From a virus, in IMG/VR virus record IMGVR_UViG_3300028111_000008, positions 1-54,646 of that record: a stretch of 54,646 bases of DNA, one strand, 5' to 3'. The translations under genes were made by a program, and so were the position numbers. Positions 1 to 54,646 of the stretch are shown here, one piece after another. Under the pieces are notes generated by a model. That model saw nothing but the letters and a program-made list of their open reading frames with translations, had not been told where the DNA came from and did not search any database. Positions within the stretch are counted from its first letter, which is position 1. Every line of letters begins with the position of its first letter.

Positions 1-70
1 TATTCATTTTATTGCTCTTTCTACTAAGTTAATTCTACTATTAGCACTCGTTAAAATGCTAATGTTAAAG

Positions 71-292
71 TTAACTATTCAAATAACCATTCATTCTATT
101 CTCAAAATCTTGTTTCATTTCTTTTATGGCTATATTCCAATCTTTATTTTGATCTAATGAATTAACAGTAAAGCAATCTATTTCTACAGCATCAACATTA
201 TTAAACAATTGCTCATAAACTGATATAAGCGTCCCTCCATGCCATTTATAAGAAAAACCGCTATCATCAAATTTTATTTCTGTATCAAACAT
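71..292 (-). CDS. small conserved protein, left paralogue or allele
   Basis: A 73-residue protein of unknown function, acidic in its second half, with no membrane segment. It is a diverged version of the 65-residue protein at 53757-53954: both start MFDTEIKFD, share KWHGGTLISVY and end near QDFENRMN, with a short insertion in this copy. Its start codon overlaps the end of the next upstream gene (292-510), so the pair is probably co-translated. Two copies with conserved reading frame support it being a real gene. Confidence 0.7.
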   Translation of the reverse strand: MFDTEIKFDDSGFSYKWHGGTLISVYEQLFNNVDAVEIDCFTVNSLDQNKDWNIAIKEMKQDFENRMNGYLNS

Positions 293-510
293 TATGCTAT
301 TTCCTCTTCTAAGTTTTTATATGCGTTTGTAATTGCGTTTTTATCATCAGTTGTTTTGACTATTTTGATATGTTTCTTTTTAGTATTATAATGTGAGAAT
401 TCTATTTCTGTTTTTAAAGATGCTTTTGTGTAGTCTCCGAATTCATCAAACCATTTTTGGCTATCAGTGTCATAGACGAAAAGAATGTAATAAGGTTTTG
501 TTGTTGTCAT
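292..510 (-). CDS. small conserved protein, first gene of leftward operon (left copy)
   Basis: A 72-residue protein of unknown function with a FVYDTDSQKWFDEFGDY core. It is almost identical to the 69-residue protein at 53957-54166 and differs mainly at the first residues and the C-terminus. In this copy it directly follows the promoter leader and is the first leftward gene; in the right copy another small gene (54171-54299) sits between. It probably acts early because it is next to the promoter, but no function can be read from the sequence. Confidence 0.72.
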   Translation of the reverse strand: MTTTKPYYILFVYDTDSQKWFDEFGDYTKASLKTEIEFSHYNTKKKHIKIVKTTDDKNAITNAYKNLEEEIA

Positions 511-543
511 AGCTAAATCCCTAAATAATTATTAATACATTAT

Positions 544-572
544 TCTATAAATTCATATTACACAAATAGCAA
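544..572 (-). promoter_or_regulatory. leftward sigma70-type promoter (left copy)
   Basis: On the minus strand TTGCTA and TATAGA are separated by 17 bases, and the first leftward ATG lies 34 bases beyond the -10 box. The right-end copy keeps the -10 exactly and the 17-base spacing with TTGTCT as -35, while the spacer itself has changed. Conservation of boxes but not spacer supports function. Confidence 0.55.
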
Positions 573-802
573 TACATTTATTTTGATATCATTAAAATAT
601 ATTAATATTTATTTATACTATATAATAGAAATAAAAAAGTATTAGCATTCGTATTGAAAATTAACCGCTGAGAGGCGTTGAGTTTGTTTGTGTGGTTTAG
701 CCTATGGGAATAGCCTAGAGGCTGTCAGTGGCGTGTTCGCTGTTTGTTCCGAGGGGGGTGTGGTAAAAATGTCACATTTCCAGGCGGTGTGGTATTTATG
801 CA

Positions 803-839
803 TCAATGTTACTAAAACGACACAGTGTTGCAAATATGT
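803..839. promoter_or_regulatory. two-part motif shared with the 49.7 kb promoter region
   Basis: TCAATGTTACTAA (803-815) and GTGTTGCAAATATGT (825-839) lie side by side here. The first recurs in the same orientation at 49742-49754, and the second recurs inverted at 49766-49780, immediately beside a promoter. The right-end copy of the control region repeats the first part. This looks like a binding site for one regulator acting at two places. Confidence 0.4.
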
Positions 840-956
840 CGCAAAAATACGCTTAAAACACCATTTATTGAAGCTGTATCAGTGCTTTTATGTAATGATT
901 ACAGTAACTTAGAGGTGTTTTGACCCTAGAAATATCTATTATTATTATTTTTAGAT

Positions 957-988
957 GGGTAGGCGTGGGACATAGGGGGGTTGGGGGG
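957..988 (+). other. G-rich block with G-quadruplex pattern
   Basis: G-tracts at 957-959, 967-969, 975-980 and 983-988 are separated by 7, 5 and 2 bases, which fits the usual four-tract quadruplex pattern. It stands out in an AT-rich control region, next to candidate promoters. Role unknown; origin or transcription control are possible. Confidence 0.45.
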
Positions 989-1104
989 TACGTATATATG
1001 TATAAACACACAGAAGTGAATTTTGAGTTAGGTCCCCTCGTATACGCAGCCATACAAAAGTACAACATTCTAGAAAAAACTTACAACATAATGCATTTTA
1101 GGGG

Positions 1105-1132
1105 TTGACTAGGGTGTTTTTATGAGTATAAC
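1105..1132 (+). promoter_or_regulatory. candidate rightward sigma70 promoter
   Basis: TTGACT, a 16-base spacer and TATAAC, each box one base from consensus. It faces the rightward structural genes, which begin 270 bases downstream at 1401. No other evidence of activity. Confidence 0.5.
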
Positions 1133-1224
1133 TGCGGAGCAGGAGCAGTATAGTTACACTTAAGTGTTTTAACTCTTAATAAAGTAATATATATAATAAA
1201 GTTTAAGTAGGATAAAGTTTTTAC

Positions 1225-1253
1225 TTGTAAGTGTTACTGTGTTGCTGTATACT
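1225..1253 (+). promoter_or_regulatory. candidate rightward promoter overlapping GTGTTAC repeats
   Basis: TTGTAA, 17 bases, TATACT. The spacer contains one copy of TAAGTGTTAC (1228-1237). A second copy lies at 1288-1297, with an inverted GTAACAC at 1263-1269 between them. The arrangement of a promoter with flanking repeats looks like an operator set. Confidence 0.4.
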
Positions 1254-1400
1254 AATACGTATGTAACACACATAAAAGTAACAAACATAAGTGTTACACT
1301 ACTGTACGTGGCGTATATTGTGTGTATTTCCTCCTCATGTCTCCTCCCTCCTGCATGTAATTGCGTCACGTACCTCTTTCCTTAGAAAAAAGTATTGACA

Positions 1401-1661
1401 ATGCGTAACAAAAGAATACAACTATATGCATCAGAGAATGTTATAGAAGAGTTTTATGATGCTATAGCAGATAATGACGTAAGAAAACTACAGCGTGTAC
1501 ACATTCCTAAGTCTGATGTATTCTATGTAAGAACAGCTATAGAAGCAGACACTGGAGTGAGATACACTCTAGACCATGTAGAGAGAGCTATGTACCTTGA
1601 GGGTCACCTCACTAGATACGAAGTATTAGATCCTGATAGAGAACGTGACAATGTGGGTTAA
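1401..1661 (+). CDS. small charged protein, first rightward gene
   Basis: An 86-residue protein starting MRNKRIQLYASENV, rich in Glu, Asp and Arg, predicted soluble. I chose the ATG at 1401 rather than the TTG two codons earlier. The ribosome site is weak (AGAAAAAAG upstream). Its end overlaps the start of the next gene (1651), as is usual in this unit. No family recognised; its place right after the control region suggests early expression of the rightward unit. Confidence 0.6.
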   Translation: MRNKRIQLYASENVIEEFYDAIADNDVRKLQRVHIPKSDVFYVRTAIEADTGVRYTLDHVERAMYLEGHLTRYEVLDPDRERDNVG

Positions 1662-1860
1662 GCTAATCCTATTTGTGCTACTAGCAGGTTGTACCACTAT
1701 AACCTATACAGCATCCTGTCGTGTCGATGATGACGTATGCCAGAGAAACCAAAATGCTCAGACACTTGCTATTATCGGACAGGAAGACGCGGCTCTACAG
1801 CTACTATGTGAAGATAGTAGTATTCGTGACAGCTTTAGGGACGAGTGTAGGAGCGAATGA
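1651..1860 (+). CDS. small lipoprotein-like protein
   Basis: A 69-residue protein with a short hydrophobic N-terminus ending in a lipobox-like LLAGC at about residues 11-15, followed by a region with several Cys. That predicts a lipid-anchored or exported peptide. The ATG at 1651 overlaps the end of the upstream gene, and its own end overlaps the next gene (1808) out of frame by 53 bases. An outer or inner membrane role during infection is possible. Function unknown. Confidence 0.55.
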   Translation: MWVKLILFVLLAGCTTITYTASCRVDDDVCQRNQNAQTLAIIGQEDAALQLLCEDSSIRDSFRDECRSE

Positions 1861-2506
1861 TATTACTGGTGACTTCAGTAACAACTATCAGGATTCAACA
1901 GTAGATAGTAACAACACTGATGAGACTGTAACGAATAACTATAATGCTACTGGCGCTGGTTCAGCTGCCCCTGTAATGTCAGCTATAGCTCCTACAGTAA
2001 TGGGTGGCGGTGGTAACGACAGTTGCTTACTACCAAGTTCAACAGGGATACAGGTAAGCATACTAGGTTTATCTACTGGTACTATGACTCAGGATAAGTC
2101 TTGTAACCGTAGAAAGAATGCCAGGCTCTTAGGAGCACCACAGCAAGTAGGTGGATTAGGGCTACAGGTGAGTGCTATATCTATTTTGTGCCAAGACCCT
2201 GTAGTGTTTAGAAGTATGATGTTAGCGAATACGCCATGCCCTATCAACGATAGTAAGACAGGGAAGTTGCTAATGGGAAAAGCAGCGATAAATAAGTATA
2301 GAGAGAGTCCAACACTTTATATTGTTGGGTATGAGACAGACCAAGAATTTTGGAACACCCTGTTGAGGGTAGGAGAGGAAGATGAAGATGAAGAAACAGT
2401 TGAAGATGATGCTCCTAAGCTCAGCCTTAGTGAGCGTTTCCGCAGTAGCAAACGCAGAGTCACCAACACCACCCGAATACTCAATGACGGGACAGGAAAA
2501 GATTGA
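1808..2506 (+). CDS. exported conserved phage protein with Gly/Asn-rich N-terminus
   Basis: If started at GTG 1808, the 232-residue product begins with a signal-peptide-like stretch (MKIVVFVTALGTSVGA). An Asn/Ser/Thr-rich segment follows, then a core with MGGGGNDSC and five more Cys. Similar proteins, with the PVMSAIAPTVMGGGG and CNRRKNARLLG blocks, recur in marine phage genomes as I remember them, without known function. The C-terminus is very acidic. The frame stays open upstream to 1721, but the ATGs there have no ribosome site. The last 125 bases also encode the start of the next gene in another frame. Confidence 0.65.
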   Translation: MKIVVFVTALGTSVGANDITGDFSNNYQDSTVDSNNTDETVTNNYNATGAGSAAPVMSAIAPTVMGGGGNDSCLLPSSTGIQVSILGLSTGTMTQDKSCNRRKNARLLGAPQQVGGLGLQVSAISILCQDPVVFRSMMLANTPCPINDSKTGKLLMGKAAINKYRESPTLYIVGYETDQEFWNTLLRVGEEDEDEETVEDDAPKLSLSERFRSSKRRVTNTTRILNDGTGKD

Positions 2507-3224
2507 TGCACTTATAGCTTCTATCAGTGACATACAAGATCGTATAACTGAATCTGCTGTTATGACTGTAGGTGCTGTAGGTTATGCGGCTATCGGTGGT
2601 GTTATTAATGATGATACCTTTGACGATGGGCTTATTACTTCATCTGAGTTGAATGCTTACTTAGACGCTAAAGAACTTGTACTAAATCATGACTACGCTA
2701 TAGCTGAAACAGCTGAGCAGATGTTTATGCAAGAACATGCGGCTAACATGAATAGCTTAGATACAGCAGTGGACAACCTAGCTGCAGCAACAGCTATAGT
2801 TATGACAGCAGTTGAAGTAACCAGTATAGCAGCTGAGGCAGATACTAAGCCTGAGCAAGTTGAATTACAGGGTATGTTAGAAACAGATGCATACAGCCTT
2901 GACACAGCAGAAGTTAACGAGTATAATGAAGCTGTAGCCGCTGTAGAAACCTTCGCTCAACAGGCTGGTGCTTATATGGCAGCTGCAAACAATGATGATT
3001 TAACAGCTACTGTAGATAGCTATGCAGCAGCTAACAACTTTATGGTAGGTAGCTACACAGCAATTACATATACTCAGAATATAGATGAGTTTGTAATTAC
3101 TTGGGGTGATTCAAGTTTTGGTACAGGTTTCCAAGGATACCTAACACCTGATATGAAGAATGCTTCTGAGATATACGCTGCAGGTGAATACATAAACGAA
3201 TATGGAGCAATGCCAACACAATGA
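2382..3224 (+). CDS. secreted Ala-rich helical protein
   Basis: A 280-residue protein with a clear signal peptide (MLLSSALVSVSAVANA, cleavage before ESPTPP). An Ala/Glu/Asp-rich helical body and a Gly/aromatic C-terminal part follow. A strong AGGAG lies six bases before the ATG at 2382, so the start is well supported although it sits inside the upstream gene. It ends in an ATGA overlap with the next gene. The product should go to the periplasm or outer surface of the host, or be a virion protein that crosses the envelope. No family recognised. Confidence 0.65.
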   Translation: MKMKKQLKMMLLSSALVSVSAVANAESPTPPEYSMTGQEKIDALIASISDIQDRITESAVMTVGAVGYAAIGGVINDDTFDDGLITSSELNAYLDAKELVLNHDYAIAETAEQMFMQEHAANMNSLDTAVDNLAAATAIVMTAVEVTSIAAEADTKPEQVELQGMLETDAYSLDTAEVNEYNEAVAAVETFAQQAGAYMAAANNDDLTATVDSYAAANNFMVGSYTAITYTQNIDEFVITWGDSSFGTGFQGYLTPDMKNASEIYAAGEYINEYGAMPTQ

Positions 3225-3793
3225 GTTTTAGTATAGGCGGTTATAATATTAAAGGATGGATGATGGCAGTAGCTGTCCCTGTCCTATCAACTATTTCTGG
3301 TGGTATATACTTTGGTTATGACACCCTTAACCGTTTCTATGGTGTAGAAGCTGGTGTAGTAGAATCATTAGACCGTATAGGTACACTAGATGGTAAGACA
3401 GGTGCTATGGATAAACGCATAACATCTGTAGAAACTGTAGCCCAGCGCAACCTTACTGAAGTAGATAATGAGTTAAGCAGTGAGATTATAACGTTAGACT
3501 CTTTAATCCTAACTAATGTACAGGAGCTAGAAGGTAAACTCATAGTTCGTATACAAACGTTAGAACAAGCTATAGCTGATAATGATGTAAGAGGTTTAAA
3601 CCAGAAGCTTGCCCAGTTAACGACTAACATGCAGCAGATACTAGAACAACAGAAGCTACTACTAGACTTACGTAGTCAGGTAGATAAGGCTACAACTATA
3701 ACAGATGGATTAGGTGATACTCTAGATACACTACAAACTGAAGTAGATGATATTTGGAAAGCCTATGATGAATTAGCGGATAACCCTTTATAA
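3221..3793 (+). CDS. membrane-anchored coiled-coil protein
   Basis: A 190-residue protein with one N-terminal hydrophobic segment (about residues 12-32) followed by a long helical, heptad-like region rich in Leu, Ile, Glu and Gln. The topology (one anchor and a long coiled coil) resembles spanins or envelope-spanning phage proteins, but the family is not recognised. It is translationally coupled to the secreted protein upstream by ATGA, which suggests that the two act together at the envelope. Confidence 0.6.
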   Translation: MSFSIGGYNIKGWMMAVAVPVLSTISGGIYFGYDTLNRFYGVEAGVVESLDRIGTLDGKTGAMDKRITSVETVAQRNLTEVDNELSSEIITLDSLILTNVQELEGKLIVRIQTLEQAIADNDVRGLNQKLAQLTTNMQQILEQQKLLLDLRSQVDKATTITDGLGDTLDTLQTEVDDIWKAYDELADNPL

Positions 3794-3805
3794 AGGTACT
3801 AAATA

Positions 3806-4090
3806 ATGGCAACAACTAAAAATGTAGAACGGTTACCTAGTGGTAAGTTAAAGTATAGAGGTGAAACTTTTCCTGGATACAACAAACCTAAGCGTACACC
3901 CAGTGCATCTAAGAAGTCTGCTGTATTAGCTAAGAAGGGTGATGAGGTAAAGATAGTACGTTTTGGTGATCAAAACATGTCTATAAAAAAAGATAACCCA
4001 GAAAGACGCAAGAGCTTTCGTGCACGTCATAAATGTGATACAGCTACAGATAAGTTTACGGCACGTTACTGGTCTTGTAAAGCGTGGTAA
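3806..4090 (+). CDS. small basic conserved phage protein
   Basis: A 94-residue Lys/Arg-rich protein. The arrangement of KGDEVKIVRFGDQ, RRKSFRARHKC and ARYWSCKAW is a pattern I remember from many marine phages and large DNA viruses, where function is unknown. The basic charge suggests nucleic acid contact or virion packaging. It begins a run of four short basic genes. Confidence 0.65.
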   Translation: MATTKNVERLPSGKLKYRGETFPGYNKPKRTPSASKKSAVLAKKGDEVKIVRFGDQNMSIKKDNPERRKSFRARHKCDTATDKFTARYWSCKAW

Positions 4091-4092
4091 CA

Positions 4093-4266
4093 ATGACAAA
4101 GAAAACACCTACACCTACAGACACGAAGTTATATAACCAGAAGAAAGCTCTGGCTAAGAAGAAGTTTAAAGTATGGCCCAGCGCATATGCGTCTGCTTGG
4201 CTTACTAAGGAGTATAAAAAAGCTGGGGGTAAATATAGTGGCACAACAAAAAACAAGGTCACGTAG
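4093..4266 (+). CDS. small basic protein, DUF5872-like
   Basis: A 57-residue protein. LYNQKKALAKKKFKVWPSAYASAW followed by KEYKKAGGKY is the hallmark, from memory, of the DUF5872-type family found in phages and giant viruses, probably DNA or particle associated. I chose the ATG at 4093 over the in-frame GTG at 4084. Its last 29 bases overlap the next gene. Confidence 0.65.
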   Translation: MTKKTPTPTDTKLYNQKKALAKKKFKVWPSAYASAWLTKEYKKAGGKYSGTTKNKVT

Positions 4267-4516
4267 TCAACACGTTCTTGTAGGGCGTAGAGGTTTTTCT
4301 AAAGGTGGTTTAGGTAAATGGTTCGGAGAGGAATGGACAGATGTTAAAACAGGTAAAAAATGCGGTAGGTCGGGTACTTCAGAAAGTGGTAGACCTTATC
4401 CTGCGTGTCGTCCCAAAAAAGTGGCGAGCAAAATAAGTAAGAAGGAAGCGGCTAAGAAGACAGGACCTGCTAAGGTTAAGTGGTCTACTACAGCCTCAGG
4501 GAGAAAAAGAACATGA
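4238..4516 (+). CDS. small basic Cys-containing protein (DUF5872 neighbour)
   Basis: About 92 residues from GTG 4238, which follows GGGGGT by eight bases. Contains GKWFGEEWTDVKTGKKCGRS and YPACRPKK, blocks often found next to or fused with the preceding family in other viruses. The frame is open upstream to 4187, but that part is covered by the neighbour. Strongly basic C-terminus; role unknown, perhaps nucleic acid condensation. Confidence 0.6.
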   Translation: MAQQKTRSRSQHVLVGRRGFSKGGLGKWFGEEWTDVKTGKKCGRSGTSESGRPYPACRPKKVASKISKKEAAKKTGPAKVKWSTTASGRKRT

Positions 4517-4794
4517 AAAAGAAATGCCCTGTATGTAAAGGTAAAGGTTGCTCCCATTGTGGAGGCAAAGGATATCACACAAATATGAACAAAGGTGGAA
4601 TTATGAACAAAGGTATGAAAGCTCTTAAGAAAGAAGCACCTGCTGTAGCTAAGAAAATGGGTTACATGCATGGTGGTGATGCTAAGAAGATGGGTATGAG
4701 TTATGGTGGCATGACTAAGAAGCCTATGAAGATGAACAGAGGCGGTATGTGCGGTGCATCTAACCCAGCATCTAAGCCTATGAAAAGAGGTTAA
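4513..4794 (+). CDS. small zinc-finger-like basic protein
   Basis: A 93-residue protein starting MKKKCPVCKGKG, followed by CSHCGGKGYH. These are two CxxCxGxG-type half-motifs as in the DnaJ zinc centre. The rest is Met/Gly/Lys-rich with repeated GG turns. It overlaps the preceding gene by four bases (ATGA). The same motif type sits inside this phage's DNA polymerase (42355-44403). Function unknown; RNA, DNA or protein binding through zinc is a reasonable guess. Confidence 0.6.
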   Translation: MKKKCPVCKGKGCSHCGGKGYHTNMNKGGIMNKGMKALKKEAPAVAKKMGYMHGGDAKKMGMSYGGMTKKPMKMNRGGMCGASNPASKPMKRG

Positions 4795-4798
4795 CTAG

Positions 4799-5089
4799 AT
4801 GAAGGTTTATGAAAAATATAAATCTGCTCTAGCTAAGCATGGCTACACAGTAGATGTAGATGGTTGTGTCTGGGATGAGCGAGGCAACCAAGCTGCTATG
4901 GAAGATAGATTTGGTAATGCTTTTTGTAATGATCCAAACGTAACAGATATTTGTAGAGCTGCTGAGGTGTCTAAGCCTAAGAAAAAGGCTAAAGCACCTG
5001 AGGGTAAGAAACGTGCTCGTACAGCTAAAGGTCACTACGTTAAGGATGATCCTAATACGCCAGAGAATGAAGCGTGGGTTGATGAGTAA
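4799..5089 (+). CDS. small hypothetical protein with basic tail
   Basis: A 96-residue protein: an N-terminal half with four Cys and acidic residues, then a Lys/Ala-rich linker and an acidic end. No family recognised. Its TAA overlaps the ATG of the next gene (TAATG), so it belongs to the same message. Confidence 0.55.
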   Translation: MKVYEKYKSALAKHGYTVDVDGCVWDERGNQAAMEDRFGNAFCNDPNVTDICRAAEVSKPKKKAKAPEGKKRARTAKGHYVKDDPNTPENEAWVDE

Positions 5090-5451
5090 TGAGCTTAGTT
5101 AATCAGGGTAAATCATCACGTATTCGGTCTGTATACGGTCACAATACTGGTACAAGCACGGAAGATGTGTATACTTGCCCAGCTAACTGCGTTTCTGAAG
5201 TTACTTTTATACATATAGTTAATGGTCAAAGTAGTGGAACAAACACAGTTGATATAACTTGGTATGTAGCTGCTGATAATTACACCTCAAAGTTTTTAAA
5301 CGACAAAGGTGTAGCACATAATGAATCAGTTACTCACAATGATATAAATATAGTACTTCAGCCTGGTGATAAAATACAGGTAACTCCTTCTTCCTCTGGA
5401 CACATAGATACTATTGTTACAGTAACTGAGACCTTTTTACCTGTAGGTTAA
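5089..5451 (+). CDS. conserved beta-rich virion-associated candidate
   Basis: A 120-residue, Thr/Val/Ser-rich protein with alternating hydrophobic residues, predicted to be a beta-sandwich, with CPANCVSEVTFIHIVN and a LQPGDKIQVT turn. It resembles small phage proteins that coat capsids or tails, but I cannot name a family. Last gene before a 75-base gap that holds the hairpin at 5498-5528. Confidence 0.5.
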   Translation: MSLVNQGKSSRIRSVYGHNTGTSTEDVYTCPANCVSEVTFIHIVNGQSSGTNTVDITWYVAADNYTSKFLNDKGVAHNESVTHNDINIVLQPGDKIQVTPSSSGHIDTIVTVTETFLPVG

Positions 5452-5497
5452 CGGGTATGCATAAACAGATGTACTAAGTTATCACTAAATAAGTATA

Positions 5498-5528
5498 ACT
5501 ATCTCCGCACACAAACAAAGGAGATAGT
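5498..5528 (+). promoter_or_regulatory. hairpin hiding the ribosome site of the DUF1127 gene
   Basis: ACTATCTCC (5498-5506) is the exact reverse complement of GGAGATAGT (5520-5528), with a 13-base loop. The right arm contains nearly all of the AAGGAG ribosome site of the ATG at 5530. In RNA the hairpin would hide this site and lower translation until opened. A second pairing, ATCACTA (5481-5487) with TAGTGAT (5525-5531), competes with it, as in two-state RNA switches. Confidence 0.5.
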
Positions 5529-5529
5529 G

Positions 5530-5712
5530 ATGCTAAACTTTTTACAACGCGGCTTTAGGGCTGTACAAAGAACACAACAAGCAAGAGCAGATCTTTGGTT
5601 ACTTAACAATATGAGTGACAGAGATTTACACGACATAGGCATTAGCCGTGGCGAGATAAGAGAGCATATATATGGCGAGAAATCTAACCGAAAAACAAAA
5701 CAAGTTTCTTGA
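5530..5712 (+). CDS. DUF1127 (YjiS-like) small protein
   Basis: A 60-residue Arg-rich protein. NMSDRDLHDIGISRGEIREH is the hallmark of DUF1127, a family abundant in alphaproteobacteria. Its members have been linked to RNA turnover and to phosphate and stress physiology. The ATG at 5530 follows AAGGAG by six bases, and GTG 5527 is the alternative. It overlaps the terminase small subunit by 41 bases. A copy in a phage may mimic or interfere with the host proteins; its own hairpin-controlled start hints at tight dosage control. Family call firm, role unknown. Confidence 0.8.
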   Translation: MLNFLQRGFRAVQRTQQARADLWLLNNMSDRDLHDIGISRGEIREHIYGEKSNRKTKQVS

Positions 5713-6040
5713 AGTATTATTCGACGAAGCTAATGGTGATGCTGTTACAGCTAAAAGGTTGGCAGGTTACGGGGACAACAGTAGCACTACAGCTATTGTT
5801 GAATCCCTAAAGGAGGAGATAGGCGAGAAGACTCGTACCTATTTTGCTCGTACTGCCCCTAAAGCTGCAGTTGCTATGGTAGGTGCTCTTTCTGATCCTA
5901 CTGAGCTAGGCATAAAAGAAAAAATGGTTGCAGCAAAAGACTTGCTAGACCGCGCTGGACTTGGTAAAGTAGATAAAGTGGATGTCACATCAAGCGGTGG
6001 CATCTTTTATCTACCACCAAAAGAAGGCACAAACGAATAA
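5672..6040 (+). CDS. terminase small-subunit-like protein
   Basis: A 122-residue protein that opens with the helical MARNLTEKQNKFLEVLFDE, then a helix-turn-helix-like stretch (TAKRLAGYGDNSSTT) typical of phage terminase small subunits that recognise the packaging site. It ends with a flexible tail. It sits just before the large subunit, as expected. A GAAGG near its 3' end seems to serve the next gene at 6037. Confidence 0.6.
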   Translation: MARNLTEKQNKFLEVLFDEANGDAVTAKRLAGYGDNSSTTAIVESLKEEIGEKTRTYFARTAPKAAVAMVGALSDPTELGIKEKMVAAKDLLDRAGLGKVDKVDVTSSGGIFYLPPKEGTNE

Positions 6041-6456
6041 GTATTCCAACAAGAGACCTAGGATTCTGGCAATTACCAAAACCATCCAAGGGCAACGAAA
6101 AAGAATGGCACACGATAGTACGTGTAACCTCAAAGATACCGTGGGGGTATGTCCTAGCTCCAGATAATGACAAGCTTTTATTGCCTGTTCATCTGGAGCT
6201 TGAAGCTTTAGAGCTTGCAAAGAGGCATCTTAAACAGTATAGTTATCGTGCAGTAGCACAATGGCTGAGCAAAGAAACTGGTCGTTATATATCACATATG
6301 GGACTAAAGAAGAGAATCGAAGTTGAGCAAAAACGTAGAAAAGCATCTGCTATTAAACGCAAGCTTGCCAAGTGGCTCGAAGAAACCATTACGGAAATCG
6401 AAAAGCTCGAAACCCAAGGGGTCGGGGCATACAGAGATTCAAGCAAAAGCAGTTGA
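6037..6456 (+). CDS. HTH-like packaging-associated protein with likely ATA start
   Basis: The coding frame is open from 5977, and the peptide from PTRDLGFWQLPKP onward is conserved in character: KIPWGYVLAPDNDKLLLP, then a helical part with QYSYRAVAQWLSKETGRYIS and a basic C-terminus. I remember closely similar proteins before terminase in marine podoviruses. No ATG, GTG or TTG lies upstream of this conserved part; the first TTG (6181) would cut it. ATA at 6037 overlaps the upstream stop (ATAA) and sits nine bases after GAAGG, so I place the start there (139 residues). A minus-one frameshift from the upstream gene, or an assembly error, are the alternatives. Confidence 0.55.
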   Translation: MSIPTRDLGFWQLPKPSKGNEKEWHTIVRVTSKIPWGYVLAPDNDKLLLPVHLELEALELAKRHLKQYSYRAVAQWLSKETGRYISHMGLKKRIEVEQKRRKASAIKRKLAKWLEETITEIEKLETQGVGAYRDSSKSS

Positions 6457-7918
6457 ACAGATAGATATCCCTAGGGAGACTGTTCCTGCTCAAGTAGTTT
6501 CTCCTGAGTATGATGAGGACTTAGCACAAGAGATAGTGTTCAAGCCTAACCCCGGCCCCCAAACTTCTTTCCTGAGTTCATCAGAGAGAGAAGTACTATA
6601 TGGAGGCGCAGCTGGTGGAGGTAAATCATATGCCATGTTGGCTGACCCTCTACACGGACTAAATGATCCTAACTTCTCAGGACTACTTGTACGACACACT
6701 ACAGAAGAACTAAGAGAACTAATACAGAAGAGCCAAGAACTATATCCACGTGCTATACCCGGTATCAAATGGTCTGAACGTAAATCACAGTGGACTTCAC
6801 CTAGAGGTGGTAGACTCTGGATGTCGTACTTGGATAAAGATACAGACGTTACAAGATACCAAGGACAGGCTTTTAACTGGATAGGCTTTGACGAACTTAC
6901 ACAATGGTCTAGTCCTTACGCTTGGGACTACATGAGATCACGTTTACGTAGTTCAGCCCAGCACTTAGGTTTGTACATGAGAGCTACTACCAACCCAGGT
7001 GGCAGCGGTCATCAGTGGGTTAAGAAAATGTTTATTGATCCTGGACCCTCTAACGAGCCTTTCTGGGCTACAAATGTTGAAACAGGGGATACTATTACAT
7101 ACCCTGATGGACACAGTAAAGCTGGACAGCCATTGTTCAAACGTAGGTTTATACCTGCATCACTATTTGATAACCCATATCTTGCTGAGGCAGGTGACTA
7201 TGAAGCAATGCTACTGTCACTACCAGAGCACCAAAGAAAGCAACTCTTAGAAGGCAACTGGGATATTAATGATGGAGCCGCTTTCCCAGAGTTTGACAGA
7301 ACCAAACATGTCATTGACGCTTTTGAAGTTCCCGAAAGCTGGGCTAAGTTTAGAGCTTGTGACTACGGCTACGGATCTTATACAGGAGTTATCTGGTTTG
7401 CTGTTGCACCAGACGAGCAACTCATTGTTTATAGAGAGTTATATTGTTCTAAGGTTACAGCTACAGATTTAGCGGATATGATTTTAGACTTAGAGAAACA
7501 AGATGGTGGTATGAGATACGGGGTGCTAGACTCTTCTTTGTGGCACAACCGTGGCGACACGGGACCATCACTAGCTGAGCAAATGATTATGAAGGGTTGT
7601 CGTTGGCGACCATCTGATCGCTCTAGGGGTTCGCGTGTCGCAGGTAAAAACGAAATACATAGGCGGTTACAAGTCGATGAGTTTACTGAGAAGCCTAGGT
7701 TAGTATTTATGAACAACTGCACTAACACTATAGCGCAGATACCAAGCATTCCTCTGGATAAAAGAAACCCAGAAGATGTAGACACTCACGCAGAGGATCA
7801 CTTGTATGATGCTTTACGTTACGGTGTTATGACACGTCCACGCAGCAGCATTTGGGATTTCAACCCAGCAACACAACGCACAGGCTTTCAAGCTAGTGAT
7901 ACAACATTCGGGTATTAA
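6323..7918 (+). CDS. terL: terminase large subunit
   Basis: ATPase/nuclease motor that packages DNA through the portal. Walker A GGAAGGGKS (about residues 94-102), Walker B IGFDE (187-191), an ATR-like motif ATTNPGGSGH, and a C-terminal RNase H-like nuclease with the first Asp in RACDYGYG (D347) and HAEDHLYDALRY near the end. The start is uncertain: the reading frame opens at a TTG within the upstream gene, and there is no ATG before the Walker box. A TTG at 6365 is another candidate. Up to 531 residues. Closest to podoviral terminases of marine phages, as I recall. Confidence 0.93.
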   Translation: MSKNVEKHLLLNASLPSGSKKPLRKSKSSKPKGSGHTEIQAKAVEQIDIPRETVPAQVVSPEYDEDLAQEIVFKPNPGPQTSFLSSSEREVLYGGAAGGGKSYAMLADPLHGLNDPNFSGLLVRHTTEELRELIQKSQELYPRAIPGIKWSERKSQWTSPRGGRLWMSYLDKDTDVTRYQGQAFNWIGFDELTQWSSPYAWDYMRSRLRSSAQHLGLYMRATTNPGGSGHQWVKKMFIDPGPSNEPFWATNVETGDTITYPDGHSKAGQPLFKRRFIPASLFDNPYLAEAGDYEAMLLSLPEHQRKQLLEGNWDINDGAAFPEFDRTKHVIDAFEVPESWAKFRACDYGYGSYTGVIWFAVAPDEQLIVYRELYCSKVTATDLADMILDLEKQDGGMRYGVLDSSLWHNRGDTGPSLAEQMIMKGCRWRPSDRSRGSRVAGKNEIHRRLQVDEFTEKPRLVFMNNCTNTIAQIPSIPLDKRNPEDVDTHAEDHLYDALRYGVMTRPRSSIWDFNPATQRTGFQASDTTFGY

Positions 7919-7921
7919 TAA

Positions 7922-10051
7922 ATGGCAGAACAAGAAGAAATGTTTGAAACAGATGAAGTCGTAGCTGCAGAAGACAGTACGGATAGTATCTTTGAACAAA
8001 AAGATAGCGTAGTAGCTTTTGTACAAGAGCGATACAAACGAGCAGAGGATGCACGTTATGCTGATGAACAACGCTGGTTAAAAGCTTACCGAAACTATAG
8101 GGGCTTATACGGCAAGGATGTACAGTTTACCGACACTGAGAAGTCACGTGTATTTGTTAAGGTTACTAAGACTAAGACACTTGCTGCATATGGTCAGATT
8201 GTAGATGTACTATTTGGTAACAACAAGTTCCCACTATCTGTTAACCCTTCTGTATTACCTGATGGTGTAGCAGAAGCAGTACACGTTAATATAGATCCTA
8301 AAGCTCAAGCTGCAGGTGATGCACTAAAGCCTGTGACTGAAGATAAAGCTTCTGGTTCTTACCTTCTTAATGGTGATACTTCTCTAAAACCTGGTGAGAC
8401 TCTTATGGACTTACAGGCACGTATGGGTGGTTTAAACAGTAAGTTAGAAGCTGTATCAGATAAGATTATTGAGGGCGACGGAACTACACCAGCTACCGTA
8501 TCATTTCACCCAGCTATGATCTCAGCTAAGAAGATGGAAAAGAAAATCCATGACCAGCTGCAAGAATCAGGCGCATCTACACACCTACGCTCTATGGCGT
8601 TTGAGATGGCACTACTTGGCACAGGTGTTATGAAAGGTCCTTTCGCAGTAGATAAAGAATACCCTAACTGGAATGATGAAGGTGAGTATGATCCGTTAGT
8701 CAAGACAGTACCTGAGTGTAGTCATGTATCTTCTTGGGATTTCTACCCAGACCCAGAAGCTAAGTCTATGAATGATGCAGAGTATACTGTTGAACGCCAT
8801 AAGATGTCACGTACACAACTACGCTCGTTAAGAAGTCGTCCTTACTTCATGTCTGACTCAGTTCAGATGGCAGTAGATAAAGGTGCTGACTATATACAGA
8901 AATACTGGGAAATGACTATGGAGGATGATGATACACAACCAACCTCTGAGCGTTGGGAAGTATTAGAGTTCTGGGGTTATGTAGATATTCAACTACTTGA
9001 AGAGCATGGGGTTAAGATACCCAGCGAGTTGAAAGACTTAGATGAGGTTAACTGTAATGTTTGGACATGTAATGGTGAAGTACTACGATTTGTACTAAAC
9101 CCATTCAAACCTACACGTATCCCTTACTATGCTGTTCCTTACGAGCATAACCCTTACAGCTTCTTTGGTGTAGGTATTGCTGAGAACATGGACGATACAC
9201 AGACACTGATGAATGGCTTTATGCGTATGGCTATTGACAATGCTGCATTATCTGGTAATCTTATTATAGAAGTAGATGAGACCAACTTAACACCGGGACA
9301 AGACTTATCTGTATACCCGGGCAAGGTCTTCCGTAGGGCTGGGGGTGCACCAGGACAAGCCATCTTTGGTACTAAGTTCCCAAATGTTGCACAAGAAAAT
9401 ATGCAACTCTTTGATAAGGCAAGAGTACTAGCAGATGAGAGTACTGGCTTCCCTAGCTTTGCACATGGTCAAACAGGTGTATCAGGCGTTGGGCGTACAG
9501 CCTCAGGTATTAGTATGCTTATGTCCGCTGCTAACGGTTCTATTCGTACAGTAGTTAAAAACGTGGATGACTATTTACTTCGCCCCTTAGGTAAAGCTTT
9601 CTTCTCTTTCAACATGCAGTTTGACTTTGATGAACAAATACGTGGTGACTTAGAAGTACAAGCGTCAGGTACAGAAAGCTTAATGGCTAACGAAGTAAGA
9701 TCCCAGCGCTTAATGCAGTTCTTACAAGTTGCACAGAATCCAGTACTAGCTCCTTTTGCTAAGATGGATTATATTATACGTGAGATTGCTAAGTCTATGG
9801 ATCTTGATCCTGATAAGGTTACTAACTCTATGGCTGATGCTGCTATCCAAGCTGAGATCCTCAAAGGCTTCCAGCAACCAGTACAGCCTCCAGAAGCACC
9901 TGAGGGTGTACCAGCACCTGAGGGAGGCCAACAAGCGCCACAGACACCTCAGGGAGGCGTACAGGACACATCAGGCGGTGGAGGTGGACAAATAGGTATG
10001 GGTACAGCACCAGTTCCAGGAGAACAAGGATTCAGCGGTAATGTCTCTTAA
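7922..10051 (+). CDS. portal protein
   Basis: A 709-residue protein that directly follows the terminase. The size, position, acidic helical N-terminus and a C-terminal Pro/Gln/Gly-rich tail fit podoviral portal proteins, the ring through which DNA enters and leaves. Recognisable blocks are the SWDFYPDPEA motif and PYEHNPYSFFGVGIAENMDD, followed by a helical stem-like region. Its end overlaps the next small gene by eleven bases. Confidence 0.85.
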   Translation: MAEQEEMFETDEVVAAEDSTDSIFEQKDSVVAFVQERYKRAEDARYADEQRWLKAYRNYRGLYGKDVQFTDTEKSRVFVKVTKTKTLAAYGQIVDVLFGNNKFPLSVNPSVLPDGVAEAVHVNIDPKAQAAGDALKPVTEDKASGSYLLNGDTSLKPGETLMDLQARMGGLNSKLEAVSDKIIEGDGTTPATVSFHPAMISAKKMEKKIHDQLQESGASTHLRSMAFEMALLGTGVMKGPFAVDKEYPNWNDEGEYDPLVKTVPECSHVSSWDFYPDPEAKSMNDAEYTVERHKMSRTQLRSLRSRPYFMSDSVQMAVDKGADYIQKYWEMTMEDDDTQPTSERWEVLEFWGYVDIQLLEEHGVKIPSELKDLDEVNCNVWTCNGEVLRFVLNPFKPTRIPYYAVPYEHNPYSFFGVGIAENMDDTQTLMNGFMRMAIDNAALSGNLIIEVDETNLTPGQDLSVYPGKVFRRAGGAPGQAIFGTKFPNVAQENMQLFDKARVLADESTGFPSFAHGQTGVSGVGRTASGISMLMSAANGSIRTVVKNVDDYLLRPLGKAFFSFNMQFDFDEQIRGDLEVQASGTESLMANEVRSQRLMQFLQVAQNPVLAPFAKMDYIIREIAKSMDLDPDKVTNSMADAAIQAEILKGFQQPVQPPEAPEGVPAPEGGQQAPQTPQGGVQDTSGGGGGQIGMGTAPVPGEQGFSGNVS

Positions 10052-10229
10052 GAGTTTTGTAAACAATCAGATATCGTGGGAATCTTTTCTCTCTGAGTTA
10101 GAGGAGCGTATCTCTACACAACATCGTAGTATGGAAACTGTTACAGATACGGCTGAACTATACAGGCATCAGGGTGCTATACGTGCTTTACGACAACTAC
10201 AGTACTTGAGGGATAAAGTAAATGGATGA
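10041..10229 (+). CDS. small conserved helical protein after portal
   Basis: A 62-residue, mostly helical protein. Small genes of this size and composition (ALRQLQYLRDKV ending) are common between portal and scaffold genes in marine podoviruses. Overlaps both neighbours, so it is probably co-translated. Function unknown. Confidence 0.65.
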   Translation: MSLKSFVNNQISWESFLSELEERISTQHRSMETVTDTAELYRHQGAIRALRQLQYLRDKVNG

Positions 10230-13200
10230 TTTAGATAATCAAACTGAAGATGTTTTCCAAGGTGGAACTACAGATCAATGGCGTGATTATGCAGATTCAT
10301 TGCAGGTTAGTATTCCAGATGTATCCTTAAAGGATGCAACTACCTTTGTAGCTAGTATGACACCTGTTATTGGTGATGCTATGGCTGCTAAGGAAGTATA
10401 TGACGAACTAAAAAAAGATAAGCCTAACTATTATTTAGCTGGTGCTTTAGGTGGAGCTGCTATTGTAGGTCTTATTCCTGGAATAGGAGATGCCGCTGCT
10501 AAAGCTATTAAAACTGGAGCTAAAGAAGTTTTTGATGTAGCTAAACGTGTAAAACCAACACCTAAAAAGAAAATAGATTATGGTGTATCTAAGACAGGTG
10601 TACCTCAGATAAACATGATTTCAGACACACCAGCAGGTGTATATGATAAAACCGTAACACAGTCTGCTGTTGACCTTATGGATGAACCTGCTTTTGGTGA
10701 GGGTTTTACACGTAGGCTAGAAAAAGTTGCACAAGAAAATAGTATAGGAGCAGGTGATACTACGTTTATGCCTATGCAAGTTTATTCAGAATTATCAGAT
10801 CGAGTAAGAAGTAAAGACTTTAAAGTAGTACCTAGCAAAATTAAAAAAGATAGTCCTAAAGAACAAAGTGTATGGTCATATCCAAAACAACTTTATGACT
10901 CAGCAGATACATCTATAAATAAAAATAAGAAACCTGCAGGTTATAATGAGTTAAAGAAACGTGGTGAAATAAAAGACGGTGATGTTATTGTTGACATTGG
11001 TGGTGGGCGCTTTGATAACTTAGTGGAAGACGCTGCTGAAGAAGGTGCAACTGTAAAAGTTTATGATCCGTTTAATAGAACACCAGAACATAATTCAGTA
11101 GTTGTTGACTCTGTAAAAGATGGACAAGCTGATATGGCTATGTCTCACAATGTATTAAATGTTATACAAGAAGATAAAAACATTATTGACATTGCTTTAC
11201 AAGCAGAGAATGCAATAAAACCAAATGGTAAAGCACACTTTTCTGTGTATGAAGGTACAGGTAAAGGTGAAGGAAAAGTTACAACCAAGGGCTATCAAAG
11301 AAACGAAAAGACTGAAGCATATGTTCCTTTGATAGAAAAAGTATTTGGTGAGGCTAACGTTACCAGAAAAGGTAAAATAATAACAGCTACTAAAAATGTA
11401 AAAAGATTCAATGAAGGTGGAACGATAATGAATGAACAAACAAGAATGGCTTTTGCACTGGGTGGTAGCGTAGATTTAGATACAGTACCAGACAACACTC
11501 AAGGTATTGACCCTGTGTCAGGAAACGAAGTTCCCATAGGTTCTACTGCAAAAGAGGTTCGTGACGATATACCTGCACAACTAAGTGAAGGTGAATATGT
11601 CGTACCTGCTGACGTAGTACGCTTCTACGGTGTTAGGTTCTTTGAAAACTTACGAGCTAAAGCTAAGTTTGGGTATCAAGATATGGCTGAGAACGGACGT
11701 ATTGGTGGTGAACCTGTAGATGAATCTGATATGGATATGATGTTTGATATATCTGAACTAGAAGTAGAAGATGATGGTCAACCTATGACAATGAACGAGG
11801 GTGGTTATGCTCTTTCACCTGGTGATGAGGGTTATGCTAGTATGGGTGCGCTGGGCTTAGGTAGTGAAGGTATTAGTGCAGGATATGAAGTAGCAGGTAG
11901 TGCACCTAGTGTAGAAGTACGTACATATGTTAATGAGGCTGGACACACAATATATATTACATTTATTGATGGTAACCCTCAAACGTCTATACCTCCAGGC
12001 TATACACTACAAGTTGAGGATACTGCAGATACTACAACTACTGCTACTACTGCAGCACAACCAGAACCACAGGTTGTAACTCCTAGTGGACGCGACAGAA
12101 GCTCAAGACCAATGCCAGCACCAGATCCTATAAATTATAAAGAGCTTACTACAGACGATATTGCTAAGATGTTAGAAGATCAAAACTCGGCCAAATCTAC
12201 AGCAATAGCATTTGGTGCAGGTGCTATTAATCCTTTACTAGGTCTATTTGTTAAGGGTGCTATGATGGATAGTGCTAGAAGATTAGACAAAGAAATAGAA
12301 CGTAGGATTGCAGCAGAAGAAACATCTACAGCAGATAGAGCCGTTCTTGAAGGTTTATTAGAGGCATCCAAGAAAGGTAAACCTGGTCTGATTACACGTG
12401 TATATGGAGCACTAAAAAATGAGTTCTTCCCAGAGACTGACGATGAAGTAATAGCAAAAGAAATAGCTATGAAGATGGATATTGAAGCTGGTGAGGTGTA
12501 CGACTTTGAAGGTGATATTACTAAAAATATAACACCTACTGAAGGAGTTATTTCTTCTGGTGACCCTGAGATAATGGGCATGGATCAATCAGAAACAAAG
12601 CTACCAACAGAAGAAGAAGTGATAGCTCCTACAACAGGTAAAGTTTCTACATATACAGATCCTGTAACCAGAGAAAAAACAAAGTTTGAATCTTATGGTC
12701 AGGTTACTAGGAATGGTGTATATGCTGGCGATGGCTTTGAGTGGTATGAGATGGATGTAAAAGGACGTGATGGTACACCTGTCTTAGGTAGAAGATATAC
12801 AGGTGAAGGTGAAGATAATAACTTAGGTCAAGACACTATCATAGCAACTGAGCTTGGTTACGGAGATCCAGCAGACAGAGATGTATTTGTAAAAATAGCT
12901 GACATATCTCTAGAAGAAGGTAGTGAGTTTGCATCCACTCAAGGCTCAGCTAATGATGGAGATTTCTTAGAGTTCTTAAAGACAGGAAGCTTTGGAGCCA
13001 GCGAGTCTTTTGCAGATCAAGAAGGTAAAGACTTCACTCCAACGCTTACATATGGAGAAGTTCTAAATAAGGTTAAAGAACCAGAAGTATACGTACCAGA
13101 GCCAATAGTCCCAGAAAGTAAGAAGGCTTTTGTATCAAAACCTATAGTAGATGAAACAGATCCTAATAATATAACTACATCTCTTCTGTATGATAATCCA

Positions 13201-13554
13201 TACGGAGACCCAATTACATCTCAACAATTCCGAGATCTTAGAGATAAACGTAAAGCAGAAGAAGAGGCTGCAGCAATTAGTGCTGCTCAAGCCGCCGAGG
13301 CTAAACGAGCACAAGAGGCAGAGGCAGCTGCTCAACGAGGCAGAGATCAGTATAAGTCATCTATGATTGCAACTAACACTGTTGCTGCTAAGGCAAAAAG
13401 AAGAGGTGCTTCAGCTTCTGAGATAAGTAAAATTAGATCAGAAGGTAGAAAAGCATCTCAGAAAATGTCAGATATTGCTAGAGGCAGACCTGTAACAGGT
13501 TTTAAAGAAGGCGGTTTAGCCTCCAAGAAAAAAACCAAAAAGAAGAAGAAGTAA
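10222..13554 (+). CDS. large virion-associated protein with embedded methyltransferase-like domain
   Basis: 1110 residues. Residues 70-95 are a hydrophobic Gly/Ala segment with GLIPGIGDA, a turn seen in pretoxin and membrane-inserting proteins. Residues about 240-391 look like a Rossmann SAM-dependent methyltransferase: motif I VIVDIGGG (256-261), an acidic end to strand 2 (VKVYDP), MSHNVLNVI, and a C-terminal KIITATK strand. From residue 403 the protein looks like a conserved marine phage structural protein (EVRDDIPAQLSEGEYVVPAD), with long acidic linkers and a Lys-rich tail. An internal ATG (11428) with its own AAGGTGG looks like the older start. An internal or ejected protein is likely. 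Confidence 0.65.
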   Translation: MDDLDNQTEDVFQGGTTDQWRDYADSLQVSIPDVSLKDATTFVASMTPVIGDAMAAKEVYDELKKDKPNYYLAGALGGAAIVGLIPGIGDAAAKAIKTGAKEVFDVAKRVKPTPKKKIDYGVSKTGVPQINMISDTPAGVYDKTVTQSAVDLMDEPAFGEGFTRRLEKVAQENSIGAGDTTFMPMQVYSELSDRVRSKDFKVVPSKIKKDSPKEQSVWSYPKQLYDSADTSINKNKKPAGYNELKKRGEIKDGDVIVDIGGGRFDNLVEDAAEEGATVKVYDPFNRTPEHNSVVVDSVKDGQADMAMSHNVLNVIQEDKNIIDIALQAENAIKPNGKAHFSVYEGTGKGEGKVTTKGYQRNEKTEAYVPLIEKVFGEANVTRKGKIITATKNVKRFNEGGTIMNEQTRMAFALGGSVDLDTVPDNTQGIDPVSGNEVPIGSTAKEVRDDIPAQLSEGEYVVPADVVRFYGVRFFENLRAKAKFGYQDMAENGRIGGEPVDESDMDMMFDISELEVEDDGQPMTMNEGGYALSPGDEGYASMGALGLGSEGISAGYEVAGSAPSVEVRTYVNEAGHTIYITFIDGNPQTSIPPGYTLQVEDTADTTTTATTAAQPEPQVVTPSGRDRSSRPMPAPDPINYKELTTDDIAKMLEDQNSAKSTAIAFGAGAINPLLGLFVKGAMMDSARRLDKEIERRIAAEETSTADRAVLEGLLEASKKGKPGLITRVYGALKNEFFPETDDEVIAKEIAMKMDIEAGEVYDFEGDITKNITPTEGVISSGDPEIMGMDQSETKLPTEEEVIAPTTGKVSTYTDPVTREKTKFESYGQVTRNGVYAGDGFEWYEMDVKGRDGTPVLGRRYTGEGEDNNLGQDTIIATELGYGDPADRDVFVKIADISLEEGSEFASTQGSANDGDFLEFLKTGSFGASESFADQEGKDFTPTLTYGEVLNKVKEPEVYVPEPIVPESKKAFVSKPIVDETDPNNITTSLLYDNPYGDPITSQQFRDLRDKRKAEEEAAAISAAQAAEAKRAQEAEAAAQRGRDQYKSSMIATNTVAAKAKRRGASASEISKIRSEGRKASQKMSDIARGRPVTGFKEGGLASKKKTKKKKK

Positions 13555-13620
13555 CTACAAAAACTTCATATAACAATAAGGCTACCCAGCTTAGGCTGGC
13601 CCCATCATAAGGAGTACAAC

Positions 13621-14568
13621 ATGATACAAGAGCCACAAGAAACTACGCCGATTAAAACTACATCGGCTTCACATCAAAGAAATGACGCACGTGTTAAGCG
13701 TGATCAAGAAGAACTAGAGGCACTGCTAAAGCAAGCACGTGGCGAGACAGATGAAACAGAAGAAGCTGTTGAGGCGCAACCCAGTAGCGAAGATCCTGTC
13801 GAACCCAAAGTTCAGACAGAGAGTAGTACCGAACAAGAAGAAAAACCCCAAGGTGAAGCACAAGAAGATGATACCGAGTTAAGTAGTGAAGAGAAAAACT
13901 TCAAGAAGCGGTATGGTGATCTACGCCGACACATGCAGGATAAAGAGAAAGACTTTACTGCTAAGCTAGATAAGCTAGAAAAACAATTAGACGCAGCAAC
14001 AAAGAATGAGCTTGTACTTCCTAAGTCAGAAGAAGAGATTGAAGCATGGGCTAAGAAATTCCCAGATGTTGCAGGTATTGTAGAAGCTATTGCAGCAAAA
14101 GAAGCAGATAAGAAGTCTTCTACTTTAGATGCACGTCTTGCTGAAATAGAAGAGTTACGCTCTAGTGCTAAGCGAGAGAAAGCTGAAGCTGAGTTAATAC
14201 ATATGCATCCTGACTTTGTATCTATCAGAGAAGATGATGCTTTCCATACATGGGCAGACAATCAACCTAAGTGGGTACAAGATGCTCTCTATGAGAATGT
14301 AGACGATGCTAAGTCTGTATCCCGTGTTATTGACTTGTACAAATCTGATAAAGGTATTGTTACAAAGAAAGCTAATACATCTGATAAGGGCGCAGCAAGT
14401 TCTGTAAAGAGTAAACGCTCAGCTGCACCAGAGTCAGACGATAGCTCAACTTACTTACGTGAGTCACAGATTGCTAAGATGAGCATCAAAGAATATGAGA
14501 AGCGTCAAGAAGAAATAATGGACGCTCAACGTAAAGGTAAATTTATTTACGATTTATCAAAGAAATAG
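13621..14568 (+). CDS. scaffolding protein-like
   Basis: A 315-residue acidic, Glu/Lys/Gln-rich, helical protein just before the coat gene, the normal place for the scaffold that templates the procapsid shell. N-terminal half is disordered and acidic, the middle a long coiled coil, and the C-terminal part has Lys/Arg clusters that could bind coat protein. A good ribosome site (AAGGAG) precedes the ATG at 13621. No sequence motif proves the role. Confidence 0.7.
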   Translation: MIQEPQETTPIKTTSASHQRNDARVKRDQEELEALLKQARGETDETEEAVEAQPSSEDPVEPKVQTESSTEQEEKPQGEAQEDDTELSSEEKNFKKRYGDLRRHMQDKEKDFTAKLDKLEKQLDAATKNELVLPKSEEEIEAWAKKFPDVAGIVEAIAAKEADKKSSTLDARLAEIEELRSSAKREKAEAELIHMHPDFVSIREDDAFHTWADNQPKWVQDALYENVDDAKSVSRVIDLYKSDKGIVTKKANTSDKGAASSVKSKRSAAPESDDSSTYLRESQIAKMSIKEYEKRQEEIMDAQRKGKFIYDLSKK

Positions 14569-14601
14569 TTGACATCTGCTTAAAGATGAATACAACTAGG
14601 G

Positions 14602-14638
14602 GCATGTACAGTGTTAGGTATCAACTACCTGTACATGC
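14602..14638 (+). promoter_or_regulatory. perfect inverted repeat in the coat gene leader
   Basis: GCATGTACAG (14602-14611) and CTGTACATGC (14629-14638) form a ten base-pair stem with a 17-base loop. No U-run follows, so it is not a classical terminator. It lies in the 234-base leader of the coat gene, downstream of a possible promoter (TTGACA near 14571). It could stabilise or process the highly expressed coat message, or bind a protein. Confidence 0.5.
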
Positions 14639-14802
14639 TTATAACTAAGCTCTAGCCACAAAAAAGAACTACCTCAAGACTAAAGGCCCAGCGCTCAAAG
14701 GATGGCAGTCCCCAGAGCAAAGCTGACTACCCTATTAAGAAGAGCCTCTTTAGTTGGTATGAAGCGTAAAATGTCACGCCATATCTATAAGGAGAATTAA
14801 CT

Positions 14803-15870
14803 ATGGCTATTACTTCCGCAAGTGGTGGATTTAACGGAAACTTTTCCCCGATTATCTACTCAAAACAAGCACAGATCGCACTTCGTCGTGCAGCTGTAGC
14901 TAACGCAATCACTAATAACTCTTACTTTGGTGAGATTGCAAACCAAGGCGACGTTGTTCGCATTCAAAAAGAACCAGATGTGACTGTAAACGCTCTTGAG
15001 CGTCACACAGCTATCTCTGTTGAAAAGTTGAATGATGAAGACTTCTCTTTGACTATTGACAAAGCTAACTACTTTGCGTTCAAGATGGATGACATCGAGG
15101 ACCAATTCTCAAATGTTGACTACGTTAGCCTAGCTGCTGACCGTGCAGCATTTAAAATGGCTGACTCAATGGACGCAGACATTCTATCATACATGTCAGG
15201 TCACACAACTGCAGGTGCTTACATTACCGCAACATCAGGTGATGCACAGCACGACACAGCTGGAAACCTAACAGGTGAGTTTTTAACTGCTAACCATTTG
15301 GACGCAACGGACTTCGGTTCATTGGGTTCTGCTGACTCTGCTTCAACAGCATATGCTAATGGCGATTCAATCCCATTGGCTCCACGTCTTCCAGGCGCAA
15401 CAGCGTTGTCTACAGCGACTGTTTCACCTTTGACAGTGGTTGCTCGTATGGCACGTCAGATGGATCAAGCAAATGTTGACTCAAGAGGTAGATGGCTGGT
15501 CCTAGACCCAGTATTTATTGAGATGCTCAAAGACGAAGATTCACGTATGTTGAATGCTGACTTCGGTGGAGCAGGTCTACAAAATGGCTTGGTCTTAAAC
15601 AACCTACACGGCTTCCGTATTTACCAATCTAACTCTTTACCTTCTAAAGGTACAGGTGCTGGAACTTCTGGTGCATTAGCACAAGACGTAAACTTTGGTG
15701 TTATCGTAGCTGGTCAAGACGATGCTGTTGCTTCTGCTGAGCAGATCAACAAGGTCGAGAACTATCGTGACCCAGATTCATTCGCGGACATCGTGCGCGG
15801 CATGCATTTATATGGCCGCAAGATTCTTCGCCCAGAAGCATTAGTCACAGCGCACTACAACGCTGCGTAA
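14803..15870 (+). CDS. major capsid protein
   Basis: A 355-residue protein that builds the head shell. It follows the scaffold and precedes the adaptor genes; the N-terminus (GGFNGNFSPIIYSKQAQIALR) and the middle (ANYFAFKMDDIEDQFSN) look like marine podovirus coat proteins. Its codon use is more polished (more C-ending codons) than its neighbours, which fits high expression. A strong AAGGAG precedes the ATG at 14803, and a terminator-like hairpin follows. Confidence 0.88.
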   Translation: MAITSASGGFNGNFSPIIYSKQAQIALRRAAVANAITNNSYFGEIANQGDVVRIQKEPDVTVNALERHTAISVEKLNDEDFSLTIDKANYFAFKMDDIEDQFSNVDYVSLAADRAAFKMADSMDADILSYMSGHTTAGAYITATSGDAQHDTAGNLTGEFLTANHLDATDFGSLGSADSASTAYANGDSIPLAPRLPGATALSTATVSPLTVVARMARQMDQANVDSRGRWLVLDPVFIEMLKDEDSRMLNADFGGAGLQNGLVLNNLHGFRIYQSNSLPSKGTGAGTSGALAQDVNFGVIVAGQDDAVASAEQINKVENYRDPDSFADIVRGMHLYGRKILRPEALVTAHYNAA

Positions 15871-15884
15871 TAAAACTTAATATT

Positions 15885-15907
15885 GGGGCTGGTTTTATAC
15901 TAGCCCC
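15885..15907 (+). terminator. hairpin after the coat gene
   Basis: GGGGCTGG and CTAGCCCC pair over eight positions (one G-T) around a seven-base loop, followed by TTTATG. The U-run is short, so it may be a partial terminator that raises coat levels relative to the tail genes, or an end that protects the coat message. Confidence 0.6.
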
Positions 15908-15940
15908 TTTATGTACATTTAAAACCTTTTAGGAATTAAC

Positions 15941-16651
15941 ATGGCGACTTATATAAATCTAGTTAATGAATTACTTCGTCGTCTTAACGAAGTTGAGATT
16001 GGTGAATCTGATTTTTCCACAACTAAAAATGTTCAGTCTCTAGCTAAGGATGCTGTTAATTCTTCTATACGTGAAATACTACAAGATGCACAAGAGTGGC
16101 CTTTCACTCTAGTAACATATCAACATACGTTATCCTCTGGTACTAGCACGTATGATTTTCCTGCCGATTATTCAAAAGCTGATTGGGAAACTTTTTATCT
16201 AACAAATGCAGAGTCTGCTCAACCTGCACATCTACCTAGTATTTCTTATGAAAGTTATGTGTCAGAAAAAAGAAGTATAGATGATGTAGCTGGTGTAAAT
16301 GGTTATGGCATACCTACTACTGTATATAAAACACAGAACACTAAGTTTGGAGTTACACCTCCTCCCAATGCTTCCTATGTCATAGAGTATAGCTACTGGA
16401 AGTTCCCTGCAGATCTAACACTAAGTAGTGACGTTTGTATTATACCTGACAGATTTAGACACGTAGTACTTGATGGTGCTATGATGTACTTGATGCACTT
16501 TAGATCTAATGAACAGTCTGCTCAGTTACATGCAGATAAGTTTAAAAAAGGCATAAAGACTATGCGTAGACTATTAGTAGATACTAAAGATTACTTAAGG
16601 TCTACTGTAATAAACAGAGCAGGAAACTCTTTCTATAAGAATGATGTCTAG
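15941..16651 (+). CDS. head-tail adaptor (tail tubular A / gp4-like)
   Basis: A 236-residue protein placed between coat and stabilisation protein. It has a helical N-terminus (NLVNELLRRLNEVEI and AVNSSIREILQDAQEW), then a beta part with GIPTTVYKTQNTKFGVTPPPN, a pattern typical of podoviral tail tubular A or P22 gp4-like adaptors that close the portal. Ends one base before the next gene, so it is co-translated. The exact subfamily is uncertain. Confidence 0.75.
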   Translation: MATYINLVNELLRRLNEVEIGESDFSTTKNVQSLAKDAVNSSIREILQDAQEWPFTLVTYQHTLSSGTSTYDFPADYSKADWETFYLTNAESAQPAHLPSISYESYVSEKRSIDDVAGVNGYGIPTTVYKTQNTKFGVTPPPNASYVIEYSYWKFPADLTLSSDVCIIPDRFRHVVLDGAMMYLMHFRSNEQSAQLHADKFKKGIKTMRRLLVDTKDYLRSTVINRAGNSFYKNDV

Positions 16652-18193
16652 ATGGTAGATAAACTTAATACATACCTGTCAGTTTGTGCTGGAGGGTTGA
16701 TCACTAATGTAGATCCCTTGACACAAGCTTCAAACTTATCAGGTAGCGCTATACGTATGATTAACTATGAACCTGCCTTAGCTGGTGGTTACCGTCGTAT
16801 TAGTGGTTATTCTAATGATTATGGTACTGTTCCAGGTACAGGTGCTGTACTAGGCGTAGCAGTAAATGGTAATTTAGACGATGGTATATTTGCATGTAGA
16901 AAACCTACATCAGGCCATGACTATTTATACAAGTGGCAGGACTCCAGTAATTCTTGGGTAGCTATACCTGAGGCTGGCAATCCTAGTATGACTAATGTTA
17001 GTAGAGTAAGGTTTACTAGCTTTAACTGGTCAGGTGAAGTACTACTTCTTACTGATGGTATAAACCCTGCAGCTGCATATAATGGTACTGCATACACACA
17101 GATAACACACGCACAAGCTCCAAACAACCCTAAGTATTCTGAAGAGTTTGCATCTCATTTATTTCTGTGTGGGGATTCTTCTGAGCCATACAACCTATAC
17201 TTTAGTGCTCCATTAAATTATTCTGATTTTAGCCCTGCTAATGGTGCTGGTGTTATTAATGTAGGCTATACTATAACAGCAGTTAAAAAGTTTCGTAATC
17301 AATTATATATTTTTGGTTCTAATAATATTAAAAGACTAACAGGTAATAATTCGTCTAATTTTATATTAGAAAATGTTACTTCAAATATGGGTTGCCTTGC
17401 ACCTGATTCTGTGGTAGAGTTTGGTGGTGATTTACTTTTCTTAGGACCTGATGGTATACGTCCTGTTTCTGGTACTGATAAAATTGGTGATGTTGAACTT
17501 GCTACTGTATCTAAAGAGATACAATCTATATTTGATAATTATTATCTATCAGAACAAATAGAAGATATAGCTATTGTAGTACTTAGGAAAAAGTCACAGT
17601 TTAGATTTTTCTTTAAAAACGATTCGTCTTTATCTTTGATAGGTGGTATACGTAAGAGTCAAAATAAACAAAGTATTTTTGAGTATAGTCAGCTTACTGG
17701 TATTGAAGCAAATTGTGTAGATAGTGGATACATAGGACAATTTGAACATGTGATACATGGGGATGGTTCTGGTAAAGTACACAGACAAGAAAAAGGTAAC
17801 AATTTTGGTGGTAACTCTATATTTAGTTTATATCAAACGCCTTACTACTATATGGAAGATCCAGAAATACGTAAGGTAATACATAAAGTAAACACTTATT
17901 TAAAATCAGAAGGTGATACAGAAGTTTTTGTTGGTGTATCTTATGACTACGATGACACAGGAACAAGCAATCCTACTAACTATGAGTTTACTACAGAGGG
18001 TGCGGCTTCAATTTATGGTACAGCTATATACGGAGCAGGTGGTATATATGATGGTAATCCCTCACCTAAAACACTTACAAATATATCTGGATCAGGTAAT
18101 TCTGTTTCGATAAGTTACGTTACGAATAATACAAATGCAAGTCATACTATACAGGCAGTAGCCTTGACGTATGAAAAAGCCGACAGGAGATAA
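16652..18193 (+). CDS. P22 gp10-like phage stabilisation protein (tail hub)
   Basis: A 513-residue, beta-rich protein with repeated aromatic/Gly motifs that suggest a propeller. Blocks such as GGYRRISGYSN, LLLTDGINPAA, LFLCGDSSEPYNLYFSAPLNYSDFSP and FGSNNIKRLTG resemble the P22 gp10 family, which plugs and stabilises the DNA-filled head. Neighbours (adaptor upstream, fibre downstream) agree. Starts right at the end of the adaptor gene. Confidence 0.8.
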   Translation: MVDKLNTYLSVCAGGLITNVDPLTQASNLSGSAIRMINYEPALAGGYRRISGYSNDYGTVPGTGAVLGVAVNGNLDDGIFACRKPTSGHDYLYKWQDSSNSWVAIPEAGNPSMTNVSRVRFTSFNWSGEVLLLTDGINPAAAYNGTAYTQITHAQAPNNPKYSEEFASHLFLCGDSSEPYNLYFSAPLNYSDFSPANGAGVINVGYTITAVKKFRNQLYIFGSNNIKRLTGNNSSNFILENVTSNMGCLAPDSVVEFGGDLLFLGPDGIRPVSGTDKIGDVELATVSKEIQSIFDNYYLSEQIEDIAIVVLRKKSQFRFFFKNDSSLSLIGGIRKSQNKQSIFEYSQLTGIEANCVDSGYIGQFEHVIHGDGSGKVHRQEKGNNFGGNSIFSLYQTPYYYMEDPEIRKVIHKVNTYLKSEGDTEVFVGVSYDYDDTGTSNPTNYEFTTEGAASIYGTAIYGAGGIYDGNPSPKTLTNISGSGNSVSISYVTNNTNASHTIQAVALTYEKADRR

Positions 18194-18197
18194 TACT

Positions 18198-21100
18198 TTG
18201 GCAGGTTACGTAAGACAGTCTTCAGCAGACATAATACCAACAGCTACACTTCGTGCAGCACCTATTAACGCCGAGTACAACAAACTCCGTGATGCATTTG
18301 CAGTGTCTAGTGGACACAAACACGATGGCTCAACAGGAGAAGGTGGATACATTCCGCTTATCGGTGATGTTGATGCATTAAACAAAGTTGTTATAAACAC
18401 TGCTACTAATCAAGTAGGTGTCTTTGTAGAGGTATCTTCAGCCGCAGTAGAACAAATACGCTTCTCTGATGGGGCTATTATACCTGTAATAACTAATGAT
18501 ATAGACTTAGGTACATCTGGTTTAGAGTTTAAAGATTTATACTTAGATGGTACAGCACACATAGATACACTAGATGTAGATATTAATGGTGCAGTTGCAG
18601 GTACGTTTACTATAGGAAGTACGTTAGGTGTTACTGGAACAACTACTCTAAGCACAGCTAATATTACTACAGGTGTTATTACTTCTGTAGACATTAACTC
18701 TGGTGCTATAGATAACGTAACCATAGGTGGTACAACAGCAGGTGCTGGCTCATTTACTACACTGAGTGCTACAGGAACTGCTACTCTGGCTACTGTGGAC
18801 ATTAATGCAGGTGCTATTGATGGTACAACTATTGGTGCTTCATCAGCTTCACCTGCTACTGTAACAGACCTAACTGCTACAGGAACATCAACACTAACTA
18901 CTGTAGACATTAATGCAGGTAACATAGACAATACAGTTATAGGTGCATCAACAGCCGTTGCTGGTAGCTTTACTACAGTATCTACATCTGGTCAGGCTAC
19001 ACTAGCTACTGTAGATATAAATGGTGGTAATATTGATGGTACTATTATTGGTGCTTCTACTACAGCCGCAATAACAGGTACAACTATTACAGGCTCAAGT
19101 CTTGTAGGCCCACTTACAGGTAACGTAACAGGTAATATCACAGGTAACGTTACTGGTAATCTTACAGGCAATGTAACAGGTAATGTAACTGCAGGATCAG
19201 GTTTATCTACATTTAATAATGTAACTGTAAACGGTACACTAGATGTTACAGGTACAACTATTGCTAATGTTACTGACCCAACCAATGCTCAAGATGCAGC
19301 TACAAAGAACTATGTAGATACTGCAGATGCACTAAAGCTTAACCTGTCTGGTGGAACTATGTCAGGTGCTATTGCTATGGGCGGTAGTAAAATAACAGGT
19401 TTAGGTGCTCCAAGTGCTTCAACAGATGCCGCTACTAAGGGATATGTAGACACTGAGGTATCTGCTTTAGTTGACTCATCTCCTGATGCACTAAACACTC
19501 TTAACGAGTTAGCTGCGGCAATCAATGACGATGCAAACTTCTCAACTACTATTACTAATTCTATAGCTACTAAGTTACCTCTTGCAGGTGGGACACTAAC
19601 AGGTGACATTGTAATGGGTACTAACGCTGTAACATCTACAGCTAACCCTGCAACAAATGATGAGCTATCTCGTAAAGGTTATGTAGATGCACAAGATGCT
19701 ACTAAGTTAAACTTATCAGGTGGCACTATGTCTGGTGCTATAGCTATGGGTACAAGTAAGATAACTGGACTAGGTGATCCTACTGCTAATCAAGATGGTG
19801 CTACTAAGAACTACGTTGACACAACTGCCTTACTAAAATCAGGTGGTACTATGGCATCTGCTATAGCTATGGGTGGCAATAAGATTACTGGATTAGGTAC
19901 TCCTACTGCTAATACCGATGCGGCTACAAAAACTTATGTTGATAGTATCGCAGGTTCTAATACAGCGGCGGCGGCTAGTGCTACTCAAGCGGCTACTTCA
20001 GCTACTAATGCAGCAACATCAGCTACAAACTCAGCTAACTCAGCAACAGCTGCGGCTACCAGTGCTACTAATGCCGCTAATTCTTATGATGACTTTGACG
20101 ACAGATACTTAGGTGCTAAATCATCTGCCCCTTCAGTAGACAATGACGGTGACGCTTTAATAGCAGGTGCATTGTATTTTAACACTACAAGTAACATTAT
20201 GTTTGTTCGTAGTGGATCAGGTGGTTGGCAAGCGGCAGGTTCATCAGTTAATGGTACATCTGGTCGTAACACATATACAGCTACATCAGGACAGACTACA
20301 TTCTCTGCAACATATGATGTAGGCTACGTAGATGTATATCTTAATGGTGTAAAACTTTTAGTTGGTACAGACGTAACAGCTACAAGTGGTTCTACTGTAG
20401 TACTAAGTGCAGGTGCTACTGCTGGTGATATTATTGACATCGTAGGTTATGGTACATTCCAACTTGCAGATCACTATAGTAAGACTGCGGCAGATGCTAG
20501 GTTCTTAGGTCTAGCTGGTGGCACTATGACAGGTGACATTGATGGTAACGGCAATAAAGTTTTATTCGGTAACGTATATTCTCAATTATCAGACCTACCA
20601 AGTGCATCAACTTATCACGGTATGTTTGCTCATGTTCATGCAACAGGTAAAGGTTACTTCGCACATGCAGGTAACTGGATTCCATTAGCTAATGATACAG
20701 AAAAACTAAACTTATCTGGCGGTACTATGACAGGTAACTTAGACGTTGGTGGATCAGTTGAGTTTGATAGCTTATCTGGTACAGGCTCTGTGTCTATTAC
20801 AAACATACTTGATGAAGATAACATGGCATCTAACAGTGCAACAGCACTAGCCACACAACAGTCTATCAAAGCTTATACAGACACAGCTATTGCTAACCTT
20901 GTAGATAGCTCACCGGGTTCTCTTAATACACTTAATGAGTTAGCCGCAGCTTTAAACGATGATGCATCATTTAGTACTACTATAACAAACTCTATTGCTA
21001 CTAAACTACCACTAGCTGGTGGTACTATGACGGGTGCGCTTACAACTACTGGGCTGACTGTAAATGGTACTACACAAGTTGATAACTATGGTTCTACAAG

Positions 21101-22625
21101 CGGTAAAGGTCGCATACAATTTGGCAACTCTGGTCAAAAGTTTATTGAGGGTTTTGATACAGGTAATGCTGGTAGTGGCAGTTACTTAAAGTTTGGTAGC
21201 GGTTCAACAACTCAAATGACTTTGGACAACTCAGGCCGTGTTGGTATTGGTTGCACGCCTAGTCGAGTTTTAGATATTGCAACTACTACTGGTGGAACAA
21301 TAATCCACCTTACAGATGATGTAACAGGACACACAGCTACCGATGGTGTAGACATTCAACAGGAAGGTACTCTATTTCAAATACTTAATAGAGAAGCTGG
21401 CGATATACGCTTTGGTACAAACAATGCAGAACGTATGCGCATCACATCGTCAGGCAACGTTGGTATTGGTGAGGCAAACCCTCTTGGTAAATTGCACATA
21501 AAGGGGTCTGACACAGGTGCTACCGCATCTGCTCAAGGAAACTCTTTAGTTTTAGAAGATTCAGAGAATGGATTAAGTATTTTATCCTCTTCTGCTGGTG
21601 CAGGTTACATAAACTTTGGTGATAGTGGTGATAATAATATTGGCATGATTGTTTATGACCATTCTGCTAATGTACTTAAAACACATGTTAACGGCTCAGA
21701 ACGTATTCGCATAGACTCATCAGGCAACTTGTTGGTGGGTAAGACTACTACAGCTATTGGTACTGTAGGCACAACACTTGGTGAGTCTGGTTTTATAACT
21801 GCGACACGAAGTGGCAATCCAGTGCTTAATCTAAATCGTACAAGCAGTGATGGCCCTATAGCCGATTTCTATAGAGGTGATGTGTTAAAGGGTTCTATTA
21901 ACATTTTCTATAGCAACTTAATGATTGGTAAAGAAAGTGGTGCAAGGATAGCATTTGGTAGCACAAATATTTACTCAACTAATAATGCAGGTTCTACAGT
22001 AGATAACTCTTATGATTTAGGTTCTACAGCCTCTCGCTTCAAAGACGTATACGCTGTAAACTATCACGGCGATGGCTCTAACCTAACAGGTATTACAGAC
22101 ACAACCTACAGTGCTGGTGCTGGCCTTGATTTATCAGGTACAACTTTCAGTGTTGAAGATGATATACGAGAATATTCAGACCAAATAGTTGGGAATAATG
22201 CAAATGAATACACTAGGTGGGTAGCAGATAGAATTGAGATGGTTGTCCAAAATGGTGAGAAGATGCGTATTGAATCTGATGGTGACTGTCATGTCGATGG
22301 CAACGTCATTGCTTACTCAACAACAGTCTCTGATGAACGTCTAAAGAAAGACATCGTGAAGATAGACAATGCCTTAGATAAAGTATCACATCTAAATGGT
22401 TACACATTTGAATACTTAGCTGATGGCAAAAAGTCTGCTGGTGTTATTGCTCAAGAAGTCGAGAAGGTAATGCCAAGTGCGATTACTGAAAGCACACTTC
22501 CCCTCAAGATGGGTGAAGATGATAAGACTGAATACAAGACAGTGCAATACGATCAACTTCATGGATTAATGATTGAAGCAATCAAAGAACTTAAAGCTGA
22601 AATCGAAGAACTAAAAGCGAGATAA
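18198..22625 (+). CDS. tail fibre with C-terminal S74 chaperone domain
   Basis: About 1475 residues. I place the start at TTG 18198, eight bases after AGGAG, because the known type of N-terminus (AGYVRQSSADIIPTATLRAAP) begins there; ATG 18171 has no ribosome site. Then come repeated DINAGAIDGTTIGAS-like units, six TGNV-type repeats, AATKNYVDT units, an Ala/Thr/Ser-rich coiled coil and several IDSSGN shaft motifs. The last 100 or so residues (VSDERLKKDI, then AGVIAQEVEKVMP) form the intramolecular chaperone/autoprotease of the S74 type, which trimerises the fibre and cleaves itself off. Likely host receptor binder. Confidence 0.9.
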   Translation: MAGYVRQSSADIIPTATLRAAPINAEYNKLRDAFAVSSGHKHDGSTGEGGYIPLIGDVDALNKVVINTATNQVGVFVEVSSAAVEQIRFSDGAIIPVITNDIDLGTSGLEFKDLYLDGTAHIDTLDVDINGAVAGTFTIGSTLGVTGTTTLSTANITTGVITSVDINSGAIDNVTIGGTTAGAGSFTTLSATGTATLATVDINAGAIDGTTIGASSASPATVTDLTATGTSTLTTVDINAGNIDNTVIGASTAVAGSFTTVSTSGQATLATVDINGGNIDGTIIGASTTAAITGTTITGSSLVGPLTGNVTGNITGNVTGNLTGNVTGNVTAGSGLSTFNNVTVNGTLDVTGTTIANVTDPTNAQDAATKNYVDTADALKLNLSGGTMSGAIAMGGSKITGLGAPSASTDAATKGYVDTEVSALVDSSPDALNTLNELAAAINDDANFSTTITNSIATKLPLAGGTLTGDIVMGTNAVTSTANPATNDELSRKGYVDAQDATKLNLSGGTMSGAIAMGTSKITGLGDPTANQDGATKNYVDTTALLKSGGTMASAIAMGGNKITGLGTPTANTDAATKTYVDSIAGSNTAAAASATQAATSATNAATSATNSANSATAAATSATNAANSYDDFDDRYLGAKSSAPSVDNDGDALIAGALYFNTTSNIMFVRSGSGGWQAAGSSVNGTSGRNTYTATSGQTTFSATYDVGYVDVYLNGVKLLVGTDVTATSGSTVVLSAGATAGDIIDIVGYGTFQLADHYSKTAADARFLGLAGGTMTGDIDGNGNKVLFGNVYSQLSDLPSASTYHGMFAHVHATGKGYFAHAGNWIPLANDTEKLNLSGGTMTGNLDVGGSVEFDSLSGTGSVSITNILDEDNMASNSATALATQQSIKAYTDTAIANLVDSSPGSLNTLNELAAALNDDASFSTTITNSIATKLPLAGGTMTGALTTTGLTVNGTTQVDNYGSTSGKGRIQFGNSGQKFIEGFDTGNAGSGSYLKFGSGSTTQMTLDNSGRVGIGCTPSRVLDIATTTGGTIIHLTDDVTGHTATDGVDIQQEGTLFQILNREAGDIRFGTNNAERMRITSSGNVGIGEANPLGKLHIKGSDTGATASAQGNSLVLEDSENGLSILSSSAGAGYINFGDSGDNNIGMIVYDHSANVLKTHVNGSERIRIDSSGNLLVGKTTTAIGTVGTTLGESGFITATRSGNPVLNLNRTSSDGPIADFYRGDVLKGSINIFYSNLMIGKESGARIAFGSTNIYSTNNAGSTVDNSYDLGSTASRFKDVYAVNYHGDGSNLTGITDTTYSAGAGLDLSGTTFSVEDDIREYSDQIVGNNANEYTRWVADRIEMVVQNGEKMRIESDGDCHVDGNVIAYSTTVSDERLKKDIVKIDNALDKVSHLNGYTFEYLADGKKSAGVIAQEVEKVMPSAITESTLPLKMGEDDKTEYKTVQYDQLHGLMIEAIKELKAEIEELKAR
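19116..19187 (+). repeat. six 12-base tandem units in the tail fibre gene
   Basis: The frame encodes TGN followed by V, I, V, L, V, V; each unit is about ACAGGTAAYGTA with third-base changes. It can expand or contract in 12-base steps without breaking the frame, changing the shaft length. Confidence 0.8.
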
Positions 22626-22630
22626 GTTAG

Positions 22631-23740
22631 ATGGCATTACAAACTTCTGGTCAAATATCCTTAAACGATTTGCACGTTGAGGCTGGCGGTTCGTCTGGGA
22701 GCGAGTGTTCTTTTAATGACACTGATATTCGGGATATGATTGATAAAAGCTCTGGCTCACAAAGCTCAATGAGTGAGTTTTATGGGGCAACTTCTGGAAA
22801 TGAAGTAGAAGGCGCACACTTATTTGTTCAAGACCCAACAGAAAACACTGAAAGAGACATAGGCTCTAGTACCTATACATTTACAGTGCCTACTGGTGTA
22901 TTGAATATATCTGTTGTTTGTATAGGACAGGGTGCAGTTGAAACTTCTGGGACAAACAGTTTTAGAAGATACTATTATCAAAGTAACGGTGGCGGCTATG
23001 GCGGTGGCGGTTTATGTTATAAAAACAATATAGATGTTGTCGCTGGGCAGACATTTACAATAACGCTAAATAGTAGTTATGCAAGATTTTATAGGGCTGG
23101 TGTTTGTGATGTAAGAGGCAATGCTGGTAATTTAAAAAATGGTGGCACTTTCTCAGGAGGAGACGGCGGCGGAAATGGCGGAAACGGCGGCTCCAATAAT
23201 GCTGGCTCTAATAATGATGTGACTTTTTATGTAGGATCAGGCGGCGGTGGTGCTGGAGGATACGGCGGATCGGGCGGTGCAGGTGGTTCGGCTTATGCTC
23301 CGCCTAATTCTGGACGGAGTGGTGCTAATGGCTCAAATGGTGGCGGAGGTGGCGGAGGTAACATGTGGACTGATCAGCAAGGCTCTGGTTATGGTGGCGG
23401 TCACTACGGCGGTGGTACTGCGCCCTTTGGTCAAGGTTCGAATGGATCGGGTGGGTCTGGTGATACCAACAGTAGTAGTATCAACAACGGTACACAAGGA
23501 GGAGGTGGCTCTGGTAACACCTCAAACTTCCCATCTACAAGTGAAAGCAATGGTAATAGGGTTTTCTTTGGCGCAGGACATTTTGTTGGTTATGCAGATA
23601 TTGCCCCCGGAAGTTCTTTACCAAACCCTGCGGCAAGAAACACCGTTCGAGGATGTGTTCGTGTTGTTTGGGGTTTGGGGAGTGGACAAGCATTCCCATC
23701 AACTGATGTAGCATATAGAGATGGGGAGAGTACAAACTAA
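22631..23740 (+). CDS. Gly-rich tail adhesin
   Basis: A 369-residue protein. The N-terminus (QISLNDLHVEAGGSSGSE and FYGAT) is a shared phage tail attachment module. A long Gly/Ser/Asn-rich part (from about residue 115) with many GGGG runs resembles polyglycine-type adhesins in phage tails that bind host surfaces. The end is more ordered. It follows the S74 fibre and precedes a chaperone-like gene. Confidence 0.75.
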   Translation: MALQTSGQISLNDLHVEAGGSSGSECSFNDTDIRDMIDKSSGSQSSMSEFYGATSGNEVEGAHLFVQDPTENTERDIGSSTYTFTVPTGVLNISVVCIGQGAVETSGTNSFRRYYYQSNGGGYGGGGLCYKNNIDVVAGQTFTITLNSSYARFYRAGVCDVRGNAGNLKNGGTFSGGDGGGNGGNGGSNNAGSNNDVTFYVGSGGGGAGGYGGSGGAGGSAYAPPNSGRSGANGSNGGGGGGGNMWTDQQGSGYGGGHYGGGTAPFGQGSNGSGGSGDTNSSSINNGTQGGGGSGNTSNFPSTSESNGNRVFFGAGHFVGYADIAPGSSLPNPAARNTVRGCVRVVWGLGSGQAFPSTDVAYRDGESTN

Positions 23741-23928
23741 TGTATACCGATGCAGAAAATCAAGTAATAGAATTAATTCGTGTTAAAAGAGATAAAATAT
23801 TAGAAGAGACAAGTGGCTGGGAAGGATCGGGAACTAATGAGCAATTAGCTTACCGCCAAGCTATTGCAGATATTGAAGATCAGTCTGAGTTTCCTTTTAA
23901 TGTAACATGGCCTACAAAGCCTACCTAA
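23740..23928 (+). CDS. tail fibre assembly chaperone-like protein
   Basis: A 62-residue protein. AYRQAIADIEDQSEFPFNVTWPTKP is the pattern of the small C-terminal domain shared by phage tail fibre assembly proteins. Its ATG overlaps the adhesin's stop. The 96-residue protein at 26493 carries the same C-terminal block, so each fibre gene set has its own helper. Confidence 0.75.
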   Translation: MYTDAENQVIELIRVKRDKILEETSGWEGSGTNEQLAYRQAIADIEDQSEFPFNVTWPTKPT

Positions 23929-24016
23929 AAGAATTTACTTACCTAAACTTTAGCTAAGTAATAAACCCAAGATAATTTTGTCTTGGTAACCTTAACCAAA
24001 ACTAAAGGAGTTTATA

Positions 24017-24241
24017 ATGGGAAAAACAGAAAAAAACCCAACTATAACTATCAATGATAAAGAATACGATATTGAGAGTATGACTGATCAGCAAAAGATT
24101 ATGATCAACCATATTGCCGACTTAGATCGAAAGATTTCTACAACGCAATTTAACCTAGACCAAATAAGTATTGGTAGAGAAGCTTTCGTCAATAGGCTTA
24201 CAGCTTCCTTGGAAGAACCAGCCGTAGAAGAAGCAGCATAA
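24017..24241 (+). CDS. small conserved protein, DUF6447-like
   Basis: A 74-residue helical protein with ITINDKEYDIESMTDQQKIM then a coiled coil. This kind of protein is common in marine phages near fibre genes, where I remember it as DUF6447; role unknown. AAAGGAG lies upstream of the ATG. The gap before it (23929-24016) holds a CCAAGA/TCTTGG hairpin (23967-23986) without a U-run. Confidence 0.6.
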   Translation: MGKTEKNPTITINDKEYDIESMTDQQKIMINHIADLDRKISTTQFNLDQISIGREAFVNRLTASLEEPAVEEAA

Positions 24242-24267
24242 ATTATATAATATAAAAAGGATGAGCC

Positions 24268-26478
24268 ATGAGTAAGGCAAGAGACTTAGCAGACAGTGCA
24301 CAAGAGATAAACATTTTAGATGGTAAGAGTTTCCTTGACGAGGATAACCTTGCCAGTGACTCTGCTACTGGTATTGCTAGTCAGCAGTCTATCAAAGCAT
24401 ATGTAGATGGTATCACTACAACTAACATCACCTCTACAGGTGCATTGAATAGTGGTAGCATAACGTCAGGTTTTGGTAACATAGACAATGGCTCATCTAC
24501 TATAACAACTACAGGTGCTATCTCAGGTGGTAGCTTCGTAATAGGTAGTGCTGATATTAATGAGAGTGATTTAGAGAGTATTGATGGTATTACCGCAGGT
24601 ACAGTATCAGCATCTAAAGCTGTCGTAGTTAATACAAACAAAGATATAACAGGCTTCCGTAACATAACAGCTACAGGTACTATCAGTGGTTCACTTAGTG
24701 GTACACTTAGCGGTTCTCTATCATCTACTACTACAGCAACAACACAAGCTGAATCAGATGATAGTACTAAGATAGCTACAACAGCTTACGTTACAGATAA
24801 GATTACAACACTTATTGGTGGCGCACCAAGCACACTCAATGACTTGAATGAGTTAGCTGCGGCTATTAATGATGATGCTAACTATAACACTACACTCACA
24901 ACAGCATTGGCTACTAAGTTACCTTTAGCTGGTGGCACTATGACAGGCGATGTCCTGTATAATGATAGTGTCAAAGCTAAGTTTGGTGCTGGGTCTGACC
25001 TACAGATTTACCATGATGGGTCTAATAGTTATATCAACGATACTGGCACAGGAAAGTTACGGATTGGTGGCGATACAAGTGTAAGCATTACTAATTCAGA
25101 TAACACTGTTTCATATGCAGTCTTTAACGATGCAAATGCTGTTAAGCTGTATTACAACGATGCTAAAAAGTTTGAGACAACATCTACGGGCGTATCTATA
25201 ACAGGTGGTGCTTCAGTATCAGGTGACATTACACAAACAGATGGCGATTTAATCTATAGCGGCAATATAAACTGGGACATATCCCATACTGTAGCCTCTC
25301 AAAATATAGTGATTAAAACAACACCATCAGGCGGTTCTCCTACAGAAGCCATGCGCATCGACTCATCAGGCAACGTGTTGGTAGGTACTACTGATAATAA
25401 CGTTACCAACAACTCAGGCAATAACCCCGGTATAAATATCGGTGTCGCAGGTATTAAAGGGTATATGTCTTCTGCACGTTATCAAGGGCCACCTCTTTCT
25501 ATTAATCGTTTAGGCAACGATGGGGACATTCAATTATTTTCTAAAGACGGCGCAACTGTAGGTAGTATTGGTGTTAATACAGATAGACTATACCTAAGTA
25601 CAGCTACTCGTGGCATTGCGGTAGATGAAAGTGGTGGAACTTTACTACCTGTAAATGGGGCTGGTGCTAATAATGACAACAGTTTAAATTTGGGTGCGTC
25701 TTCGGTTCGCTGGAAAGACCTTCACCTATCAGGCAACATAAGTGTTGGCGGTACAGTAGACGGACGTGATGTAGCATCAGATGGTTCTAAGCTTGATGGT
25801 GTGGCTACTAATGCTAACAACTATTCACACCCAACAGGTAATGGTAATAACCATATCCCTAGTGGCGGCTCTACAGACCAAATACTTAAATATGCATCTG
25901 CTGGCACTGCACAATGGGCAGACGCTAGTGGTGGCTCAAGAGTATTGTTAAGCAGGTCGGTTATGAACAACACTTCATCTTATGTTTTTACAGGAGTTGA
26001 TAGCACTAAGTATGATAGTTACTATATTGAGTTTAATGGCATAGTCTGTACCCAAGACTCAAAAGATTTTTTAATGAAATTTAGTGACAACGGCGGTAGT
26101 TCTTACAAAGGCTATGGGGATGTACGAGGAACTCTCTTTTACCATAAGGGTGGCTCTCAGTTGAGCGACACTTGGAACGAAGATATGAGAATAAGTAGAC
26201 AACAAGGCTTTACTACTTCAGGAAACTTTGGAGCTAATGTGAGTGGATATGTAATGATAATGAATGCACATGGTGGAAATACAGTAACCACCCAAGCGAT
26301 GGGGTCTGCTACATATAGGGCATACAGCAATGAACAGGTAGTAACTTTGTATTCTTGCGGAACTGCTGAAGAGAGTTATTCAAGAAATATTTGGACTGAT
26401 TGGAATGCATTCAAGCTACAGTTTGATAATGGTAATATGCAAAAAGGTACAATTTCAGCTTTTGGTATACTCAAATAA
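24268..26478 (+). CDS. second tail fibre
   Basis: A 736-residue protein with repeats like those in the first fibre: LDEDNLASDSATGIASQQSIKAYVDG, STLNDLNELAAAINDDAN, LAGGTMTGD and IDSSGNVLVG. The shaft is followed by a C-terminal part (from about residue 560) without an S74 domain, which probably folds as the receptor-binding tip. Paralogy with the first fibre means shared DNA stretches that can recombine. Followed by its own assembly protein. Confidence 0.85.
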   Translation: MSKARDLADSAQEINILDGKSFLDEDNLASDSATGIASQQSIKAYVDGITTTNITSTGALNSGSITSGFGNIDNGSSTITTTGAISGGSFVIGSADINESDLESIDGITAGTVSASKAVVVNTNKDITGFRNITATGTISGSLSGTLSGSLSSTTTATTQAESDDSTKIATTAYVTDKITTLIGGAPSTLNDLNELAAAINDDANYNTTLTTALATKLPLAGGTMTGDVLYNDSVKAKFGAGSDLQIYHDGSNSYINDTGTGKLRIGGDTSVSITNSDNTVSYAVFNDANAVKLYYNDAKKFETTSTGVSITGGASVSGDITQTDGDLIYSGNINWDISHTVASQNIVIKTTPSGGSPTEAMRIDSSGNVLVGTTDNNVTNNSGNNPGINIGVAGIKGYMSSARYQGPPLSINRLGNDGDIQLFSKDGATVGSIGVNTDRLYLSTATRGIAVDESGGTLLPVNGAGANNDNSLNLGASSVRWKDLHLSGNISVGGTVDGRDVASDGSKLDGVATNANNYSHPTGNGNNHIPSGGSTDQILKYASAGTAQWADASGGSRVLLSRSVMNNTSSYVFTGVDSTKYDSYYIEFNGIVCTQDSKDFLMKFSDNGGSSYKGYGDVRGTLFYHKGGSQLSDTWNEDMRISRQQGFTTSGNFGANVSGYVMIMNAHGGNTVTTQAMGSATYRAYSNEQVVTLYSCGTAEESYSRNIWTDWNAFKLQFDNGNMQKGTISAFGILK

Positions 26479-26492
26479 AAAAGGTAACGACG

Positions 26493-26783
26493 ATGTCAAA
26501 TCACAAAATAGTAGACGGAATAACAATACAGCTTACTGAAGAAGAAGAAATCCAACTAGCGGCAGAACGGGCGGCACAAGAGGCTAAAGCTCCAGAATAC
26601 GCAAGAAAAGTACGTGATGACTTACTCTTATCAGATGTAGACCCTATTGTATCTAATGCTTTACGTTGGAACGAAATGTCAGAAGATAAACGAACGGAGT
26701 GGACTAATTATCGTCAAGCTCTGTTAGATATAGAAGACTTAGATGGCTATCCAGATAATATAACATGGCCTACTAAACCATGA
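26493..26783 (+). CDS. tail fibre assembly chaperone-like protein
   Basis: A 96-residue protein with an acidic helical N-terminal part (LTEEEEIQLAAERAAQEAK) and the NYRQALLDIEDLDGYPDNITWPTKP end typical of phage tail assembly chaperones. Directly follows the second fibre, and shares its end block with the protein at 23740-23928. Confidence 0.75.
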   Translation: MSNHKIVDGITIQLTEEEEIQLAAERAAQEAKAPEYARKVRDDLLLSDVDPIVSNALRWNEMSEDKRTEWTNYRQALLDIEDLDGYPDNITWPTKP

Positions 26784-26829
26784 CCGAGAGTTGGCACTTA
26801 TCTAAGTCAGTATAAGGAATGCAAAATCA

Positions 26830-27087
26830 ATGACTGAGATTAACTTGACACCACAGGAGTTAGAGTCTATGCTAGATCGTGCAGCTAAGCGCGGAGCTAA
26901 GCAAGCTTTGTCGTCTATCGGATTACATGATGCGACAGCAGCTAAAGATATAAACGAAATGAGAGATTTACTTGACGTATGGCGCGATACACGCAGAGGT
27001 ATTTGGTCTACTGTGGTCAAGGTAACAACAATAGCTATTTTAACATTCATTGCTGGTGCAGTGTGGATGCAGTTAGGGAATAAATAA
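26830..27087 (+). CDS. small membrane protein, DUF6127-like
   Basis: An 85-residue protein with a cytoplasmic helical part (ELESMLDRAAKRGAKQAL) and one C-terminal membrane segment (about residues 60-80). I remember this as the DUF6127-type family in phages of alphaproteobacteria, near lysis or internal virion genes. It could take part in lysis, but with a single segment it is not a clear holin. Confidence 0.6.
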   Translation: MTEINLTPQELESMLDRAAKRGAKQALSSIGLHDATAAKDINEMRDLLDVWRDTRRGIWSTVVKVTTIAILTFIAGAVWMQLGNK

Positions 27088-27089
27088 TT

Positions 27090-28922
27090 ATGGCAAAAAA
27101 GTTTGTAGGGTTTAAACCTGAGACATTACAGAAGAAGGTTTTACCAGCGCTGGGTTACAATGGCCCTATGGACAATAAATCTATTAATCTCTTTCTAGCA
27201 GCTAACCCCAGTGCAGCGGCTAGGATGGGTAAGTTCACCTTAGCGGCTAGGCGTACCATAGAGGGTGCTCCTGTTAAGATGATGGCTGAGGGTGGGGTAA
27301 ATATCAATAGTGGTGCAAGCGTCATGACTAAGGCTATTACCTCTGACCCTCGTAAGCTAACTATTAAAGCTGAAACAGAAGCAGATCAAGGTGTGGGTAC
27401 AGGTATTATTCCTGGCACAGGTCAAGCAGGTGGTATAACTGCAGCAGGTACTACATCAGCAATACCCTCTCCAGACGCTGTAGCTGCACCTATTGTACAA
27501 CCAGCTACTATAGACTCTGTTACAGCTACACCTGCTGTAGATACAGCCCTCTCAGGAGTTACTCCAGCTACAGGTGTAGTAAGTGATGAAGCTACTATGA
27601 CAGCGGCTCAGGGTGATCCTACAAAGTTAGCTCAGTTAGATCTACAAGCGGCTCAGGGTGAGGCGGCTAAAGTAGAAGATGCTCCTACACGTGTAGTTGA
27701 AGCAGGAGAGATGGTTGACGGTTCTGCTGTAGATCAAACAAAAGTACAAGACATTTATGGAACACAGAAGCTAGAAGCGGCTAGTGTTAAGGATGAGTTG
27801 TCTTCTCTTATGGCAGACTTTGAAGGTGGAGCTACACCAGCGTGGGCTGCAGGTGCTATGAGAGGTGCTACAGCTACTATGGCTGCACGTGGGTTAGGTG
27901 CATCATCACTAGCTGGTATGGCTATAGTACAGGCGGCTATGGAATCTGCACTACCTATTGCACAGATGGATGCATCTAATAAGCAAGAGGTTGCTATGGA
28001 GTCTGCACGTCAACGTGCTGGTTTCCTTAATATGGAATTTACTCAAGAGTTTCAAGCTAAGGTTCAGAATGCATCTAGGATATCTGAAATAGCTAACATG
28101 AACTTCACTGCACAACAGCAGGTAGCTCTTGAGAATGCTAAGATGGCTCAGACTATGAACTTAGAAAACCTGAGTAATCGTCAGGCTAAGGTTATGGCTG
28201 ATGCTGCAACTATGTCTCAGATGGACTTAACTAATCTAAATAATAGACAGCAATCACTGGTACAAAATGCTCAGGCTTTCTTACAGATGGATATGGCTAA
28301 CCTTACCAATGAGCAACAGACAAGTATGTTTGTAGCACAACAGCGTGTTAATACTATCTTATCTGATACAGCACAAGAGAATGCAGCTAAACAGTTTAAT
28401 GCTACATCAGAGAATCAGACTAACCAATTCTTTGCTACACTTGCTACACAGGTATCACAGTTTAACTCTGAGCAAACTAATGCTATGTCTCGTTTTAACG
28501 CTGGTGAAGCTAATGCTCTGTCTAGGTTTAACTCAGATCAAGACAATGCACGTGATCAGTTTAATGCTACTAATCATTTGATTGTAGCTCAGGCTAATGC
28601 TCAGTGGGCGCAGTCTATAACAACAGCTGAGAATGCGGCAGACAACCAAGCTAACCGTGATGCGGCTCTAGCGTCTAACAACTTAACCATGACTGCCTAT
28701 AATAACATGGTTCAACGTGAACGAGATATTCTTGCTTGGGCTTGGCAGTCAGGTGAGAATGCAGCTCAAAGGGATGCTAGTATTGCTATGTCTAAGATTG
28801 CTGCTGAAGCTAAGGCTTCTGCTGGTGGTGACACTGACTCTAGTGGCTTGTCAGCCGCATCAGGGAAGTTCCTTGGAGAGATTGCTGTTAACGCAGCCGC
28901 CCTACTATTCGGAAAGTTATAA
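27090..28922 (+). CDS. internal virion protein candidate, Ala/Gln/Asn-rich helical
   Basis: A 610-residue protein, long helices rich in Ala, Gln, Asn and Met (about residues 240-560) with repeated 11-like patterns such as FNSEQTNAMSRFNAGEANALSRF. The N-terminus has PALGYNGPMDNKSINLFLAANP and an EGG turn. Likely an ejected internal protein or a membrane-tunnel component, by analogy with podoviruses. Starts two bases after the membrane protein. Confidence 0.6.
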   Translation: MAKKFVGFKPETLQKKVLPALGYNGPMDNKSINLFLAANPSAAARMGKFTLAARRTIEGAPVKMMAEGGVNINSGASVMTKAITSDPRKLTIKAETEADQGVGTGIIPGTGQAGGITAAGTTSAIPSPDAVAAPIVQPATIDSVTATPAVDTALSGVTPATGVVSDEATMTAAQGDPTKLAQLDLQAAQGEAAKVEDAPTRVVEAGEMVDGSAVDQTKVQDIYGTQKLEAASVKDELSSLMADFEGGATPAWAAGAMRGATATMAARGLGASSLAGMAIVQAAMESALPIAQMDASNKQEVAMESARQRAGFLNMEFTQEFQAKVQNASRISEIANMNFTAQQQVALENAKMAQTMNLENLSNRQAKVMADAATMSQMDLTNLNNRQQSLVQNAQAFLQMDMANLTNEQQTSMFVAQQRVNTILSDTAQENAAKQFNATSENQTNQFFATLATQVSQFNSEQTNAMSRFNAGEANALSRFNSDQDNARDQFNATNHLIVAQANAQWAQSITTAENAADNQANRDAALASNNLTMTAYNNMVQRERDILAWAWQSGENAAQRDASIAMSKIAAEAKASAGGDTDSSGLSAASGKFLGEIAVNAAALLFGKL

Positions 28923-28938
28923 GAAGGTAATATCAACT

Positions 28939-30228
28939 ATGCCAGAACCAGGTTATAATCCAAACGCTGTATCCAGTTACTACAATCCTAGTAGGTCTAC
29001 ACGTCCTAAGCTACGTCCTGCAGGTTTAGGTTCACGTTCTAGTGGTTCATCTAGGGCTGATAGAAAAGGTGAGTCTGCAGTTTTCTCTGCACCTAAGCCA
29101 GTGTATACACCTCCATCAAGTTCTAGGGATAATAATAAATCTAAAGCTGAAGTACCAGCAAGCCCAGCGGATAATCTATATAGTATTACTGCTGAGTCTT
29201 TAATGAGTGCTGGTGGTGGTAGTAGTCTTTCATCACCTAGTTCAAAAAGAGTGTTACCTATGACTTTGTATGAACAAAAGAATATGCAGGAGATGAAGAC
29301 TGAACTAGAAGATTATCTACGTGGTGTTGCTGTTGAAGATGCTATTACAGCTGACATGGCTGTACCAGAAGTTTATACAGGTGAAGTGAATGATGTTGAG
29401 GTTAAGTCTGGAGACACACTGACAGCTATAGCTAAAGATCAGGGTGTATCTTTACAGGAGTTGATAGAAGCTAATCCGCAGATAGACGACCCTGATCTGA
29501 TTTTTCCTGGGCAGAAAATAAACATACCAAGTACAGAAGAAACACCTGTTGTGGATATAGCTACAGCTATTGAACAAGATCAGATTAGACAACAAGATAC
29601 ATCTACATTAAAAGGTAGCCAAGTAGGTCTTATGTCTAGACCTGCTACTGTTGAAGATACTAAGATGTCTGAGACTATATTACAAAAAACGCCTACAGAT
29701 GATAGTTTAGAACAAGCTTTAGCTATAGCAGCTAATATAAAGAATGCAAAACCTGAGGATATATACAATAAAGTTATTATGCCTCTGGCTTACCATGAAT
29801 CTGATGGTACAATGGACCCTAAACTAGCTCAGTATGGTGGAGGTCCTGGTAGAGGTGTTATGCAGCATGAACCTGATCGTTTCAACTCATCAGTTGTAAG
29901 AGCTATTAGACAGTTTAACCAGTTAGGTAAAGATATACCTGAGTGGCTTGATAATATAGATTTATCTGGAGACATACAAAAGGAGATAACTTCTTTGACA
30001 GCAAATCAACAGATGTCTTTAGCTGTGTACGATCTTTTGCAAAAAAGGGGTGTTGACATAGGAGAAGTCTTATCAGGTAAAGAATCTATAGAGGAAGTAT
30101 GGGCTGATCATTGGTGGCAAGGACCTGATAAGCAGAGGAAAAAAAGAATAGCGGCCTTCCGTAGAAGTCAGAGACAACTAAACAAGAATGCACCATCTAA
30201 TAATACAACAACGTTTGAGTTCCCATAA
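28939..30228 (+). CDS. LysM and peptidoglycan-hydrolase-like protein
   Basis: 429 residues from ATG 28939, which follows AGAAGG; the frame is open further up but covered by the previous gene. A Ser/Pro-rich N-terminus is followed by a LysM domain at residues 153-197 (VKSGDTLTAIAKDQG to PGQKINIP), which binds peptidoglycan. A C-terminal lysozyme/transglycosylase-like fold follows: LAYHESDGTMDP with the likely catalytic Glu (E287), GGGPGRGVMQHEP, and WADHWWQGPD. It may be the cell-wall-opening enzyme of the virion or the endolysin; no other clear lysis enzyme was seen. Confidence 0.75.
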   Translation: MPEPGYNPNAVSSYYNPSRSTRPKLRPAGLGSRSSGSSRADRKGESAVFSAPKPVYTPPSSSRDNNKSKAEVPASPADNLYSITAESLMSAGGGSSLSSPSSKRVLPMTLYEQKNMQEMKTELEDYLRGVAVEDAITADMAVPEVYTGEVNDVEVKSGDTLTAIAKDQGVSLQELIEANPQIDDPDLIFPGQKINIPSTEETPVVDIATAIEQDQIRQQDTSTLKGSQVGLMSRPATVEDTKMSETILQKTPTDDSLEQALAIAANIKNAKPEDIYNKVIMPLAYHESDGTMDPKLAQYGGGPGRGVMQHEPDRFNSSVVRAIRQFNQLGKDIPEWLDNIDLSGDIQKEITSLTANQQMSLAVYDLLQKRGVDIGEVLSGKESIEEVWADHWWQGPDKQRKKRIAAFRRSQRQLNKNAPSNNTTTFEFP

Positions 30229-30650
30229 TGTTTGGACTTCCCTTAGAATTAATCACAATGCTTTTCTCCACTGTCTTAGGTGGAGTTATGTCCATATGGG
30301 GTCAAAGCAATAAAGCTAAAGCAGAACAACAGAAAGCCCTAGTAGGTGCAGTCAGCGATGCGAGAGAGCATGGCAAGACAGATAAACACTTTGCTTGGAC
30401 ACGTAGGATCATAGCTTTATCTGCAGTCTTCTCTATTATTGTGTTGCCAAAGTTAGTAGCAGTGTGGTATCCTGACGTAAGCGTAATCGTTGGTTATACA
30501 GAAGTACAGGGTGGCTTCATTAATTGGCTCTTAGGCGCACCAGATGCAATACATTGGAAAGCAGCTCGTGGCTTTGTTATAACCCCACTAGACACACACA
30601 TAGTTTCAGCAATAGTCGGCCTCTACTTTGGCGCTGGCTTCACTAAATAG
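30228..30650 (+). CDS. holin-like membrane protein
   Basis: A 140-residue protein with three hydrophobic segments (about 5-25, 61-82 and 118-138) and a charged loop (KAKAEQQKALVGAVSDAREH) between the first two, a holin-like layout. It follows the peptidoglycan-active gene by overlap, which supports a lysis role, but the family is not certain. Confidence 0.6.
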   Translation: MFGLPLELITMLFSTVLGGVMSIWGQSNKAKAEQQKALVGAVSDAREHGKTDKHFAWTRRIIALSAVFSIIVLPKLVAVWYPDVSVIVGYTEVQGGFINWLLGAPDAIHWKAARGFVITPLDTHIVSAIVGLYFGAGFTK

Positions 30651-30659
30651 GATATACAC

Positions 30660-31217
30660 ATGCCAATAGCAGGACCATTTGATAGACCCATTCCTGGTGA
30701 GTCACTCACAGGTGAACCACGTAATAACCCTTGGGAACAACCAGCCCAGATGTCAAACATTAATGAGGTGGCTGCATACTACATTGAGAGACTAGACAAT
30801 GAAGAGATACTACAAGACTTTGGTTCTATGATGGAAGCTGGTGTATCTTTAGCTCCTATTGTTGAGACTGTATACCTTCAAGGTGTTATGAGAGGCTTAC
30901 ACTCACTAGATGCAGGAGTTGTTGTAGCGCCTGTTATACACGCATATTTAAAAGCTTCTCTTGAAGATCTAGGTGTTATGGTTAAAGATACAAACGATAA
31001 CCCACAGAAGAAAGCAGAAGCTGCAGAGATGCAACGCTTCCTCATGATTGCTAATAGTATGTTAGATAAAGAGGGTACAGATGAATCTGATGAAGGTCAA
31101 CAGATGATTGAGTCTATGGTTGAAACGCAGGAGGGAGAACCTGTGGAAGAAGAGATGCCACAAGAAGAAGAAGTAACACAAGAACAAAAGCCTATGGGCT
31201 TGATGGCAAAGGGTTAA
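30660..31217 (+). CDS. conserved structural-region protein with acidic tail
   Basis: A 185-residue protein: a Pro-rich start (PIAGPFDRPIPGESLTGEP), a helical middle (VAAYYIERLDNEEILQDFG) and a Glu/Gln-rich end. Similar proteins sit before internal protein genes in marine podoviruses, from memory. Function unknown; a virion component is likely from context. Confidence 0.6.
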   Translation: MPIAGPFDRPIPGESLTGEPRNNPWEQPAQMSNINEVAAYYIERLDNEEILQDFGSMMEAGVSLAPIVETVYLQGVMRGLHSLDAGVVVAPVIHAYLKASLEDLGVMVKDTNDNPQKKAEAAEMQRFLMIANSMLDKEGTDESDEGQQMIESMVETQEGEPVEEEMPQEEEVTQEQKPMGLMAKG

Positions 31218-31223
31218 TATACA

Positions 31224-32627
31224 ATGGCATTTAATAAAAACGAATTTATGGCTCAATTCCTTAACCAAGTTACAGATCGTATGGGTGAGATGACTGATGA
31301 GGCTAAAGCCTTTAAGGAAAGACAGATACAGGCTAGTGATCGTAACAAGGCACTTATAAGTACACGTACTGCTAGAGCAAATGCAGCTGTAAGTTTAGGT
31401 AGAGAGGCTCTTCAGTATATACCAGAAGGAGCTAGGTCTAAAGCTATAATACGTACTGCTATGGCTTCTGGTATGACAGGTGTAAGTCAACTTAGAGATA
31501 AACTTGCAAAGGCTCATGCTGATGCAGGTTTAGCTCCAGGTCAAACACTATCTATAAATGACGTTGAAGCTGTTGTTAATATGCCTAACATACCTGATAT
31601 TGATACAAAGTATATTGATATGCCACTAGAGCAGTTTGCTAAAGAGACTTACGGAGCTACAGCAGAAGCTACTAAGTTTAAAGATGATACCAATATAGTT
31701 GGTAGATTGTTTGGCTTTGGTGCTATGGATAGAGCCAGAGAAGAACTAGGTAAAATAGATGCTATGGACGGTATGTCTGTTGCAGATATAAACGCCGCTT
31801 CTCGTTTAGCTGAGTTTAATGCTCTTATACCCAACGCTGTAATGTCTTTCTCTGAGATGAAACGTTTTAGTAAGCTAGAAGGTTTTAACTTTGCTAAAGA
31901 TATAGCAGAAACTTATGATGACGCACTAAAATCTAGAGAAGCAGAGGATGAGGCAGAAAAAGCTTACAAGCTTCTTGTACAAAAGGCTGTAGATGCTGGG
32001 CGTAAAGAGAGTGACGTAGGTCCTGCAGAGATTCTTGAGGCAAAAAGAATTGCTAAACAATTTTATGCTAGGGGAAAGGTAAAAGAAGAAATCGACATGT
32101 ATGCAGGTATGTATGGTGCAGCTGGTGGTTTCTTTGATCAGCAGGTTGCCACAGATCAGATTGCAAAACTTATGGGTAAGGATTATCTATCTCAGCTTAT
32201 GAAGGAGTATGAGTATACCCCTAAGGCTGACACTGAAGAAAAAGATAAAACTGAAACAACAAAACCTGAGGTAGTATCAACTACTGAAGAATCTAAGATG
32301 GCAGAATTGCCATACGCAGAACCTACTGTATCACAGTCTGTTGCAGAACCTCTACCACCAGAGAAGCATAGACCAGGTGGTGATAGAAAAGCTGGATTTG
32401 GAGATGCAGATATTAGACAATGGGATAGGCAGTATGGAGGTAGGTACACATTTGACGGTCAACCTATCCTAGTTGAACCTAGACCTACAGACCCTAAGGC
32501 TAAAATATATATCTATAAAGGTGTTAAGAAAAGAAAGTCTCAAGTCAATGCTATGGATAATTGGGATGATCAGTACGGCGACACACATAACCCAGACGGT
32601 ACACCTAAACAGTTTAAGGGCGACTAA
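31224..32627 (+). CDS. helical virion protein candidate
   Basis: A 467-residue, mostly helical protein (Ala, Lys, Glu-rich). The first 330 residues are ordered helices, and after about residue 335 a Lys/Glu/Thr-rich linker leads to a short end containing FGDADIRQWDRQYGGRYTFDGQP, which recurs in part as DNWDDQYGDTHNPDGTP. Probably an internal or ejection protein with the next gene. No family named. Confidence 0.55.
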   Translation: MAFNKNEFMAQFLNQVTDRMGEMTDEAKAFKERQIQASDRNKALISTRTARANAAVSLGREALQYIPEGARSKAIIRTAMASGMTGVSQLRDKLAKAHADAGLAPGQTLSINDVEAVVNMPNIPDIDTKYIDMPLEQFAKETYGATAEATKFKDDTNIVGRLFGFGAMDRAREELGKIDAMDGMSVADINAASRLAEFNALIPNAVMSFSEMKRFSKLEGFNFAKDIAETYDDALKSREAEDEAEKAYKLLVQKAVDAGRKESDVGPAEILEAKRIAKQFYARGKVKEEIDMYAGMYGAAGGFFDQQVATDQIAKLMGKDYLSQLMKEYEYTPKADTEEKDKTETTKPEVVSTTEESKMAELPYAEPTVSQSVAEPLPPEKHRPGGDRKAGFGDADIRQWDRQYGGRYTFDGQPILVEPRPTDPKAKIYIYKGVKKRKSQVNAMDNWDDQYGDTHNPDGTPKQFKGD

Positions 32628-32629
32628 GT

Positions 32630-35600
32630 ATGAATTACTTTGAACAAAAAGAATATATGAAAAATCTTTATAGTGGTGCAGATTCTTCTTCTGAAAAAAA
32701 GTATGAAACTTTATCGTTTGATCCAGAAGAAACATTATCTGTAGACGACATACGAAAAGACTATAAGTATAATCAACCTATTCGTGACTATATGATTGAA
32801 CGTATGGGTGTAGATTATCAAACTAAATCAGACGAAGATGTAGTAGATGATTTTGTAAAGCACATGCGTTACTTTAACTCTAACACTGTAATGACTGCAG
32901 GTGAAGTTAGATTTGTTACTAAAGCAAACGACAGACAAAAAGAAACAGCACGTAAAGCTTATCAGATATATGATCAGCTAGGTAATGTCTTTGTTAATGA
33001 TGGATTGATGGGTGCTGTAAAGGGTGTAGGAGACTACGTATTTGCTGCGGCATCTGATCCTACTAACTACTTAGGTATACTTACTGGTGGTATAGGTAGA
33101 GCTGCAGCTGGTGGTGTTCAAGTAAGTGGTAAGCAAGTTATAAAAGCTGCAGTACGTAAGGCTGGTAGAGATGCTCTAAGATCTGGTGCTACAAAAAAAG
33201 CAGCTAGAGAAGCAGGGCGTAAAGCTGGTAAAGAAGCGGCTGAACGTGCGGCAGCTAGGGGTATGACAGATAAAAGAACTAAGGGTATATATGATAAAGT
33301 ATCTAAGCTTGTTGAAACAGAAGCTAAGAAAACTATACCTAGAGATGCCATGAAAGAAGCACAGAAAAATTTATTTAGAACAGCGGCTACTAAATCCTTG
33401 TATGCTACTACAGCGCTGGACGCTACGGCTGCTGTGTATCAAGATATTGCAAATCAAGAGGCTCGCCTAGAAGTAGGAGCGCAGGATTCTTTTAGTAAAA
33501 CACAGAGTGCTTTCTCTGCTCTCCTTGGTGGTGTTGCAGGTGGCGCTCAACTTATTACACGTAAGCTAGGTGCTGGTAAATCAGGCTTTGAAGACACACG
33601 CACAGAGACAGAAAAGTTAGCGCAGAATACCATAGATTTATATGCTCCTATTCTAAAGAAAACAGACACACCTGAGGCGGCTAAAGCTATACGTAAAGCT
33701 ACAGATAAGTGGAATGCTAAAGTAGCTAGAGGTAAGAAGGGTAGAGGTGAAGTAATAGACGACTCTCAACTCATAAGAGAAATAATGTTTGGAGATGTAG
33801 AGGGTGAAATAGGTGGCCTTGTTGGTGTATTCAGATCCAAGGGATACAAGGTTGGTAAAGAAGTTCACATATCTGATGTTATGACTAACGTAGCTAACTC
33901 ACTTACACAGAAAGAACTTGAAGATATTAATATTGCTTTTGCTAAGCATACAGGTTTTAAATTTGGTGATCTCACAGGTGCACGTGTTAAGCTAGGAGAT
34001 CTTATGGCTGACCGTTTTAGTGAGGCTGGTAAGACTTTGCAAGTAGCATCACAGGTTAGTAAGACTTTAAACTCTGGACTATTAGCAGCTGAGACTAAGA
34101 TAAAACTACAGTCTAACACTATTAAAAAAGCTGAGGAATCTGAAAAGACATTAGCTGATGGTACAAAAGTTCCTAAGCCACCTGAGCCATTACGTTATGG
34201 TCAGTCTGTATGGAAACGATTACTTGTTTCATCCCCGGCTACCACAGCATTAAACGTTGCTGGTTTTAGCCAGTATTATGTAGGTCAAACTATTGCTGAT
34301 CTGTTTAGTTCAACAGCTCTAATGACTAAGGGTGTAGCTCAAAGTACATATAATACTAAAGCTGCACAAGAATCTTTTAGACAGGCACGTGCACTTAGCT
34401 CACTACAGGTACAAAAGCTACGTAACTTAATGGACCCGTACACTACACGTGATGCATACATGAAATTTCTTGAAGATCCTGAGAACTTAGATGCACAGAA
34501 GGTACTGTTTGAAACTATGGCAGGTGGTGTAGATGCATCAGCTAAACGTTATGGCATGGACCCTAACAACCCAACCTTTCGTAATGTAGAGGCTTTCACT
34601 AGAGCTATGAATCAGATAACAGGTGTGCGTATACAGGATACGTTTACTAAGTCTCAAATGTTTATGACTGATATGGATAAGTACCTAAGGTTAAAGAGAG
34701 GTGTTACTCTTAAAGAAGCCTTACTATCTGATGATATAATTATTGATGATGAGGTTATATCAGGTGCACTAGATACTACTCTTAAGTCTGTGTTTGCTAA
34801 AGACTATACTACAAAAGAACAACCAGAAATTATTAGAACAGCAGCTAAGTTTGTAGAGACTGTATCCAATACACCTTTCTTGGGTACTATACTACCCTTT
34901 GGTCGTTTCTTTAACAACGTTGTTGCTACAGCTTATCAATGGGGTCCTTTCTCTGCACCTGAGACACTATTAAAACCTATGTATAAACGCATAGTTAAAA
35001 AAGAAGGTATGGGTGTTTCAGAAATGGATGCAGCAGCTCGTACAACCGTGGGTATAGCTGGTTTAATATTAGCCTCTCAGTATGATAAAGAACGTAGGGA
35101 TGAAGGTTTAGGTGTATACGAAATTAATGTAGGTGGCGGTAAAATTATAGACGCTAAAAACACATATCCATTTTCTGCATTCCTTGCTGCTGGACGTATC
35201 TTCAATATGAAACTGAATGGTGAGACTGTACCACCAGAACTTATACAAGAGATGGGTACTCAAGTTGCTGTAGGACAGTTAGCAAAAGACGCTCAGTTTG
35301 GTAATGATCTAAACAACCTACTAGATGTATTGATAAACCAAGATGAAGGTGCACGTGGTGCACAGTTTAATGCCTTCCAAAAAACCTTTGGTAATCTCTT
35401 AGCAGGTACTACTAGACCTTTAGATGCTGTCAATAAGATTGTAGGTTTTGCTATGGGTACAGACGCAGCTAAAGACGTAAGACAAGCTGACGGTTTAGGT
35501 TTGTTTACGCAGACTTCTACAAAATACTTTGATAATATCCTTGAAGCATTCATAGGCAAGACAGATACTATTACTGGTGAAGATTTGAAAGTAGCAACAA

Positions 35601-36121
35601 GAGAGGGTGAGATATATGATGCTAACCCTTTTGCTAGAATCTTTGGTCTGACTATAAAGCAGGGTCGTACAGCTACTGAGAAAGCATACTCTATGTCTGA
35701 GATGCAAGCTTGGACTGCTAATGAGAGATCTAAACTACCTGCATATGATAGAGCATTCAACGGTATGTTAGCCCCTATCTTAGAGAGACAGACGCAGAGA
35801 CTTTTAAGGACAGAGCAGTTTATGAAAGCTGACCTACCCGAAAGACGTGGTATGTTAAAGGCTGTACTACGTAGTGCTAAGAAGCAGATACGTGAGAGGT
35901 TAGATGATGGTTATACTACAGGTGATAATGTTAAGCTAAGAGCTGCATATAAAGCAAAGTCAAAGTTCTCTAAAGAGATAACTACAGAAGCTAAGAAAGT
36001 ACTGAAAGAAAAGTTTGGTGTGAGCGGTGATATAGAAGACTATTCTTTCGCTGAGCTAGATTTATTTATAAGTTATAGTGAACATCTCAAAGATGCCTAT
36101 GACGAAGCTGGTCAGTTATAA
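32630..36121 (+). CDS. large internal/ejection virion protein
   Basis: 1163 residues, the last rightward gene. Lys/Ala-rich helices (residues 165-260), long amphipathic helices, and hydrophobic patches near residues 755-765 and 815-825. Size, composition and position match the largest internal or ejected proteins of podoviruses, which help DNA cross the envelope. No enzymatic motif seen. It begins three bases after the preceding stop and ends at a strong terminator. Confidence 0.65.
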   Translation: MNYFEQKEYMKNLYSGADSSSEKKYETLSFDPEETLSVDDIRKDYKYNQPIRDYMIERMGVDYQTKSDEDVVDDFVKHMRYFNSNTVMTAGEVRFVTKANDRQKETARKAYQIYDQLGNVFVNDGLMGAVKGVGDYVFAAASDPTNYLGILTGGIGRAAAGGVQVSGKQVIKAAVRKAGRDALRSGATKKAAREAGRKAGKEAAERAAARGMTDKRTKGIYDKVSKLVETEAKKTIPRDAMKEAQKNLFRTAATKSLYATTALDATAAVYQDIANQEARLEVGAQDSFSKTQSAFSALLGGVAGGAQLITRKLGAGKSGFEDTRTETEKLAQNTIDLYAPILKKTDTPEAAKAIRKATDKWNAKVARGKKGRGEVIDDSQLIREIMFGDVEGEIGGLVGVFRSKGYKVGKEVHISDVMTNVANSLTQKELEDINIAFAKHTGFKFGDLTGARVKLGDLMADRFSEAGKTLQVASQVSKTLNSGLLAAETKIKLQSNTIKKAEESEKTLADGTKVPKPPEPLRYGQSVWKRLLVSSPATTALNVAGFSQYYVGQTIADLFSSTALMTKGVAQSTYNTKAAQESFRQARALSSLQVQKLRNLMDPYTTRDAYMKFLEDPENLDAQKVLFETMAGGVDASAKRYGMDPNNPTFRNVEAFTRAMNQITGVRIQDTFTKSQMFMTDMDKYLRLKRGVTLKEALLSDDIIIDDEVISGALDTTLKSVFAKDYTTKEQPEIIRTAAKFVETVSNTPFLGTILPFGRFFNNVVATAYQWGPFSAPETLLKPMYKRIVKKEGMGVSEMDAAARTTVGIAGLILASQYDKERRDEGLGVYEINVGGGKIIDAKNTYPFSAFLAAGRIFNMKLNGETVPPELIQEMGTQVAVGQLAKDAQFGNDLNNLLDVLINQDEGARGAQFNAFQKTFGNLLAGTTRPLDAVNKIVGFAMGTDAAKDVRQADGLGLFTQTSTKYFDNILEAFIGKTDTITGEDLKVATREGEIYDANPFARIFGLTIKQGRTATEKAYSMSEMQAWTANERSKLPAYDRAFNGMLAPILERQTQRLLRTEQFMKADLPERRGMLKAVLRSAKKQIRERLDDGYTTGDNVKLRAAYKAKSKFSKEITTEAKKVLKEKFGVSGDIEDYSFAELDLFISYSEHLKDAYDEAGQL

Positions 36122-36132
36122 ACAAAGAGAGA

Positions 36133-36160
36133 GGGGGCAATTAAGCCCCCTTATTTTATT
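36133..36160. terminator. bidirectional terminator between converging units
   Basis: GGGGGC (36133-36138) and GCCCCC (36145-36150) with a six-base loop, followed on the plus strand by TTATTTTATT. On the minus strand the hairpin is followed by a T/C-rich run ending TTTGTT. The last leftward gene stops inside the plus-strand U-run. A two-sided terminator fits the converging layout. Confidence 0.9.
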
Positions 36161-36357
36161 CCATGTATGTCAGCTGATAATCTAGCCCACATCTTTGCTT
36201 CCATAAGTTTCTCCCTGGCCCTCTCCTTTTCCCTACAATCATGTAAGTTGTTTAAGATGTAGCTGTCTAGATTACGCACTTCTTTGTTAAGCCCAGTATT
36301 AAACTTGTTACTCTTAGTCTTAACAAAGTTATTTGCCTCTAGCTCTATCTTCTTCAT
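36151..36357 (-). CDS. small helical protein resembling Acb2 anti-CBASS sponge family
   Basis: A 68-residue protein predicted as a helical hairpin. The end, REKERAREKLMEAKMWARL, follows the R(E)xxxAxxKLxEAxMW pattern that I remember from Acb2/Tad1-hairpin phage proteins, which bind cyclic nucleotides and block CBASS defence. Usual family length is about 65-100 residues, so the size fits. It is the last gene of the leftward unit and overlaps endonuclease VII by ATGA. Recognition is by eye only. A plain DNA-binding helical protein is the alternative. Confidence 0.4.
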   Translation of the reverse strand: MKKIELEANNFVKTKSNKFNTGLNKEVRNLDSYILNNLHDCREKERAREKLMEAKMWARLSADIHGIK

Positions 36358-36803
36358 TCTTTATTTTCTACTTTCTTTAGGTAGTTTAATGCTTGTTGTA
36401 CACCCTCACTATTGTCACCCAGCATACCCATACCACGGTTACAACTACCACACAAATGACCTCTGTATGTACCTGTCCTATGGCAGTGATCCAAGTGTAG
36501 CTTTTCTCCTTTGAGATCTTTAGAGTCTACACCGCAGCAATCACAGCTACCATAAGCTTTATGCCCATGAAATTTTTGAAGACTTTGCTGTATTACCCTA
36601 CCTTTATTTGCACAAGATTTACATTTGTTATGAAAGTGTGTATTAGAAGTACCATCCTTTGAGTGGTAAACACTAACTGGATAAAAGTACTCATCTGTTT
36701 CTGGTAAAACCTCTTCACAAACTGAACACTTTTTATCTCTAACATCAGTAGAGAGTGCTTCTCTTTCCATATCCTCAAACAAGTTAAACTTTAGTTGCAT
36801 CAT
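36354..36803 (-). CDS. recombination endonuclease VII-like protein
   Basis: A 149-residue protein. N-terminal CxxC (KKCSVCEEVLP), CKSCANKG, CDCCG, then the endonuclease VII/HNH signature LHLDHCHRTGTYRGHLCGSCNRGMG (about residues 110-135). In T4 this enzyme resolves branched DNA; here it may clear Holliday junctions before packaging or act as a homing-type nuclease. ATG at 36803 after AGAGGA; overlaps both neighbours by four bases. Confidence 0.85.
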   Translation of the reverse strand: MMQLKFNLFEDMEREALSTDVRDKKCSVCEEVLPETDEYFYPVSVYHSKDGTSNTHFHNKCKSCANKGRVIQQSLQKFHGHKAYGSCDCCGVDSKDLKGEKLHLDHCHRTGTYRGHLCGSCNRGMGMLGDNSEGVQQALNYLKKVENKE

Positions 36804-37000
36804 GTATCCTCTGGTATAGCGTTACACATAGGTAATATAAAAACTTTTTCAGTAAGTTCTTCTGGTAGGTATGTATATACACTTGTCATTGCACGTGCTG
36901 CACCATCAATACAGCTATCATATGTATCATACAGGATAGGTGAAGCTTTTATTGTTGGCTCTTCACCCACCATGAATGCTATAAGTACAAGAACATACAC
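36800..37000 (-). CDS. small protein with hydrophobic N-terminus
   Basis: 66 residues. The start is a GTG that shares one base with the upstream stop (TAGTG). The first ten residues (MYVLVLIAFM) are hydrophobic, perhaps a weak signal peptide, and two Cys follow. Unknown function. Placement between endonuclease VII and a tiny membrane protein suggests operon membership. Confidence 0.5.
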   Translation of the reverse strand: MYVLVLIAFMVGEEPTIKASPILYDTYDSCIDGAARAMTSVYTYLPEELTEKVFILPMCNAIPEDT

Positions 37001-37152
37001 TATTCTTGCTCTTCAGAATCAAATTTATCTTTGACGTAATCTACTCCTTGTGTTACCTTAGGTTCTACATAGTCATACGTAGAACTACCTACATCACTAG
37101 CTACTTCAATAGCTGCAATGCCTACAAAAAACATTACTAAAACTTCAACCAT
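37000..37152 (-). CDS. tiny membrane protein
   Basis: 50 residues, below usual size cut-offs: starts MVEVLVMFFVGIAAIEV, one membrane segment, then an acidic tail ending DSEEQE. It overlaps the glutaredoxin gene (eight bases) and shares one base with the next start, which supports it as real. Function unknown. Confidence 0.55.
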   Translation of the reverse strand: MVEVLVMFFVGIAAIEVASDVGSSTYDYVEPKVTQGVDYVKDKFDSEEQE

Positions 37153-37372
37153 CTAATTGTTCCTTTAGTTCACTATAGCCACCGACATGGTGACCTTCAT
37201 TGTCCCATATTTGGGGTACAGTATTCATACCTGCCTGTTGCATTAATGTCAACAACCACCGACTACTAACTGTATCAACAGAGTAAGGCATAAACGCTAT
37301 GCCTTTCTCCTCTAGTAAGTGCTTTGCCTTATTACAGAACCCACACTTCGTTGTTCCTAGTACTACATACAT
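37145..37372 (-). CDS. glutaredoxin
   Basis: A 75-residue thioredoxin-fold reductant with the redox motif CGFC (residues 10-13), the cis-Pro segment MNTVPQIW and a GGYSEL glutathione/partner site. It lies three bases after NrdJ and probably reduces the NrdJ Cys pair (C628/C633) after each turnover, supplying electrons for deoxynucleotide synthesis. Confidence 0.9.
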   Translation of the reverse strand: MYVVLGTTKCGFCNKAKHLLEEKGIAFMPYSVDTVSSRWLLTLMQQAGMNTVPQIWDNEGHHVGGYSELKEQLDG

Positions 37373-37375
37373 AGC

Positions 37376-39295
37376 TTATACTAGATCTACAATTTCACAA
37401 GAGTCTCCAGAGCAAGCCATTGTTTGCATAGACACTGTGTTATCTTCACTCTCATAATCTGATAGCTCTGACCAATCAATACGAGTAGGCATCTTTGAAA
37501 GTAATTCTTTATACTCTTTCTTATCTATCTCTTGGTAAGGAGCTTGCTGGTATGAGTGATCTGAGTGTGGCAAAAATGACACACCTGACATTTCATCAAA
37601 GTGTTTGTACACAAATGCACCTACATCCATCCACTCCTCATCACGTACTGTTATAGTAACTGAAGGCTTATGCTCACACCAATGCCGTTGATATGCAAGC
37701 CACAACTCTAGTTGCTCCACAGCAGACATAACATTACGTGTCACTGACTTCTCAGGCGACTTAACTGGGAAGCTAAACACAACTGTAGAGTCAGGCTTCA
37801 TAACACATGGTTCATTAGGTATACCTCTATCAATCATAAACTGAGTTAGAGGATCTTTATTGTCACCACGTACAGTACGAATATAGTATGGGCTATGTCT
37901 CGCATGGATTCCACTGGCGCTATCTACAAGCTGTGAAACCGTGCCACTTGGTTTTACGCAGCTGATAGCAGTACTAGCAGGTATACCTAGTAGATTAGCC
38001 CACTCTTCATTAGTAGCTACAGCAACAGAACGTAAGTGTTCTAGTGTCTTCTTCAGACCTTTGTTCTTCTGTGTCATTAATGGGTTGTCCATGATACCTG
38101 TCATAGATACACCAAGCAATCTCTCTTCTGCTGTATTGTTCTGCCATACTTTACGTAGGTATGGGAACTTAATCATAGTAGACTGTATTGTACCTAAGAT
38201 AGTAGCAAGTCTAACCTTACGCTCAAGATCTTCTAGTGTATCAGTAGCACGTACTACACACTCCGTTAGGTTACAGAACTGGTAGGGGCGTAGGATTATC
38301 TCACTGCAAGGGTTGCAGCCGAACTCGTAGTTAGGATCACGTCTACCATTCTTAGCCGCTTGTACCTTAGATGCTTGTCTGTTAAAGATACCACGCTCAC
38401 CAGACTTAGACTCAACCAGAGACAACCATTCACGCATGAATGTTTCCATGTCTGGCTTCTCACTGTAAGCTACTGAGTTGTTAGCTAATGCTCTATGCCC
38501 TGCAGTTTCCCACCACTGTCCTGACTTAGCATGACGCATTCTATCATCAGATAAATTACTCAATGAAATCATAGCACTACGGCGTACACCGCCAACAACA
38601 ACTATCTGGCCTATGAAACACATAAGGTCGTGACATTCCATAGAGCTAAGCTTACGCCCTTGTGCTGCCTTGAAGGTAGCTACAGCGAAGTTAAATAGTT
38701 CTACTAACGGCGCTGGTCCTGATGCTCTACCACCAAACGTTTTAAGTCTTGCACCTGCAGGTCTAACTTGAGATACATCCCACTTAGGTATTTCACCAGC
38801 CCATAAGAGTGCTAGAACTTGACGAAATCCTTTAGCCCAACCTTCTTTGCTATCCTTAACAACAACAGTAGACTCACTATCAAACAACTCAGGTATCTCT
38901 GGTAGCTTCTTTATGAACTGTCTCTCAACAGAGAAGCCAACACCAGTACCACAGAGAAGTATATACATAGCTTCATCAAAAGATTTAGGATCATCTACTG
39001 GTAGGTAACTACAATTATATCCTGCTGTATTGTCACGATCTAAAGCGGGACCAGCTGTCATCATCGCCCTCATACTAGGCATTATTTCCTGACCCAGTAT
39101 AGCTTGTTCAATATCTCTTACGTCTGTGTTGTCTACTATTCTATCTACCTCATCGCCCAGCGCCTTGCGAACTACGTTATCCATGTAACGCCCTACTGTT
39201 TCTCCCCAAGACTCACGCCCTTTGCCATCAAAGTACTTGGCGTAGCGTGACTTGTGTATGAATGCTTGATAGTCTGTTGGTAATTGGTTACTCAT
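37376..39295 (-). CDS. nrdJ: adenosylcobalamin-dependent ribonucleotide reductase (class II)
   Basis: A 639-residue monomeric class II reductase that makes deoxynucleoside triphosphates for phage DNA without oxygen. Key residues are intact by comparison with the Lactobacillus enzyme: C95 (GYNCSYLP), N328-C330-E332 (CNPCSEI) with the thiyl Cys C330, C341 (QFCNLTEC), and a C-terminal shuttle pair C628/C633 in CSGDSCEIV. It overlaps MazG by four bases and feeds into glutaredoxin. It needs host-made B12, so the host should make or import cobalamin. Confidence 0.95.
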   Translation of the reverse strand: MSNQLPTDYQAFIHKSRYAKYFDGKGRESWGETVGRYMDNVVRKALGDEVDRIVDNTDVRDIEQAILGQEIMPSMRAMMTAGPALDRDNTAGYNCSYLPVDDPKSFDEAMYILLCGTGVGFSVERQFIKKLPEIPELFDSESTVVVKDSKEGWAKGFRQVLALLWAGEIPKWDVSQVRPAGARLKTFGGRASGPAPLVELFNFAVATFKAAQGRKLSSMECHDLMCFIGQIVVVGGVRRSAMISLSNLSDDRMRHAKSGQWWETAGHRALANNSVAYSEKPDMETFMREWLSLVESKSGERGIFNRQASKVQAAKNGRRDPNYEFGCNPCSEIILRPYQFCNLTECVVRATDTLEDLERKVRLATILGTIQSTMIKFPYLRKVWQNNTAEERLLGVSMTGIMDNPLMTQKNKGLKKTLEHLRSVAVATNEEWANLLGIPASTAISCVKPSGTVSQLVDSASGIHARHSPYYIRTVRGDNKDPLTQFMIDRGIPNEPCVMKPDSTVVFSFPVKSPEKSVTRNVMSAVEQLELWLAYQRHWCEHKPSVTITVRDEEWMDVGAFVYKHFDEMSGVSFLPHSDHSYQQAPYQEIDKKEYKELLSKMPTRIDWSELSDYESEDNTVSMQTMACSGDSCEIVDLV

Positions 39296-39648
39296 CTATT
39301 GTCTCCTGATCCTTTTATTACACCACGTGCAGCGCGGCTATTTAGTTTATACATATTCCTCTGTATTAAATCTTGTAGGTTGCTACCAAAGTAATTAGCT
39401 ATAGCAATATTGTAGAACAATACGTCACCACTCTCATTGAGTATAGCCTCTTCATCAAACGTACCATCTCTTAACATACGCTTTATCTTACCATGTAGTT
39501 CTCCTACCTCCTCACACAACCCTAATAGGTTTTCCATTAGCCTATCCTCAGGTTTTGTTACAATCATACTCTCAACAAAGTCGGAATACTCTGTTGGTGT
39601 TGAGTCTATTAGATTGTTTATTGCTTCTATATCTTCTCTAGCAATCAT
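39292..39648 (-). CDS. MazG-like nucleotide pyrophosphohydrolase
   Basis: A 118-residue protein with the MazG helical fold: LCEEVGELHGKIKRMLRD, then ESGDVLFYNIAIANYFG, NMYKLNSRAARG and a GSGDNR end. It probably hydrolyses (d)NTPs or alarmones. Marine phages carry it often, maybe to tune host nucleotide or ppGpp pools. Coupled to NrdJ and to the small gene before it (ATGA both sides). Confidence 0.85.
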   Translation of the reverse strand: MIAREDIEAINNLIDSTPTEYSDFVESMIVTKPEDRLMENLLGLCEEVGELHGKIKRMLRDGTFDEEAILNESGDVLFYNIAIANYFGSNLQDLIQRNMYKLNSRAARGVIKGSGDNR

Positions 39649-39812
39649 TTTCTTTCCTTAACATTTAAATTTTCTATATTCATATCATCCACATCATATA
39701 TAACATCTGTTATTAGATCGTGGATATCTTTTTCGTGGCTATCATCATAGGCTGATAATATATTATTAGTATCTTCTACCTTAGCTACAAATGTAACATT
39801 AAACTTTTTCAT
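39645..39812 (-). CDS. small acidic protein between MazG and a hypothetical gene
   Basis: 55 residues, starting MKKFNVTFVAKVEDT and rich in Asp/Glu/Asn. Its ATG and stop each share an ATGA junction with the neighbours, strong support for a real gene despite its size. Likely a small regulator or a protein-binding peptide; function unknown. Confidence 0.65.
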   Translation of the reverse strand: MKKFNVTFVAKVEDTNNILSAYDDSHEKDIHDLITDVIYDVDDMNIENLNVKERK

Positions 39813-40159
39813 GCGTTACCCTTAGTCTTAGTCCAGCGGTTAAGTAATATAACGTTATCTTTTACCTCATACCCCTCATCAGTTTCAATCAGTGCTTCAG
39901 CATATTGATCTGGGAACATTTCTTGTAGTAGGTTACCTCGTAGCTCTATGAAATCCTCCCATGCATCAGGATATGTATCTAAGAACGCTTGTGCTGAAGC
40001 CATAGTAAGAGCTTCCTCTAGTGCTGCCTTCATACCATCATGCGACTCAGCCTCACCAAATACTAAACCTGTTTTGATCTGACCTGTCCACTCACCCTCT
40101 CTAGTAACAGGATGTAATATAATAGCGATGTCGCCAGGCTTTACTTCATAGCCCATCAT
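39809..40159 (-). CDS. hypothetical acidic protein
   Basis: 116 residues. The N-terminal beta part (VKPGDIAIILHPVT, then GLVFGEAESHDGM) is followed by a helix-rich acidic middle (AFLDTYPDAWEDFIELRGNL). No family recognised. Coupled at both ends to neighbours, between endonuclease I and MazG; a role in the nucleic acid module is likely. Confidence 0.6.
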   Translation of the reverse strand: MMGYEVKPGDIAIILHPVTREGEWTGQIKTGLVFGEAESHDGMKAALEEALTMASAQAFLDTYPDAWEDFIELRGNLLQEMFPDQYAEALIETDEGYEVKDNVILLNRWTKTKGNA

Positions 40160-40599
40160 AACCTCCTCTTTACTTTCACACGTTGCTCTTTCATACGCTT
40201 ACCTTTTTCTAGTAGCCAACCTTCTGGTATAACACGATGCGCCCACTTGAAGCCATTCTTCTCACACCAATCACAGTATCTACTCTTAGCTCCCTTATAT
40301 AGCTTAGAGTTTGCGTTACTAAATACAAAACGTATATCTAGTTTAGGATGCTGCTTCTGTATTTCTACGTGCTTGCGCCGATCTCCAGAACTGAATAACC
40401 CTTTGGTCTCGATTATAATACCGTTGTCTAATTCGAAGTCTGGTGTATATGTGCGATACTTTAAATCTTCCCACTCTATCTTTAGCTTTTCATACGATAC
40501 AATCTTCTGCCGTGTCTCTAAGAATGTAGCGGCCTCTAGTTCAAGGCCACTACGATAGTTTCTTCTATTGTGTTTACGAACCACTGCCATCTCCAACAA
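40156..40599 (-). CDS. T7 endonuclease I-like Holliday junction resolvase
   Basis: Up to 147 residues; start at 40599 (TTG) or 40590 (ATG). Motifs: NYRSGLELEAATFL with the conserved Glu, YTPDFELDNGIIIETKG with the PD-ExK active site, and a basic end. It cuts branched DNA (four-way junctions) so that replicated concatemers can be packaged. Upstream overlap with the Cas4-like nuclease is 26 bases. Confidence 0.85.
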   Translation of the reverse strand: MLEMAVVRKHNRRNYRSGLELEAATFLETRQKIVSYEKLKIEWEDLKYRTYTPDFELDNGIIIETKGLFSSGDRRKHVEIQKQHPKLDIRFVFSNANSKLYKGAKSRYCDWCEKNGFKWAHRVIPEGWLLEKGKRMKEQRVKVKRRL

Positions 40600-41437
40600 G
40601 TACGTACTCTACAAGAGGTGCTTCTTTCTTACCCTTGTATACACGTGAAGGTAATTCCTGTAGATCCCAACACTTGTGCTTGAAGTCACACCAGTGACAC
40701 TTAGAGTTGAGTACTAGGTTACCACTAGGCTTCTTAAAGTATGTCTCAGGTACTGCTTCATAGCAACGCTTGAATGGTGCATCACTCTCAATGTAATCCA
40801 CAGTAGATTGGATGCTATCTATTACAGCTTCCTTGTCCACCTCAGATGCGTCTACATACTTGAACTCACCGTTCCCTTTGTTGACTACCCACCAGCCACC
40901 TACATCCTTTCCTGCGGCTTCTGCATAGCCTACAAGTTGTGATACATAACCGAAGCTATCATCCTTGTTGAGTGCCTCAAAGCTTTCAAACTTATTCTTG
41001 TATGACCAAGGAGAGGCAGACTTAACATCGTCAATCTTTCCATCCATCTCCATATCATACTCACCCTTGATCTCTTGACCATTGGGTAGCTTGAGTGTGA
41101 CAATCTCATTGTCTTTAAAGTCTTGGTCTACTGCACGTAGTAACCCCTTGAACACAGCCTCAACTATATCACCAAGGATCATGTTCATTAAGAAATGTGG
41201 TGGGAAAGGTCTACGATCTTCTGGATCATTCTTTTCAAACCACAACTGACAGGGTGCTTTACCAATGTTAGACATACGTAAGCGGAAGTCACCACGTGGA
41301 GGTGAGTTAAACTGTTTGTTTAACGCCGCCTCAACATCAGCGGCAACCTGCTTGGTCACCGCCTCTGTCATGTTTGCTTCACCAGCCAAAGCCTTCTGCA
41401 GAAAACTGTAGATTGCTAATTCTGCTGGGTGATTCAT
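40574..41437 (-). CDS. Cas4/RecB-like PD-(D/E)XK nuclease with likely Fe-S cluster
   Basis: A 287-residue protein. One Cys near the start (PCQLWF, C63) and three at the end (CHWCDFKHKC) form the four-Cys pattern of Fe-S-stabilised Cas4/AddB nucleases. The catalytic core is EYDMEMDGKIDDVKSA (D132, D137, K139), followed by GYVSQLVGYAEAAG. Probably a single-strand exonuclease in recombination together with the SSB-like protein upstream. Confidence 0.85.
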   Translation of the reverse strand: MNHPAELAIYSFLQKALAGEANMTEAVTKQVAADVEAALNKQFNSPPRGDFRLRMSNIGKAPCQLWFEKNDPEDRRPFPPHFLMNMILGDIVEAVFKGLLRAVDQDFKDNEIVTLKLPNGQEIKGEYDMEMDGKIDDVKSASPWSYKNKFESFEALNKDDSFGYVSQLVGYAEAAGKDVGGWWVVNKGNGEFKYVDASEVDKEAVIDSIQSTVDYIESDAPFKRCYEAVPETYFKKPSGNLVLNSKCHWCDFKHKCWDLQELPSRVYKGKKEAPLVEYVLVGDGSGS

Positions 41438-42312
41438 GGGCTTACCTCAATGAAGTCATTGTTGATAATGTCTGTTACTACAGATTCATCATCCTCAGAC
41501 ATAGCTTTGTCAAACCTCTCATGATACAAGTCTAAGATCTTACCATTGCTGTACTCAATAAGCTCAATGAAATCTTTTAACATCTCATTGTCACCCTCAC
41601 CAAGATCAACCCTGTCACCTGATGCCGCTTTAATCTTACCAAACGTAGCACCTGCTGGGATGCTATCTTCCACACCCATAAACTTAATAGTAGACATTAT
41701 AGGTAGTAAGTTCTTGCGCTTCAGAACACCTAGAACACCATTGATACTCTTTAGTGAGTCACGGTTCTTAACGTCCATAACAAAGGGTACGTCTTTATAC
41801 GCAGACTTATCGAGTGATTCACCCTTCTCATTGATAGGATCATCAAGTGTTACTGTACCATAGTAAACGTTGACACGCTTAACACTACGAATAATCTGCT
41901 TAGTAATATCATCTAAAGCAGCAAAGTCCTCTATCCAACCTGAGGGTCTGCCCAAGTTGAAGCCACCTATACTGTCCTTCATGTCACCATTGAGTGAGTT
42001 AGCTAAGACAGACTTCTCCATCTCTTCTGTTTCACTATTCCAACGTTGCCACTGTTGGCGCTGGGCGAAGATACGCATAGTGACCCCATTGCTGTAGATC
42101 TTTTCGTCACCACGATTGAGGATGAAAGCACCTACTGGTATTACCTCAGTCTTACGTGTCTTACCTTCTAAGGTTTCAACCCCCATTATTGCTTGGTGCA
42201 GCATACCCATACGTGAAATAGATGGTGTTGATTCACCACCTGATGTAGACACACCCATAAGTTCTGCCATTGATTGTCCGCGTTCATTCGCGATTGATAG
42301 TTCATTGCTCAT
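41434..42312 (-). CDS. ssDNA-binding protein candidate
   Basis: A 292-residue protein with a disordered start, a beta-rich core (VTMRIFAQRQQWQRWNSETEEM, then VNVYYGTVTLDDP) and an acidic C-terminal part (DEDD-like, ending NNDFIEVSP). Position between polymerase and exonuclease and the acidic tail fit a phage single-strand DNA-binding protein, but the family itself was not recognised. Overlaps the nuclease by ATGA. Confidence 0.45.
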   Translation of the reverse strand: MSNELSIANERGQSMAELMGVSTSGGESTPSISRMGMLHQAIMGVETLEGKTRKTEVIPVGAFILNRGDEKIYSNGVTMRIFAQRQQWQRWNSETEEMEKSVLANSLNGDMKDSIGGFNLGRPSGWIEDFAALDDITKQIIRSVKRVNVYYGTVTLDDPINEKGESLDKSAYKDVPFVMDVKNRDSLKSINGVLGVLKRKNLLPIMSTIKFMGVEDSIPAGATFGKIKAASGDRVDLGEGDNEMLKDFIELIEYSNGKILDLYHERFDKAMSEDDESVVTDIINNDFIEVSP

Positions 42313-42354
42313 TTCTATACCTTTCTATAGATTCAAAGAGTTCCTAGTTATACA

Positions 42355-44403
42355 TCATACGTCAACTGTGTCAAGCCAGTTTGATCCGATTTTTGCTTCA
42401 AGTAGTAATGGTACATTCATTTCTACATTATATGTTTTCTCTACAAGATCATTGATGTTGTCGTTAAGTGATTCAATAATATCAATAACTTGTTGTTCTT
42501 CGTCAGGGTGTATGTCAACTACCATACTATCGTGTACTGAATTAACCACGACAGAATTGTATGGTTGTAACAATTCGTGAAGCTCGTTCAACACAATAGG
42601 TACTATATCACCTGTAGCAAACCCTTGTACTGGGTAGTTCTTAATCATTGTAAAGTGACTTGGCATACCATTATCTCTGCGTCTTACATTTGGGAAAGCA
42701 TATTGTCGTCCTGACTTATTAGTGATCTTCATAAAGCGTAGTGCTTCATCACCTAACTCCTTATGCCATGCAGCAATACCCTCATACTTCTCAATAAAAT
42801 GTTTATAGTAAGCGGCTTCAGCCTTAGACCTTCCATATCCTGTAGCCCCGAAAAGGGGTGCAAACGTATGTGCCTTGGCCGAGGACCTTGAGGTTTTCTG
42901 ACCTGCATCTGTTATAACTTTTGCTGTGTAACTGTGTACATCAAAGCCTGTGCTAATCTCTTTCATAGCCTTTTCGTCTTGAGCAAGAAACGCAGCAACT
43001 CTAAACTCAAGTTGAGCAAAGTCAGCTTCCATTATCTTGCCATTTTCCCACCGTGAAACAAAGACTTTCTTAACAGGAAACGTACCCCCACGTGGCATAT
43101 TCTGCATGTTAGGATTACGTCCACTGAAACGTCCAGTAGCTGTTATGTGTTGTGTTAAGCCTACATGTAAGAAGCCATCATGCTTAGTATAGTTTGATAT
43201 ACCCTCGACAAAAGAACTCAGGTAGCTACTGATAGCAGACAGACGTTTCTGATCTGTAAGAAATGCCTCTGCCTCTTCCATGTTATTACTTCTGGCAGTA
43301 GCCGCAAGTACATCTAGGTTATCCTTACCTGTACTAAAACCATTGGCACTAATCCATTTCTTATTAGGCGCAGTAAACCTTAGACCTGCAATCTGTTTTG
43401 TTTCTTGTAGTTGAAAGCCTCGCGTGTCACAGTCTTTACACTTGTTAGGTCTAGCATACTTTGTGCCATCCTTCTTTAGTTTATACGTTTTGCCTACACC
43501 CTCACAGGTTGGGCATGTAAATGCTTTTGTTCTGTATACAGGCGTAGAGTTTGCCCTAACAGCATCTTTATATTCATCCACTGTAGACGTGAACTCAAAC
43601 AAATCTGCCCATTCCTTTTTGTTATTCATGCGCAGCGAGAATACAACCTGTGACATTTGCTCAGGACTGTTAAGGTTTATAGGTGTATCACCCATAAGCT
43701 TACGTATCTTCTTCTGCATCCTGTCTTCAATCTCTGCCTTCTCTTGTTCAAACTCTACTCTTACTTCGTCAAGGGCTGATCTATCCACCCTGATCCCTGA
43801 CATATACATTCGGGTGAGAGTTTTACAGGTGGTAAAGGTTGTATCTCTAATGACTTTGAGACCTGTGGATTCGGGCTTGGCATAGTCAGCTTCGATACTG
43901 TGGAACAACCAGCTAGTAGAGAGCAGGTCACACCTAAGATAAAAGCTAAGCTCATCCAACGGTATCTCATTTGTATTGTATCCTTCTTTAAAATATCTTT
44001 TGAGTGTATCATCTTTCTGTACCTCTAAGTTTCTACGTTCAGCACAAGCACCCAAGTTTAAAACGTTGCGCTGCCCTCTATCAAGTATGTACTCTGCTAA
44101 CATGGTATCATAGATCAAGCCATCATACTTGAAGCCAGACTCCCATAGCCACATCATATCGTGCTGTGCGTTGTGCATTATGAGTAGTGTTGTTAAGTCT
44201 AATACATCCTGCACTAACTTATGCCCAGCGCCTGACGTATCCTTCGCCTCATCATGGTCTATATTTACAATGTGTAATTCATCATGGTTGTCTGCATTAA
44301 CCATACCAACTTGGACTAGGTGGTTGTTAATCTCAAACGGGTCCATGTGTTTCTTACCGTTGCGTTCTGTTGTGCTATTCTCAACATCTAATACTATTCT
44401 CAT
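42355..44403 (-). CDS. family A DNA polymerase with DnaJ-like zinc insert
   Basis: A 682-residue replicative polymerase. 3'-5' exonuclease: D6/E8 (LDVEN), HNAQHD (77-82), YDT (98-100) and YxxxD (155-159). Polymerase: motif A EADFAQLEFR (D461), motif B with SAKAHTFAPLFGATGYG (508-524), motif C VHDSMV (D625). A zinc hairpin of DnaJ CxxCxGxG type (C297, C300, C322, C325) sits in the thumb region between the domains, close to where T7 polymerase binds thioredoxin. This layout is the mark of HMO-2011-type phages. No 5' nuclease domain. Good GAGG ribosome site. Confidence 0.96.
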   Translation of the reverse strand: MRIVLDVENSTTERNGKKHMDPFEINNHLVQVGMVNADNHDELHIVNIDHDEAKDTSGAGHKLVQDVLDLTTLLIMHNAQHDMMWLWESGFKYDGLIYDTMLAEYILDRGQRNVLNLGACAERRNLEVQKDDTLKRYFKEGYNTNEIPLDELSFYLRCDLLSTSWLFHSIEADYAKPESTGLKVIRDTTFTTCKTLTRMYMSGIRVDRSALDEVRVEFEQEKAEIEDRMQKKIRKLMGDTPINLNSPEQMSQVVFSLRMNNKKEWADLFEFTSTVDEYKDAVRANSTPVYRTKAFTCPTCEGVGKTYKLKKDGTKYARPNKCKDCDTRGFQLQETKQIAGLRFTAPNKKWISANGFSTGKDNLDVLAATARSNNMEEAEAFLTDQKRLSAISSYLSSFVEGISNYTKHDGFLHVGLTQHITATGRFSGRNPNMQNMPRGGTFPVKKVFVSRWENGKIMEADFAQLEFRVAAFLAQDEKAMKEISTGFDVHSYTAKVITDAGQKTSRSSAKAHTFAPLFGATGYGRSKAEAAYYKHFIEKYEGIAAWHKELGDEALRFMKITNKSGRQYAFPNVRRRDNGMPSHFTMIKNYPVQGFATGDIVPIVLNELHELLQPYNSVVVNSVHDSMVVDIHPDEEQQVIDIIESLNDNINDLVEKTYNVEMNVPLLLEAKIGSNWLDTVDV

Positions 44404-44411
44404 GTCTTACC

Positions 44412-45632
44412 TCAAGCTGAATAGATAGAGCGTGATCCATCTAATACACAGGTGATCTTACCCTGATACCCATTCAACTTATTCTTGGCTAAGTTTAAGT
44501 AACGAACTGGATCTTCGTCTTCACCCTCAGCTTGTTGTGTCTTACCTATCAAGACCATTAGGTCAGCCTCAGCTGCCTTACCTGTCTTAGATCCTTCCAT
44601 CATCGCTTGGTTAAGGTCAGCCTTACCTTCTGCTTCTGCAGATAGTTGTGACATCCAGATCACACAGCAGTCATACTGCTTAGCAATGTTACGTGCATGG
44701 ATAGCAGCAGTCTTAAGTGTGATGTCACTTCTCTCACTACTTATATCAGCAAACTTATCACCCATGTCAAGAACTACAATGTCAGGCTTCTCTTGTTTAA
44801 CAACAGACTCAACCCATGCCATACCCTTACCTGTACTATCTTTAAACATTACATTAGTACGGATAGGCTCATAACGTTTCTGTGCCAGGGCTTTGTTCTC
44901 TCTAACTTCTTTCATTGTCATGTTAGATGATGCACTGATATACCTTGCAGCAACACGTGTGTATGCTTCCTCATTACATAGTACAATACACTTAGCACCC
45001 TGATGTGCAAAGCCTTGTGCACCTGCTATAAGGCTGGCATGGAAAGAAGTTTTACCAGTATTGGGGCGAGCGCCAACCAACACAAGGTGGCCACCACTAA
45101 CGCCTTCCACCCTACGAGCCAAGGAAGATATGTTAAAGCTCCACTTGGATTCCAGAAGCGTTGCATCAAGTATTGTGTCAAGGCTATTGTCGTCCCAGTC
45201 AACACGTAGATTAGGAGTAAAATCATTTTTGTATTCCTCTAGTAGTCGTCGCAGAGGTTCTAAACTATCCTCTGTTCCATTAACAAAATCAAACCCTAGG
45301 TTTGCTACACGATCACCAACGTGCTGCTGAAACAACTGTGATAATGTGTCTTGTGCTATCTCTTCTTTGATAGGCTCAGTAATTGCTATGCGCTTAAACA
45401 AATCCTCATATGCTCCGCGAGTAGCAGTGGTAAGACTAGCGTTCATTCTATTGAACACAGCCTCTAGATCCGCAACAGTTAGGTCACCCTCATAGGATTC
45501 CATAGCACCATCAAGTGCCTGTTTAATCTTGCGTACATCCTTACTGAATATTTTATCTGGGCAACGTATGCCCTTGTGTTGATCATAAAAGTTACGATCT
45601 AGTAACGTTTTAATCAGTGCTAATTCCATCAT
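44412..45632 (-). CDS. DnaB/T7 gp4-type replicative helicase
   Basis: A 406-residue RecA-fold hexameric helicase that opens the fork ahead of the polymerase. Walker A GARPNTGKT (187-195), Walker B IVVLDMGD (about D289), an NEEAYTRV motif with catalytic Glu, and VIWMSQLSAEAE (switch Gln/Arg finger). The primase part is a separate gene (46309-47109), not fused as in T7. ATG is doubled at 45632/45629 after AGGAG. N-terminal 160 residues form the loader-like helical part. Confidence 0.9.
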   Translation of the reverse strand: MMELALIKTLLDRNFYDQHKGIRCPDKIFSKDVRKIKQALDGAMESYEGDLTVADLEAVFNRMNASLTTATRGAYEDLFKRIAITEPIKEEIAQDTLSQLFQQHVGDRVANLGFDFVNGTEDSLEPLRRLLEEYKNDFTPNLRVDWDDNSLDTILDATLLESKWSFNISSLARRVEGVSGGHLVLVGARPNTGKTSFHASLIAGAQGFAHQGAKCIVLCNEEAYTRVAARYISASSNMTMKEVRENKALAQKRYEPIRTNVMFKDSTGKGMAWVESVVKQEKPDIVVLDMGDKFADISSERSDITLKTAAIHARNIAKQYDCCVIWMSQLSAEAEGKADLNQAMMEGSKTGKAAEADLMVLIGKTQQAEGEDEDPVRYLNLAKNKLNGYQGKITCVLDGSRSIYSA

Positions 45633-45682
45633 TCTTTTTGTCTCCTACAACAATATATTATATATTTTCTAAGTGCTACTCA

Positions 45683-45919
45683 TCACTCTTGTTTGAACTC
45701 CACGTAGTACGAACCTGCACTACTCTTATATGCAGCCATGATGTCTAACCATTGTTGGCTACTCATGATTAACATTTGATAAGCATCCATCTCAGGTTCA
45801 AACTGTCTCATGTACACAGTACCCTCATCTCCAAAGATAATCTCTATGTCTTCATGCTTACCAGAGTGATCTAATGTAGTGATGATTGATGCATCAGATT
45901 CAAACTCAACTGTGAACAT
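45683..45919 (-). CDS. small acidic hypothetical protein
   Basis: 78 residues, starting MFTVEFESDASIITTLDHSG; alternating beta strands and a C-terminal helix, negative charge. Preceded by GGAGGG, itself inside the end of the tiny gene at 45906. No family recognised; lies between DUF3310 and the helicase in the replication cluster. Confidence 0.6.
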   Translation of the reverse strand: MFTVEFESDASIITTLDHSGKHEDIEIIFGDEGTVYMRQFEPEMDAYQMLIMSSQQWLDIMAAYKSSAGSYYVEFKQE

Positions 45920-46034
45920 CTGAACCCTCCGCTACAATTATATTTACTTGTGCTACATTACCCACAACTTTAACAATCTTAAACTCTAATCCTTCTTTGG
46001 TAAGTAATCTTCTTAACATAGATACTGGTATCAT
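45906..46034 (-). CDS. tiny basic/hydrophobic protein
   Basis: 42 residues: MIPVSMLRRLLTKEGLEF, then a hydrophobic strand region. The ATG shares bases with the upstream stop (ATGA) and its end overlaps the next gene start by 14 bases. Translation coupling suggests it is real, function unknown. Confidence 0.55.
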   Translation of the reverse strand: MIPVSMLRRLLTKEGLEFKIVKVVGNVAQVNIIVAEGSDVHS

Positions 46035-46312
46035 ACATCTGCCTTTCCTGTTAGTTTTATCAACCTAGCTAAGTACCACTGTGATTTAAGTAGGTCTTCT
46101 TGTTTATTCTTATATCTCCAGCGATGTAAATACTTAGCTATGTTACCTCTTAGGTATCCTATATATTCTTCTTCGGTTAGGAAGTCTTCTATGTAATCAA
46201 TACATTCAATACTACCTTTACCATAATGCGCTGGGTTGTTTACATTATCCATTCTGTTCTCTGCTAATAGTTCTGTTATAGAGTTAGGGTCTATCATATG
46301 TTTTATAATCAA
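46031..46312 (-). CDS. DUF3310 protein
   Basis: A 93-residue protein with the full DUF3310 pattern: NNPAHYGKGSIECIDYIE, then GYLRGNIAKYLHRWRYKN and DLLKSQWYLARLI. Very common in phage replication and nucleotide clusters (sometimes annotated as nucleotide kinase, without proof). The family-typical start would be the ATG at residue 21 (MDNVNNP), but the longer frame overlaps the primase by four bases. Confidence 0.85.
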   Translation of the reverse strand: MIIKHMIDPNSITELLAENRMDNVNNPAHYGKGSIECIDYIEDFLTEEEYIGYLRGNIAKYLHRWRYKNKQEDLLKSQWYLARLIKLTGKADV

Positions 46313-47109
46313 TCAAGGAGACTGCATATCTCCTGTAGTTTTTCTAGGTCTTCTGGCATACGATACTTAATATCGTCAGATAAACTTAGTGCTATTGTTT
46401 TGTTACCTGTCCACAACTCTATCTCTCTGCGATACTCAATAGTCTTTGATACTGCATCAGGGTCTAGTGCAATCACAGCCTTATCATACTCACCTATCTT
46501 TTCAAAGTGTTTATGGTTCATGTTAGTACCTAGAATAGCCATACAACTAACGTCAGGTAACTCTTGATAGGCTACTAAAGCAGAGATTACATCCTCTACA
46601 ATAACTATAGTAGAGCCTACACCTACTGTGTAGTAGTCTGCTGCACCTGTGTAGCGATACCACTTAGGTGTTTGAGTAGCACCCACTGCCCTGCCTATAG
46701 CATCAATCATTTGATGGTTATTATATATAGGAAAGACTACGCGCTCCTGCTGCACATCATAGAAGGTGTTACCTACTATACCCCATCGCCTCATAAATCT
46801 ATTGTGCTTAGTGTGTTGTCGTGTTGGTTCTACTAGCTGTGCTGGTATCTCCATAGTTTCTACCTCTATCTTAGTTTGATCCTGCGCTGGGCGTAGCTGT
46901 CTGCGTATCTCAGATGCAGTCATGTCTGTATCAAACCTACCACCTACATTACACCCTAGCTTATAACAGTTATACATCAATACACCTACTTCACAAGAGG
47001 CTGAGAAAGTATTCTTACCTCTACAGAAAGGGCAGTCACCTCGGTGTGGTCCATGTGCTGTTACAGATGCAGCATATTCTCTGTGCTGTTTCCAGTTATG
47101 TTTACTCAT
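46309..47109 (-). CDS. DNA primase (zinc finger and TOPRIM)
   Basis: A 266-residue protein. Zinc finger at residues 26-53 (CPFC ... CYKLGC) selects the priming site, then a TOPRIM catalytic domain with VEDVISAL (Glu) and ALDPDAV (DxD, metal-binding). It makes RNA primers for the polymerase; it is the stand-alone counterpart of the T7 gp4 primase half, with the helicase two genes downstream. Confidence 0.85.
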   Translation of the reverse strand: MSKHNWKQHREYAASVTAHGPHRGDCPFCRGKNTFSASCEVGVLMYNCYKLGCNVGGRFDTDMTASEIRRQLRPAQDQTKIEVETMEIPAQLVEPTRQHTKHNRFMRRWGIVGNTFYDVQQERVVFPIYNNHQMIDAIGRAVGATQTPKWYRYTGAADYYTVGVGSTIVIVEDVISALVAYQELPDVSCMAILGTNMNHKHFEKIGEYDKAVIALDPDAVSKTIEYRREIELWTGNKTIALSLSDDIKYRMPEDLEKLQEICSLLD

Positions 47110-47450
47110 ACTCTAGCTAACCTCTTTATACCATAGTGCTCTTCTGTGTTTGTTCTGATAGCGTGGCAGTTTGCACATAATACCTGACACTTGAATACCT
47201 CTTCTTTTATTTTCTTGTTACTTTTAGTATTTTTACCATAGCGCAAGTAATGTGCTTTCGTAGGTACTAAAAACTTTTTATCTTCAGGTATTATATGATC
47301 AAAATGTAGTGCTGCTGAGAAAGCTCTGTACCCACAATGTGCACAACCCTTCATCGTCTTATACCTACGCAGTATAGACTGACCTTCATCATACTTTTTT
47401 CTTCTGCGTATATTATCTTTTTCTTTACTCTCTTCACTTCTCACTCTCAT
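47106..47450 (-). CDS. HNH endonuclease-like protein
   Basis: About 114 residues from ATG 47450, which follows GAGGG (an upstream M at 47489 is possible but overlaps the integrase more). Basic N-terminus, then the HNH fold: GCAHCG, LHFDHIIPEDK and VLCANCHAIRT. Acts as a nicking or homing nuclease in many phages, inserted between other genes. It lies between primase and integrase. Confidence 0.8.
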   Translation of the reverse strand: MRVRSEESKEKDNIRRRKKYDEGQSILRRYKTMKGCAHCGYRAFSAALHFDHIIPEDKKFLVPTKAHYLRYGKNTKSNKKIKEEVFKCQVLCANCHAIRTNTEEHYGIKRLARV

Positions 47451-48351
47451 CTTCATTCCCTCTCGCTGATAGTGCTTTAGATGCACCACTCAATGTATTT
47501 ACTATATAAGGTTTTACTGATTGTATATTCTTATGTCCTGTTACCTGCATAATATTAGCTAAGTCAACCCCACCTTCCATCATCTCAGTCACAGCAGTAC
47601 GGCGCAAGTCCATAGCTGTAAGCTCAGCAGGTAGATTAGCTTCATCTAGTACCTCATTGATAAGTAAAGATATTTCACCCTTATCATATGGTGTATATGC
47701 CGCTGCTCTTGGCTTGACTCTAGGTGCTACATAATCCTGGAATCCAAAGTCTTCCTTCTGTTGTCGCAGCATCTCACACAAACCATTAGATATAGGTAAG
47801 TGTACTTCAGCATTACGTTTGCTTTGTGTTAGGTCTAAGCGACACTGATCTAAGTCTAATGTATCCCAAGTCATAACTCTCATGTCACCTATACGCTGAC
47901 CCCAATCATATGCCATGTGTACAATAAGACTAATGCTCCGCCATCTGAAGTCACTATAGCCTACCTCAAGAAACGTTTTGATCTGATCTCTACTCCAGTA
48001 TACACGCCTCTGCTTACTAGCCTTAGTTTGTACCAGTGCTACTGGGTTGTGTATCATTACATCCTGTCTCATGGAATACTTCCAAGCAGCAGATAGTACA
48101 GCCTTACGATAGTTTGCAGTGCGTACACCTGTGTTAAGCCATTGATCATACGCTTGTGTAAGGTGTCGTACTTTAATATTAGTACAACGATAGTTGCCAA
48201 GGGTCTTGCCTTCAACAAGTGTATTAATCACAGACGCTAGATGTATTTCATAATCCTTTTGAGATGCACCAGATAGCCTAGCAAAGGCAGGAGATACCAG
48301 ATAAAACTCTACGATATCACTTAGCTTAGCATTACCCTTGGGTATCTTCAT
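47434..48351 (-). CDS. tyrosine recombinase / integrase
   Basis: 305 residues from ATG 48351 after GGAAGG. SAM-like N-terminal domain, then the catalytic domain: R153 (DWGQRIGD), K178 (QSKRN), R250 (MDLRRTAVTEM), H273 (TGHKN) and nucleophile Y282 (KPYIVNT). The usual first His (HxLR) is Met at 247, a change that also occurs in active integrases. Suggests site-specific integration or dimer resolution. No repressor, excisionase or att site was identified, and no tRNA gene flanks it. Confidence 0.9.
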   Translation of the reverse strand: MKIPKGNAKLSDIVEFYLVSPAFARLSGASQKDYEIHLASVINTLVEGKTLGNYRCTNIKVRHLTQAYDQWLNTGVRTANYRKAVLSAAWKYSMRQDVMIHNPVALVQTKASKQRRVYWSRDQIKTFLEVGYSDFRWRSISLIVHMAYDWGQRIGDMRVMTWDTLDLDQCRLDLTQSKRNAEVHLPISNGLCEMLRQQKEDFGFQDYVAPRVKPRAAAYTPYDKGEISLLINEVLDEANLPAELTAMDLRRTAVTEMMEGGVDLANIMQVTGHKNIQSVKPYIVNTLSGASKALSARGNEDESEK

Positions 48352-48352
48352 G

Positions 48353-48454
48353 TTACCTTCCTTTCGCGTTTCTGTACCAGAGATATAAAGCACCACCAAT
48401 GTAAGCAGCAATAACAGTTAATGGTAGTAGATGCATTGTTATATTACTACTCAT
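48353..48454 (-). CDS. tiny single-pass membrane peptide
   Basis: 33 residues: MSSNITMHLLPLTVIAAYIGG, then LYLWYRNAKGR, one membrane helix and a basic end. Its ATG overlaps the upstream gene's TAG by several bases, and its stop lies just before the integrase start. Function unknown. Confidence 0.5.
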   Translation of the reverse strand: MSSNITMHLLPLTVIAAYIGGALYLWYRNAKGR

Positions 48455-48932
48455 CGTTTTCTTCCTGCCATTCTTGGTAGTACGTATACTCACCATCTAA
48501 ATCAAACTCTTCTATTAGTTCAGTAGGTATACTTTCTTTCCAATCCTCATTACTAAACTCAACACTGTAGGTATTGTTTATATCTAAGGCACTATCGTAT
48601 TCACCTATGTAACACATTCCTGGCTCATAGAAGGATGCCTCTACGTTGATCTTTAATCTATCAGCACCTGTATCGTATGCACCTGTAGGTGGACTCCATG
48701 CACTCTGAAACCCTAGGTGTAAGTTGGATGTATTACCATCCTCAAACAGGTTAGCCTCTACATCATGTACTTCCCACTTAGTATTCCACTCAGTACAGGC
48801 AACACCATAATCGTATTCACCAATAGGTGCTAGGTGTTCCAGTAACCCACCCCTATCTGCCGCCTCTTTGATAGCACGTAATGTTTTAACATCACCTGTA
48901 ATTACTACTCTATTCTCACACCAATTGGGCAT
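48447..48932 (-). CDS. Api92-like / DUF1281-type protein
   Basis: 161 residues from ATG 48932, the M of the family start MPNWCENRVVITGD; the frame is open nine codons further up. It has the ferredoxin-like fold seen in phage and plasmid proteins, with SAWSPPTGAYDT as a typical central block. Role unknown. AAAGGAG and a TAATG junction fix the start. Confidence 0.85.
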   Translation of the reverse strand: MPNWCENRVVITGDVKTLRAIKEAADRGGLLEHLAPIGEYDYGVACTEWNTKWEVHDVEANLFEDGNTSNLHLGFQSAWSPPTGAYDTGADRLKINVEASFYEPGMCYIGEYDSALDINNTYSVEFSNEDWKESIPTELIEEFDLDGEYTYYQEWQEENDE

Positions 48933-49171
48933 TATGTATCTCCTTTGTTTAACATCCACACACGTCTGTTAATTTGATCTACCTTACGAGTAACAACCTT
49001 ACACCCTATCTTCTTAGCGTGGGTGTATATACTAGCTAGTGCAGCACGTTTGACTACAACACTATCGCCTACCTTCATATGGTTTAGTAGTGCTTCATAA
49101 CCTTTGTTAGGTGCACCGCGTCCATCCTTAGTTGATGGTAAGGGTACGTTCTTCTCAATCATAAATGTCAT
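48932..49171 (-). CDS. hypothetical protein with basic C-terminus
   Basis: 79 residues; ATG at 49171 or M at residue 4 (49162). Contains MKVGDSVVVKRAALASIYTHAKK, a strand then a helix, and a basic end (KVVTRKVDQINRRVW). Such short proteins recur in phages, perhaps nucleic acid-binding. Overlaps both neighbours. Confidence 0.6.
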   Translation of the reverse strand: MTFMIEKNVPLPSTKDGRGAPNKGYEALLNHMKVGDSVVVKRAALASIYTHAKKIGCKVVTRKVDQINRRVWMLNKGDT

Positions 49172-49302
49172 TTTACTTCGATCCTTATGCCTTTAATTTT
49201 CTCATACATTTTATATAGACGTAGCAAAGCTTCCCTGCTACGCGCTGTGTGGTAGCATATGTGCTCACCAGTTGATACACTGTAGATGTTAAGCTTATGC
49301 AC
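49168..49302 (-). CDS. tiny basic protein with GTG start
   Basis: 44 residues: starts (GTG) HKLNIYSVSTGEHICYHTA and ends KIKGIRIEVK. The GTG overlaps the upstream TAG (TAGTG), and the end overlaps the next ATG by four bases. Function unknown. Confidence 0.5.
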   Translation of the reverse strand: MHKLNIYSVSTGEHICYHTARSREALLRLYKMYEKIKGIRIEVK

Positions 49303-49454
49303 TATACACTCTCCTCTTCTATCTGTTTAAATATACTAGCTAACCTAGTAACACTTTCTTTAGGTAGAGTTACTTCCTCTGCCTCACTCTTAACTAACAT
49401 ACCACCATCTTCTAAGATAGTAGCAGTCCACTCAGGTGTTAGTTGTACTTCCAT
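49302..49454 (-). CDS. tiny acidic protein
   Basis: 50 residues: MEVQLTPEWTATILEDGG, then an acidic strand-helix and an end at EEESV. Its start touches the end of the HTH gene. Function unknown, but it is coupled at both ends. Confidence 0.5.
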   Translation of the reverse strand: MEVQLTPEWTATILEDGGMLVKSEAEEVTLPKESVTRLASIFKQIEEESV

Positions 49455-49684
49455 TATGCATTCTCCTCTACTAATGTGTAACGTGTATATCTTTGATTTG
49501 TAACTGGATGTCTCCCTGCTATGCCATCAATACGATAGCCTAACTTACGCAGCTCAGAGATACGCTTGGTGAAAGACTGTATGCTATAGTCTATCAAAGC
49601 TTCTCGTAAGGTTAGACCCTTAGATGCACGAAGGTGCTTGAGTATCATTGTGTGTTGAGACATTTTCTTATTTGTATTTCTCAT
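49454..49684 (-). CDS. helix-turn-helix protein (HTH_39-like)
   Basis: A 76-residue protein with a winged-helix core: TMILKHLRASKGLTLREALID, then FTKRISELRKLGYRIDG and a wing with RYTRYTL. Similar HTH_39-type proteins act as phage regulators or DNA-binding factors. First gene after a promoter (49717-49745) and an operator-like site, so it may control this very region. The best regulator candidate of the leftward unit. Confidence 0.7.
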   Translation of the reverse strand: MRNTNKKMSQHTMILKHLRASKGLTLREALIDYSIQSFTKRISELRKLGYRIDGIAGRHPVTNQRYTRYTLVEENA

Positions 49685-49716
49685 ATTTATATTCCTCTAT
49701 GTTATATTATGTGTAA

Positions 49717-49745
49717 GATATATTATTAGTTTTAGTGTTAGTCAA
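49717..49745 (-). promoter_or_regulatory. internal leftward promoter
   Basis: On the minus strand TTGACT (49745-49740), 17 bases, TATATC (49722-49717), 33 bases before the ATG of the HTH gene. It would allow separate control of the replication genes from the early unit. Confidence 0.5.
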
Positions 49746-49780
49746 TGTTACTAATATGTCACGTTACATATTTGCAACAC
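49742..49780. promoter_or_regulatory. operator-like palindrome and shared motif
   Basis: AATATGT (49753-49759) and ACATATT (49766-49772) flank a six-base centre, a palindrome-like site at the -35 side of the promoter. The whole block also contains the two sequences shared with 803-839. A dimeric regulator could bind here; the HTH protein is the natural suspect. Confidence 0.45.
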
Positions 49781-49967
49781 CTAGTTCTATAGGTATCTCT
49801 ACAGTCTGCGCTTCGTAGTCACATTGATGGCAATACTTTCTTCTCCTAGTACTTGGGTATCCAAGCTTATGATAAGGTCTAGTATCTATGGTACGCATCT
49901 TAGTAAAACAGCAGGGACAATGTGTAACTACTGTATCCTTCCACCAAGGTTGTTTAATCTCTGCCAT
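49764..49967 (-). CDS. NrdR-like zinc ribbon protein
   Basis: 67 residues from ATG 49967 (frame open to 49991). CPCC, TIDTRP, STRRRKYCHQC and EAQTVEI follow the order of the NrdR zinc ribbon, the repressor of ribonucleotide reductase genes, but the ATP-cone is missing. In a phage carrying nrdJ it may act as a repressor mimic or antagonist. Ogr/Delta-type activators also have small zinc ribbons and are an alternative. Confidence 0.55.
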   Translation of the reverse strand: MAEIKQPWWKDTVVTHCPCCFTKMRTIDTRPYHKLGYPSTRRRKYCHQCDYEAQTVEIPIELGVANM

Positions 49968-49971
49968 TAAA

Positions 49972-50205
49972 CTATACCTTATCCACTTCAAACGCCCATC
50001 GTAGGCTATGCCAAGCGCTTTCTAATTTAGCTACATCACTCATGTATAAATCATTACAGTCTTTGATCATCTCTAAACAACTAGCTACACTCTTTTGTAT
50101 TTCTTCTATAGCTTCTCTCTGTTCATCAGACATTTGCTTTAGAACCTTCTGAGTTTTCATCTGCTTTTTAACTCTAGCTTTATGCCAATCTGTATGCTTA
50201 CTCAT
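49972..50205 (-). CDS. coiled-coil hypothetical protein
   Basis: 77 residues, helical throughout: a basic start (HKARVKKQMKTQKVLKQM) and an acidic middle with leucine spacing. No family recognised; a small DNA or protein-binding helper is possible. Confidence 0.55.
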   Translation of the reverse strand: MSKHTDWHKARVKKQMKTQKVLKQMSDEQREAIEEIQKSVASCLEMIKDCNDLYMSDVAKLESAWHSLRWAFEVDKV

Positions 50206-50206
50206 A

Positions 50207-50416
50207 TTATATTCCTCTCTCTACGTTATCCTCTATGAAAGCAAAGCCACCGCCATTGCCTTCCTCATCTTGTGATATTACAAATCGTACTTCCTCTGAT
50301 CCATTTGTTAATGTGAATACTGGAAAGGGTTTATCATATTCAAAAGCACCATCTTCAAAGTGAAAATCCTGGATTTTACAACCCACTAATTGCCCATAGT
50401 ATTTTTTCATATCCAT
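50207..50416 (-). CDS. hypothetical acidic beta-rich protein
   Basis: 69 residues (67 if the second Met is used). Alternating strands (KIQDFHFEDGAFEYD, then VRFVISQDEEGNGGG). Unknown function. One base separates its stop from the next start. Confidence 0.5.
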   Translation of the reverse strand: MDMKKYYGQLVGCKIQDFHFEDGAFEYDKPFPVFTLTNGSEEVRFVISQDEEGNGGGFAFIEDNVERGI

Positions 50417-50419
50417 GTC

Positions 50420-50572
50420 TTAACTCCATATCATAGTTAATAGTAAACTAAACGTAGCCAATACACCTATGGCTGCGAACCCTAGCACTGACCATACAAA
50501 GGCGGTGGCTAGTATTTCTTTTCTTTTTTCTTTACGCTCATGTTCTGTCACGTTAAAATATTTGTCACTCAT
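50420..50572 (-). CDS. tiny membrane protein
   Basis: 50 residues: a charged N-terminus (NVTEHERKEKRKE) followed by one membrane helix (ATAFVWSVLGFAAIGVLATF). ATGA overlap with the upstream gene. Could act at the host membrane early; unknown. Confidence 0.55.
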   Translation of the reverse strand: MSDKYFNVTEHERKEKRKEILATAFVWSVLGFAAIGVLATFSLLLTMIWS

Positions 50573-50790
50573 TTGTTATTCCTTTCCTTTACCCATAGTC
50601 TTTTCAAGTTATTCTGCCTACCACCTTTAGCACCAGTGATCTGCCTATTCTTTTGTTGCGTCCACTGATCACCCTCTTTATAGTTACGCATATTAAACAA
50701 CTCACGCATCCTTTTATTCTCGGCGGCACAAACTTTTTCGTGAGCTAATCTTAGTCTTTCTTCTTGATCTAACATTACATTTCTTCCCAT
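50569..50790 (-). CDS. small basic helical protein
   Basis: 73 residues, rich in Arg, Lys, Asn and Gln: LDQEERLRLAHEKVCAAENKR then KNRQITGAKGGRQNNLKR. Suggests nucleic acid binding. Overlaps both neighbours by short stretches. No family recognised. Confidence 0.5.
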   Translation of the reverse strand: MGRNVMLDQEERLRLAHEKVCAAENKRMRELFNMRNYKEGDQWTQQKNRQITGAKGGRQNNLKRLWVKERNNK

Positions 50791-50960
50791 TCTTTAGGTG
50801 TGATACCTGTCATTATAAACTCACGTTCATCAGGTGATAGGGTAGGCATAGCAGTTTGCACAAGCACACCCCCCTTCCAAGCTTCAAGTTGTTCAGGTGT
50901 TACATTTATATCCATAACATTTACGTTACCTGATAGCATTGATTTACGTTCTATTAACAT
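50775..50960 (-). CDS. small conserved phage protein
   Basis: 61 residues; the end LSPDEREFIMTGITPKEWEE is a pattern I recall from many phages, without a function. The middle (LEAWKGGVLVQTAMPT) is also typical. Real start may be a later Met (residue 8 or 16). Overlaps the preceding gene. Confidence 0.65.
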   Translation of the reverse strand: MLIERKSMLSGNVNVMDINVTPEQLEAWKGGVLVQTAMPTLSPDEREFIMTGITPKEWEEM

Positions 50961-50964
50961 TGGC

Positions 50965-51123
50965 TTAACTCCTTAACCATTCTTCAAAAGTTTTAGGGAA
51001 TACCTCATGGGTATTATCTATATAGCATTGGTATCTCTGCCCATCTAATGTTAGAAGTGAATGCTCCTCATAGATAAACTTACCCTCATCATTCAGCGCA
51101 GGGATTTTAGTTCGTTCAGTCAT
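50965..51123 (-). CDS. tiny acidic protein
   Basis: 52 residues: MTERTKIPALNDEGKFIYEE, then LLTLDGQRYQCYIDNT and an end at FEEWLRS. Lies directly behind the methyltransferase with one base between. Unknown function. Confidence 0.55.
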   Translation of the reverse strand: MTERTKIPALNDEGKFIYEEHSLLTLDGQRYQCYIDNTHEVFPKTFEEWLRS

Positions 51124-51124
51124 A

Positions 51125-52219
51125 TTATAATCCTTTCAGTATGTGTGCTATGACATCGCAAGTCCAACCATTGCCTAACATTTTGTAGCGTTGGGTGTTG
51201 GATACCCCCTCAGTAAAATTATCTGGAATTGTTTGAAGACGTTCACATTCCAGAGGTGTTAGCTTGCGCCAAGACATATTCTCTACAAGAATGCTATCCT
51301 TGGTTACTGTAGTGAGACAATTAGTTTTATCATCATCTCGAACCTCGATCATCTGTTTGATAGGGATAGACTTATCGTGATCCTTACGAGTTCCTGTGGA
51401 GTCTAGTCTACGACCCACCATACGCGCACCCTTCACTAATACTTTAGGTTCTCTATGCCCACCGCCCATAGTCGTTAGTGTAGGTGCTTTACCCTCCTCA
51501 TGATACACTCGTTTAATAGACTGATTGCCATTCAAATCAGCATCGCCTACATGACACATACCATTAGGACTAAACACCAACTGTCTGCGATGCTTCTCGA
51601 AGTATGACTTGAGATTGCCACCCTTAAAGTAGTTAGCATCTAGGCAATGGGATTTAGTTCTATCAGTTAATCCATCCTCAAGTATATCTTTTAAGACAAT
51701 GCCACGATCTTTTGGTTGTTCAATACCCTCAATGTTAGTCCAGTAAAAACGCTTACGATTTTGTGCTGATACTAACGAGCTATTGATCAAGTATTTATTC
51801 ACGTTGGGCAAAGCTTGCTCAGTATGGTGCGTGATATACTTTTCAAAAGCATTAGACATTCTAACATTTTCCATAAGGTATTTAGCATTAGGATTACACT
51901 CCATAACGTGTTGCATAATATCTAGCATCACCCAGAATAGTTGCCCTCTGGGATCGCGATCACCCTGCTGTTTACCTGCTACTGACCATGCTTGACAGGG
52001 AAAACCACCCATAACTAGGTCAACAAACTTCCACTGAATATCCCAATCACGCCAGTTATTTATATCACCTAATTGTATAATATCTGGAAAGTTTTTATTA
52101 GCAATCTTCATAGCGTGTGGGTCTTTCTCACTAGAATAATATCTAGTGGGTGTTATACCTAGTCTATCAAGGGAAAGTCTGCCAACTTCCATGCCACCAA
52201 ATAAATTTACTACATACAT
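51125..52219 (-). CDS. C5 cytosine DNA methyltransferase
   Basis: 364 residues. Motif I VNLFGGMEVGRLSLDRLG, catalytic GGFPCQAWS (C75), ENV (117-119), QNRKRFYW (153-160) and a C-terminal motif (LERLQ-type, ECERLQTIPDNF) with a target-recognition region between about residues 190 and 320. It would methylate phage DNA at a specific site to escape host restriction. No companion restriction enzyme was seen. Confidence 0.92.
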   Translation of the reverse strand: MYVVNLFGGMEVGRLSLDRLGITPTRYYSSEKDPHAMKIANKNFPDIIQLGDINNWRDWDIQWKFVDLVMGGFPCQAWSVAGKQQGDRDPRGQLFWVMLDIMQHVMECNPNAKYLMENVRMSNAFEKYITHHTEQALPNVNKYLINSSLVSAQNRKRFYWTNIEGIEQPKDRGIVLKDILEDGLTDRTKSHCLDANYFKGGNLKSYFEKHRRQLVFSPNGMCHVGDADLNGNQSIKRVYHEEGKAPTLTTMGGGHREPKVLVKGARMVGRRLDSTGTRKDHDKSIPIKQMIEVRDDDKTNCLTTVTKDSILVENMSWRKLTPLECERLQTIPDNFTEGVSNTQRYKMLGNGWTCDVIAHILKGL

Positions 52220-52356
52220 TCTTTATTCTCCTTTTCTGATAAAAATGAAAGCAAGTTTTTTTCTGATACTTCACTAAGCAACTCCTCAATCGCGGTCATA
52301 TCACCCATTCCCACGTCTTTTTTAATTTGCTCTAGAACTTTATCAATCAATTCCAT
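52210..52356 (-). CDS. tiny conserved acidic protein
   Basis: 48 residues: MELIDKVLEQIKKDVGMGDMT, then AIEELLSEVSEKNLLSFL. I recall this kind of protein as a recurrent small phage gene before other early genes; function unknown. Overlaps the methyltransferase start by ten bases. Confidence 0.6.
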   Translation of the reverse strand: MELIDKVLEQIKKDVGMGDMTAIEELLSEVSEKNLLSFLSEKENKECM

Positions 52357-52359
52357 TAT

Positions 52360-52839
52360 TTATTCTCCTCTATCTATTGAACCATAATCTTTTAAATCTT
52401 GTATAGTCAATCCATAATATTCAATAGGATCAACAAAAAATCTGCCTGTCTCATCATAGTATGGGTCGGTAATCCACACATCATTTTTTAATACACCCCA
52501 TTCGTTCAATAGTAATAAAGCTTTTTTACTTGCTACAAAATCAAGTAAATCTTTAAAGCTATTAGTCTCAAAAATCCATGTGTGATCATCCTCATATCCA
52601 TTATAACTATTAGCTGTTTGCACAGTAAATCTAGATGGTAACACTTCCATAGCACCATGTATTCTAGATGCATTTTCGGTACGCTCATCAACATTCCAAC
52701 TATCAATCCAGATATGCAAACCACTTACTTGATAGCTTGGAAGCTCATCATGGTGGTAGCTTATACACCTCCAATCTTTAGGTATATCCAAATCAGTAAT
52801 ATATTCTTTCCATTCTACTCGCATATTTTTTCCTAACAT
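52360..52839 (-). CDS. hypothetical protein
   Basis: 159 residues, acidic, with several Trp and His (YQVSGLHIWIDSWNVDERTEN, HTWIFETNSFKDLLDFV). Mixed alpha/beta. No family recognised; perhaps an early host-interaction protein from its place near the promoter end of the unit. Confidence 0.55.
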   Translation of the reverse strand: MLGKNMRVEWKEYITDLDIPKDWRCISYHHDELPSYQVSGLHIWIDSWNVDERTENASRIHGAMEVLPSRFTVQTANSYNGYEDDHTWIFETNSFKDLLDFVASKKALLLLNEWGVLKNDVWITDPYYDETGRFFVDPIEYYGLTIQDLKDYGSIDRGE

Positions 52840-52868
52840 ATTTATTAATACAATAACTAATTTATTTT

Positions 52869-53036
52869 TTAAGCAATGTCAAATACTAAATTCATCTCAT
52901 AAACTTCACGCGATAATTCAATAAGCTTTTTAGCTTGCACCAATGTTAAATTATTATCATAGGCAAATTTAGTAACAGATATATAATTGTTTACCCAATC
53001 TAGATAAATATCTTTTAGCTTTAAAGAGTATTCCAT
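52869..53036 (-). CDS. tiny helical protein
   Basis: 55 residues: MEYSLKLKDIYLDWVNNYIS, then KFAYDNNLTLVQAKKLIEL, three helices in HTH-like spacing. Short but open frame with an AAAAGGA ribosome site. Could be a small DNA-binding protein. Confidence 0.5.
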   Translation of the reverse strand: MEYSLKLKDIYLDWVNNYISVTKFAYDNNLTLVQAKKLIELSREVYEMNLVFDIA

Positions 53037-53108
53037 TTTGTTTAATCCTTTTTAGGTTTAATATTATTTAGTGATACTCAAAAGAATACCACCAATAATA
53101 TTAATTCA

Positions 53109-53693
53109 TTATGCTATTTCATGAATGCGTCGCCATACTACCCACGTAATAGCTTGTAATTCATATGCTTTTAAACCTAATGCGTTTGCTGTATTCACGT
53201 AATCGTTTTGTATTTCTGCATATAGTTTTTTACCAATGTTAGTTTTATCGGATGTTAATCCAAATCTTTCTCCGCGCCATATGTTTAGAGCGTGACCATC
53301 AATACAACACGCATCAAAACCCATTATGCATTCGTAAAAGCTTTTAATCTTTTGACCATTTAATCGTGTCAAAATATCGTCATTAGTTACAAGCATATCA
53401 TCAAGTATTGACCACGCTTTTTCTTTCATTTTGTGATATGTTGAAACCTTAACGCTTTCAATATGTTCACCATCAAGATAAGCTTTTATCAATGCATCCG
53501 CGTTATCTATATTCCTATCCCATTTATTATTCGGACTAAGCGCGGATATGACACCAACCACTGTTGAAAGTTTTATATCATATTTTAAAGAGATTTCTTT
53601 TGCTTGATATTGCGCGTCACTATACCATTTCACACCATTATAAACTTCTTTTGGTGTCGCAAGCTTCCAAATCATTGCTATATTATTATTCAT
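53109..53693 (-). CDS. conserved phage protein (DUF7178-like, glycosylase-like features)
   Basis: 194 residues, helical. VVGVISALSPNNKWDRNIDNADALI, KIKSFYECIMGFDACCIDGHALNIWRG and a Trp-rich end follow the order of a conserved phage family (I remember it as DUF7178), in which the helix-turn-helix spacing and Asp near the end recall HhH DNA glycosylases. Not proven. Its first bases match the left end of the window. Confidence 0.6.
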   Translation of the reverse strand: MNNNIAMIWKLATPKEVYNGVKWYSDAQYQAKEISLKYDIKLSTVVGVISALSPNNKWDRNIDNADALIKAYLDGEHIESVKVSTYHKMKEKAWSILDDMLVTNDDILTRLNGQKIKSFYECIMGFDACCIDGHALNIWRGERFGLTSDKTNIGKKLYAEIQNDYVNTANALGLKAYELQAITWVVWRRIHEIA

Positions 53694-53756
53694 TTTATTG
53701 CTCTTTCTACTAAGTTAATTCTACTATTAGCACTCGTTAAAATGCTAATGTTAAAG

Positions 53757-53954
53757 TTAACTATTCATTCTGTTTTCAAAATCTTGTTTCATTTCTTGTA
53801 TTACTATATTCCAATCTTTATTATCAGCTAATGCAATAACTGTAAAACAATCAAATTCAACAGCGTCAAAATTATAAACTGATATAAGCGTACCACCATG
53901 CCATTTATAAGAATAACCGCTATCATTATCAAATTTTATTTCTGTATCAAACAT
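53757..53954 (-). CDS. small conserved protein, right paralogue or allele
   Basis: 65 residues; same family as 71-292, with an eight-residue deletion in the middle and several substitutions (for example SGYSYKWHGG against SGFSYKWHGG). Function unknown. Conservation of frame in both copies shows selection. Confidence 0.7.
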   Translation of the reverse strand: MFDTEIKFDNDSGYSYKWHGGTLISVYNFDAVEFDCFTVIALADNKDWNIVIQEMKQDFENRMNS

Positions 53955-53956
53955 TT

Positions 53957-54166
53957 TTATATTTCCATTTCTAAGTTTTTATATGCGTTTGTAATTGCGT
54001 TTTTATCATCAGTTGTTTTGACTATTTTGATATGTTTCTTTTTAGTATTATAATGTGAGAATTCTATTTCTGTTTTTAAAGATGCTTTTGTGTAGTCTCC
54101 GAATTCATCAAACCATTTTTGGCTATCAGTGTCATAGACGAAAAGAATGTAATATGATTTTGCCAT
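53957..54166 (-). CDS. small conserved protein, right copy
   Basis: 69 residues, almost identical to the protein at 292-510 (FVYDTDSQKWFDEFGDYTK), with different first residues (MAKSYY against MTTTKPYY). Follows the extra gene at 54171 by four bases. Confidence 0.72.
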   Translation of the reverse strand: MAKSYYILFVYDTDSQKWFDEFGDYTKASLKTEIEFSHYNTKKKHIKIVKTTDDKNAITNAYKNLEMEI

Positions 54167-54170
54167 TATT

Positions 54171-54299
54171 TTATACCTTACTTTTTATTGAGAATGAATA
54201 ATTCACGATTGCGTTTTTACGAAATGGAACAAATAGAAAGAACATGAAATGTTTTGTTTGTGTCTCTCTAACTTTGCACGTTTCAAATTTTAATCTCAT
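54171..54299 (-). CDS. tiny basic protein present only in right copy
   Basis: 42 residues: MRLKFETCKVRETQTKHFMF, then FLFVPFRKNAIVNYSF. The sequence before its ATG (CATAGCTAAATCCCTAAATA on the plus strand) is identical to the leader before the 72-residue gene in the left copy, so the same leader serves different first genes. A real variable gene or a strain difference; function unknown. Confidence 0.5.
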   Translation of the reverse strand: MRLKFETCKVRETQTKHFMFFLFVPFRKNAIVNYSFSIKSKV

Positions 54300-54331
54300 A
54301 GCTAAATCCCTAAATAATTACTAATACATTT

Positions 54332-54360
54332 TCTATAATTTATATTTATACAAAAGACAA
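54332..54360 (-). promoter_or_regulatory. leftward sigma70-type promoter (right copy)
   Basis: On the minus strand TTGTCT, 17 bases, TATAGA, 33 bases before the ATG at 54299. Corresponds to 544-572 in the left copy with the same -10 box and spacing. Confidence 0.55.
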
Positions 54361-54482
54361 TACATTTATTAAGAAAATATAAAATAGCAAAAACCTGGTA
54401 TGTTCTCCTTTTGTTCTTTTGGATTTGTTTATACTATATAATGGGTTAAAAAAAGTATTAACATTTGTGTAAAAATTAACCG

Positions 54483-54543
54483 CTGACAGCCTCTAGGTTT
54501 GTTTGTGTGGTTTAGCCTATGGAAATAGCCTAGAGGCTGTCAG
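54483..54543. repeat. perfect 15-base inverted repeat in the control region
   Basis: CTGACAGCCTCTAGG (54483-54497) and CCTAGAGGCTGTCAG (54529-54543) with a 31-base loop. The left copy has the right arm intact but a changed left arm (from about 669), so the stem is lost there. Could be an origin cruciform, protein site or transcription hairpin. Confidence 0.75.
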
Positions 54544-54646
54544 TGACGTGTTCGCTGTTTGTTCCGAGGGGGGTGTGGTAAAAATGTCACATTTCCAGGC
54601 GGTGTGGTATTTATGCATCAATGTTACTAAAACGACACAGTGTTGC

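Follow-up and report, generated by a model that had tools for sequence, protein, structure and literature searches.

The closest named relatives of the phage analyzed here are the Roseobacter phages CRP-207, CRP-2 and CRP-603, which are members of the HMO-2011-type group (PMC9038755). The sequence studied (hereafter the window) is an entire IMG/VR virus record of 54646 bases from a marine phage, and it shares approximately 82% DNA identity with CRP-207 over 46% of its first 25 kb. The window resembles the HMO-2011-type roseophages in the gene order of the packaging and structural part, and in possessing an integrase, a DNA polymerase A with a DnaJ-like insert and an RNR. Genes found included those for a terminase, portal, major head protein, DnaB-like helicase, family A DNA polymerase, class II-like RNR and a tyrosine integrase (47434-48411). 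For the core genes of the group, matches were obtained to DnaB_C, portal, major head protein and TerL, with a weak primase-like Toprim match. The polymerase has the partial DnaJ domain of the HMO-2011 type, placed between the exonuclease and polymerase parts, with a Pfam DNA_pol_A match (residues 328-677) accompanied by an exonuclease match (53-123) and a DnaJ CXXCXGXG match (293-332) that were both weak and below the cut-off. One strict CXXCXGXG motif was present (residue 297); the HMO-2011-type paper reports two in the polymerase. Direct repeats (18681-19060 and 19715-19942; 68-78% identity) lie within a 1484-aa ORF, nearby stretches of which are similar to part of the ORF at 24268-26478. 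Compared with a 52925-base relative (G008), much of the genome was 93-99% identical, with approximately 10 kb (window 15922-26829; probably tail/fibre genes) largely different.

The ends of the window carry two versions of one variable locus, for which two described situations offer a comparison. De Bruijn assemblers generally break at places with several paths, and COBRA treats contig breaks of this kind, at within-population variation in metagenome assemblies, by rejoining the ends or picking one path (PMC10914622). The window resembles such breaks in that its ends lie in sequence common to both paths, at a distance of about one k-mer from the variable part; it differs, however, in that both branches were kept in one contig and in that the shared flanks (81 and 100 bases) fit no one k. 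In marine phages, microdiversity and genomic islands are known to fragment assemblies (PMC6487183). As in those islands, a short locus is highly variable between near-identical cores and short-read assemblies are fragmented, but here the locus is shorter than 1 kb, lies not in tail-fibre genes but in a putative control region from which the gene blocks diverge, and varies as a mosaic of alleles and small indels.

A preliminary description of the window had reported an end-to-end alignment of 1-831 (version A) with 53687-54646 (version B). This was confirmed with exact coordinates: both versions were alignable over their full length in the same orientation, and the best piece had a BLAST bit score of 664 compared to no more than 28 with shuffled sequence. 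The alignment comprised 730 matches and 72 substitutions (91.0% identity over 802 aligned positions), with gaps of 3, 127 and 28 bases in A and of 12, 15, 1 and 1 in B. The description had also spoken of many changes between nearly identical flanks; the changes stand, whereas the flanks proved to be fully identical. The left shared flank (1-81) matches 53687-53767 exactly, and the contig start is separated from the first difference between A and B by a distance shorter than a k-mer or a read; the right shared flank (54547-54646) matches 732-831 exactly, with the contig stopping 100 bases past the last difference. A middle block of 186 bases (307-492, corresponding to 53969-54154) is likewise the same in A and B. 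Between the two versions lies the single-copy core (832-53686), common to both alleles.

Close relatives were gathered from IMG/VR by pattern scans and a protein search, and the locus was found in a single copy throughout. A record from sample 3300028135 (L007) followed the order 53686, 1-831, 832 gap-free over 14632 bases at 99.966% identity (5 mismatches), and a second from sample 3300024293 (L006) did so over 11417 bases at 99.974% (3 mismatches). No mismatch of either record fell inside A, which was in both the sole version and was flanked directly by core on either side. In a third record, from sample 3300017730 (L008), version B was joined directly to the core: the match was gap-free over 12818 bases through 54646 to 832, began within B at 54351, and was exactly identical from 54374 of B to 1564 of the core, across the joint. 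The two versions were thus seen apart in independent samples, A complete and B in part (54351-54646). A complete B as in the window was found in no other record, L008 carrying its last 296 bases only.

Four further relatives had one mosaic version of the locus each, with core on both sides in three (L009, L010, G006) and with a contig end inside the locus in the fourth (G007). G008 also had one copy, and its own ends meet at window 993/997, indicating that it covers the circle once. Core sequence therefore bordered a single copy on both sides in six records (L006, L007, L009, L010, G006 and G008). In protein searches with ORF1, ORF2 and ORF3, each of the eight records that gave a match had a single copy, and none of the ten related records contained a second copy of the locus or A and B adjacent in tandem. 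In CRP-207 the homologue of the DUF7178 gene that borders the locus is gp01, at the start of the record, and the conserved right-hand box is near its end, which places the locus across the closing point in that phage as well.

Since core-A-core and B-core were both found, and B-A tandem in no record, the contig is best read as A-core-B. We consider it very probable that assembly produced this arrangement from real strain variation at a single-copy locus, and that it is not a duplication. The source would be a phage population with a genome of approximately 53.7 kb, either circular or circularly permuted, in which every genome has a single copy of the variable control locus, flanked by two gene blocks transcribed in opposite directions away from it. 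Two or more alleles, among them A and B, would have been present in the sample, as the occurrence of both in one contig suggests. At the locus the assembler would have met a bubble and given a path running from the shared flank through A, once round the core, through B and into the shared flank on the opposite side, a branch in the graph being the probable cause of the ends. The preliminary description had offered a circular genome assembled across two strain variants as one of two readings, and the single-copy arrangements core-A-core (two samples) and B-core (one sample) support it.

When de Bruijn graphs were simulated from two circles with one copy each, they broke only at this locus. At k=101 the unitig of B ended exactly at 54646 and at k=81 the unitig of A started at position 2, and on either side the contig ends in sequence common to A and B, no further than about one k-mer from where they begin to differ. 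One fixed assembler k was also considered as the cause of both flanks; no single k yielded both ends in simulation, and the argument from k is only suggestive. The identical 186-base block exceeds common k values, so that the left and right halves of B are only presumably in phase.

The other reading in the preliminary description, a true duplicated control region evolving in place, was unsupported. It would require a tandem duplication within one molecule, B followed by A over the joint of the circle, with the single-copy relatives having lost the other copy by recombination. The window by itself is compatible with this, and the 186 identical bases in the middle of the copies are what gene conversion could leave. 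However, two copies were present in none of the ten related records, genomes that are near-identical to the window (99.97%) have A alone, and in L008 B is followed by 832, where a tandem would place A. In simulation a B-A tandem produced an additional unitig across the 54646/1 joint, which is absent from the contig and falls exactly where the contig ends. A tandem duplication is therefore very unlikely.

We regard as slightly less probable again a linear genome at whose physical ends A and B would be direct terminal repeats that have diverged. There are indeed two copies in the same orientation, one at each end of the contig, but L006 and L007 continue gap-free for more than 11 kb across the place where the genome would end (from 53686 into 1 and on to 832), which refutes a terminus for A. 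Terminal repeats that are copied by concatemer processing are identical. The copies here are merely 91% alike, and the remark in the preliminary description that simple terminal redundancy of one molecule would leave identical ends was correct. An integrated prophage with its attL and attR sites at the contig ends can practically be dismissed, for although a tyrosine integrase is encoded and the related phage CRP-3 integrates into tRNA-Met (PMC6918029), host DNA is absent outside the repeats, the repeats are diverged and approximately 830-960 bases long, the window has neither a tRNA gene nor an Rfam match, and the integrase lies approximately 5 kb from the nearer copy.

On this reading the virus has a closed genome of approximately 53.7 kb, amounting to 53686 bases when the allele is A and 53815 when it is B, and not a linear genome of 54.6 kb with a duplicated control region. 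Retention of both branches in the contig left a diverged repeat at its ends, and because no exact end repeat was found the circularity went undetected and the record was classed as 'linear' in IMG/VR.

The locus is bordered on the left by a gene on the minus strand (53109-53693) that belongs to DUF7178 and phrog_3842 and has 40% identity to its CRP-207 homologue, gp01. An inverted copy of approximately 48 bases of the end of this gene occupies positions 1-48 of L009, probably as a chimera that arose in amplification or assembly. On its right the variable part is followed by a conserved box (754-847), and no other piece of the locus resembles CRP-207 at the DNA level. Two small ORFs, both on the minus strand, occupy the variable part. 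ORF1 spans 71-292 in A (73 aa) and 53757-53954 in B (65 aa) and had no family match; its allele indels (3, 12 and 15 bases) are all multiples of three and keep the frame, and it is therefore probably a real gene. ORF2 spans 292-510 in A (72 aa) and 53957-54166 in B (69 aa), and it is missing from L009 and L010. Neither ORF had a match in Pfam or a relative in the phage collection searched, and a weak match of ORF2 to phrog_25622 (E 0.011) was the only one in PHROGs. In contrast to the shared structural part, CRP-207 has no match to either ORF. An optional insert of approximately 127 bases in version B contains a 42-aa ORF (54171-54299, minus strand), which is absent from A and is 98% conserved in G007 (L020) and L010 (L026).

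The locus lies at the minimum of the cumulative GC skew, between the leftward and rightward gene blocks, and this combination suggests that it may be a control or origin region. Version B has a perfect 15-bp inverted repeat (54483-54543; arms CTGACAGCCTCTAGG and CCTAGAGGCTGTCAG), for which a strong hairpin is predicted (z -7.3); in A other sequence stands in place of the 5' arm. Comparison of the hairpin region (54483-54543 in B; 664-730 in A) across all versions showed a 3' arm that changes little and a 5' arm that occurs in several forms. The 5' arm complements the 3' arm perfectly in B, L008 and L010 and with mismatches in G007, G008 and L009, whereas in A and G006 it is largely non-complementary. 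No RNA family (Rfam) or tRNA was detected in the window, and promoter-like sites were no more numerous than in shuffles. A regular-expression count gave a single canonical G-quadruplex motif in the window, at 957-988 just to the right of the locus, and approximately 9% of shuffled windows have one by chance. L007, L010 and G008 share this motif, and CRP-207 has a different G-quadruplex motif at the homologous place. The contig break of G008 falls within approximately 10 bases of the motif; G009 ends well past the homologous place.

Across seven haplotypes of the locus, 2301 of the 4063 testable pairs of informative sites (57%) failed the four-gamete test, a count whose exact value depends on the alignment in gapped parts, and all four combinations of ORF1 type and insert presence occurred. 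Both results support a shuffling of the locus by recombination between strains, which is ordinary for phages. We propose only tentatively, and think it rather doubtful, that the locus acts as a recombination-driven site for switching alleles of a control region or gene cassette. Small ORFs, the 127-base insert that some versions have, and a half-site on which formation or loss of the hairpin depends would then be exchanged between co-infecting strains with the rest of the genome nearly identical, perhaps varying early expression, replication control or superinfection immunity.

For the record itself, the correction substitutes a closed genome of approximately 53.7 kb for a linear one of 54.6 kb, and the case illustrates that diverged end repeats can conceal circularity from completeness tools. 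For this abundant group of marine phages, a mosaic control locus of this kind could serve as a marker of exchange between strains.

Follow-up and report, generated by a model that had tools for sequence, protein, structure and literature searches.

Lambda CI and Cro are temperate phage regulators that act at autoregulated operator arrays. The zinc-finger late activators Ogr of P2 and Delta of P4 recognize sites of the form TGT-N12-ACA near −55. In Cluster A mycobacteriophages (L5/Bxb1 stoperators) related phages carry different site sequences, each read by its own regulator (PMC6550527).

The locus described here belongs to a marine phage of the HMO-2011 type and consists of an array of boxes in the divergent control region (site A) and a dyad at an internal promoter (site B). 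It resembles lambda in that the promoter of a small HTH gene carries an operator dyad, operators of similar type occur in the divergent control region, and an integrase gene is present in the window (the whole stretch of 54,646 nt that was analysed). In contrast to lambda, CI/Cro homologues were not identified; the operator adjoins the −35 hexamer on its upstream side and the array is located ∼5 kb away across the contig ends. The lineage-specific arrays may recall the immunity groups of Cluster A; however, stoperators are 13-bp asymmetric sites present in 20–30 copies per genome, whereas here three to four sites in one place are accompanied by one dyad. The two-part site (TGTTRC-N6-GYMACG near −52) resembles that of the Ogr/Delta systems and, in the window, has a zinc-ribbon gene beside it, but this zinc ribbon matches NrdR-type models and is absent from most site-bearing phages. 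An Ogr/Delta activator system, which needs a gene of the Ogr_Delta family wherever the site occurs, was rejected.

The nearest isolate to the window, a 54.6-kb virus record, is Roseobacter phage CRP-207, described as HMO-2011-type (PMC9038755); the window helicase matches that of CRP-207 at 96% and that of HMO-2011 at 58%. The HMO-2011 type is marked by a replication module (DNAP, DnaB-like helicase, primase) and a structural module collinear with those of HMO-2011/CRP phages. The window has the gene order of CRP-207 and both modules are collinear, which places it in this type. It encodes a DnaB-like helicase, a DNAP with DnaJ-type CXXCXGXG motifs, ribonucleotide reductase, terminase and a tyrosine integrase. 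Structural genes run rightward from 1395; replication genes run leftward from the other side of the control region. CRP-3, a phage of the same type, integrates at a tRNA-Met gene according to passages of PMC6918029 that mention neither a promoter nor a repressor. The site B element was not found in a search of the HMO-2011-type literature, whose retrieved passages name no regulator or control site.

Positions 1–831 of the window recur at 53687–54646 as a 72–100% identical variant. Three contigs (L090, L091 and L196) are 100% identical to window positions 1–1400 and continue leftwards into sequence 95% identical to 53000–54162; because they join left-end to right-end sequence, the two ends of the window represent strain variants of a single locus. 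The record, about 0.9 kb longer than the true genome, is most sensibly treated as a circular or terminally overlapping sequence. Coordinates of the features are given in Table 1.

Table 1. Features of the control region, the HTH_39 locus and the right contig end in the window
Feature	Position	Strand	Basis
Divergent non-coding control region	520..1394	.	Cumulative GC skew minimum here, maximum near 36000 where arms meet
Site A box 1, TGTGGTAAAAATGTCACA	759..776	+	Site B matrix; aligned in 15 sequences
Site A box 2, TGTGGTATTTATGCATCA, weak	789..806	+	Site B matrix
Site A box 3, TGTTACTAAAACGACACA, contains part of 13-mer TCAATGTTACTAA	807..824	+	Site B matrix
Site A box 4, TGTTGCAAATATGTCGCA, contains 15-mer GTGTTGCAAATATGT	826..843	+	11.7 bits, top non-site-B match in window
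Possible promoter reading rightward, next to site A: TTGAAG, 17 nt, TGTAAT	868..896	+	Sequence; TTGA[AC]G conserved in relatives' alignment
Probable main rightward promoter, structural/late arm: TTGACT, 16 nt, TATAAC	1105..1132	+	Sequence and CRP-207 alignment
HTH_39 (PF14090) winged-helix protein, 76 aa, candidate autoregulator	49454..49684	−	Pfam E 1.2e-10; phrog_4973
Sigma70-like HTH_39 promoter: −35 TTGACT (49745–49740), 17 nt, −10-like TATATC (49722–49717)	49717..49745	−	Sequence
Site B: 34-bp dyad, two inverted 18-bp boxes	49746..49779	.	Sequence; near-invariant in relatives
Site B box, TGTTACTAATATGTCACG	49746–49763	+	
Site B box, TGTTGCAAATATGTAACG	49762–49779	−	
Small zinc-ribbon protein, NrdR-like N-terminal domain, 3′ end overlaps site B	49764..49991	−	PF22811 E 7e-5, below cut-off; TIGR00244 E 1e-3
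Strain-variant copy of 657–831 at right contig end; boxes 1–3 repeated, box 4 cut off	54472..54646	+	

The sequence-only reading had reported that two strings are shared by sites A and B, the second one inverted. Both were recovered: TCAATGTTACTAA occurs at 803–815 and 49742–49754 (both on the plus strand), and GTGTTGCAAATATGT occurs at 825–839 (+) and 49766–49780 (−). A further copy of TCAATGTTACTAA, at 54618–54630 (+), was rejected as an independent site, since it lies in the overlapping contig end, a strain variant of the same locus. Both sites had been taken as non-coding; site A is located in the non-coding control region, but the second part of site B overlaps the last codons of the 49764–49991 (−) frame. 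Among 60 Markov-simulated windows, locus pairs with two exact matches of at least 13 bases within 60 nt arose six times (∼0.1 per window), so the exact matches alone are only suggestive. The exact 15-base identity between sites A and B is particular to the window phage and its closest relatives; two other genomes (G007 and G008) keep the half-sites with a different spacer. Decisive for the reality of the motif are its conservation and a cluster test with a matrix built without site A.

The boxes of site B have the form TGTTRC-N6-GYMACG. On the minus strand TGTTGCAAATATGTAACGTGACATATTAGTAACA is directly followed by the −35 hexamer, the spacer and the −10-like hexamer given in Table 1, and then by the HTH_39 start at 49684. 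The −35 is good and the −10 is poor; a consensus promoter scan did not call this promoter. Centred near −52 and directly adjoining the −35, the dyad occupies a position usual for an upstream-bound activator or a regulator touching RNA polymerase. In bacterial promoters, such an arrangement points to an activator or a polymerase-contacting regulator more than to a repressor that merely blocks. As RNA, the site B strand is predicted to fold well (z −2.8); covariation of its pairs was not above that in shuffles, and the dyad is therefore taken to act as DNA, the RNA hairpin being rejected. Variation in site B has the pattern of a DNA operator: the outer half-sites are fixed, and in the distal arm the middle is free to drift.

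Searching IMG/VR with the site B core yielded 68 stretches. Site B is located directly upstream of HTH_39 in 66 of the 68, with the gene starting 50–80 nt downstream, and the remaining two stretches run off the contig. Sequences upstream of site B fall into 11 unrelated groups, while site B itself is nearly invariant. The core is present once, and only once, in each of 10 near-complete genomes, and it is missing from seven relatives without site B. In the upstream regions of 80 HTH_39 relatives picked irrespective of site B, most marine phages carry the same block, TGTTGCA-N4-TGTAACGTGAYAWAATGGTAACATTGAC, and the −35 TTGAC is conserved. No site B was found at the Cobavirus HTH_39 loci of ICBM1 and P12053L. 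Palindromes TGTTGC-N6-GCA[AT]CA in G042, G051 and G053 were considered as moved operators and rejected, as they fall within genes and their scores do not rise above background. Site B is thus well supported as a genuine and highly conserved regulatory element in the HTH_39 promoter. A conserved dyad at a regulator gene's own promoter is characteristic of autoregulated phage transcription regulators, and we regard site B as a probable autoregulated phage operator, with HTH_39 as its candidate binder.

The junction between the HTH_39 gene and the 11 different sequences upstream falls exactly on site B, as might happen if site B were no operator but a conserved boundary at which gene cassettes recombine, and site A a set of iterons or origin landmarks; the minimum of cumulative GC skew at the control region is in line with this explanation. 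However, skew also tracks the direction of transcription, and a mere boundary needs no two-box dyad fixed against a −35, which makes this explanation improbable. Equally unlikely, in our estimate, is that a host transcription factor reads the boxes and couples phage genes to host state. PhoB/OmpR-type factors bind 7-4-7 direct repeats, and each box can be divided into two 7-mers that lie 11 bp apart around an A/T-rich spacer, reminiscent of a PhoB box. Still, in phages the element is tied to a single phage gene, and 85,000 bacterial and archaeal species genomes (257 Gb) contained one match to site B, chance-like and in a different context on a rumen Paludibacteraceae contig, though the stringent pattern would miss degenerate sites. 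Being nearly absent from bacterial and archaeal genomes, the site B pattern is a phage element.

To score the control region we used a matrix built solely from site B arms of relatives, site A being excluded. The four boxes of site A, contained in 85 bp, reached a cluster score of 30.9; the maximum in 300 Markov-simulated genomes was 21.7. All window-lineage contigs examined keep three to four boxes, with changes, equally far from the next gene. A comparable box array was detected in the control regions of none of the other lineages; boxes 1 and 2 have a GGGGTGTGGT-type unit in common with lineages using other operators. The possible promoter beside site A was not called by the consensus scan. 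An exact 20-mer search for box 4 added mostly matches in other marine phages at the beginning of a conserved gene that is unrelated, which cautions against reliance on exact matches. An unrelated marine phage group (L294–L304, L306–L311, L313–L316, L318, L319, L321 and L322) carries TGTTGCAAATATGTCACAAAA at a conserved gene start and matches box 4 there, by coincidence or otherwise.

In lineages other than that of the window, unrelated palindromes such as TGTGATCACA take this place in the control region. In CRP-603 this sequence occurs four times within 120 bp (54104–54222), with no other exact copy in the 54.5 kb of the genome. Eight other phages have it only in the control region, apart from one exception; where at least three copies are present, the spacing is about 31/42/31. 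Many HMO-2011-type phages have such arrays; those of two to four copies were also seen in the control regions of L162, L245, L250 and L253. The control region of CRP-2 has TGCA-N4-TGCA repeats. Beside the array of the window, at 985–1021, there is a GGGGTACGTATATATGTATAAACACACAGAAGTGAA-like element that can be made out in the majority of HMO-2011-type control regions viewed, including those with a differing array; it is a possible candidate for an origin element.

General conservation of the pair of sites among relatives is not supported, as distant phages with a perfect site B carry unrelated control-region palindromes. Four genomes (G001, G002, G003 and G010) combine a perfect site B with TGTGATCACA arrays, so that array and site B differ there; G004 has no box in the control region. 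In lambda-type immunity the operator type is tied to the repressor: the window lineage shares the box type between its sites, while G001–G003 do not. Given that site B is well conserved and that boxes of its type cluster in the control region, a single regulator at sites A and B of the window lineage is plausible, with a chance slightly below even. Such a regulator may link early and late transcription, as had been suggested.

Alternatively, HTH_39 could bind site B and a different phage protein, specific to the lineage (a repressor or replication initiator), could bind the array, the likeness between the two being partial and convergent. The array operator type changes between lineages (TGTGATCACA; TGCA-N4-TGCA in CRP-2) and site B stays constant, as two regulators would predict. 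Yet the window-lineage array fits the site B matrix beyond chance, and control regions of distant site-B phages also tend to hold one box, of 8–10 bits near −425. In three contigs with site B, the 5′ leader of the first early gene holds a box of 17.4 bits. Control-region boxes score higher in phages with site B than in those without (Mann–Whitney p 0.02, an optimistic value given the small sample of related lineages). We consider two regulators a realistic possibility, clearly short of an even chance.

HTH_39 is the best candidate for the regulator shared by sites A and B, a plausible one that we put forward tentatively. It belongs to its Pfam family with 41.5 bits against a cut-off of 21.3. 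HTH_39 proteins with an identical invariant central helix are present in G053-type phages, which have neither site B nor a comparable box; for this reason HTH_39 need not be the binder. The predicted structure is of middling quality (mean pLDDT 75) and matched no known regulator, with no significant match in Foldseek and no Z above 4.4 in VIA-align.

Building on the observed architecture, conservation and linkage, we propose that site B would be the operator of an internal early promoter from which HTH_39 and, probably, the downstream replication genes are transcribed. HTH_39 would autoregulate by binding at its own promoter, probably in dimeric or tetrameric form. The upstream position would favour activation at site B, and the most economical scheme would be autoregulation, positive or dual, that takes in HTH_39 as well as the replication genes. 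In the window lineage HTH_39 may also bind the four weaker control-region boxes, adjusting transcription or replication that starts there. The entire reading, with HTH_39 acting at both site B and the control-region boxes, comes close to, but does not reach, an even chance. It is doubtful, though conceivable, that HMO-2011-type phages in general have interchangeable lineage-specific arrays resembling immunity groups, with HTH_39 as an autoregulated master regulator that uses, in the window lineage, one operator type for its own promoter and the control region. For these abundant, partly temperate marine phages, candidates for gene control are now concrete and testable: a fixed operator–promoter–HTH_39 module and lineage-specific arrays.

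The zinc ribbon, also named by the sequence-only reading as a candidate binder of site B, was rejected because it is not conserved with the site. Its gene adjoins site B in just 11 of the 68 contigs and is missing from six of the 10 near-complete site-B genomes; CRP-207 and G001–G005 lack it. The 49764–49991 (−) product is a stand-alone NrdR-like zinc ribbon without the ATP-cone part, found in phages that carry ribonucleotide reductase.

In a phyletic profile for other regulators, the perfect trackers of site B were, besides one 42-aa orphan, small frames antisense to larger genes. The orphan, MIPVSMLRRLLTKEGLEFKIVKVVGNVAQVNIIVAEGSDVHS, is encoded at 45906–46034 (−) between the primase and helicase genes, and is present in all 10 site-B genomes and in none of the seven without site B.
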